Source: Pseudomonadota bacterium (GTDB taxonomy: Bacteria > Pseudomonadota > Gammaproteobacteria > Burkholderiales > Rhodocyclaceae). From it: a stretch of 35,074 nt of DNA. Below, piece after piece: positions 1-35,074 of the stretch. Both the position numbers and the translations under genes were made by a program. Under the pieces are notes generated by a model that worked only from the letters and a program-made list of their open reading frames with translations, was not told where the DNA came from and ran no database searches. The stretch spans positions 1 to 35,074 of the forward strand of contig QQUN01000038.1 of assembly GCA_008501585.1 (NCBI GenBank), written 5' to 3'. The stretch's first letter is position 1; every line of letters begins with the position of its first letter.

Positions 1-503
1 CGCAGATCGCGCCGCGCGGAGCGCTCGGAGAGGCGGGCATTGACCAGGGCGCCGGGCACGTCGAGCGCGTTGCAGGCCGCCATCAGATTGGGCCAGACCT
101 CGGCCTCCATGCCGACGCCAAGCCGGGGCTGGAAATGGCGCAGGAAGCGGCGTTGCAGCCAAGGCAGGTCGTAGGGCAGATACACCGAGTGCACCCGATC
201 GCCATGGTGGCCAAAGAGCGCACGGGCGGTCTCCCGGCCGGTGGGTGTCATGTGGGTGAGCACGATGCGGTGCGCCGGAAACGCCTTGATCAGCGCGTCG
301 ATCAGCGGCTGCGCGGCGCGTGTTTCGCCCACCGAGACCGCGTGCACCCATACGCTTGGCCCCTCGGCGCGGGGCCCGTAGCGGCCCAGGCGCTCGGCCA
401 CGTGCGCGCGATACCCCGGCTGCGCGCGGCCGCGCCACAGCAGGCGCAGCATCACCACCGGCAGGGCAAGAATCCACAGCAGGGTATAGAGCAGTCGTGG
501 CAT
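1..503 (-). CDS. waaA: 3-deoxy-D-manno-octulosonic acid transferase, 5' part (runs off left edge)
   Basis: This enzyme transfers Kdo from CMP-Kdo to lipid A precursor at the inner face of the cytoplasmic membrane. The ATG is the complement of 501-503 and 167 residues are visible; family members are about 420 residues, so the C-terminal 60% lies outside. An N-terminal hydrophobic anchor spans residues 4-23. Family motifs follow: ERLG at 38-41 (the family's catalytic Glu lies in this region), SVGE at 57-60, TPTGRE at 86-91, YLPYDLP at 108-114, MEAEVWPN at 132-139 and NARLSERS at 155-162. Together these match E. coli KdtA closely. It is divergent from the epimerase gene at 638 and adjoins the O-antigen locus, which fits a lipopolysaccharide role. 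How many Kdo residues it adds cannot be told from this part. Confidence 0.93.
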   Translation of the reverse strand, partial: MPRLLYTLLWILALPVVMLRLLWRGRAQPGYRAHVAERLGRYGPRAEGPSVWVHAVSVGETRAAQPLIDALIKAFPAHRIVLTHMTPTGRETARALFGHHGDRVHSVYLPYDLPWLQRRFLRHFQPRLGVGMEAEVWPNLMAACNALDVPGALVNARLSERSARRDL

Positions 504-525
504 GGCGTTGCCGGGCAAACGAAAA

Positions 526-531
526 ATTATA
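526..531 (-). promoter_or_regulatory. putative -10 element of waaA
   Basis: Read on the minus strand this is a perfect TATAAT, 22 bases upstream of the waaA ATG. No good -35 hexamer lies at 16-18 bases spacing, so the assignment rests on the -10 and its position. Confidence 0.4.
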
Positions 532-637
532 CGACGCAACCTCGCCCCGTCCGACCGCCAAATGCAACCTGGCCATGCCTCATGACGCTCGGCTGTGAGA
601 CAATACCGCCCTGAATTTCGGATCAGGAAGATCGGCG

Positions 638-1645
638 ATGAAGGTGTTGGTAACCGGGGCAGCGGGCTTTATCGGCATGCATGCCTCCGAGCGCCTGCTG
701 GCGCGGGGTGATGAGGTGGTCGGCCTCGACAATCTGAATGATTACTACGACCCGCAGCTCAAGCGCGACCGCCTGGCGCGCCTGCAGCCGCACCCCAGCT
801 TCCGCTTCGTGAAGATGGATGTCGCCGATCGCGAGGGCATCGAAAAGCTCTTCGCCGAAGAAAAATTCGACCGTGTCATCCACCTGGCCGCCCAGGCCGG
901 CGTGCGCTACTCGATCGAAAACCCGCACGCCTACATCGACAGCAACATCGTCGGCTTCATGAACATCCTGGAAGGCTGCCGCCATAACAAGGTGGCGCAC
1001 CTGGCCTATGCCAGCAGCTCGAGCGTGTATGGCGGTAACACCAAGATGCCGTTCTCCGAGCACCACTCGGTGGACCACCCCATCAGCATGTACGCGGCCA
1101 CCAAGAAGGCCAATGAGTTGATGGCCCACACCTACAGCCACCTGTTCGGCCTGCCCACCACCGGCCTGCGCTTCTTCACCGTGTATGGCCCCTGGGGTCG
1201 GCCGGACATGGCGCTGTTCCTGTTCACCAAGGCCACCCTCGAAGGCCGCCCGATCGACGTGTTCAACCACGGCAAGATGCAGCGTGACTTCACCTATGTG
1301 GACGACATCGTCGAAGGCGTGATCCGCGTGCTCGATCACACCGCCGAGTCCGACCCCGGCTTCAACGCCGACCAGCCCGACCCGGGTCGCAGCAAGGCCC
1401 CGTTCCGTGTCTTCAACATCGGCAACCACAGCCCGGTGCAGCTCATGGACTATATCGGCGCGATCGAATCCGCGCTGGGTATGGAAGCGAAAAAGAACTT
1501 CCTGCCGATGCAGGACGGCGATGTGCCGGCGACGTACGCGGACACCTCTGAGCTCAATGCCTGGACGGGGTTTCAGCCGGGAACGCCGGTCAAGGAAGGC
1601 GTGGCGCGGTTTGTGGCGTGGTATCGCGAGTATTTTTCGGTTTGA
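638..1645 (+). CDS. UDP-glucuronate 4-epimerase (NAD-dependent SDR family)
   Basis: This probably interconverts UDP-glucuronate and UDP-galacturonate in the cytoplasm as a precursor for LPS or capsule. It has 335 residues, normal for the family. The Rossmann motif GAAGFIG is at 7-13. DNLNDYYDP at 31-39, typical of bacterial UDP-GlcA 4-epimerases, follows the second strand. SSSSVYGG is at 126-133 and the catalytic Tyr152-x3-Lys156 is in MYAATKK. The [15 protein letters not shown] stretch near 179-193 is also characteristic of this subfamily. The ATG is preceded by AGGA at 625-628. It stands alone between divergent waaA and a 316-bp gap. A UDP-glucose dehydrogenase to supply UDP-GlcA is not in the window. 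A UDP-GlcNAc or UDP-Glc 4-epimerase is less likely. Confidence 0.88.
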
Positions 1646-1961
1646 TGGCTTTGAATACGGCCATGTCGGAAGTAGGACAGAAGGCCGTACGCCGTATCAG
1701 TGTTGTTAAGTGATTTCGCCGTTTGGCCGGTCGGATACGTGCTTAAAACGCCTGCTAGGCTCGATGCGCCCACTGTCGCTACACGAGCTTCGATGTTCGC
1801 GTCGTCGATGACCTGATTGCCTTGAAAACATGGCCTCATAAGCCGTAGTGCATTGTATGGCAATAAAATACTGTCCACTGCAGAGCGTCTGGTAAAATTA
1901 GCCGGTGCTAATATTGCAGCCTGAGAGGCTGAGTGTAGAATTATTTGGCGTGGAACGGAAA

Positions 1962-2870
1962 GTGAAAACTATTTCAGAGGTCTATTCGATTGCGAGCTTT
2001 ATCGTTAATCATCCATTGAGCGCAAATCGCAAAATTCGGGCCTTGTTTAATTTTTTTTGCTGGCAAGTCGGGGCTAGGGTTCTAAAGAAAAAAGTGGCGG
2101 TTCCATGGGTTGACGATTCAAGGTTTCTGATGGGGCTTGGTGAAACCGGATTGAGTGGGAACGCCTATGTGGGTCTTATGGAGTATGAAGATATGGCTTT
2201 CCTGCTCCATGCGCTGCGGAGCGATGATGTTTTTGTCGACGTGGGTGCGAATATTGGAGCCTACACGATACTGGCATCGAAGGTCGTAAAATCGCGCGCC
2301 ATTGCTTTCGAGCCGTTGCCAGAAACGGTTGATAAGTTAGTGGATCAAATAAAACTAAACAGAATTGATTCTATTGTAAAAGTGAGAGGGGTTGGTGTAG
2401 GAGAGTCAAGGGGGGCGCTTTTTTTTACAAACGGCAGCGATACCACGAATAAAGTGAGTGCGGCTGGATGCAGCGAAAGCACAACAGAAATTGAGGTGAT
2501 TTCGCTGGATGATGAACTTGAGAATGATCTTAATTACTTTGTGAAAATTGACGTTGAGGGGTTTGAGTGCAACGTCCTTCGTGGTGCAAAAAGAGTCCTG
2601 TCGGGAAGTAATGTTGTTGCAGTAATCGTTGAGATGAATGGAAGTGGCAGTGAGTTTGGATTTAGTGACAATGAAGTGCACGATGCATTGGTCGGTTTTG
2701 GTTTTGTTCCGATTGACTACGATCCGGTGGCTCGTCTAGTTACATGTCTTGATAGTTACAACAGGCGGCGAGGTAATACTATTTATGTAAAAGATGTTGA
2801 GGATGTGGCTAGGCGTTGCAGTTCCGCTCCGAAAAGAACAATTCATACAGCGGGCGGTGTGCGAATCTAG
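1962..2870 (+). CDS. FkbM family methyltransferase
   Basis: This is probably an S-adenosylmethionine-dependent O-methyltransferase acting on a sugar of the polysaccharide. The SAM-binding motif VDVGANIGAYT is encoded near 2235-2267, FEPLPE follows, and the FkbM signature FVKIDVEGFE lies near 2538-2567. A GTG at 1905 would add 19 residues, but it sits in the loop of a perfect 6-bp inverted repeat (1897-1912). GTG 1962 follows GGAACGGA, and relatives start about here, so 1962 is preferred. The gene is visibly richer in A+T and in homopolymer runs than waaA, the epimerase or the wbj block, and it is flanked by gaps of 316 and 703 bp. This suggests separate acquisition. Its substrate is unknown. 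Confidence 0.82.
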   Translation: MKTISEVYSIASFIVNHPLSANRKIRALFNFFCWQVGARVLKKKVAVPWVDDSRFLMGLGETGLSGNAYVGLMEYEDMAFLLHALRSDDVFVDVGANIGAYTILASKVVKSRAIAFEPLPETVDKLVDQIKLNRIDSIVKVRGVGVGESRGALFFTNGSDTTNKVSAAGCSESTTEIEVISLDDELENDLNYFVKIDVEGFECNVLRGAKRVLSGSNVVAVIVEMNGSGSEFGFSDNEVHDALVGFGFVPIDYDPVARLVTCLDSYNRRRGNTIYVKDVEDVARRCSSAPKRTIHTAGGVRI

Positions 2871-3573
2871 AGTGCGTCTCGATAGGCGTTGGTTTCTCGG
2901 TAGGTGCGGTTGTTAATGTGTATAGTGCGCGGTTTTCGTGACGCCGATTTTTCAGGCGGCTACATCAATGGATCAGTCTTTCGACCAATGCCTGGCTGCC
3001 ATATCCATGTGCGCTGAGATCCGCTGGTGTTCATTGATTCGTATGCCGGCGCTTCGTCGATTCGAGCAAGAGTCGAAGTGCCGCGCAGGCAAGTATGCAA
3101 GGCCTTGGCGCAGGTGATACTTAATTGTGTGTTTGTCGTGTGTTTGTCGTGTGTTTGTCGTGAGTTTGACGCGGTTAGGGGGCGGTTTTCCTGACCATGC
3201 TGTCTCCTGTGTTTGATCTGGTGATGTTTTTTGACGACAAGGAGCTGGTCGCGAGTGGCTTGATCGCGATCTAGACAAGCGGGCACCTCAAGGGGATAGA
3301 GGGGCAGGTCGGTGCTGCGCCGGGTTCCCTTGGTAGTGAATTAATTGCTTTCGAAAGGCTTCTTTTTTAAGACAGCTCTGGATGGAACCGATGAGATGCT
3401 GTGCGCGCTAATATTGGTGAGTGTTCTCGAGTGCTCTGAGTGCTTCCAATTAATAGATGTGTTTTGGGGGCGATGAAGACATTTGTGGTGCTCTCGATGA
3501 GTTGTGAGGTTTGCGTGGAGTTTTCTCTATAGGAATGATAATGGTCGATACGAAGAAGCATGGAGCCACTTCG
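2871..3573 (+). other. 703-bp gene-free gap
   Basis: No open frame here looks like a real protein. Short minus-strand frames around 2960-3286 and 3367-3663 have no recognisable motif and odd composition. The gap contains an 11-bp tandem repeat at 3128-3171. It probably carries the promoter of the operon starting with gmd, but no clear -35/-10 pair was found. It may be eroded sequence left by past recombination; I see no transposase remnant I can name. Confidence 0.5.
3128..3171 (+). repeat. 11-bp tandem repeat, four units
   Basis: The unit TGTGTTTGTCG occurs three times perfectly at 3128-3160 and once with two changes at 3161-3171. It is too short and has no spacers, so it is not a CRISPR. 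It lies in non-coding sequence between the FkbM gene and gmd. Confidence 0.85.
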
Positions 3574-4695
3574 ATGAGAAAAAAGGCGCTCATTACCGGT
3601 ATTACTGGGCAGGATGGGTCTTACCTCGCTGAGTTTCTGTTGGATAAAGGCTACGAAGTTCACGGCATTAAGCGTCGGTCGTCGCTATTTAATACAGAGC
3701 GAATCGATCATGTCTATCGAGATCCGCACGATCCGGATGCAAACCTGTTTCTACATTACGGCGATCTGTCTGATTCTTCCGCTCTGACGCGGATTGTCCA
3801 GGCAGTGCAGCCGGACGAGGTCTACAACCTCGGTGCGATGAGTCATGTAGCAGTGTCTTTCGAATCTCCCGAATACACGGCCGACGTCGACGCGATCGGG
3901 ACGCTGCGCCTGCTTGAAGCTATTCGTCTGCTTGGGCTGGGCGACAAGACACGCTTTTATCAGGCCTCTACCTCAGAGTTGTATGGTTTGGTGCAGGAGA
4001 CGCCCCAGAGGGAATCCACCCCTTTTTATCCCCGCAGTCCGTATGCTGTCGCTAAGCTCTATGCATATTGGATTTCTGTGAACTACCGCGAGGCTTACGG
4101 CATGTATGCCTGCAACGGCATTCTGTTCAATCACGAGTCACCGCGCCGGGGCGAAACGTTCGTGACCCGTAAGATTACGCGTGCGTTGGCGAACATCGCT
4201 GTCGGAGTCGAAAGAACGTGCTATCTCGGAAATCTGGATGCGCTGAGGGACTGGGGGCATGCGCGCGACTACATTGAAATGCAATGGCTGATGCTGCAAC
4301 AGGACAAGCCGGACGATTTTGTCATCGCCACCGGCAAGCAGTTTTCGGTGCGCCATTTTGTTGAAGCGGCGGCTGCAGAACTTGGTATTCGACTGCGCTG
4401 GGAAGGGAGGGGTGTCGAGGAAAAGGGCATCGTGTGCGCCATTGACGGCGACAAGGCCCCCGGCGTAGTACTTGGCCAGGAGATCATTGCGGTTGATCCT
4501 AGGTACTTCCGTCCTGCCGAAGTGGAAACCCTTCTTGGTGATCCGACGAAAGCGAAGGAGAAACTTGGCTGGTCGCCGCAAATCACATTTGAAGAGATGG
4601 TTCAGGAAATGGTGCGCGAAGACTTGGTTGTCGCAAAACGCCATGCGCTTCTCAAGTCGCATGGTCTGGGGCTGCCGTTGTCTGCGGGCAGATAG
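3574..4695 (+). CDS. gmd: GDP-mannose 4,6-dehydratase
   Basis: It converts GDP-D-mannose to GDP-4-keto-6-deoxy-D-mannose, the precursor of GDP-D-rhamnose, GDP-L-fucose and related sugars. With the chosen ATG it is 373 residues, the same length as E. coli Gmd. NADP-binding GITGQDG is at 9-15, HGIKRRSS at 30-37, the catalytic STSE at 132-135 and Tyr157-x3-Lys161; [17 protein letters not shown] is also conserved. GGAG at 3562-3565 is 8 bases before ATG 3574. An in-frame ATG at 3541, preceded by AGGA at 3531-3534, would add 11 residues and cannot be excluded. It is the first gene of the central operon. No recognisable GDP-4-keto-6-deoxymannose reductase (rmd or fcl) is present in the window. Confidence 0.95.
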
Positions 4696-4701
4696 TACCT
4701 G

Positions 4702-4723
4702 TCGGCCTCCCGTGCGAGGCCGA
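4702..4723 (+). other. perfect hairpin between gmd and the decarboxylase gene
   Basis: An 8-bp perfect inverted repeat (TCGGCCTC at 4702-4709 pairing with GAGGCCGA at 4716-4723) with a 6-base loop. No T-run follows, so it is more likely an intercistronic RNA structure than an efficient intrinsic terminator. Confidence 0.45.
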
Positions 4724-4762
4724 GCGTCAAAGGCGCTAGGCTGGAGGGGAAGAAGGAATAGA

Positions 4763-5713
4763 ATGAAGAACTACAACACAACCAAGCGCGTACTAGTGAC
4801 TGGCGGCGCAGGCTTTCTGGGCTCGCACCTGTGTGAGCGTCTGCTCAAAGAGGGCAACGACGTGCTGTGTGTCGATAATTTTTATACCGGTACCAAACGC
4901 AACATCGCACATTTACTGGATAACCCGAATTTCGAGGTCATCCGTCATGACGTCACCTTTCCGTTGTACGTGGAAGTAGACGACATTTACAACTTGGCCT
5001 GCCCGGCTTCGCCGATCCATTATCAGTTTGATCCGGTGCAAACCACGAAGACGTCGGTGCATGGTGCGATCAACATGCTGGGCTTGGCGAAGCGTCTGCG
5101 TGCGCGAATTTTTCAGGCTTCGACCAGCGAGGTCTATGGCGACCCAGAGGTTCATCCACAACCCGAATCCTACTGGGGGCGGGTCAACACCATCGGCATA
5201 CGCTCCTGCTACGACGAAGGAAAGCGCTGCGCGGAGACGCTGTTCTTCGACTATCACCGTCAGCATGATTTGACCATCAAGGTCGCCCGCATCTTCAATA
5301 CCTACGGCCCACGGATGCATCCGAATGACGGACGTGTCGTGTCGAACTTCATCGTACAGGCACTAAGCGGCGAGCCGATCACGCTATACGGAGACGGTAG
5401 CCAGACGCGATCCTTCTGCTATGTCGATGATCTGATCAACGCCTTCATGGCGATGATGAACACGGCAGATGATGTCACCGGACCGATCAATATAGGTAAT
5501 CCGACCGAGTTTACGATTCGTTCGCTGGCTGAACTGGTGGTCGAATTGACGGGCTCGAAGTCTCGAATCGAGTATCGTCCGTTGCCATCTGACGATCCAC
5601 GGCAGCGCCAGCCGGACATCACTCTCGCACGCAGCGCACTTGGCTGGGAGCCGAGCACGGCCCTTAGGGACGGGCTGCTGAAGACGATCACCTATTTCGA
5701 GCAAACGCTCTGA
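4763..5713 (+). CDS. UDP-glucuronate decarboxylase / UDP-xylose synthase (SDR family)
   Basis: It probably converts UDP-glucuronate to UDP-xylose with internal NAD+ recycling. The protein has 316 residues, the usual length for soluble bacterial forms. Motifs are GGAGFLG at 14-20, DNFYTG at 38-43, [10 protein letters not shown] at 79-88 (a hallmark of this subfamily), TSEVYGDP at 121-128 and the catalytic Tyr150-x3-Lys154 in YDEGKR. The frame is open far upstream, but that part overlaps gmd in another phase. ATG 4763 is preceded by AAGGA at 4753-4757 and gives the family N-terminus. It shares the UDP-glucuronate pool with the epimerase at 638. A dTDP-glucose 4,6-dehydratase is less likely because of the CPASP motif. 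Confidence 0.9.
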
Positions 5714-5783
5714 TGCCTGGCTTTGTGATGGGCGAGACATGCTTGTTGTCCGTGGCGGATACGAAGATAAAGTTGGAATGTCG

Positions 5784-6515
5784 ATGAGCAAAGTCAGGGA
5801 TCGGGTTTACGGCCAATACGTCGCATCGTCCGGTGAGTCGACGAAGTTGAAGAGCGTGGCCGACCTCGAGGGGCGCCGTCCCACGATGGAGCATGTGGTT
5901 GACAACTACTTTCCGACGGACAAGTCGGCGGTGGTCATAGACTTGGGTTGTGGACATGGCGCGCTGATTCATTTCGCACGTCAGCGCGGTTATGGCGCAG
6001 TCCGGGGGGTAGATGTATCCCCTCAGCAGGTGGCGTTGGCGGCTCGCCTGGGTGTTGATGGGGTGGCCGAAGGGGACCTTGCTGCGACATTGGCATCGTT
6101 GCCGGCAGAGTCAGTAGATGCCATCGTTGCCTTCGATGTCATTGAGCATTTCACGAAGGATGAGCTCATCGATTTTGTCGACGCTGTGCATCGCGTCTTG
6201 AAAAAAGGGGGGCGGTGGATCATCCATGCCCCCAACGGCGCGTCGCCGTTCGTGGGCGCCATCCGTTACGGGGATCTCACCCACGAGCAGGCCTTCACTC
6301 GTTACTCGCTGGAGCAGCTTATGCTCGCGTCGGGCTTCTCCCGCGTGAGCTGCCACGAATGCGCGCCGCGCGCGCACGGCGTAAAGAGTGCTTTCCGTGT
6401 GGTGGCTTGGAAACTTGCGCGCTTGGCAATGCAGTTCGTCGTCACCGCTGAAACGGGGGAGCGACCGCGCGACAGCATTCTTACCCGCAACCTCTACGCG
6501 GTTGTGTGGAAATAG
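5784..6515 (+). CDS. class I SAM-dependent methyltransferase
   Basis: This is a soluble methyltransferase of the Methyltransf_11/23 type with 243 residues. SAM-binding motif I, VIDLGCGHG, is at 51-59. The acidic end of strand 2, GVDVSP, is at 75-80. FDVIEHF is at 117-123, and the LKKGGRWIIHAPNG stretch around 139-152 is typical of motifs IV/V. ATG 5784 gives a normal N-terminus with GGA at 5775-5777; starts at 5739 or 5778 are possible. The gene lies between two nucleotide-sugar genes, so a sugar O- or N-methylation role is inferred. The substrate is not known. Confidence 0.85.
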   Translation: MSKVRDRVYGQYVASSGESTKLKSVADLEGRRPTMEHVVDNYFPTDKSAVVIDLGCGHGALIHFARQRGYGAVRGVDVSPQQVALAARLGVDGVAEGDLAATLASLPAESVDAIVAFDVIEHFTKDELIDFVDAVHRVLKKGGRWIIHAPNGASPFVGAIRYGDLTHEQAFTRYSLEQLMLASGFSRVSCHECAPRAHGVKSAFRVVAWKLARLAMQFVVTAETGERPRDSILTRNLYAVVWK

Positions 6516-6518
6516 CCG

Positions 6519-7493
6519 ATGGCTGCGCAGCAACAATCAGCGATCAACAAGGTCGCGCTTATTTGCGGTGTGACTGGACAGGATGGTGCATACCTCGCTG
6601 CGTCGCTACTGGCTAAGGGGTATGTCGTTCACGGCACCAGTCGTACTTTACCGTTGCCGACCGACAACAGGCTCGCGGCATTGGGGGTCGAGGGGCGTGT
6701 GAGCCTGCTACAGCTCGATCCGACATGCGTGGAGGCTGTGCGCAAGACGATAGCTGCTGTTGCGCCAGCAGAGGTCTATCACCTTGCCGGCCAGACGTCG
6801 GTCGGTGCCTCGTTTGAGTATCCGCTCGAGACTTGGCGCAGTATCGAGATGGCGGTGCTCAATTGGCTGGAAGCCATTCGCCTGGACGCACCGCATGTTC
6901 GGTTTTTCAATGCGGGCTCTGGCGAGTGCTTCGGCAACGCAGCCGGACCGATCACTGAAGATACGCCGATGTCGCCCATGAGCCCATACGCCGCAGCCAA
7001 GGCGGGTGCGCACTGGCAGGTGTCAGTTTATCGCCGTTCCTATGGTCTGAACGCGTGTACCGGCGTCCTGTTCAATCATGAGTCCTCGCTGCGAGAGGCG
7101 CGTTTTGTGACCCGCAAGATCGTCGAAGGCGCGCGTCGAATTGCAGCCGGGCAGGGCGGTCCGTTGCGTCTGGGCAATCTTGATGTGCGCCGCGATTGGG
7201 GCTGGGCGCCAGACTATGTGGAGGCAATGTGGCTGATGTTGCAGCGGCCGTCGGCCGACGACTACATCATCGCCACGGGGCGGTGCGTTAGCTTGCAATA
7301 TTTCGTCGAATTGGCGTTTGCCCAGTTCGACATGGACTGGCGTGAGCACGTGGTGAGCGATCAGGCATTTTTCCGGCCCTCTGATATTGCGGCGACTGAG
7401 GCTGACCCCTCCAAAATCCTTCGTGAGCTTGGGTGGCAGGCGATGCATCAAGTCGAAGATGTGGTGAAGAAGATGATGGCCGACTCGTTGTGA
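6519..7493 (+). CDS. short GDP-mannose 4,6-dehydratase-like SDR protein
   Basis: The 324-residue protein shares the GMD hallmarks GVTGQDG at 17-23, HGTSRT at 38-43, FNHES near 185-189, ARFVTRKI and LGNLDVRRDW. Tyr157 and Lys161 are in place. The active-site triad region reads GSGE (133-136) where Gmd has STSE, so Ser replaces Thr while the Glu is kept. It lacks the longer GMD insertion after the second strand and is about 50 residues shorter than the gmd product at 3574. It starts 3 bases after the methyltransferase stop and overlaps the next gene by one base. It could be a second dehydratase for a different NDP-sugar, or the enzyme that processes the Gmd product. The function is not settled. 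Confidence 0.75.
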   Translation: MAAQQQSAINKVALICGVTGQDGAYLAASLLAKGYVVHGTSRTLPLPTDNRLAALGVEGRVSLLQLDPTCVEAVRKTIAAVAPAEVYHLAGQTSVGASFEYPLETWRSIEMAVLNWLEAIRLDAPHVRFFNAGSGECFGNAAGPITEDTPMSPMSPYAAAKAGAHWQVSVYRRSYGLNACTGVLFNHESSLREARFVTRKIVEGARRIAAGQGGPLRLGNLDVRRDWGWAPDYVEAMWLMLQRPSADDYIIATGRCVSLQYFVELAFAQFDMDWREHVVSDQAFFRPSDIAATEADPSKILRELGWQAMHQVEDVVKKMMADSL

Positions 7494-8575
7494 TGACGGG
7501 GCACGCTGTTCCGTTATCCTCCTCTGTGTACTCCGGGCGGTCGGTAAAAGTCGATTATCTGCGCGGCCTCTTCGCGATTTTCGTTGCGCTGGGCCATCTG
7601 TACGACATGGCGCGGCTCAATTCCAATGCCAGTGGCTGGCTGGATGTGCCTCGCACGCTTTTTGGCACCAATTGGGTTATCGGCTTCGTTGTCATCAGTG
7701 GCTTTCTGATCGAAGCGTCAGTGGAGAGCATGATGAAGCGCGGGGGTGGGGTGGCCCGCTATGTCAAGGCGCGTGCAACGCGTATCGCTCCCCTCTATTA
7801 CGTTGGGCTTGCTGCGGCGCTGTCAACCGAATGGCTAGGCAACTTGGCCTTTGGCGTGGATGCGCGACCGGCCTACTGGCTACCGGGTGGTTCGCACGCC
7901 GTCATCGGCCAACTGTTTCTGCTGCAGAACGTGATTCACGGAGTCGGTACTTTTGGTGCTTTTGCCGCGACGTCCACGGTGGCGTTCGAGGTCTGGTACT
8001 ACTGGCTCTGGGCGCTTCGCATAAAATTCTTCAAACAGCGTGCTTTGCCATTGCTCCTGCTGGCGGCAGTGCTGCTCTTAACGCCTAAAGCAGTCAGGCT
8101 TCAATCATCTTTGACGGCCGATTTCTGCCTTTTTTGGGGGTATTGGCTCATCGGTTCCTATGCCTTCCATTATCGCGAGGCGCTGATGTCGTCGAAGGGA
8201 GTGCGTCTGCTAGCGAGGCATTCCTACCTGTTGCTGGGCCTGTTCATGGCCAGTTACCTCATCTTCCCGGCGCCTGTTCTTGCAAAAAAATATTGGCTTC
8301 TCGCGTTTCTGTTCGCACTGTGCCTGCTCAAGGAGGAGCGTCCTGATCCCAGTCCGTCGAGCCGTCGCTTTGCGACGTTGCTGGGCGATGCAAGCTATCC
8401 TGTCTTCATCATGCACGGGCCCGCGGGCATTCTCGCAGCGTGGGGGCTGGACGCTTGGGTGGTCAATGACTTTTACCTCCGGTACGCCGCATTGCTTGGC
8501 GTGACCGCAGCGGTTTCACTCATTGTGGTTTTTATCTTGGAGCGTCCTTTAATGAAGTGGCGCAGGCGCGTATGA
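7493..8575 (+). CDS. acyltransferase family 3 membrane protein (sugar O-acyltransferase)
   Basis: A 360-residue polytopic inner-membrane protein with roughly ten hydrophobic segments. The N-terminal signature VDYLRGLFAIFVALGH at 20-35 contains the His (35) conserved in acyltransferase-3 proteins. FLIEASVESM after the second segment and LGDASYPVFIMHGP near the C-terminus are also family features. Such proteins O-acetylate or otherwise acylate O-antigen, exopolysaccharide or oligosaccharide units. ATG 7493 overlaps the preceding TGA (TGATG), implying coupled translation. It is followed by a 4-base ATGA overlap with the next gene. The acyl group and target sugar cannot be read from sequence. Confidence 0.85.
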   Translation: MTGHAVPLSSSVYSGRSVKVDYLRGLFAIFVALGHLYDMARLNSNASGWLDVPRTLFGTNWVIGFVVISGFLIEASVESMMKRGGGVARYVKARATRIAPLYYVGLAAALSTEWLGNLAFGVDARPAYWLPGGSHAVIGQLFLLQNVIHGVGTFGAFAATSTVAFEVWYYWLWALRIKFFKQRALPLLLLAAVLLLTPKAVRLQSSLTADFCLFWGYWLIGSYAFHYREALMSSKGVRLLARHSYLLLGLFMASYLIFPAPVLAKKYWLLAFLFALCLLKEERPDPSPSSRRFATLLGDASYPVFIMHGPAGILAAWGLDAWVVNDFYLRYAALLGVTAAVSLIVVFILERPLMKWRRRV

Positions 8576-9747
8576 AGAAAGTTCGTTTGGCGTGGGTTTC
8601 CACGCATCCAATTCAATATCAGGCACCCTTGCTGCGCCAAATTGCAGCATGTCCGGACATTGATCTGACTGCGTTGTTCTTTTCGGATTTTTCTACGCGC
8701 AGCTTTGTCGATCCGGAATTCAACCGCAAGATCGAATGGGATACGCCGATGCTTGAGGGGTTCCGGCATGAATTCCTTCCCGGTACCGGTAGCCAGGTCG
8801 GGACCATCAAGGCGTTCGAACCGCGTGTGGGTGGTTTGGCTGCGCGATTGCGCAAGAGCAACTACGACGCGGTGCTCGTGCAAGGGTGGCAGCACTACGG
8901 CATGCTCAAGGCGGCCTGGTTGGCAAAGCGCGCAGGGCTGCAGGTGTTGATGCGCTGTGAGGCTACCGATCACGTGGCCTCGTCCACCGGAATTAAAGGG
9001 AAAGTGCGCGAGGCGGTGGTTTCGTTCCTGTTGTCCAATGTAGACCAGTGCATGGCGATAGGCTCGCGTAATCGCGAGTTCTATCTGCGTCGTGGCGTGA
9101 AACCCGAGAACATCGGAAGCATGCCGTACTGTGTGGACAATGACCATTTCCGTCGGCGAGCCGAGGCGACCGATGTGGCTGCGCTGCGGGCTCAGCTTGG
9201 GCTAGATCCGCAGCGGCCGGTTATCCTCTACGCCAGTAAGCTGATGCGGCGCAAATTCCCCGATCATTTGCTGGAAGCGTACGTCCGGTTGCCTGAGCCT
9301 CGCCCCTATTTGCTCTATGTTGGCGATGGAGAGTTGAAGGCCAGCCTTGAGGCGACCGTGAGCCAGCAAAAACTGGACGGTGTGCATTTTTTGGGGTTCC
9401 GCAACCAGAGCGAGCTGCCGTCGTTCTATGCGTTGGCCGACATATTTGTACTACCTTCCATTAACGAGACTTGGGGGCTGGTGGTCAACGAAGCCATGAA
9501 TGCGGGTTGCGCCATTGTCACTACCGACCAGGTCGGTAGCGCCGTCGATTTGGTGGCTGACGGTAAGAATGGTTACGTTCTGAAACCCGGAGACATCGGT
9601 GCGCTTTCTTCCGCCCTGCAGTCCTGCCTGGAGCCGCAGCGACTGCCGGCGATGCAGGGCGCAAGTCGCGAGCGCATTCGGCACTGGGGTATTCGGGAAA
9701 ATGTCCAGGGGCTGCGGGTTGCGCTTGGTCTGCCAATGTTGGCTTGA
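8572..9747 (+). CDS. glycosyltransferase family 4
   Basis: A 391-residue GT-B fold retaining glycosyltransferase that adds a sugar to the growing lipid-linked repeat unit at the cytoplasmic face. The N-terminus carries WVSTHPIQYQAPL at 8-20, common in GT4 enzymes of O-antigen loci. The C-terminal nucleotide-sugar site has the E-x7-E motif at Glu299 and Glu307 in INETWGLVVNEAMNAG. ATG 8572 sits in an ATGA overlap with the acyltransferase stop; the 5 codons available upstream are not needed. Donor and acceptor are unknown. Confidence 0.88.
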   Translation: MKKVRLAWVSTHPIQYQAPLLRQIAACPDIDLTALFFSDFSTRSFVDPEFNRKIEWDTPMLEGFRHEFLPGTGSQVGTIKAFEPRVGGLAARLRKSNYDAVLVQGWQHYGMLKAAWLAKRAGLQVLMRCEATDHVASSTGIKGKVREAVVSFLLSNVDQCMAIGSRNREFYLRRGVKPENIGSMPYCVDNDHFRRRAEATDVAALRAQLGLDPQRPVILYASKLMRRKFPDHLLEAYVRLPEPRPYLLYVGDGELKASLEATVSQQKLDGVHFLGFRNQSELPSFYALADIFVLPSINETWGLVVNEAMNAGCAIVTTDQVGSAVDLVADGKNGYVLKPGDIGALSSALQSCLEPQRLPAMQGASRERIRHWGIRENVQGLRVALGLPMLA

Positions 9748-9756
9748 GGAGGGATG

Positions 9757-10683
9757 ATGCGCTTCAGTATCGTTGTCCCTACCTACAATGAAGAGCACGA
9801 CATTGCCTGCACACTCGACAGTCTGGTGGTGCTTGACTGGCCCGACTTTGAGATCATTGTCGTCGACGACTCGACTGATCGTACGCCAGATATCGTTCGT
9901 GCTTACGCGGCGCGTGGCGTCAAACTGATTCGCCCTGCGGTGCGCGAAGGGCGCTGCGGCGCTCGCAATCAGGGAATCATGGCTGCCACGGGAGAAGTGG
10001 TTGTCGTGCTCAATGCAGATACTCACCTGCCGGCTGATTTTTTCCGGCGCATCGAGCCCCATTACACTGCCGGCGCCGATTATGTGTTGGTGCGCTCCGT
10101 AGTGGAGAATATGTGCGACCTGTTCGCGCGTTATGTCGAGTCCTCGGGCATTGCCTTGTTTTATGGCCAGGATCCGGATCTGATGGAGTGGACGGAGGGT
10201 TTTTCCTGCCGGCGCGAATTGGCAATACGTGCAGGGCTGTTTCCTACGGGCTATGTCGTGCCCATCTGCGCTGGCGAAGACGGGTTTTTTGGGGAAAACT
10301 TGCGAAAGCTCGGTGCACGCAAGAAAGTCGACCTTGATATTGTGGTTACCCATGTCGCTCCGGCGCCATTCGGCGAATACTGGGCGATCCGCAAGGGGCG
10401 CGGCCAAGGCAGTCCGCAGGTGCGCCGCTTTCTGCAGAAGTGGGGCTTTTCTCGTATCGGCTTGCGCGCCTCCCTCCGAGTGGTGCGAACGTTTGTCATG
10501 GCGGCGACGCTGCTGCCAATGCTATTGGTATGTTTTCGATATGCTAAGGTTTCGCCGCGTGGCGCACGCGATATCTTGCCTTTTTGTTGGGCTTGGCTGA
10601 TCGAGCAGATCGCTTTCAGCGTGGGTGAGTGGCAGAGTCTGTTGCGAATCTATCGCGCCGAACGCGCGCTAAAGCACGGGTAA
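9757..10683 (+). CDS. glycosyltransferase family 2, membrane-associated
   Basis: A 308-residue GT-A fold inverting glycosyltransferase. PTYNEE is at 8-13, VVDDSTD at 35-41, and the metal-binding DxD-type region is LNADTH at 85-90. GEDGFFGENLRKLG at 173-186 supplies the acidic catalytic position. A hydrophobic segment near 245-270 may anchor the C-terminus. AGGAGG at 9747-9752 overlaps the previous stop and is 4 bases before ATG 9757; ATG 9754 would leave only one base, so 9757 is preferred. The donor sugar is unknown. Confidence 0.87.
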   Translation: MRFSIVVPTYNEEHDIACTLDSLVVLDWPDFEIIVVDDSTDRTPDIVRAYAARGVKLIRPAVREGRCGARNQGIMAATGEVVVVLNADTHLPADFFRRIEPHYTAGADYVLVRSVVENMCDLFARYVESSGIALFYGQDPDLMEWTEGFSCRRELAIRAGLFPTGYVVPICAGEDGFFGENLRKLGARKKVDLDIVVTHVAPAPFGEYWAIRKGRGQGSPQVRRFLQKWGFSRIGLRASLRVVRTFVMAATLLPMLLVCFRYAKVSPRGARDILPFCWAWLIEQIAFSVGEWQSLLRIYRAERALKHG

Positions 10684-10751
10684 GCCATGTTGGCCCGCTA
10701 TTTTTCAAAGCAGCGGATGCCTATGGGCACCCCACTATTGGAAGGACGTTC

Positions 10752-11687
10752 ATGAGGGATTTGCCTGTTGGCGATCATACTCCCGCTGGATACAGGCTGC
10801 CGATGCCGGGGCGGTTCGAGCCGTTTAAGCGCTTGGTACGGGCCTACGGCTACCCGCTTTACAATTGGTGGAACCACCGCCGCCTGGCGCGCCGCTACGG
10901 CGATGCGCGCATTGCCGCCGATCTCTACCTGTGGGGGCAGCGCGGCAATGACTACGAGCGTCAGCGGCGTCGCGTCGCACGTTACCTGCCTGTTCAAGAA
11001 TCCCGCATCCTGGTCGCTGGCTGCGGTACCGGGCGCGACGTCGAGTCCTGGGTTCGATTGAGCCCGCGTGAGATCGTCGGTATTGACCTGTTTTCCTATC
11101 GCCGCGCCTGGGATATGTGGGTGGCGCGCTTCAAGTCCGTGGCGCCGGGCGTTTCGACGTCCTTTCAGCAGGGAAACCTGGAGGATCTGAATCAGTTTCC
11201 GGCCGGCAGTTTCGACCTGATCAGCTCCGATGCTGTTTTTGAGCATGTCCGGGATATGCCCAAGGTGCTGGCCCAATTTCGCCGGGTGCTCAAGCCGGGC
11301 GGCATCCTCTACGCCACCTTCGGCCCGCTATGGTATGGATGGGGTGGCGACCATGTTTCCGGCTACGATTCGGTGCTGTCGGGCTTCAATCATCTGACGC
11401 TCGAAGGGCCTGCGTACAAGGCTTATCTGGAAGGCCTGGGCCAGCAGGAGCATTCCGAGCACGATGGCCGTACCTGGATTGACAACGATCTGTTCAGCCG
11501 CCTGAAGCCAATGGAGTACCTCGAATGCCTCGAAGCTGCGGGCTTCGAGCGTTTGTTCGTTGCGGAGATCATCGATCCGTCAGCCGTGGCCTGCCTGCGG
11601 CACTCCGATTTTGATCGCACGCCTCTCGAAAAGCTCGATCTCCACGATCTGCTGGTCTCGGGTATGACCATTATCTACCGCCGTTGA
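10752..11687 (+). CDS. class I SAM-dependent methyltransferase
   Basis: A 311-residue protein with VAGCGTGRD at 88-96 (SAM motif I), GIDLFS at 110-115, SDAVFEHV at 159-166 and LKPGG at 180-184. These place it among Methyltransf_11-like enzymes. AAGGA at 10742-10746, 5 bases before ATG 10752, decides the start. Longer in-frame starts from 10629 would overlap the GT2 gene in another phase. The last codons overlap the TTG start of the next gene. It is the second plain methyltransferase of the operon, apart from the FkbM one, and probably methylates a sugar or caps a glycan. The target is not known. Confidence 0.84.
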   Translation: MRDLPVGDHTPAGYRLPMPGRFEPFKRLVRAYGYPLYNWWNHRRLARRYGDARIAADLYLWGQRGNDYERQRRRVARYLPVQESRILVAGCGTGRDVESWVRLSPREIVGIDLFSYRRAWDMWVARFKSVAPGVSTSFQQGNLEDLNQFPAGSFDLISSDAVFEHVRDMPKVLAQFRRVLKPGGILYATFGPLWYGWGGDHVSGYDSVLSGFNHLTLEGPAYKAYLEGLGQQEHSEHDGRTWIDNDLFSRLKPMEYLECLEAAGFERLFVAEIIDPSAVACLRHSDFDRTPLEKLDLHDLLVSGMTIIYRR

Positions 11688-12901
11688 ACGTGGGCGAATT
11701 GTCACACAAGATCACCGGGTCCCCGCCTCCGCTAAAGGTGGTGACGTCTTGCCGTGGTCGCTTTCATATCTTCGATCAGGCCCGCGAGTTGGCCCGGCAC
11801 GGTGTGTTGCATCGGCTTGTGGCCGATTACCCTGTGAGCTATGCCGAGCGGTTTGGCGTTCCGGCGGCTAAGGTCCATGCACTGGTGTTGCAGGGGATGC
11901 TCAACCACGGCTACGTGAAGGCCCGGCGATACCTGCCGAGCGCATGGCGGGACAAGACAGACGAGCTAATTCACAATAATTTTTCTCGCCGGCTGGCGGC
12001 TTGCGTGCCTGATGACACCGATTATTTCATCGGGCTGTCGTCGTTCAGCCTCGAGGCGCTGTATGACTGCCGCGACCGGGGTATTCGCTCTGCGGTCGAA
12101 CATGGCAGCCTGCACCTTGAGGCCAGCGAAGAGGTGGTGCGTGAAGAGGCGCGGCGCTGGGGGGTGCGTGGTCCGCTGGACATTCCCGCGCCGTGGTTGA
12201 TCGATAAGGAAAACCGGGAGTTCGAGGCTGCTGACCATGTTCATCTGCTTTCGAGCGCAGCGCGCGAGAGTTTTCTGCGCCACGGCGTGCCAGCGCACAA
12301 GATCGTGGTCAACCCCTGCGGTGTGGATTTGAGCGCCTTTTGCCCCGGGCGCAAGCGCGACGATGTATTTCGCGTCATTCAGGTGGGTGGGGTCAATCTG
12401 CGCAAGGGCGTGCTGACCGCTTTGAGCGCCTTTGCCGATTTCAAGGCACCGGATGCTCAGCTGTGGTTTGTCGGGGGAACGCTTGAGGGCTCGGGAGTCG
12501 AGGAGGCCGCTGGCAAGTTCCTGTCCCCGCGCGTGAGTTTCGTCAAGCCGGTGCCGCAATTTGAACTCAATGACTTTTACCAGCAGAGTTCAGTTTTCGT
12601 TCTGGCTTCATTGGAGGACGGGTTCGGGATGGTCGTGGCCCAGGCGATGGCATGCGGTCTTCCCGTGATTGTCACGGAGAATGTCGGCGCCCGTGATCTG
12701 ATCCAGGATGGCGTTAACGGGTTCGTGGTGCCGGTCGGCGCGCCAGAGGCGATTACGGACCGCATGCGCTATTTTTACGAGCAACCGGAGCGTCGGCGCG
12801 AGATGGGCGCTATGGCCAGGCGAACCATCGAGTCAGGTTATGGGTGGAGCGACTACGGCGACCGCCTTGTTGCCTCCATCCGCGCGCTGGTGCAGACATG
12901 A
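11684..12901 (+). CDS. glycosyltransferase family 4 with altered E-x7-E motif
   Basis: A 405-residue GT-B protein. The N-terminal half has CRGRFHIFDQARELARHG near 23-40, and the C-terminal Rossmann half has IQVGGVNLRKGV and the donor-site segment EDGFGMVVAQAMACGLP starting at Glu311. Relative to the usual E-G-F-G-x4-E pattern, the first Glu is Asp312 and the second is Gln320. Similar variants occur in some O-antigen GT4 proteins, so it may still be active. The start is a TTG at 11684 overlapping the preceding TGA; a GTG at 11690 is an alternative. Its end overlaps the wzx start by ATGA. Confidence 0.84.
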   Translation: MNVGELSHKITGSPPPLKVVTSCRGRFHIFDQARELARHGVLHRLVADYPVSYAERFGVPAAKVHALVLQGMLNHGYVKARRYLPSAWRDKTDELIHNNFSRRLAACVPDDTDYFIGLSSFSLEALYDCRDRGIRSAVEHGSLHLEASEEVVREEARRWGVRGPLDIPAPWLIDKENREFEAADHVHLLSSAARESFLRHGVPAHKIVVNPCGVDLSAFCPGRKRDDVFRVIQVGGVNLRKGVLTALSAFADFKAPDAQLWFVGGTLEGSGVEEAAGKFLSPRVSFVKPVPQFELNDFYQQSSVFVLASLEDGFGMVVAQAMACGLPVIVTENVGARDLIQDGVNGFVVPVGAPEAITDRMRYFYEQPERRREMGAMARRTIESGYGWSDYGDRLVASIRALVQT

Positions 12902-14355
12902 ACGCCACCGAGGGTATGCGCGGCCGAGTGCTGCGTGCGATCGGCGCAGAGGGTTTGGGCCAATTGCTCAACATGGCGGTACGCCTGCTATTAATCCCGT
13001 TGTTCCTGTCTGCCTGGGGTACTCAGGCTTATGGCGAGTGGCTTATTCTGACCGCGGTGGCCGCTTGGTTTAGCCTGGCTGATCTGGGTGGACAGATCTA
13101 CTTTATCAATCGCATGACCGAGTCATGGGCAAAGCGCCAGATGGAGGAGTTCCAGAAGGTGTTTGCTGCGGGCATGTTTCTTTTTGGCGTCTCGTCCACA
13201 GTTCTTATGACGCTTGCGGCCGTGGCGCTGATGCTCCCCGGCGTGCCTTCCTGGCTGGGGGTAGAGAACACACCCTCGAGCGTGGCGCGCTGGGTATTGT
13301 TGATTGTCAGTTTTCGTGTGCTGGCCTCCTTGCCGCTGGGGCTCCTGTTGGGCGTTTATCGTGCCACAGGGGCGCAGGCAACCAGCGTGATGTATGGAAA
13401 TCTGATGCTGCTGATTCAGCTGGTTTCGGGTGCTGCGGTACTTTGGTGGGGTGGAGGGATGGTTCTCATGGCCTGCACCGAGGTCATCGGTTTGGCGTTG
13501 GTGTCAGCGCTGGTCGCGTTTGACCTTCGGCAGCGACTGCCTGCCGAGATCCGGCTGTTTTCGGCGCGTCTGCCGGACATGCGGATCGTGCGGCAGGCGC
13601 TGGTCCCAAGCCTGCATTTTCTGAGTATCCAGTTTGCGATGGCGGCCATGATTCAGGGTTGTGTGATCGTGGTGGCCAAGGCCATGGGGCCCTACGAGGT
13701 CGCGGTTTTCTCGACCATGCGCACCATTGCCAATGTTGTATCGCGCTTCCTAGGTATGATGTCTCATTCTGCGTGGCCTGAATTTACGCGTCTGGCAAGC
13801 CAGAAAGATAGCGAAAAATTGCTGGGTCTTTTTCGGTCGATTTTCTTTGCCAGCGTGGTGGCCGGGTTGTGTTATCTAACCGTGCTGCAACTCTTCGGCT
13901 CAGATTTGTTCGACATTTGGCTGAACAAGCAATTGCCTTATGACTGGCTCAGCATGTTTCTGATGGGCGTATTCGTGATTTTCAGTAGTAACTGGACGCT
14001 GGGTGGCAATCTGCTTATGGCGACCAACCGGCATCACGACTTTGCGAAAATTCAGTTGCCTGTCAATGTGTTTGCCTTGGTTGTATGCTACTTGGGCGGT
14101 TTGTTGTACGGCTTGCAGGGCATGGTTGGTGGCCTCATCATCGGTCAGTCCGTGCCGATGATTTGGTTTACTGCCTGGATGCTGGCCCGGAGTGGGTGGC
14201 CGCGCGAGGCCCGCTATATGGTTGGACAATCCTTGCTGGTAGCACTGTTGTTGCCATTGTTTCTAAATGCATGGGCGGCGCTTCTGGCAACGGTGGTGTT
14301 CGCGCTCATCGGCGCACGCAGGCTATGGTTTGGCCAGCGCGGGCTTGGCATCTGA
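12898..14355 (+). CDS. wzx: Wzx-type oligosaccharide flippase
   Basis: A 485-residue polytopic protein, the length expected of polysaccharide transporters of the MOP/PST superfamily. Long hydrophobic segments occur throughout, consistent with 12 or more transmembrane helices. The N-terminal pattern IGAEGLGQLLNMAVRLLLIPLFL followed by WGTQAYGEW is typical of Wzx N-terminal domains (the quoted stretch is encoded near 12940-13035). It would flip undecaprenyl-PP-linked repeat units to the periplasmic face. ATG 12898 lies in an ATGA overlap with the preceding glycosyltransferase gene. Its neighbour is the polymerase candidate at 14391. Flippases are too diverse to infer the substrate. Confidence 0.85.
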   Translation: MNATEGMRGRVLRAIGAEGLGQLLNMAVRLLLIPLFLSAWGTQAYGEWLILTAVAAWFSLADLGGQIYFINRMTESWAKRQMEEFQKVFAAGMFLFGVSSTVLMTLAAVALMLPGVPSWLGVENTPSSVARWVLLIVSFRVLASLPLGLLLGVYRATGAQATSVMYGNLMLLIQLVSGAAVLWWGGGMVLMACTEVIGLALVSALVAFDLRQRLPAEIRLFSARLPDMRIVRQALVPSLHFLSIQFAMAAMIQGCVIVVAKAMGPYEVAVFSTMRTIANVVSRFLGMMSHSAWPEFTRLASQKDSEKLLGLFRSIFFASVVAGLCYLTVLQLFGSDLFDIWLNKQLPYDWLSMFLMGVFVIFSSNWTLGGNLLMATNRHHDFAKIQLPVNVFALVVCYLGGLLYGLQGMVGGLIIGQSVPMIWFTAWMLARSGWPREARYMVGQSLLVALLLPLFLNAWAALLATVVFALIGARRLWFGQRGLGI

Positions 14356-14390
14356 GGCTGCTTTGCGATGTCCATTCGAGGGCTGGCCAG

Positions 14391-15647
14391 ATGACGCGGA
14401 AAGACTACTTCAGCTTAATGACCGTGGCGCAGATATACCTCTTCGTCCAATTGTTCATCACCCCGTTGTTGTTGAGCGTTTTTGAGAACTCGGTGTTGGC
14501 GCGGATCATCGAGCGTGAGCTCTATTTTCCTTTGGCGACTTCCTTCTCGTTAGAATCCGTCGCTATCAGCATGCTGGTTTATGTCTGCTTCTTTTGTGGA
14601 GGGCTGGTTCGGCTTCCACGACTGACCTATGGTGTAGAGGAATTTGACTGGCATTCGCCCCGTATCGTGCGAATTTTTTGGGTAATTTTCGTAATCGGCT
14701 ACCCGCTCAAGTTGGCGCGTGCCGTTATCGATGGTGATATCCCGTCCGGTAGTGTTTACTACAGTCTATTTGGCGATACGGCCGAGTTTTTCATGTTGCT
14801 TAATTGGTTTCACATGGTGGCCCTGCCATTCTTGGCAATTGCCTATTATGAGAACTCGGCGCGTGAGCCGCGCATTGCCAGATATTACCCGCTGGTATTG
14901 TTGTGCTATCTGTGCGTTGGGGCTTTAAACGGCTCGACTTTTGCGCTCATTTTTCCTTTTGCAATACACTTGGCAATTCGTCAGCGCTATCGTCCTGTTG
15001 GCGGGTTTGGCTTGTTTGTTTTGGCGCTGATTGTTGTTGGGATCATCTATCTCAAAATTTTTATGAAAGTCATCATCATTGATGATCCAGATAATCAGAT
15101 GAGTATCTTTGCGCCATTAGCATTCCTTGTCAATCGAGTCAGTGTTTCTTTTGTCGTGTTTTCCATCGTGGATAACCCGACGTTTACCTATGGCTATGGA
15201 ATGTTTGAGCAGTTTATGTACAACTTCAAGGTTCCTGGCTACGAATACGCAGTCCCGGATGGCAACGCGTTCGGACGTTACTATTCCATCATCAACTCTC
15301 ATGACTATGCGACAAGCATGGCCGTATCGGTCGTTGGAGACCTGATACTTCACTTGGGGGTTTTTGGGGCGAGCTTGGGAATGTTTGTCGTTGGTGTCCT
15401 TTACAGGGGGGTGTCTTCGCTTTCCACTGCTGACAGCAAGCTGTCATGGATAATCTATGCCATGTTGTGGCCCATCATGGTGCATGGTTTAGAAAGCCCG
15501 GCCTCTGTGCTCAGTGGCACGGTCGTGAGAATGATCTTCCTGTGTGTAGCGTGCTATTTCGTCGGACGACTTTTCCTTGTGTCGCCGGACGGCGGCGGCC
15601 TCTCTGGTTTCGCCAGGGGGATATTCCGACGAACGACGTCAAAATGA
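14391..15647 (+). CDS. wzy: Wzy-type O-antigen polymerase candidate
   Basis: A 418-residue polytopic membrane protein with about ten hydrophobic segments and no soluble enzyme domain. A large hydrophilic stretch, roughly residues 260-310, with many Tyr, Asn and Asp lies between hydrophobic blocks, as in Wzy periplasmic loops. GAGGG at 14378-14382 is 8 bases before ATG 14391; the longer upstream frame overlaps wzx. The call rests on topology, length and position next to wzx, as Wzy proteins share little sequence. It would polymerise repeat units in the periplasm. No chain-length regulator (wzz) is in the window. Confidence 0.7.
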   Translation: MTRKDYFSLMTVAQIYLFVQLFITPLLLSVFENSVLARIIERELYFPLATSFSLESVAISMLVYVCFFCGGLVRLPRLTYGVEEFDWHSPRIVRIFWVIFVIGYPLKLARAVIDGDIPSGSVYYSLFGDTAEFFMLLNWFHMVALPFLAIAYYENSAREPRIARYYPLVLLCYLCVGALNGSTFALIFPFAIHLAIRQRYRPVGGFGLFVLALIVVGIIYLKIFMKVIIIDDPDNQMSIFAPLAFLVNRVSVSFVVFSIVDNPTFTYGYGMFEQFMYNFKVPGYEYAVPDGNAFGRYYSIINSHDYATSMAVSVVGDLILHLGVFGASLGMFVVGVLYRGVSSLSTADSKLSWIIYAMLWPIMVHGLESPASVLSGTVVRMIFLCVACYFVGRLFLVSPDGGGLSGFARGIFRRTTSK

Positions 15648-16783
15648 GCACTAACCGACGGGACGTCTATTTGGACCTGATGCGTGGGTGTGCGGCCCTG
15701 CTTGTTTGTGCTAACCACCTGCGCGCGGTCACTATGGCCAGTTACCATAGCCTCGCGGATGGCTCTTTGTTTCTGCAGGCGTTTTACGCGGCTACCAGCT
15801 TTGGCCATCAGGCGGTCATCATATTCTTCGTGCTGTCTGGCTATTTTGTCGGCGGTTCGCTGCTTGCGAAAGGCTCCGCTTTCTCATTGCGTTCGTATGC
15901 TATTGCACGCCTGACGCGGCTTTGGGTCGTGCTGATTCCCGCCTTGCTGTTGACTGCTGGGATTGACCACGTTCTGCACACGTCCGCACCAGAAGTCTTG
16001 TCTGGCGCCTACGCCGGTGTATGGAATCTTGGCCCCCAGCCTGGCGGAGATTATTCCGCCAGCGCCGCAGTGTTTCTGGGGAACCTGTTCTTTCTGCAGC
16101 AGATATTTCTGCCGGTTTTCGGCAGCAACGACCCTTTGTGGAGTCTTGCCTACGAATTCTGGTACTACGCCGCTTTCCCCCTATTGTTGGTTGGTCTCGG
16201 ACGCCGGTTAGAGCGCCGCAGCGTTATGTCGCGCTGCCTGGCAGTCGCCGCAGTGGCGTTGATCCTCGCCTTCCTGCCTTGGTCCGGGCGTGTCGGATTC
16301 CTTTGCTGGTTGGGCGGTGTGGCGGTATACGCCATGCGAGGCCATTTTCCTGCTGTGAACGTGTCGATGGCGTTGGTGATTTTTGTTGCGGGCTTGGGCT
16401 TTTCACGCTGGATGGGGTCGGGAGGCGTTGCAGCGGCCATTGTGGATCTGGAAATGGCGCTGGTCACGATGATCCTTGTGGCTGCTCTGGCGTCGAAGTC
16501 GGCGACGGTAGGCGTGTGGCGGCCGGCTGCCTGGCTGTCGTACCACCTGTCAGAGATGTCCTATACGTTGTACCTGATGCACTTTCCGTTGGCGTTGTGT
16601 ATCGGCGGTATTGTCCTGCGCGGCGACCGGTTGCTGCCCGATGCCGCAGGCTTGGCGACGTATCTGGGATGGTTTTGCGCCACACTCGTGCTGGCATGGT
16701 GTTTCTGGTTTGCCTTTGAGCGTAGAACTTATCAAATCCGTCAATCAGTGCAGCAAACCTTCGCGCGGCGGTGGATGAGTTGA
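15644..16783 (+). CDS. acyltransferase family 3 membrane protein
   Basis: A 379-residue polytopic protein. DLMRGCAALLVCANH at 11-25 contains the conserved His25 of acyltransferase-3 enzymes. FFVLSGYFVGGSLL, WSLAYEFWYYAAFPLLL and MSYTLYLMHFPLAL are further family signatures. It is the second O-acyltransferase of the locus and differs clearly from the one at 7493, so it probably modifies another sugar or position. ATG 15644 overlaps the wzy stop (ATGA) and its own stop overlaps the next start (TGATG). It probably acts on lipid-linked units or periplasmic glycan at the inner membrane. Confidence 0.85.
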   Translation: MSTNRRDVYLDLMRGCAALLVCANHLRAVTMASYHSLADGSLFLQAFYAATSFGHQAVIIFFVLSGYFVGGSLLAKGSAFSLRSYAIARLTRLWVVLIPALLLTAGIDHVLHTSAPEVLSGAYAGVWNLGPQPGGDYSASAAVFLGNLFFLQQIFLPVFGSNDPLWSLAYEFWYYAAFPLLLVGLGRRLERRSVMSRCLAVAAVALILAFLPWSGRVGFLCWLGGVAVYAMRGHFPAVNVSMALVIFVAGLGFSRWMGSGGVAAAIVDLEMALVTMILVAALASKSATVGVWRPAAWLSYHLSEMSYTLYLMHFPLALCIGGIVLRGDRLLPDAAGLATYLGWFCATLVLAWCFWFAFERRTYQIRQSVQQTFARRWMS

Positions 16784-18018
16784 TGAATACAAGAATGAAA
16801 AAGCGAATAGCGGTTGTAGCGCCCGACCTGGAAGACCTTGGCGGGGTTCAATCAATTGTTGAAATGGTGGTACGGCTGATTGAGGCTAGCGACCGATACG
16901 AATGCAAGATTATTTCGCTGGCAACGGCAGCCTCGGACAAACTCAGCACTCGCTTGCGCTCCCCGTCTTCGTGGATGCGTGGCGTGCGTACCGAGGTGCG
17001 CTACTGGCGCGGACGTACAGTTATTCACGTCGGCTGTAATTGGAGCGAGTTCGAGTTCATGCGCTACCGGCCGCGCCCGGCGTTGTCCGCGCTGCTGGCA
17101 GATTGCGACCTGGTGCAGGTCATTGGGGGCTTTCCCGCGTGGGGAGCGGTTGTCCCGGCAAGCGCTTTGCCGGTCGCCAACTGGGCGGCGACCCGCTGCT
17201 TGTGGGAGCGCTCTACGCTACTGGGCGTTGGGGTTTCTCCCAAAGTATTGTGGCGCCAGGTCATGACCAAAATCGTTGACCGCCTTGATGCCCGTGCCAT
17301 GGCGCAGGCAGACAAACGGATGGTAATGAATCCTCTGATGCGGGAGTATGCTGTGATGCTTGCGCCGCAGCGATCCGAAGACGTGGTTTATGCGCCGCCG
17401 GGCGTGGATATCCACTGGTTCGCTCCCGGCGCCAATAATGCACCCTTGCCAAGCGTGCCTTATGTTCTGGTGGTCGGTCGTCTCGGCGACAGCCGAAAGA
17501 ACCCTGCCTTGTTGCTGGAAGCCTTTCTTCGCTTCAGGAAATTGGTCGCCAGCCCTGTGCGTCTGGTGCTCGCCGGCGCTACCGGCCCTGACGATTCATT
17601 TTGGTCGCAGGCGGAACAAGCAGGGGTAAAAGGCGAAATCACGTTCCATGCGTCGCCGGATAAGCATGCCCTGCTCGCGCTCTACCAAGGCGCAACGTGC
17701 TTAGCCTTATCGTCAAATGAGGAGGGTTTCGGCATGGTGCTGGTGGAGTCGATGGCTTGCGGCACGCCCGTGGTAGCCACGCGTTGTGGCGGGCCAGAGG
17801 GCATCGTTAGTGACGGGCAAGATGGATTTCTGGTTGGGGTTGGCGACAGCGACGCGCTTGCAAAGAAGTTGGCGCAACTGTTCCTCGATAGCGATCTGCG
17901 CAGAAAGATGGCGCAGTGCGCTCGACAGACCGCGGTACAGCGATTTTCCGAGGAGGTTTCGGGTAATGCGTTTTTCGGTGTGTGGGATGAATTGACCGAG
18001 CAGAATCATGGAGAATGA
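16783..18018 (+). CDS. glycosyltransferase family 4
   Basis: A 411-residue GT-B glycosyltransferase. The N-terminal acceptor domain has VVAPDLEDLGGVQSIVEMVV near 10-30. The C-terminal domain has YVLVVGRLGDSRKNPALLLEA and the E-x7-E motif Glu314/Glu322 in EGFGMVLVESMACGTP. ATG 16783 shares a base with the acyltransferase stop. A downstream ATG at 16795 would also work. The 3' end overlaps the next gene by 11 bases. The donor and linkage are not predictable. Confidence 0.87.
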   Translation: MNTRMKKRIAVVAPDLEDLGGVQSIVEMVVRLIEASDRYECKIISLATAASDKLSTRLRSPSSWMRGVRTEVRYWRGRTVIHVGCNWSEFEFMRYRPRPALSALLADCDLVQVIGGFPAWGAVVPASALPVANWAATRCLWERSTLLGVGVSPKVLWRQVMTKIVDRLDARAMAQADKRMVMNPLMREYAVMLAPQRSEDVVYAPPGVDIHWFAPGANNAPLPSVPYVLVVGRLGDSRKNPALLLEAFLRFRKLVASPVRLVLAGATGPDDSFWSQAEQAGVKGEITFHASPDKHALLALYQGATCLALSSNEEGFGMVLVESMACGTPVVATRCGGPEGIVSDGQDGFLVGVGDSDALAKKLAQLFLDSDLRRKMAQCARQTAVQRFSEEVSGNAFFGVWDELTEQNHGE

Positions 18019-19204
18019 ATTGAAAGACGGCATCTCGACCATAACAACCCCGCGCGACGTGATTGTGTTCATGCATTATTACCTGCCCGGATTTGAGTCC
18101 GGCGGACCTTTGCGTTCGCTGGCGAATATGGTTGAGCTACTGGGCGGCGAGTTTAATTTCCATATAGTCACCTGCCGTCATGACCTGCTGGATCGTACGC
18201 CCTATCCTGGGATTCCGAACGATTGCTGGGTTAGTGTGGGCCGGGCGCGAGTCTGGTATATGAGCGGCGGCATCGTGGGGGCAAAGGCCCTGTTCCACGA
18301 GCTCCGTAGGCTCTGCGGAGCCCCCCTATACCTCAATAGTTTGTTTGATCCAGGATTTTCTCTTGTGCCGCTGATATTGGCCAGGCTCGGACTGTTCGGT
18401 CGTAGCAATGTCGTCGTTGCACCGCGGGGGGAGCTCTCGCCTGGAGCCTTACAGCTAAAGCGAATCAAGAAGCGGCTATTCTTGGCGTTTGCCAATGCGC
18501 TGAGTCTGTACCGGAATGTGCACTGGCACGCCAGCACGAAGATGGAGCAAGCTGATATCGCCAATGCACTGTTTGGTGGTCAGTCGCCACCACGCATGAA
18601 TGTGGCCTGCGATCTGGTGCTGCCAGCGCCGCGACGCGGTGAAGAGCCGCCGGGAGATGAGCTTGTTTTTCTTTCACGAATTTCCCGGAAGAAAAATCTC
18701 GATTATGCGCTACGGGCGCTTGCGTGCTGTAGAGAATCGTTGTCTTTTCATATATACGGCACCATCGAGGATGAAATTTACTGGAAAGAGTGTCAGGCCT
18801 TGATTAGGACCTTGCCGGCCCACGTTCGGGCTATTTACCAAGGCCCATTGGCGCCAGCGGATGTGGCGCAAACTCTGTCGCGACACGGGCTATTCTTCTT
18901 CCCCACGCGGGGCGAGAACTACGGGCATGTCATTGCGGAAGCTCTGGCCGCGGGCCTACCAGTGTTGCTGAGCGACCAGACACCTTGGAGCGATGTCGCC
19001 ACGAATGGTGCGGGGTGGGCGTTGCCCCTTGATGACCTTAAGGAGTTCGCGCGCATCATCGATAGCTTTGTAAGTCGGAGTTCGCAAGAACGGGCGAGGA
19101 TGGCCGAGGGCGTGCGTCTTTACGCGGAAAATCGGTTATACCCGCAAGAGCATATAGAGGATAGTCGGCGTCTATTTGCCAAGGTGCTTTCCAATACCCG
19201 TTAG
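18008..19204 (+). CDS. glycosyltransferase family 4
   Basis: A 398-residue GT-B protein. The N-terminal YLPGFESGGPLRSLANMVE segment (encoded near 18083-18139) is the GG-loop type seen in many O-antigen GT4 enzymes. APRGELSPGALQLKRIKKRLF lies midway. ELVFLSRISRKKNLDYALRAL opens the donor domain, and E-x7-E is Glu303/Glu311 in RGENYGHVIAEALAAG. The start overlaps the previous gene by 11 bases. This is the last gene of the central operon before a 458-bp gap. A small GC hairpin (19220-19233) follows its stop by 15 bases, without a T-run. Confidence 0.87.
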   Translation: MENELKDGISTITTPRDVIVFMHYYLPGFESGGPLRSLANMVELLGGEFNFHIVTCRHDLLDRTPYPGIPNDCWVSVGRARVWYMSGGIVGAKALFHELRRLCGAPLYLNSLFDPGFSLVPLILARLGLFGRSNVVVAPRGELSPGALQLKRIKKRLFLAFANALSLYRNVHWHASTKMEQADIANALFGGQSPPRMNVACDLVLPAPRRGEEPPGDELVFLSRISRKKNLDYALRALACCRESLSFHIYGTIEDEIYWKECQALIRTLPAHVRAIYQGPLAPADVAQTLSRHGLFFFPTRGENYGHVIAEALAAGLPVLLSDQTPWSDVATNGAGWALPLDDLKEFARIIDSFVSRSSQERARMAEGVRLYAENRLYPQEHIEDSRRLFAKVLSNTR

Positions 19205-19662
19205 GCCTGCGGAGCGAATCGCACGTTTGTGCGTGGACGTGTCTATGGCAACGTTCAGAGGCAAGCCTTGATGGGACGCGCCGACCTCAACGTCGCCGAG
19301 CCTCAATCTCACTTGGCTCATCGGGGGGGCTTGGAAAGGGTGGAGTCAGAATGTGGCGAGTGATTGACTGAACTCTGGCCTAGTCAGATCTATATTGCGT
19401 GCACTTCGTCGGCCTTGAGTAGGGGGTACGCGTGCCTTGGCGGTAGGCCGATGTTTTTTAGCCCAGTCGCGATTTTTTTACTCGATACCCTTTTTGTCGG
19501 ATTATCGATCGCTAATGGAATAAACGGATTGATGGTGGAGGAAGCCGGCTGGCGTCAGGCATTGACGGTGTGTTGCTGCCGGCGGGCGCAAGTCTATCCT
19601 TGGGAGCAATGTGCTGGTCAGGCCTTTGCCTTTTTCGTCCGAGTTGCCCGAGGCTGCATGTA
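19205..19662 (+). other. 458-bp gap without a convincing gene
   Basis: It begins with a 5-bp stem hairpin (CGCAC at 19220-19224, GTGCG at 19229-19233). A plus-strand frame of 99 codons (19364-19663) has one hydrophobic stretch but no ribosome-binding site and no recognisable family. The composition is mixed and stops are frequent in the other frames. It may be the scar of a replaced or decayed gene at the boundary between the variable operon and the wbj block. It may also carry the promoter for wbjE, although none is obvious. Confidence 0.45.
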
Positions 19663-20895
19663 ATGAAAATGTTGGTGGTCACTCAGTACTTTGCCCCAGA
19701 GAATTTCCGTATCAACGATCTGGTTGCCGGCCTTGTGGCGCGGGGCCATGAGGTCACGGTGCTGACCGGGTTGCCAAACTATCCGCAAGGGCGCTTCTTT
19801 GATGGCTACGGCTGGCTGGGTCCGCGGCGGGAGACGCTGCATGGTGCCGAAGTCGTCCGCGTGCCCCTGATCCCGCGCGGACCGGGCGGCGGGTTACGCT
19901 TGATGCTGAATTACCTGTCCTTTGTTGTGACGGGGGTGTGGGGGGCGTTCTTTCGCCTGCGGGGTGGGTTCGATGCAATCTTTGTTTTCGAAGTCTCGCC
20001 GGTGACGGTCGGTATTCCCGCTATCGCGGCGGGGCGTCGCTTTCGCGCACCGATCTTTTTCTGGGTTCTCGATCTGTGGCCCGAGTCGCTGGTGGCGACC
20101 GGGGCGGTCCGGCATCGCGGTGCACTGGCATTGGTGGGGCGGGGTGTGCGCTGGATCTACAGACGCTGCGCGCGTGTGCTGGTCGCCTCGCAGGCTTTCG
20201 TGCCCTCGGTGATTGAATTTGGTGCTCGCCCGGCTGACGTGCGCTACTTTCCCAACTGGGTCGAAGGCGACTATCGCACGCAGGCAGATGCTGAGTTGCC
20301 TCCGTTGCCGGAGGGGTTTCTTGTGGTGTTCGCTGGCAATCTTGGTGCGGCCCAGGATCTGCCGGCGATCCTGCGTGCCGCGCAGGCGACACACGATCTG
20401 CCCCACGTCCAATGGGTCTTTGCCGGTGATGGCCGCATGGCCGGCTGGGCTCGCGAGGAGGTGGCGCGGCTGGGGCTGGAAGATCGGGTGCACTTCCTTG
20501 GTCAGCTGTCTTCGGCGAAAATGCCCGCTTTGTTCGCCCGTGCCGGCGCCTTGCTGGTGAGCTTGCGGCCTGAGCCGATCTTCGCGAAAACCGTGCCCGG
20601 CAAGGTACAGTCCTACATGGCGTCAGGTCGGCCGGTGCTGGCCATGCTCGATGGCGAGGGGGCGAGGCTGGTGGCTGAATCCGGTGCGGGCCTGGCCTGT
20701 GCTGGCGGTGACGCCGAGGCCCTGGCCGACCGGGTGCGGACGCTGGTGGCCATGACCGACGCGCAGCGCGAGGCCATGGGCCGGGCCGGCCGGGCCTATG
20801 CCGATGCCCATTTTGATCGGGACCGATTGTTTGACCAGCTCGTTGGCTGGATCGATGACGTAGTGAAGGAGCGAGCGTGCAGCAAGACGAATTGA
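19663..20895 (+). CDS. wbjE: WbuB/WbjE-like glycosyltransferase, probable L-FucNAc transferase
   Basis: A 410-residue GT4 protein of the WbuB group. VTQYFAPENFRINDL at 6-20 and LTGLPNYPQGRFFDGY are strong group signatures; VLDLWPESL, VFAGNLGAAQDLP and KVQSYMASGRPVLAM follow in order. WbuB/WbjE proteins accompany UDP-L-FucNAc genes and transfer L-FucNAc onto the lipid-linked acceptor. The adjacent wbjB, wbjC and wbjD here support that role. The start ATG 19663 (or 19669) is chosen because upstream sequence lacks the conserved N-terminus. The 3' end overlaps wbjB by 19 bases, implying coupled translation. Confidence 0.85.
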   Translation: MKMLVVTQYFAPENFRINDLVAGLVARGHEVTVLTGLPNYPQGRFFDGYGWLGPRRETLHGAEVVRVPLIPRGPGGGLRLMLNYLSFVVTGVWGAFFRLRGGFDAIFVFEVSPVTVGIPAIAAGRRFRAPIFFWVLDLWPESLVATGAVRHRGALALVGRGVRWIYRRCARVLVASQAFVPSVIEFGARPADVRYFPNWVEGDYRTQADAELPPLPEGFLVVFAGNLGAAQDLPAILRAAQATHDLPHVQWVFAGDGRMAGWAREEVARLGLEDRVHFLGQLSSAKMPALFARAGALLVSLRPEPIFAKTVPGKVQSYMASGRPVLAMLDGEGARLVAESGAGLACAGGDAEALADRVRTLVAMTDAQREAMGRAGRAYADAHFDRDRLFDQLVGWIDDVVKERACSKTN

Positions 20896-21923
20896 AAGAA
20901 CTGTTCGAGGGCAAGACGGTACTGATCACCGGCGGTACCGGTTCTTTCGGGAACGCCTTCCTGCAGTACCTGCGTCCGCTCGGGTGCCGGGAGGTCAGGA
21001 TTTTTTCGCGCGATGAGCTCAAACAGGAGCACATGCGCATATCGCTGGCCGATCCGAGCCTGCGCTTCTACATCGGCGACGTGCGGGACCGCGCGAGCGT
21101 CGACGCGGCCATGTTGGGTGTCGACTACGTATTCCACGCGGCGGCGCTCAAGCAGGTCCCGTCCTGCGAGTTCTTTCCGATGCAGGCGGTGCAGACCAAC
21201 ATCTCGGGCAGCCACAACGTGATCGAATCGGCGATCGCGCATCGGGTCAAGCGCGTGGTGTGCCTGTCCACCGACAAGGCGGTGTACCCCATCAACGCCA
21301 TGGGCATGACCAAGGCGTTGATGGAGAAGGTGACCCAGGCGGCGGCACGGGCCAATTTCAGTGGCGACACGGTGATGTCGAGCGTGCGTTATGGCAACGT
21401 GATGTGCTCACGTGGCTCGGTGATTCCCTTGTTCATCAAGCAGATCCGGGAAGGCAAGCCGGTCACCGTGACGGTGCCGGAAATGACGCGCTTCCTGCTG
21501 GCATTGTCCGAGGCGATCGCGCTGGTGGCCTTTGCCTTCAAGCACGGCAGGCAGGGTGACTTGTTTGTGCGCAAGGCGCCTGCGTGCACGGTGGCGGATC
21601 TGACCACAGCGCTGCAGAACATGTTCGGGGCGACCGCCCCGGTCAAGGTCATCGGTATGCGTCACGGCGAGAAGCTCTACGAAACGCTGGCCACGCGCGA
21701 GGAGTTGGCGCGCGCGCAAGACATGGGCGACTACTACCGGGTCCCGATGGATGATCGCGACCTGAACTATGGCAAGTACTTCACCGAGGGCGATACCCGA
21801 GAGCCCGACATCGACGACTACACCTCGCACAACACCGAGCGTCTCGATGTGGCCGGTGTCGAGCGCCTGCTGCGTGCGTTGCCAGAGGTGCAGGCCGAAC
21901 TGATGGCAGCGGGGCGCACATGA
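20877..21923 (+). CDS. wbjB: UDP-GlcNAc 4,6-dehydratase/5-epimerase, first step to UDP-L-FucNAc
   Basis: Also known as FnlA/CapE. It dehydrates UDP-D-GlcNAc and epimerises C5 and C3 to feed UDP-L-FucNAc synthesis. It has 348 residues. NADP-binding GGTGSFG is at 19-25, SRDELKQEHMR at 44-54 and HAAALKQVPSCEFFP at 87-101. The STDKAVYPINAMGMTK stretch at 131-146 has Met142-x3-Lys146 in place of the SDR Tyr-x3-Lys, as expected for this enzyme type. The GTG start is set by AAGGAG at 20866-20871, 5 bases upstream. The stop overlaps the wbjC ATG by 4 bases. Confidence 0.93.
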   Translation: MQQDELKELFEGKTVLITGGTGSFGNAFLQYLRPLGCREVRIFSRDELKQEHMRISLADPSLRFYIGDVRDRASVDAAMLGVDYVFHAAALKQVPSCEFFPMQAVQTNISGSHNVIESAIAHRVKRVVCLSTDKAVYPINAMGMTKALMEKVTQAAARANFSGDTVMSSVRYGNVMCSRGSVIPLFIKQIREGKPVTVTVPEMTRFLLALSEAIALVAFAFKHGRQGDLFVRKAPACTVADLTTALQNMFGATAPVKVIGMRHGEKLYETLATREELARAQDMGDYYRVPMDDRDLNYGKYFTEGDTREPDIDDYTSHNTERLDVAGVERLLRALPEVQAELMAAGRT

Positions 21924-23020
21924 AGATCGGTATCACCGGTGCGGAGGGGCTGCTCGGTTTCCACTTGCGGGCGCGTCTGCAGGCCTTGGGTGGCCATGAG
22001 GTCCGGCTGGCGAACCGCGCGACGTTTTCGACGGAGGCATCGCTGGATGCGTTCGTCAATGGACTGGATGGACTGGCCCATTTTGCGGGGATGAACCGGG
22101 GCGAGGAACACGAGGTCGAGGCCGTCAATGCAGCCCTGGCCGAGGCCCTCGTGGCGGCAATGCGCCGGACGTGTTCCGCGCCGACCGTTGTGTTTTCCAA
22201 CTCGACACATGTGGACCGTGACACCGGCTACGGCCGTGGCAAACGGCGTGCGGCAGAGGTGCTGGGCGCGTGGGCGACTGACTGTGGCGTAAGCTTTACA
22301 GACCTCGTTCTCCCGCATGTGTTCGGCGAATTCGGCAAGCCATTTGCCAATTCGGTGGTGTCGACGTTTTGCTGGCAGCTGGCCAACGGCGAAACGCCCG
22401 AAATCCACGTGGACGGGCTGCTTGAACTTGTACATGCCCAAGCGGTCGCTGAGCGATGCCTGAGCGCCATGCAGTCGAGCGAGAATGGACGCGTCCGCAT
22501 GGCTGGCGAGCCGATCCAGGTGAGTGGGCTGCTCGAGCGATTGAACGCGCTGCATGCGCAATACGGTGCGCAGATTGTGCCGGCGTTGAACGATCCGCTG
22601 ACGCTGCGCCTGTTCAACACGCTGCGCGCCTATCTTTTCCCGAAGCACTATCCCGTCCCGCTGCAGTTGCATACCGACAACCGGGGATCATTGTTCGAGG
22701 CCGTCAAGACGCACCAGGGCGGGCAGACCTTTCTGTCGACCACCCGCCCGGGCATCACGCGCGGCAATCATTTCCATTTGCGCAAGGTCGAGCGTTTTCT
22801 GGTTGTCAGCGGTGATGCCGAGATCTGTCTGCGCAAACTGTTTTCAGATGAGGTCGTCCGCTTCCGGGTCAGCGGTGCGGCGCCGTGCTACATCGACATG
22901 CCGACCTTCCATACGCATTCAATCACGAACGTGGGCAGCACGGAGGTGGTGACCTTGTTCTGGGCGAACGAGATTTTCGATCCGGCCGATCCGGATACCT
23001 ACGCGGAGGCGGTGGAGTGA
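21920..23020 (+). CDS. wbjC: UDP-4-keto-6-deoxy-hexosamine reductase with C-terminal cupin (FnlB/WbjC)
   Basis: It reduces the WbjB product at C4 to UDP-2-acetamido-2,6-dideoxy-L-talose (UDP-L-PneNAc). The 366-residue protein has an SDR domain at about 1-240, with GAEGLLG at 7-13 and Tyr104-x3-Lys108 in GYGRGK. A cupin domain follows at about 245-366, with [18 protein letters not shown] and [10 protein letters not shown]. This two-domain layout is diagnostic of the family. It overlaps wbjB by ATGA and wbjD by GTGA, consistent with one coupled pathway. The shorter RmlD-type reductases lack the cupin. Confidence 0.93.
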
Positions 23021-24147
23021 ACAAGCTCAAAGTCATGACGGTGGTTGGCACGCGGCCGGAGATCATCCGGCTGTCACGGGTCATGTGCTGTCTCGATCGG
23101 TTTGTCGATCATGTGCTGGTGCATACCGGTCAGAACTACGACTACGAGTTGAACCAGATCTTTTTCGACGATCTCGGCCTGCGCAAGCCCGACCATTTCC
23201 TCGACGCTGTCGGCGACAGTACCGCCGAGACCATTGGCAACGTCATTGCGCGAGTGGATCCGGTGATGGCGAGCGAGACGCCGGACGCGGTGTTGATCCT
23301 GGGGGACACCAACAGCTGCCTGGCGGCCATTGCGGCCAAGCGGCGGCACATTCCGGTCTTTCACATGGAAGCCGGCAATCGCTGCTTCGATGCACGTGTT
23401 CCTGAAGAGACCAATCGCAAGATCGTCGACCATACGGCCGACATCAACATGCCCTACAGCGACATCGCGCGCGAGTATCTGTTGCGCGAGGGGCTGTCGC
23501 CCGACCGTATCGTGAAGACCGGCAGCCCGATGTTTGAAGTGCTGACGCATTACCGTCCGAAAATCGATACATCGAACGTCGTGGGTCGACTCGGCCTGCA
23601 AGCGGGCCAGTACTTCGTGGTCAGCTGTCACCGAGAAGAGAATGTCGATGCGCCAGAGCAATTGCTGCGGCTGGCTGACACCCTCAACAGCCTCGCACGC
23701 GACTATGGTCAGCGAGTGATCATGTCGACCCATCCGCGCACGCGCAGGCGCCTCGAGGCGGCCGGGGTGGTCTTCGATCCGCTGGTCGAGCTGATGAAGC
23801 CATTGGGCTTTTTCGACTATGTGAAGCTGCAGATGGACGCCCGCGCAGTGCTCTCCGATAGCGGCACGATCTCGGAGGAGTCGTCCATTCTCAACTTCCG
23901 CGCACTGAATATTCGTGAGGCGCATGAGCGGCCCGAAGCCATGGAAGAGGGCGCTGTCATGATGACCGGTCTCGGCTGGACGCGCGTCCGTCAGGGGCTG
24001 GATATTCTCGAGGCGCAGCCGCGCGGCGGCGAGCGGTTGCTGCGTCTGGTGGGTGACTACGCCATGCCCAACGTATCCGACAAGGTGCTCCGTATCGTCC
24101 TCAGCTACACCGACTACGTGAACCGTACGGTGTGGCGCAAGGCCTGA
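23017..24147 (+). CDS. wbjD: UDP-N-acetyl-L-fucosamine synthase (non-hydrolysing C2-epimerase, FnlC/WbjD)
   Basis: It epimerises C2 of UDP-L-PneNAc to give UDP-L-FucNAc. The 376-residue length equals E. coli FnlC. GTRPEIIR is at 11-18 and [15 protein letters not shown] at 36-50. The active-site acidic and His residues of the UDP-GlcNAc 2-epimerase fold lie in [29 protein letters not shown] and [19 protein letters not shown] near the C-terminus binds the uridine moiety in this fold. The GTG start overlaps the wbjC stop, and alternatives upstream fall inside wbjC. Classic WecB is less likely given the wbjB and wbjC neighbours. Confidence 0.93.
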
Positions 24148-24152
24148 CCGCC

Positions 24153-25112
24153 ATGCGGGTTCTCGTGACCGGCGCCAGCGGGTTTGTCGGGCGGGCGGTG
24201 ATCCGGCGCTCGAAGCGAGATGGCGACGTCGAGGTACGTGGTGCTTTCCGCACGCCGCCGGTGGAGACGTTTGAAGGCATCGACGCCTGCCTGATCGGCG
24301 ATCTGGGGGCCGACACAGACTGGCGTGATGCCCTGGTCGGTGTCGACGTGGTGATCCACTGCGCCGCCCGCGTCCACGTCATGCACGACACCGAAGCCGA
24401 CCCGCTGGCCGCCTATCGGCGCAGCAACGTCGAGGGGACGCTGCATCTGGCCCGTTCGGCGGTGCGGGCGGGGTGTCGGCGGCTGGTCTTCATCAGTTCG
24501 ATCAAGGTCAACGGCGAGTCCACCGAGGCGGGCCGTCCTTTTTCCGAAGACTCGCCACCGGCGCCCTGCGATCCCTACGGCATCTCCAAGCTGGAGGCCG
24601 AACAAGGTTTGTTCGCACTGGCAAGGGAGAGCGGCCTGGAGGTGGTGGTGGTGCGTCCGCCGCTGGTCTATGGTCCGGGCGTGAAGGCGAATTTCCGCTC
24701 AATGATGGGGTGGCTGCAGCGCGGCGTGCCGCTACCGTTTGGTGCCATTGACAACCGGCGCAGCCTGGTCGGTCTGGACAATCTTGCAGACTTGGTGGTG
24801 TGCTGTGCCACACACCCAGCGGCGGCCAATCAGGTATTCCTGGCGGGGGATGGCGAAGATCTGTCGACCACGGAATTGCTGACGCGTGTCGCCCGCGCCC
24901 TGGGGCGGCCGGCCCGGCTGCTGCCGATGCCGGCGGCCTGGATTTCTGCCGCGGCCAGGATGCTGGGGCGTCAGAGCCTGGCCACCCGTTTGTGTGGTTC
25001 GCTGCAGGTGGATACGGCCAAGGCGCGCACCCTGCTGGGCTGGCACCCGCCCGATACGGTAGACGAAGGGCTGCGCAAGACGGCGGCGGATTATTTGGCC
25101 CGTCTCAAATGA
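24153..25112 (+). CDS. NAD-dependent epimerase/reductase, WbpV/WbjF-like
   Basis: A 319-residue extended SDR protein with GASGFVG at 7-13, HCAARVHVMHD at 69-79, SSIKVNGE at 115-122 and Tyr142-x3-Lys146 in YGISKLEAE. In Pseudomonas and Rhizobium LPS loci, proteins of this type next to wbpL and wbpM reduce UDP-4-keto-6-deoxy-GlcNAc to UDP-D-QuiNAc. The same order (this gene, wbpL, wbpM) occurs here. The C4 reductase role is therefore inferred; a 4-epimerase cannot be excluded. ATG 24153 is 5 bases after the wbjD stop, and the 7 codons upstream lack family similarity. Confidence 0.85.
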   Translation: MRVLVTGASGFVGRAVIRRSKRDGDVEVRGAFRTPPVETFEGIDACLIGDLGADTDWRDALVGVDVVIHCAARVHVMHDTEADPLAAYRRSNVEGTLHLARSAVRAGCRRLVFISSIKVNGESTEAGRPFSEDSPPAPCDPYGISKLEAEQGLFALARESGLEVVVVRPPLVYGPGVKANFRSMMGWLQRGVPLPFGAIDNRRSLVGLDNLADLVVCCATHPAAANQVFLAGDGEDLSTTELLTRVARALGRPARLLPMPAAWISAAARMLGRQSLATRLCGSLQVDTAKARTLLGWHPPDTVDEGLRKTAADYLARLK

Positions 25113-25146
25113 TGTGTCGGGTGGTTTGAATGACGATGGTTTTCTG

Positions 25147-26166
25147 ATGAGTGCCTGGTTCTTGCCTTTGATCGCGGTCGGCGCGTTCTTCCTGACCGGG
25201 CGGCTACGCCGCTACGCGCTTGCCCGCAGCCTGATGGATGTGCCCAATGCGCGCAGCTCGCATGTCACACCGACTCCCCGCGGTGGCGGCGTGGCCATCG
25301 TGCTGTGCTTTCTCGGCGTGCAACCGCTGCTCGTGGCGCTGGGCGCGTTGAGTACTGCCGGGGCGTGGGCGATCGGCGGTGCCGGGGCGCTGGTGGCGCT
25401 CATCGGCTTCCTTGACGATCACGGGCATATCGCAGCGCGCTGGCGGCTGCTGGCGCATTTCGGTGCCGCGGTATGGGCGCTGGTGTGGTTGCAGCCGCTG
25501 GGCGTCATGCCGTTAGGGCTGTCCGGCAGCATGAGCGGTGTGCTCATGGTGATGGCGGCGCTGTATCTCGTCTGGATGCTCAATCTGTACAACTTCATGG
25601 ATGGCATCGACGGCATCGCCAGCGTTGAGGCGGTTTGCGTCTGTGTCGGCGGGGCCTTGCTCTACTGGTTGCATGGTGCCAATGCCGATGCGTTGGTGCC
25701 CTTGTCGCTGGCCGGGGCGGTGCTCGGGTTCCTGGTGTGGAATTTTCCGCCGGCCAAGATCTTCATGGGCGATGCGGGTAGCGGTTTTCTCGGTATCGTG
25801 CTGGGCATCCTGTCGTTCCAGGCGGCGGCGGTCTCCCCGGTCCTGTTCTGGAGTTGGGCCATTCTGCTCGGGGTGTTCATCGTCGATGCCACCTACACGT
25901 TGATGCGTCGACTGGTTCGCGGCGAACGGGTGTATGAGGCGCATCGCAGCCACGCCTACCAGCATGCCTCGCAGCGCGCGGGCCGGCATCTGCCGGTGAC
26001 GCTGACGGTGGCTGCACTCAATCTATTCTGGTTGTTGCCTTTGGCGGTTTGCGTTGGGCTGGATGTGTTGCCGGGGTGGCTGGGCGTGCTGGTGGCCTAC
26101 CTGCCGCTGGCAGCCTTGGCCCTGCGCTTGCGTGCCGGTCTGCCGGAAGTGCCGGCGGCGTCATAG
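25147..26166 (+). CDS. wbpL: WbpL-like undecaprenyl-phosphate sugar-1-phosphate transferase
   Basis: It would start repeat-unit synthesis by transferring an N-acetylated 6-deoxyhexosamine-1-phosphate to undecaprenyl phosphate. The 339-residue polytopic protein belongs to the WecA/MraY superfamily. DVPNARSSHVTPTPRGGG is the cytoplasmic loop 1 signature, GFLDDHGHI carries the metal-binding DD pair, and NLYNFMDGIDGIAS and IFMGDAGSGFLG carry further catalytic Asp residues. HRSHAYQ is the C-terminal loop motif of the WbpL branch. A GTG at 25114 would add 11 residues; ATG 25147 starts directly at the first membrane helix and is preferred. QuiNAc or FucNAc is the likely first sugar. Confidence 0.9.
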   Translation: MSAWFLPLIAVGAFFLTGRLRRYALARSLMDVPNARSSHVTPTPRGGGVAIVLCFLGVQPLLVALGALSTAGAWAIGGAGALVALIGFLDDHGHIAARWRLLAHFGAAVWALVWLQPLGVMPLGLSGSMSGVLMVMAALYLVWMLNLYNFMDGIDGIASVEAVCVCVGGALLYWLHGANADALVPLSLAGAVLGFLVWNFPPAKIFMGDAGSGFLGIVLGILSFQAAAVSPVLFWSWAILLGVFIVDATYTLMRRLVRGERVYEAHRSHAYQHASQRAGRHLPVTLTVAALNLFWLLPLAVCVGLDVLPGWLGVLVAYLPLAALALRLRAGLPEVPAAS

Positions 26167-26228
26167 CGCCTCCGGCGCAAATACATGGCGTTACGTCGGA
26201 CGGGAGCGGTTGCGGCGCAACATGCCGA

Positions 26229-26234
26229 TATAAT
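26229..26234 (+). promoter_or_regulatory. putative -10 element upstream of wbpM
   Basis: A perfect TATAAT in the 132-bp gap between wbpL and wbpM, 64 bases before the wbpM ATG. No convincing -35 is at the right distance (GCGGTT at 26206-26211 is weak). It suggests that wbpM has its own promoter. Confidence 0.4.
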
Positions 26235-26298
26235 GGGCGGGCGTGCTGACTGCCAACGTGCTGGCCAAGGCGCGCCTGTCTGACTCAAAGACTTGATC

Positions 26299-28179
26299 AT
26301 GCCCATTCGTACCGCCCTCATCGTTCTGTTCGACCTGGTGACCGCCGCGGTGGCGTGGTCGGCCGGCTTTCTGCTGCGCTTCAACTTCGAGTGGCCACCG
26401 GGCTACGGAGCAAAGTTCTCCTTGAGCCTGATGATCCTGCTGGTGGTGCATGCGGCGGCCTGCCGCTGGGCGGGCCTGTATCGCGGCATGTGGGTGTTTG
26501 CCAGCCTGCCGGATCTCAAACGGGTGCTGAAGGCGGTCGGGGTGTCGTCGGTGGCGCTGCTGGCATTGCTGGCGGCGGATCGGACGTTGCCCGGGATTCC
26601 CCGCTCGATGATGATCCTCTACCCCTTGCTGCTGATCACCATCATGGGCGGTGGCCGGGCCACCTGGCGGATGTGGAAGGAACACCGTCTGTATGGCGAC
26701 CTGCGCGCGGCCGGCAAGCCGGTGGTGGTGGTCGGTGCCGGCACGGGCGGCGCGATGCTGGTGCGGGAGCTCGAACGCAGCCCGGACTGGCGGGTGGTGG
26801 CGCTGGTCGATGACAGCCCCGCCAAGCGTGGCCTGGAGTTGTATGGCTGTCCGGTGGCCGGTTCGGTCGATGAATTGCCGCAGGTGCTGGCGGACTTCAA
26901 GGCCCAGCATGTGATTCTCGCCATGCCGTCGGCTGCGGGCGAGGCCTTGCGCCGGGCGGCGGATCTGGCGGTTCGGGCCGGGGCGCATACGTTTACCGTG
27001 CCCGGCCTCGAAGATCTGATGAGTGGCAAGGTGGCGATCAATGCCATGCGCCCGGTGGAGATCGAGGATCTGCTCGGTCGGGAGTCGGTGTCGATCGATA
27101 CCGACCATGTGCAGGCCATGATTGCCGGCAAGACGGTGCTGGTAACCGGCGCGGGCGGGTCGATCGGCAGCGAGCTGTGTCGTCAGCTGGCCAGGTTCTC
27201 TCCGGCGCGTCTGGTCTTGCTCGAGGCCAGCGAATTCGTGCTCTACACCATCGAACAGTGGTTCGCCAATCACCAGCCGGACGTGGCTATCGTGCCGCTT
27301 GCCGGTGACGTCAAGGATGCGCAGCGGCTGGACGAGATCTTTGCCCAGTGGCAGCCGGCGCTGGTCTTCCATGCGGCGGCCTACAAGCATGTTCCGCTGA
27401 TGGAGGTGGGCAATGCCTGGCAGGCGGTGCGCAACAACGTGCTCGGCACCTTGCAGGTGGCCCAGTGCGCGCAACGCCACGGCGCGGAGCGCTTCGTGCT
27501 GGTGTCGACCGACAAGGCGGTCAATCCGACCAATGTCATGGGGGCCACCAAACGCCTGGCCGAGATGGTGTGTGAGGCGCTGCATTCGCAGGGCGGGCGC
27601 ACGCAGTTCGAGATGGTACGCTTCGGAAATGTGCTGGGCAGCACCGGTAGCGTGATCCCCAAGTTTCAGGAGCAGATTGCGCGCGGCGGGCCGGTGACGG
27701 TCACCCATCCGGAAATCACCCGCTACTTCATGTCGATTCCCGAGGCGGCCCAGCTGGTGTTGCAGGCGGCGAGCATGGGGCGGGGCGGCGAGATCTTCGT
27801 GCTCGACATGGGCGATCCGGTGCGCATCGTCGATCTGGCGCGCAACATGATCCGTCTGTCCGGGTATGCCGAAGACGACATCCGCATCGAGTTCACCGGG
27901 CTGCGCCCCGGCGAGAAGCTGTACGAAGAGCTGCTCGCCGATGCGGAAGAAACCCGCGAGACGCCGCATCCCAAGTTGCGGATCGCCCGTTCCCGCCCGG
28001 TGCCGGCCGACTTCCTGATGGTGCTCGGACACTGGCTGGCCAGTGCCGGGCCGGTGGCCGATGACGCGGTGCGCCAGGGGCTGCTGCGCTGGGTGCCGGA
28101 GTATGTCCCCATGCAGGGGCGGCCCGCCCTCAAGGTCGTCGCCGGTGCGTTGTCCGATGGCGACGTGCGCCGGGCCTGA
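26299..28179 (+). CDS. wbpM: membrane-bound UDP-GlcNAc 4,6-dehydratase (WbpM/PglF type)
   Basis: It makes UDP-4-keto-6-deoxy-GlcNAc for QuiNAc, D-FucNAc or bacillosamine-type sugars. The protein has 626 residues. About four N-terminal membrane helices occupy roughly 1-110. A first nucleotide-binding fold follows with VVVVGAGTGG at 142-151. The catalytic SDR domain starts with GAGGSIG at 284-290. STDKAVNPTNVMGATK at 403-418 has Met414-x3-Lys418 in place of Tyr-x3-Lys, the Thr-Met-Lys triad known for WbpM. LRPGEKLYEEL is near the end. ATG 26299 is preferred over the TTG two codons upstream. It is the last O-antigen gene. Confidence 0.94.
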   Translation: MPIRTALIVLFDLVTAAVAWSAGFLLRFNFEWPPGYGAKFSLSLMILLVVHAAACRWAGLYRGMWVFASLPDLKRVLKAVGVSSVALLALLAADRTLPGIPRSMMILYPLLLITIMGGGRATWRMWKEHRLYGDLRAAGKPVVVVGAGTGGAMLVRELERSPDWRVVALVDDSPAKRGLELYGCPVAGSVDELPQVLADFKAQHVILAMPSAAGEALRRAADLAVRAGAHTFTVPGLEDLMSGKVAINAMRPVEIEDLLGRESVSIDTDHVQAMIAGKTVLVTGAGGSIGSELCRQLARFSPARLVLLEASEFVLYTIEQWFANHQPDVAIVPLAGDVKDAQRLDEIFAQWQPALVFHAAAYKHVPLMEVGNAWQAVRNNVLGTLQVAQCAQRHGAERFVLVSTDKAVNPTNVMGATKRLAEMVCEALHSQGGRTQFEMVRFGNVLGSTGSVIPKFQEQIARGGPVTVTHPEITRYFMSIPEAAQLVLQAASMGRGGEIFVLDMGDPVRIVDLARNMIRLSGYAEDDIRIEFTGLRPGEKLYEELLADAEETRETPHPKLRIARSRPVPADFLMVLGHWLASAGPVADDAVRQGLLRWVPEYVPMQGRPALKVVAGALSDGDVRRA

Positions 28180-28182
28180 GTG

Positions 28183-29016
28183 GTGGCGACCTATGTGATT
28201 GGCGACGTCCAGGGTTGCCACGACTCGCTGCTTGCGCTGGTCAAGAAGATCCGCTTTCGCAGGGGCCGTGACCAACTGTGGTTCGTCGGCGACATCGTCA
28301 ACCGCGGCCCCCGGTCGCTCGATACCTTGCGCGCCATCCGCGGTCTCGGGGAGGCTGCGACGGTGGTGCTGGGCAACCATGATCTCTACCTGTTGATGGT
28401 GGCTGCCGGCTGGCGCAAGCGCGGCAAGGACGACACCCTCCAGCCCATCCTCGATGCGCCGGACGCCGACGAACTGCTCGACTGGCTGGCCGCCCGCCCG
28501 CTGATGCATGTGGCGGGGCGCTTTGCGATGGTGCATGCCGGGCTGTTGCCGCAATGGACGATCCCGCAGGCGCGGGCGCTGGCCAGCGAGGTCGAGGCGG
28601 TGCTCCAGGGGCCCGGAAGGCAAGCCTTTCTGGCCGATCTGGCCGGCAACGAGCCGGCTGCGTGGTCGGATGCGCTCAAGGGGCAAGACCGGTTGCGCTG
28701 CATCGTCAATGCCATGACACGCATGCGTTTTTGCTCGCCCGATGGCCAGATGGAGTTCAAGCACAAGGGGCCGCCAGGCAATGCGCCCGAGGGGGCGCTG
28801 CCGTGGTTTGCCATCCCCGGGCGGGCGCGTGACAGCCACACGGTGCTGGCCGGGCACTGGTCGGCCCTGGGGCTGCATCAGGTGCCCGGCTTTGTGGGGC
28901 TCGATACCGGGTGCCTGTGGGGCGGCAAGCTGACCGCCTATCGCCTGGAGGACGGCAAGGTCTTTCAGGTCAACGCGGTCGAAGCCCGCAAGTCAGCTCA
29001 GGCCGCTTCGCGCTGA
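28183..29016 (+). CDS. apaH: symmetrical bis(5'-nucleosyl)-tetraphosphatase
   Basis: It hydrolyses Ap4A to two ADP and can act on NpnN RNA caps. It has 277 residues, close to E. coli ApaH (about 280). Metallophosphatase motifs are GDVQGCHD at 7-14, GDIVNRGP at 36-43 and GNHD at 64-67. AHAG-type VHAGLLPQW, TRMRFC and LDTGCLWGG follow. Gln10 stands where the E. coli enzyme has His, a variant frequent in ApaH proteins. The GTG start at 28183 gives the family N-terminus; GTG 28180 directly abuts the wbpM stop, so translation may be coupled. Its end overlaps olsA tail to tail by 19 bases. Confidence 0.94.
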   Translation: MATYVIGDVQGCHDSLLALVKKIRFRRGRDQLWFVGDIVNRGPRSLDTLRAIRGLGEAATVVLGNHDLYLLMVAAGWRKRGKDDTLQPILDAPDADELLDWLAARPLMHVAGRFAMVHAGLLPQWTIPQARALASEVEAVLQGPGRQAFLADLAGNEPAAWSDALKGQDRLRCIVNAMTRMRFCSPDGQMEFKHKGPPGNAPEGALPWFAIPGRARDSHTVLAGHWSALGLHQVPGFVGLDTGCLWGGKLTAYRLEDGKVFQVNAVEARKSAQAASR

Positions 29017-29720
29017 GCCTCGGCGGCAGGGGCGGACGCCGGCGGTGCAACCCGTGCCGCGATGGCGGCATGCGCCGCGGTGGCGATGCTGCGGCGATTG
29101 GCGTCGATCGTGGCAAACGCCGGCAGAACGCTCACATGCACCTCGATGCACGGTGCGGCGATGATGGCCTTGAGGCTGTCCAGCACCGACAAGTCACCGT
29201 CGTAGGCCGCGGCTCGGGTGAACGCCCCGTTGGGCGTGCGATAACGCAGTGCCAGCGGCTGGATCGGCTGGCCGGCGCTGATGGCCGGTTGCAGCAGGGC
29301 GGCATGGAAGTGCTGCACATGCGAGCCGTCGGTCGTCGTGCCTTCCGGAAACACCGCCACATGCCGCCCGGCGGCCATGCGCGAGGCGATCTCGTCGTTG
29401 ATGATGCGCGCATGGCCGCGGCTGCCGCGCTGCAGGAACACCGTCTCGTTCATGGCAGCGAGCCAGCCGATGACCGGCCATTGGCGTACGTCGGCTTTCG
29501 ACACGAAGGCGCTGGGGCTCAGCGCGTTGATGGCGAAGATATCGACCCACGACACATGGTTGGCGATCAGCAGGGCGGGGTGGGCCAGGGCGTCGCCGTC
29601 GATGCGGAGCCGGAAGCCGAGCAGCGACAGCAGGCCTTTCGACCAGCGTTGGCGCAACTGCCCGCGCCGCTGGAGCGATAGCCAGGGGAAGACCAGCGCG
29701 GTGGTCAGCACGCCCTGCAC
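28998..29720 (-). CDS. olsA: lyso-lipid acyltransferase, probable OlsA (1-acylglycerol-3-phosphate acyltransferase family)
   Basis: It probably adds the second fatty acid to lyso-ornithine lipid, and may also act on lysophosphatidate. The PlsC catalytic motif is His55-x4-Asp60 in NHVSWVDIF, and the glycerol-3-phosphate binding motif FPEGTTTDG is at 124-132, counted from the GTG at 29720. PlsC-like sequence (RRAWRTTRLALHL) continues in frame upstream of that GTG without any ATG, GTG or TTG. The frame reaches a CTG at 29783 whose last two bases are in the olsB stop, so the true protein may be 21 residues longer. Pairing with olsB supports ornithine lipid synthesis over general phospholipid synthesis. 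Confidence 0.85.
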   Translation of the reverse strand: MQGVLTTALVFPWLSLQRRGQLRQRWSKGLLSLLGFRLRIDGDALAHPALLIANHVSWVDIFAINALSPSAFVSKADVRQWPVIGWLAAMNETVFLQRGSRGHARIINDEIASRMAAGRHVAVFPEGTTTDGSHVQHFHAALLQPAISAGQPIQPLALRYRTPNGAFTRAAAYDGDLSVLDSLKAIIAAPCIEVHVSVLPAFATIDANRRSIATAAHAAIAARVAPPASAPAAEAQREAA

Positions 29721-29779
29721 CAGGTGCAGGGCGAGGCGGGTGGTGCGCCAGGCGCGGCGCAGGGGGGAAGTGGCGGGTT

Positions 29780-30538
29780 TCAGTCTTCGCGTCCCATGAA
29801 GTGTTTGGCGTACTTGGCGTCGAGGCGGCCCATGGGCATCAGGATCGGCAGGTCGGCCACGTTGAAGTCCGGATCCCAGGCCGGATCACCGCATACCCAT
29901 GCGCCTGCGCGCAGGTAACCCTTGATCAGCGGCGGGGCGTCGGTGTCCAGATCGTTGCGCAGTTTGTCGAGCGGCAGCGCGGCACGCGGGAACACCCGGT
30001 ACTCCAGCGGGGCCATGTGCTTCTCGCGGAGCTGATTATACAAACTTGCCGCGCGATGGCCGCCGTCGGCCATGCTCACCGAGGCGCAGCCGATCAGGTA
30101 GTCGTAGCCGTTCTCCTGCATGTAGCGCGCCAGGCCGGACCACAGCAGGGCGATGACGGCGCCCGAGCGGTAGTCGGCGTCGATGCACGAGCGGCCGATT
30201 TCGACCATGCGGTTGCGCAGATGCAGCAGGCGGGTGAGGTCGAACTCGTTTTCCGAGTAGTAGCCACCCACACGGCGGGCCGCGTCGGGGGGCAGGATGC
30301 GATAGGTGCCGACGATCTTGCCGTGGTCTTCGTCGCGCACGATGAGATGGTCACAGAACGGGTCGTAGATGTCGCGATCGACGCCCGGGGTGCGGGTGTT
30401 CAGGCGGGCACCCATTTCGTCGGCGAAGACACGGTAGCGCAGCTTCTGGGCTTCGACCACTTCGGTGTCGCAGGTGGCCAGACCCACATGGAGGTTGCGG
30501 CGGCGGCGAGCGGCGGAATCCTGGCGTTTGTCGAGCAT
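29780..30538 (-). CDS. olsB: L-ornithine N-acyltransferase, OlsB-like (GNAT fold)
   Basis: It would use acyl-ACP to acylate the alpha-amino group of ornithine, forming lyso-ornithine lipid. The 252-residue protein has QKLRYRVFADEMGA at 31-44, FCDHLIV at 61-67, VGTYRILPP at 76-84 and EIGRSCIDADYRSG at 113-126. This is the conserved order for OlsB and related hemolysin-type acyl-ACP N-acyltransferases. GGAG 6 bases upstream supports ATG 30538; ATG 30550 has no such site. It precedes olsA on the same strand. A multi-unit PhoB-type site lies upstream (30591-30630). A related long-chain N-acyl amino acid synthase is the main alternative. Confidence 0.87.
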   Translation of the reverse strand: MLDKRQDSAARRRRNLHVGLATCDTEVVEAQKLRYRVFADEMGARLNTRTPGVDRDIYDPFCDHLIVRDEDHGKIVGTYRILPPDAARRVGGYYSENEFDLTRLLHLRNRMVEIGRSCIDADYRSGAVIALLWSGLARYMQENGYDYLIGCASVSMADGGHRAASLYNQLREKHMAPLEYRVFPRAALPLDKLRNDLDTDAPPLIKGYLRAGAWVCGDPAWDPDFNVADLPILMPMGRLDAKYAKHFMGRED

Positions 30539-30574
30539 GACGTGCTCCATCGGTATTCAATGTCAATGGCCGCC

Positions 30575-30630
30575 ACTGTAGGAAGTGCAGGTTGCGCTCC
30601 CGTGACATGCGCTTTACTGCCGTGTGACAC
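30575..30630 (-). promoter_or_regulatory. putative PhoB-type promoter of olsB-olsA
   Basis: Read on the minus strand, 7-base units GTGTCAC (30630-30624), CAGTAAA (30619-30613), ATGTCAC (30608-30602) and GCGCAAC (30597-30591) recur exactly every 11 bases. Two units match the PhoB half-site core TGTCA well and two are weak. The last unit ends 10 bases before TACAGT (30580-30575), a 4/6 match to the -10 consensus, with no -35. Pho boxes are known to be 11-bp spaced direct repeats ending about 10 bp before the -10. That PhoB binds here is inferred. Confidence 0.6.
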
Positions 30631-30657
30631 CCGGCGGCGCGCGACGGCCGTTGCAGC

Positions 30658-30713
30658 CTGTCATGGCAATGTCACCGGGGCGTCACACGGATGTCGTGCC
30701 GCCGCGCGACAGT
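30658..30713 (+). promoter_or_regulatory. putative PhoB-type promoter of the glycosyltransferase gene at 30721
   Basis: Units CTGTCAT (30658-30664), ATGTCAC (30669-30675), GCGTCAC (30680-30686) and ATGTCGT (30691-30697) recur exactly every 11 bases. The first is a perfect Pho half-site. The array ends 10 bases before GACAGT (30708-30713), a weak -10 that keeps the A at position 2 and T at position 6. Transcription would start at about 30720-30721, at the ATG itself. Confidence 0.65.
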
Positions 30714-30720
30714 CGCCGTC

Positions 30721-31935
30721 ATGGACGCGAGCTTACTTTCCTATGTCGAGCTGCCCGCCGATGCCGACCGGCTGCGCGTGGCGGTGGTCACCGAAACCTA
30801 TCCGCCCGAGATCAACGGGGTCTCGCTCACCACGGCCCGGGTGGTCGACGGGCTGGTCAAGCAGGGGCACAGCGTGATGCTGGTCCGTCCGCGGCAGAGT
30901 GCCGGCGATATGCCGGCGCGGGAAGCGCAGTACGAGGAGATGCTCTCGCGCGGCCTGCCCATCCCCCGCTATCCGCACCTGAAGATGGGCTTGCCGGCGC
31001 GCAACGCATTGATCCGGCTGTGGTCGGTCCGGCGGCCAGACGTGGTGCAGGTGGTCACCGAAGGCCCGCTGGGCTGGTCGGCGCTGGCCGCGGCGCGCAA
31101 GCTGCGCCTGCCGACGATCACCGAGTTCCACACCAACTTCCACAGTTACAGCACCTACTACGGCGTCGGCTGGTTGAAGACGCCGGTAAAGGCCTACCTG
31201 CGGCGCTTCCACAACAAGGGCGATGTCTGCCTGGTGCCGACCCGGGCGATGGCCGATTCGCTGCATCAGGACGGGGTACGGCAGATCGAGGTCGTGCCGC
31301 GGGGGGTCGATACCGAGTTGTTCTCGCCTATCCGCCGCGATGAAGCCCTGCGCGCCAGTTGGGGCGCCGAGCCCCACACCCTGGTGGTGGCGGTGATCGG
31401 ACGCCTGGCGCCGGAGAAGAACCTGGGGCTGGCGATCCGTGCCTTCGAGGCGATTGCCCAGCGCGTGCCTGAGGCGCGGCTGCTGTTCGTGGGCGATGGC
31501 CCGTCGCGCGAGTCGCTGGCGCGGCGCTACCCCGAGCACAGCTATGCCGGCATGCGCACCGGCGAGGATCTGGCCGCGCACTATGCCTCGGCCGACATGT
31601 TCCTCTTCCCCAGCCTGACCGAAACCTTCGGCAATGTCACCACCGAGGCCCTGGCCAGTGGCCTGCCGGTGGTGTGCTTCGACTACGCCGCCGGTGCCGA
31701 GCGCGTGCGCAATGGCCACAACGGCTGGCTGGCGCCGGTGCCCGACGAGGACGCCTTCGTCGATGCCGCGCTGCGCGTGGCCAGCGACCGCAGCGCCCGC
31801 CTGGCCATGGCCGCCAATGCGCGCAAGAGCGTGCAGGATATCGGCTGGCCGGCGGTGGCCGGGAAGATGGTGCGGGTGATGAGCGGCATCATCAAGCAGC
31901 ACGAGGTGCGCCACGGCCTGTGGGTGCCCGGCTGA
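30721..31935 (+). CDS. glycosyltransferase family 4, possible glycolipid synthase
   Basis: A 404-residue GT-B enzyme. ETYPPEINGVSLTTARVVDG at about 25-44 is the N-terminal motif shared with SqdX, MgtA-type mannosyltransferases and Agt-like diacylglycerol glycosyltransferases. TEFHTNFHSYSTYYG, VPRGVDTELF and VIGRLAPEKNLGLAIRAF follow. E-x7-E is Glu301/Glu309 in ETFGNVTTEALASG. It has no O-antigen neighbours on its side and is divergent from olsBA, with a putative Pho box upstream. A role in making phosphate-free glycolipids under phosphate limitation is therefore inferred. No Shine-Dalgarno sequence precedes ATG 30721, so the mRNA may be leaderless. A longer frame from 30691 overlaps the Pho array. 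Confidence 0.83.
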   Translation: MDASLLSYVELPADADRLRVAVVTETYPPEINGVSLTTARVVDGLVKQGHSVMLVRPRQSAGDMPAREAQYEEMLSRGLPIPRYPHLKMGLPARNALIRLWSVRRPDVVQVVTEGPLGWSALAAARKLRLPTITEFHTNFHSYSTYYGVGWLKTPVKAYLRRFHNKGDVCLVPTRAMADSLHQDGVRQIEVVPRGVDTELFSPIRRDEALRASWGAEPHTLVVAVIGRLAPEKNLGLAIRAFEAIAQRVPEARLLFVGDGPSRESLARRYPEHSYAGMRTGEDLAAHYASADMFLFPSLTETFGNVTTEALASGLPVVCFDYAAGAERVRNGHNGWLAPVPDEDAFVDAALRVASDRSARLAMAANARKSVQDIGWPAVAGKMVRVMSGIIKQHEVRHGLWVPG

Positions 31936-32004
31936 GCGGGGTTGAATCCACCGGTGGCGCTTGATCTCGTGGCCACGGTGCGGGCCCGGCCGGGGCGGGC
32001 AGAC

Positions 32005-32010
32005 TATAAT
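32005..32010 (+). promoter_or_regulatory. putative -10 element of the PfkB-family kinase gene
   Basis: A perfect TATAAT, 29 bases before the ATG at 32040, in otherwise GC-rich sequence. No good -35 hexamer is found 16-18 bases upstream. A CCACCGGTGG palindrome at 31948-31957 lies upstream. Confidence 0.45.
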
Positions 32011-32039
32011 GGCGGTTTGCCCACTGAGCGGAATCGCCC

Positions 32040-32975
32040 ATGTCCATCCTCGTCTGCGGTTCGGTCGCCTACGACACCATCATGGTGTTCCACGACCGCT
32101 TCAAGAATCATATCCTGCCCGACCAGATCCACATCCTGAACGTGGCCTTCCTGGTGCCGGACATGCGCCGCGAGTTCGGCGGCTGCGCCGGCAACATCGC
32201 CTACAACCTCAAGCTGCTGGGCGCCGATCCGCTGATCATGGCCACCGTGGGGGACGATGCCGCCCCCTACCTGAGCCGGCTCGACCAGCTCGGTCTGCGG
32301 GCCGACCATGTCCGGCCGGTGCCGGGCGCGTTTACCGCTCAGGCCTTCATCACCACCGATGTCGATGACAACCAGATCACCGCCTTTCACCCCGGGGCGA
32401 TGAACCATTCGCACCAGAACCGAGTCTCAGAGGCCAAGGGTGTGACGCTCGGCATCGTCGCGCCGGACGGGCGTGACGGCATGCTCGGCCATGCGCAGCA
32501 GTTCGCTGAAGCGGGCATTCCGTTTGTCTTCGATCCGGGCCAGGGCCTGCCGATGTTCTCCGGCCCCGAACTCGAAGCCTGCTTGGAGATGGCCAGCTAC
32601 TGTGCGCTCAACGACTACGAAGCCCGCATGCTGAGCGAAAAGACCGGCCGCAGCATCGAGGATCTGGCCGGCGATGTGGATGCGCTGGTGGTGACGCTGG
32701 GGGCCGAGGGCTCGCAGATTTACGTCGAAGGACAACGAATCGACATCCCGTGCGTTAAGGCAGAAGCACTGGTCGATCCGACCGGTTGTGGCGATGCCTT
32801 CCGCAGTGGCTTGCTGTATGGCATCGCCAACGGGATGGACTGGGAAACGACAGGGCGCCTGGCCTCGGTGATGGGCAGCCTCAAGATTGCCCATCGCGGT
32901 GGCCAGAACCACCGCCCGAGCCGAACGGAAATTGCCGAGCGATACGCGGCAGCATTTGGAGAGAAACCATGGTGA
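32040..32975 (+). CDS. PfkB-family carbohydrate/nucleoside kinase (adenosine kinase-like)
   Basis: A 311-residue cytoplasmic kinase of the ribokinase fold. GGCAGNIAYNLKLLG at 47-61 is the substrate-side PfkB signature 1. The catalytic anion-hole motif DPTGCGDAFRSG starts at 246, with Asp252 as the predicted catalytic base. VVTLGAEGSQIY precedes it. The HILPDQIH and GAMNHSHQN segments resemble betaproteobacterial proteins often named adenosine or sugar kinase. The true substrate cannot be fixed. Its TGA overlaps the lipoprotein start region, implying a two-gene unit with a promoter at about 32005. Confidence 0.86.
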   Translation: MSILVCGSVAYDTIMVFHDRFKNHILPDQIHILNVAFLVPDMRREFGGCAGNIAYNLKLLGADPLIMATVGDDAAPYLSRLDQLGLRADHVRPVPGAFTAQAFITTDVDDNQITAFHPGAMNHSHQNRVSEAKGVTLGIVAPDGRDGMLGHAQQFAEAGIPFVFDPGQGLPMFSGPELEACLEMASYCALNDYEARMLSEKTGRSIEDLAGDVDALVVTLGAEGSQIYVEGQRIDIPCVKAEALVDPTGCGDAFRSGLLYGIANGMDWETTGRLASVMGSLKIAHRGGQNHRPSRTEIAERYAAAFGEKPW

Positions 32976-33445
32976 TGGACTGGATTCAACGTAACGGGCG
33001 CGCCCTGCTGCTGGCCTCGGTGGCACTGATCGGTGTGTCGGGCTGCGCCAGCAACCTGACCGGTGACACCTACTCGCGCGGTGAAGCGCGCCGGGCGATG
33101 GTGGTCAAGTTCGGCACGGTGCAGTCGGTCCGCTTCGTCAAACTCGAAGGCACCAAGACGCCGGTCGGCACCGTGGCCGGTGGCGCCATCGGCGGCATTG
33201 CCGGCAGCAGCATCGGCCGTGGCAAGGGCGCCGCGGTGGGGGCGGTGCTCGGCGCCGTGGCCGGCGGCCTCGCCGGTTCGGCGGTGGAAGAGGGCGTGAC
33301 GCGGTCGCAAGGGGTGGAAGTCACCGTGCGCATGGACGACGGCCGCTATCTGGCCGTGGTGCAGGAAGATGCCGGCGAGGGCTTCCGCGCCGGCGAGCGG
33401 GTGCGCATCGTCCAGGATGGCGGCACCATGCGGGTGTCGCGCTAA
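32969..33445 (+). CDS. glycine-zipper 2TM outer-membrane lipoprotein (SlyB/Pcp-like)
   Basis: A 158-residue lipoprotein. The signal peptide (about 1-25) ends in a lipobox, VSGC, with Cys26 as the lipidation site; Ala and Ser at +2/+3 argue for outer membrane sorting. Residues 71-104 form a glycine zipper (GGAIGGIAGSSIG, then GAVLGAVAGGLAGSAVEEG), as in SlyB and Pcp. A beta-rich tail follows. GGAG at 32958-32961 precedes ATG 32969; ATG 32975, in TGATG with the kinase stop, is possible. It probably helps outer-membrane integrity, as SlyB does. Confidence 0.88.
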   Translation: MVMDWIQRNGRALLLASVALIGVSGCASNLTGDTYSRGEARRAMVVKFGTVQSVRFVKLEGTKTPVGTVAGGAIGGIAGSSIGRGKGAAVGAVLGAVAGGLAGSAVEEGVTRSQGVEVTVRMDDGRYLAVVQEDAGEGFRAGERVRIVQDGGTMRVSR

Positions 33446-33464
33446 ACGGCCTGGCGGGTCCGGC

Positions 33465-33857
33465 TCAGCCGAGCAGGACCAGCGCCCACACGGCGACGAG
33501 GTGGAGCAGCGCCAGCAGGACCGCGGCGCTGCCGATGTCCTTGGCGCGCTTGGCCAGCGGGTGTCGCGCCTGCGACACCCGGTCCACCACCGCTTCAATC
33601 GCCGAGTTGATCAACTCGGCGATCATCACCAGCAACACACTGCCCACCAGCAGCGCCTTGCCGACGCCGTCGGCGGCGCTCAGCAGGGCTGCCGGGATCA
33701 ATACCACGGCAAGGACGCATTCCTGACGAAAGGCGGCTTCGTGGCGAAAGGCGGCGGCCAGGCCGGCGCAGGAGTAGCGGAAGGCGTTGATGAGCCGGCG
33801 CAGGCCGGTGGCGCGGGGCGGCGGGAGATCCCCGGGTGGGGGGCTGCCGTGCGTCAT
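33465..33857 (-). CDS. dgkA: diacylglycerol kinase
   Basis: It phosphorylates diacylglycerol to phosphatidate in the inner membrane. The 130-residue protein has the three-helix prokaryotic DgkA layout. FRHEAAFRQE at 37-46 matches the amphipathic surface helix, ELINSAIEAVVDR at 81-93 is the catalytic signature, and AKRAKDIGSAAV at 102-113 lies before the last helix. The ATG at 33857 is 2 bases after the stop of the upstream DUF3426 gene, so the two are one unit. The Pro-rich first 15 residues are an extension relative to E. coli. It faces the lipoprotein gene convergently; a CGGCTCAGCCG hairpin in the 19-base gap and dgkA end could serve as terminator. Confidence 0.94.
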   Translation of the reverse strand: MTHGSPPPGDLPPPRATGLRRLINAFRYSCAGLAAAFRHEAAFRQECVLAVVLIPAALLSAADGVGKALLVGSVLLVMIAELINSAIEAVVDRVSQARHPLAKRAKDIGSAAVLLALLHLVAVWALVLLG

Positions 33858-33859
33858 GC

Positions 33860-35074
33860 CTACGGATAAAAGGCGTAGAGGCGGTAACCCGAGGCATTGA
33901 CGCCCTCGGCCGAAAAGGCCACCCGCGCCATGCGGTCGCTGTGGGCAGTGAAGCCGGCGGCATCGTCGGCGGCCGAACCCAGCCATTCTTGCGGCGGGAA
34001 CACGCGCCGCACCAGCGCCTTGTCCTGCATGTCGGTCAGCGTCAGTTCGAGATGGGGGAAGGCCATGGCCGTGTCGGCGCGGTTGCGCAGCGTCGCGGTC
34101 AGCTCGAACAGGGCGTCGGCGTCGGGCAGGCGGTTCAGGTCGGAGGCTTCGATGCCGATCTGGCTGGCGTCTCGCGGCAGGTCGAGGCTGCAGCCGACGT
34201 TGGCGCACAAGGCTTCAATGAACGGCCGGGTCGCCGGCAACAGACCGATGACGCTCTGGCGGTAGGTGAGGGTCAGTTGTGCGGCGAGTGCAGCGAGCAG
34301 TACGCCAACCGTCAGGCTCATCAGCCATGGGCTGCGTTTGCGCGGCGGCGCCAGCGTGGCGAGGGCGGACAGCGGCGGGGTGTCCGGGATGTCGGGCGAT
34401 GGCTCGGGCGGTACTTCGGCAGGCCCCGACCCCGCGGATTCGGGTTCGTCCGGATCGCGGGGGGCGTCGAAGCTGTCTTCGGCCTCCAGCGCTTCGGCGG
34501 TAATGACATCCTCTTGTTCGGCTTCGGCTTCGGCTTCGGCTTCGGCTTCGGCTTCGGCTTCGGCTTCGGCTTCGGCTTCGGCTTCGGCTTCGGCCTCCGT
34601 TTCGGCTTCGGCTTCGGCTTCGGGTTCGGCTTCGGCTTCGGCTTCGGCGTCGGCTTCGGCTTCGGCTCCTGCCTCGGCGTCTGCTTCGGCTTCCGCTTCG
34701 GCTTCGGCTGCGGCATGCGCTTCCTCCGCCGCATTCTCGGCAGGCGTCGTTGTGTCGGCCGGGAGGGCGACGGTCTCGCCGTCCGTCCATTGGCCGGGGG
34801 CTCGTCCGCTGGGCAGGTCGTCGAAGTCCCAGATGGTCTCGGGGCCACTGTCCGCGGTGTGCGTCGGCGCACGCTCCGGTGTCGTGTCGTCGTCTTCCGG
34901 CATCCAGGTGTCGAGATCCTGGAACAGCCGGCTGGATGAGTCGGCGGGCGCGCGGAAGCCGCTATCCTGCGGCACAGGTTCGGGTTCGGGCGCGGGTTCG
35001 GGCGCGGGTTCGGGCGCGGGTTCGGGCGCGGGTTCGGGCGCGGGTTCGGGCGCGGGTTCGGGCGCGGGTTCGGG
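33860..35074 (-). CDS. DUF3426 family membrane protein, N-terminus beyond right edge
   Basis: 404 residues are visible and the frame stays open to the window edge, so the start lies outside. The GTG at 34975 is only an internal Val within a Pro-Glu-Pro-Ala repeat. Order from the N-terminal side: PEPA repeats, an acidic linker, about 65 residues of Glu-Ala repeats, another acidic linker, then a membrane helix (WLMSLTVGVLLAALAAQLTL) near 34270-34330. The C-terminal DUF3426 domain follows, with LCANVGCSLDLPRD, DLNRLPDADALFELTATLRN and VFPPQEWL. Such proteins usually start with an MJ0042-type zinc ribbon, expected to the right. Its function is unknown. It is translationally close to dgkA. Confidence 0.85.
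   Translation of the reverse strand, partial: PEPAPEPAPEPAPEPAPEPAPEPAPEPAPEPEPVPQDSGFRAPADSSSRLFQDLDTWMPEDDDTTPERAPTHTADSGPETIWDFDDLPSGRAPGQWTDGETVALPADTTTPAENAAEEAHAAAEAEAEAEADAEAGAEAEADAEAEAEAEPEAEAEAETEAEAEAEAEAEAEAEAEAEAEAEAEAEQEDVITAEALEAEDSFDAPRDPDEPESAGSGPAEVPPEPSPDIPDTPPLSALATLAPPRKRSPWLMSLTVGVLLAALAAQLTLTYRQSVIGLLPATRPFIEALCANVGCSLDLPRDASQIGIEASDLNRLPDADALFELTATLRNRADTAMAFPHLELTLTDMQDKALVRRVFPPQEWLGSAADDAAGFTAHSDRMARVAFSAEGVNASGYRLYAFYP
34517..34713 (-). repeat. hexanucleotide repeat encoding Glu-Ala
   Basis: On the plus strand TTCGGC is repeated 13 times without change at 34517-34594, then continues imperfectly to about 34713. On the minus strand this encodes Ala-Glu repeats with occasional Asp, Gly, Pro, Thr. 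Copy-number change would keep the frame. Confidence 0.9.
34985..35074 (-). repeat. 12-bp tandem repeat encoding Pro-Glu-Pro-Ala
   Basis: The plus-strand unit TTCGGGCGCGGG recurs with perfect 12-bp period, 7.5 copies to the window edge, and encodes PEPA on the minus strand. It continues beyond the window. Confidence 0.9.

Follow-up and report, generated by a model that had tools for sequence, protein, structure and literature searches.

Predicted divergent Pho-box promoters between olsB-olsA and a glycosyltransferase gene in a relative of Denitromonas, with a candidate leaderless start on one side

The Pho boxes of E. coli repeat with an 11-bp period. In S. meliloti, transcription starts have been mapped behind 33 predicted PhoB boxes, and the box precedes the start by 22-25 nt in 16 of these cases; 171 starts of leaderless mRNAs have also been mapped there (PMC3616915). 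That PhoB regulates olsB and agt/plcP genes is a known theme. Pho boxes have been predicted upstream of olsB in members of Burkholderia sensu lato (PMC7814305) and, in P. aeruginosa, at both the plcP-agt1 operon and the separately located agt2 (PMC8528852), and plcP and agt form a known lipid-remodelling pair (PMC4796936).

The locus described here occupies positions 30575-30713 of a contig of 35,074 nt (hereafter the window, i.e., the whole stretch of DNA analysed), between olsB-olsA and the gene for a GT4 glycosyltransferase (GT). The closest named relatives of this genome in our search are Denitromonas, a genus of the Rhodocyclales. Like the Pho-box promoters of E. coli and S. meliloti, the region has TGTCA-like direct repeats at the -35 distance (PMC3616915); unlike them, it holds a divergent pair between two lipid pathways with four units per side, and on one side transcription is predicted to begin at the start codon itself. 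With the leaderless mRNAs of S. meliloti, the predicted GT message shares a 5'-terminal AUG, but the available text on those mRNAs describes no link to PhoB boxes (PMC3616915). As in Burkholderia, control of ornithine-lipid synthesis by PhoB is predicted in Betaproteobacteria; unlike here, the consulted part of that account mentions no glycosyltransferase gene in divergent orientation, and the word "divergent" is absent from its main text (PMC7814305). As in P. aeruginosa, a putative phosphate-starvation glycolipid pathway is spread over two loci, plcP and a second GT lying apart from the GT of the window. In contrast to agt2, as presented in the available part of that paper (PMC8528852), the separate GT here and olsBA lie on either side of one intergenic region, and a leaderless mRNA is predicted for the GT.

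The initial annotation described two arrays of four units with an exact 11-bp period, pointing in opposite directions and ending exactly 10 bases before TACAGT and GACAGT. Direct reading confirms these coordinates and spacings: two divergent four-unit arrays face outward, each with an exact 11-bp period, and on both strands 10 nt separate the last unit from the -10-like hexamer (Table 1). One caveat is that the TGTCA core is present in just two of the four minus-strand units in this genome, units 2 and 4 being degenerate. Both hexamers are poor fits to TATAAT.

Table 1. Features of the divergent region and its flanking genes (window positions)
Feature	Sequence	Coordinates	Strand	Remarks
olsA-like acyltransferase CDS		28998..29720	-	downstream of olsB
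olsB-like CDS		29780..30538	-	ATG 30538 present in 11/11 rows
Shine-Dalgarno core for olsB	GGAG	30545..30548	-	six nt upstream of ATG 30538
Predicted olsB transcription start		30567..30568	-	predicted from geometry, 7-8 nt past the -10
olsB-side -10-like hexamer	TACAGT	30575..30580	-	10 nt after minus unit 4
Minus unit 4	CGCAAC	30591..30596	-	7-mer GCGCAAC from 30597; degenerate here
Minus unit 3	TGTCAC	30602..30607	-	7-mer ATGTCAC from 30608; opens register ranked 1 of 70,084
Minus unit 2	AGTAAA	30613..30618	-	7-mer CAGTAAA from 30619; degenerate here
Minus unit 1	TGTCAC	30624..30629	-	7-mer GTGTCAC from 30630; [TC]GTCA[CT] in 11/11 loci
Gap between arrays		30630..30658		29 nt
Plus unit 1	TGTCAT	30659..30664	+	7-mer CTGTCAT from 30658
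Plus unit 2	TGTCAC	30670..30675	+	7-mer ATGTCAC from 30669
Plus unit 3	CGTCAC	30681..30686	+	7-mer GCGTCAC from 30680; opens register ranked 3 of 70,084
Plus unit 4	TGTCGT	30692..30697	+	7-mer ATGTCGT from 30691
GT-side -10-like hexamer	GACAGT	30708..30713	+	10 nt after plus unit 4
GT ATG		30721..30723	+	7 nt after the -10; predicted transcription and translation start
CDS of a GT4 glycosyltransferase, probably an Agt-like glycolipid synthase		30721..31935	+

The naming of the flanking genes as olsB, olsA and a glycosyltransferase fits their best profile matches. The leftward pair scores best against two NCBIfam models, OlsB (172 bits) and OlsA (144 bits); since these scores fall under the equivalog cut-offs of 350 and 300 bits, we call the products OlsB-like and OlsA-like only. 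A longer olsB reading frame would start at 30550, at an ATG that is absent from the other ten aligned rows, and conservation thus favours 30538 as the probable start. The predicted olsB leader is about 30 nt.

The best NCBIfam matches of the GT are two lipid-sugar GT4 models, GlcN-phosphatidylglycerol synthase and monoglucosyldiacylglycerol synthase, both below cut-off. In the PDB, it matches the "predicted glycosyltransferases" 3c4q and 3c48, which we presume to be MshA, together with PimA-type mannosyltransferases. Several homologues lie near plcP, and this linkage of a GT4 enzyme to plcP in relatives, combined with a Pho box, fits an Agt-type glycolipid synthase. In at least 6 of 61 genomes (G010, G011, G015, G017, G028, and G032), a stretch of about 8 kb holds olsB, plcP, GT and a second GT. 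The genome studied here splits the set, with olsBA and GT in the window and plcP and the second GT elsewhere (C70:29584-31487); the second GT, beside plcP, is 31% identical to the GT of the window, and its locus has its own Pho-like site. Matches resembling dgkA are present in 53 of 249 locus records, in several cases directly upstream of GT (e.g., L078, L051, and L058), and dgkA near GT and plcP fits an enzyme that uses diacylglycerol. Because GT genes of relatives lie near plcP, dgkA and olsB, the GT is probably a glycolipid synthase; judged from these neighbours and the weak family matches, its product is most likely a glycolipid.

A functional role for the arrays predicts that their units are kept among relatives. 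This is what we find in the 11 loci with the divergent gene pair, of which one comes from another genus and the rest from 10 genomes of this genus: unit-like hexamers occupy each of the eight in-phase positions in 11/11. In eight diverged loci, identity in the unit columns is 82% on the minus side and 84% on the plus side, compared to 40% and 39% in the 5-nt linkers (one-sided rank test, p = 2e-5 and 9e-7, respectively, for columns that are not fully independent). Both weak minus units are stronger in L014, L015 and L017, where unit 2 is TGTCAC or CGTCAC in place of the AGTAAA found here and unit 4 is CGCAAT. The olsB-side -10 in relatives reads TAGAGT, TAAAGT or GAGAAT.

While spacing within each array is constant across the 11 loci, the arrays themselves lie 17, 18, 21, 26, 28 or 29 nt apart. 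This bears on the idea that both arrays form one cooperative looped regulatory complex in which the symmetry is important, an idea that the divergent layout and the similar unit numbers per side would suit. We rejected it and regard it as very improbable: a gap that ranges from 17 to 29 nt between arrays of fixed internal spacing does not point to a joint structure, and most GT homologues with the lattice have no divergent olsB in the sequenced flanks examined. Selection thus appears to act on each array and not on their separation; arrays that are kept across a variable gap argue for two promoters and not for a single composite site.

The initial annotation also held that chance was an unlikely source of the symmetry. 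Taken alone, a loose genome scan could suggest otherwise: YGTCAY-N5-YGTCAY-N5-YGTCAY with up to three mismatches gave 50 matches in the 4.29 Mb of this genome, compared to 45 for the reversed control pattern. There is no overall enrichment, and loose three-unit matches therefore carry no meaning. The 50 also include sites upstream of ppk1-like, phoB and plcP genes, and the minus array is itself an ordinary three-mismatch match. Plus units 1-3, by contrast with this background, are the sole zero-mismatch triple in the 4.29 Mb, and the only one-mismatch site also falls in the plus array. The shorter pattern TGTCA-N6-TGTCA occurs at six places in the genome, one of them in the region studied. The other five, labelled from open reading frames, are at HlyD-like, metal-efflux-like and metallo-beta-lactamase-like genes, at the start of a PutA-like gene and inside a NUDIX-like gene; for these five, no link to phosphate was found.

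A scan with a PhoB weight matrix, a check proposed at the outset, is more telling. The promoter matrix comprises two units, N10 and the -10 and was built from 19 phoB promoter sites of relatives, none from the window (of 30 phoB promoters, 21 scored above 24; L240 and L246 were dropped; identical sites were counted once). The first matrix, used for locating sites, was iterated jointly on phoB and plcP promoters, again with none from the window. Among the 70,084 positions of the window, the phoB-trained matrix ranks the minus array first and the plus array third, in exactly the registers described. We take the second-ranked position (minus strand, 24697) as chance, with its poor units CGGAAA and CTTCAC. 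That the arrays are chance repeats within GC-rich intergenic DNA is hence hardly credible; the conservation in 11/11 loci already contradicts it, and the difference between units and linkers and the matrix ranks bear out the original judgement.

Which regulator reads the arrays? The genome encodes PhoB (363.8 bits; curated cut-off, 296.2), and the sequence elements of a Pho-box promoter are present, with TGTCA-like units at 11-bp intervals and the last unit approximately 10 nt before a -10. The genome's own phoB promoter, TGTCAT-N5-CGTCAA-N10-TAGACT, has a layout like that of both arrays. In relatives, phoB promoters likewise consist of two units separated by N5, then 10 nt and a -10 that is mostly TAGACT, else TACACT or TAATAT. 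For pstS, 12 loci were available (L158 and L160 unscored), seven of them from the genus: three of these seven (L154, L156, and L157) show the array layout with a GAGAAT -10 and score 18.0, 17.0 and 12.0, and the other four, including the genome's own locus (5.3), score weakly. At plcP, six congeners, this genome among them (L161-L166), have a promoter of four units, 10 nt and CACACT; the other four genus plcP promoters (L168, L170, L174, and L175) have a two-unit array, a TAG-type -10 and a longer leader. The units of L163 are TGTCAT, CGCAAT, TGTCAC and TGACAC, and the CGCAAT among them shows that the CGCAAY type of unit occurs in a second array.

Matrix scores were also compared with a background of 2,978 windows from every second locus, the loci being clustered against redundancy. 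Scores above the 95% background point were obtained upstream of 22/31 olsB, 33/56 GT and 16/22 plcP clusters and of none of the controls (0/13 pfkB and 0/2 apaH clusters); above the 99% point there are six olsB, eight GT, eight plcP, zero pfkB and zero apaH clusters. The counted loci are related, and these counts are not independent events.

The same arrays could in principle be read by another OmpR/PhoB-family regulator, the genes then answering another signal. About a dozen further full-length regulators of this family are encoded in the genome, and 11-bp tandem sites are common in the family. We nevertheless rejected this reading, which is improbable, since phoB, three of seven genus pstS loci and plcP of six congeners share like units, spacing and -10 distance, and since the downstream genes resemble phosphorus-free lipid pathways for which phosphate control has been predicted or shown elsewhere. 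PhoB is the most economical candidate reader of both arrays.

Taken together, the phoB-trained matrix, the conservation, the presence of PhoB and the layouts of the phoB, plcP and three pstS promoters support the divergent double Pho box first proposed, and we consider it highly probable that 30575-30713 comprises two independent divergent PhoB-activated promoters. Under phosphate starvation, phosphorylated PhoB would bind the 11-bp-spaced direct repeats, replacing a -35, and recruit RNA polymerase to the -10 hexamer 10 nt past the last unit, the promoters being presumably of the sigma70 type. Leftward transcription would yield an olsB-olsA message for ornithine lipid, with the leader and Shine-Dalgarno core described above. 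Rightward transcription would yield a GT message that, with only moderate probability, starts at the A of the ATG, in which case PhoB would set the ribosome's start codon directly at the RNA 5' end. The GT would most likely build glycolipid from diacylglycerol freed by the phospholipase PlcP, whose operon elsewhere in the genome appears to have its own Pho box. By analogy with the plcP-agt1/agt2 split in P. aeruginosa, the Pho boxes before olsB in Burkholderia and the plcP-agt pair, joint induction of ornithine lipid and glycolipid under scarce phosphate is the most likely role of the region.

Regarding the proposed start at the GT, we defined leaderless geometry as an AUG without a Shine-Dalgarno core and with a -10 ending 6-8 nt before it. 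The GT ATG conforms: no core is present in -18 to -4, and the distance is 7 nt. In homologues, starts were assigned blind to the promoter: counting back 17 codons from a fixed residue, the closest in-frame ATG was taken. Loci below 48% identity or with a match starting beyond residue 26 were dropped and identical rows were merged, leaving 97 GT loci; the comparison set for Shine-Dalgarno cores and -10 hexamers kept 99, with slightly different bounds. Using xANNNT as a loose test for a -10, a hexamer ending 6-8 nt before the ATG is present in 81 of the 97 non-identical GT loci (background rate, 12%) and in 41/56 clusters. Among other genes, the same test is positive in 3/47 olsB, 2/26 phoB (four of 30 phoB rows, without an ATG at the expected place, were dropped), 3/35 pfkB and 15/32 plcP loci. 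Shine-Dalgarno cores precede 10/97 GT genes, compared to 43/47 for olsB and 20/26 for phoB. They are also few before plcP (2/32) and before pfkB (7/35), the nucleoside/sugar kinase gene downstream of GT (window 32040-32975, plus strand); as pfkB mostly lacks a core, its absence alone is weak evidence.

Of the GT loci, 72 have a good unit pair no more than 60 nt away; in 70 of these, the start codon falls in phase 0-2 of the 11-bp lattice, and in 67 of those 70, xANNNT sits at exactly the spacing predicted by the phase. The corresponding figures for the 56 GT clusters are 36/37 in phase and 33/36 with xANNNT at the predicted spacing. Distances from unit end to ATG cluster at 22-24, 33-35 and 44-46 nt, the two longer classes being cases in which an earlier unit pair scored best. 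These distances can be set beside the 22-25 nt between box and mapped start at 16 of the 33 S. meliloti boxes (PMC3616915). In the olsB control, expected to be negative, 11 of 30 unit pairs are in phase 0-2 (eight expected), or 3/11 within 60 nt.

The promoter might be real and the GT mRNA nonetheless carry a leader, if transcription began farther upstream or translation inside the gene; the spacing at the ATG would then be incidental. The promoter itself is common to this reading and to the leaderless one. In favour of a leader, 10 of the 97 GT loci have a Shine-Dalgarno-like tetramer, and a -10 at 6-8 nt is missing from 16/97 and, in a later set, from 11/23. Against it stand the lattice phase in 70/72 loci and the codon pattern. 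When the first 17 GT codons are compared among six close congeners, third positions account for 50 of the 74 nucleotide differences, and codon pairs show 44 synonymous compared to 19 non-synonymous changes; this third-position bias indicates that the N-terminal peptide is translated from ATG 30721 or from upstream, and an upstream start would fall inside the promoter. A leader thus seems possible but rather doubtful. On the geometry, we lean towards a leaderless GT mRNA with its 5' end at the A of ATG 30721.

The later set covers other families of the class (30 of the 32 matching genomes; 29 loci, from which six without an in-frame ATG were dropped to leave 23). A -10 at the ATG is present in 12/23 GT loci, less often than in the first set, and of the 10 loci whose unit pairs fall within 60 nt, nine are in phase. 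It is reasonably likely that in many lineages of Betaproteobacteria, and in some other families of the class, the Pho lattice is locked together with the -10 and the AUG as one unit. Some GT genes lacking the lattice lie close to olsBA or plcP and are perhaps operon-internal.

Searches of the literature at the level of titles found no paper on a leaderless PhoB-driven glycosyltransferase and none on a Pho region common to olsB and GT. As far as searched, a divergent region common to olsBA and GT is a new arrangement, and no counterpart was found for a Pho lattice that is locked to the -10 and AUG in a conserved way, as at the GT. In Denitromonas, a single short region is predicted to switch on the synthesis of ornithine lipid as well as glycolipid, the two phosphorus-free lipid branches. 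If the leaderless reading is true, activator site, promoter and start codon are joined in one conserved unit in a family of lipid-remodelling genes, and a phosphorus-saving lipid enzyme would be translated distinctly during phosphate starvation, when ribosomes are scarce. Such genes would offer a natural way to test whether phosphate-starved cells favour leaderless translation. The prediction is sharp to a single nucleotide, placing the 5' end of the low-phosphate GT mRNA at the A of the ATG.

Some minor observations concern the surrounding loci. At the plcP promoters L161-L166, CACACT lies 8 nt before the ATG, and plcP is possibly leaderless there as well. A dgkA gene (prokaryotic diacylglycerol kinase) is present in the window at approximately 33465-33857 (minus strand), 1.5 kb past GT, and a second lies near plcP (L161:3487-3789). 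Next to the window copy, a DUF3426 protein (33860-35074, minus strand) has long EA-rich repeats, with PEPA repeats at the window edge. At another locus, a ppk1-like gene is divergent from a ppx-like gene and has three Pho-like units immediately before it (L119, 1501-1528); both genes are named from their open reading frames.
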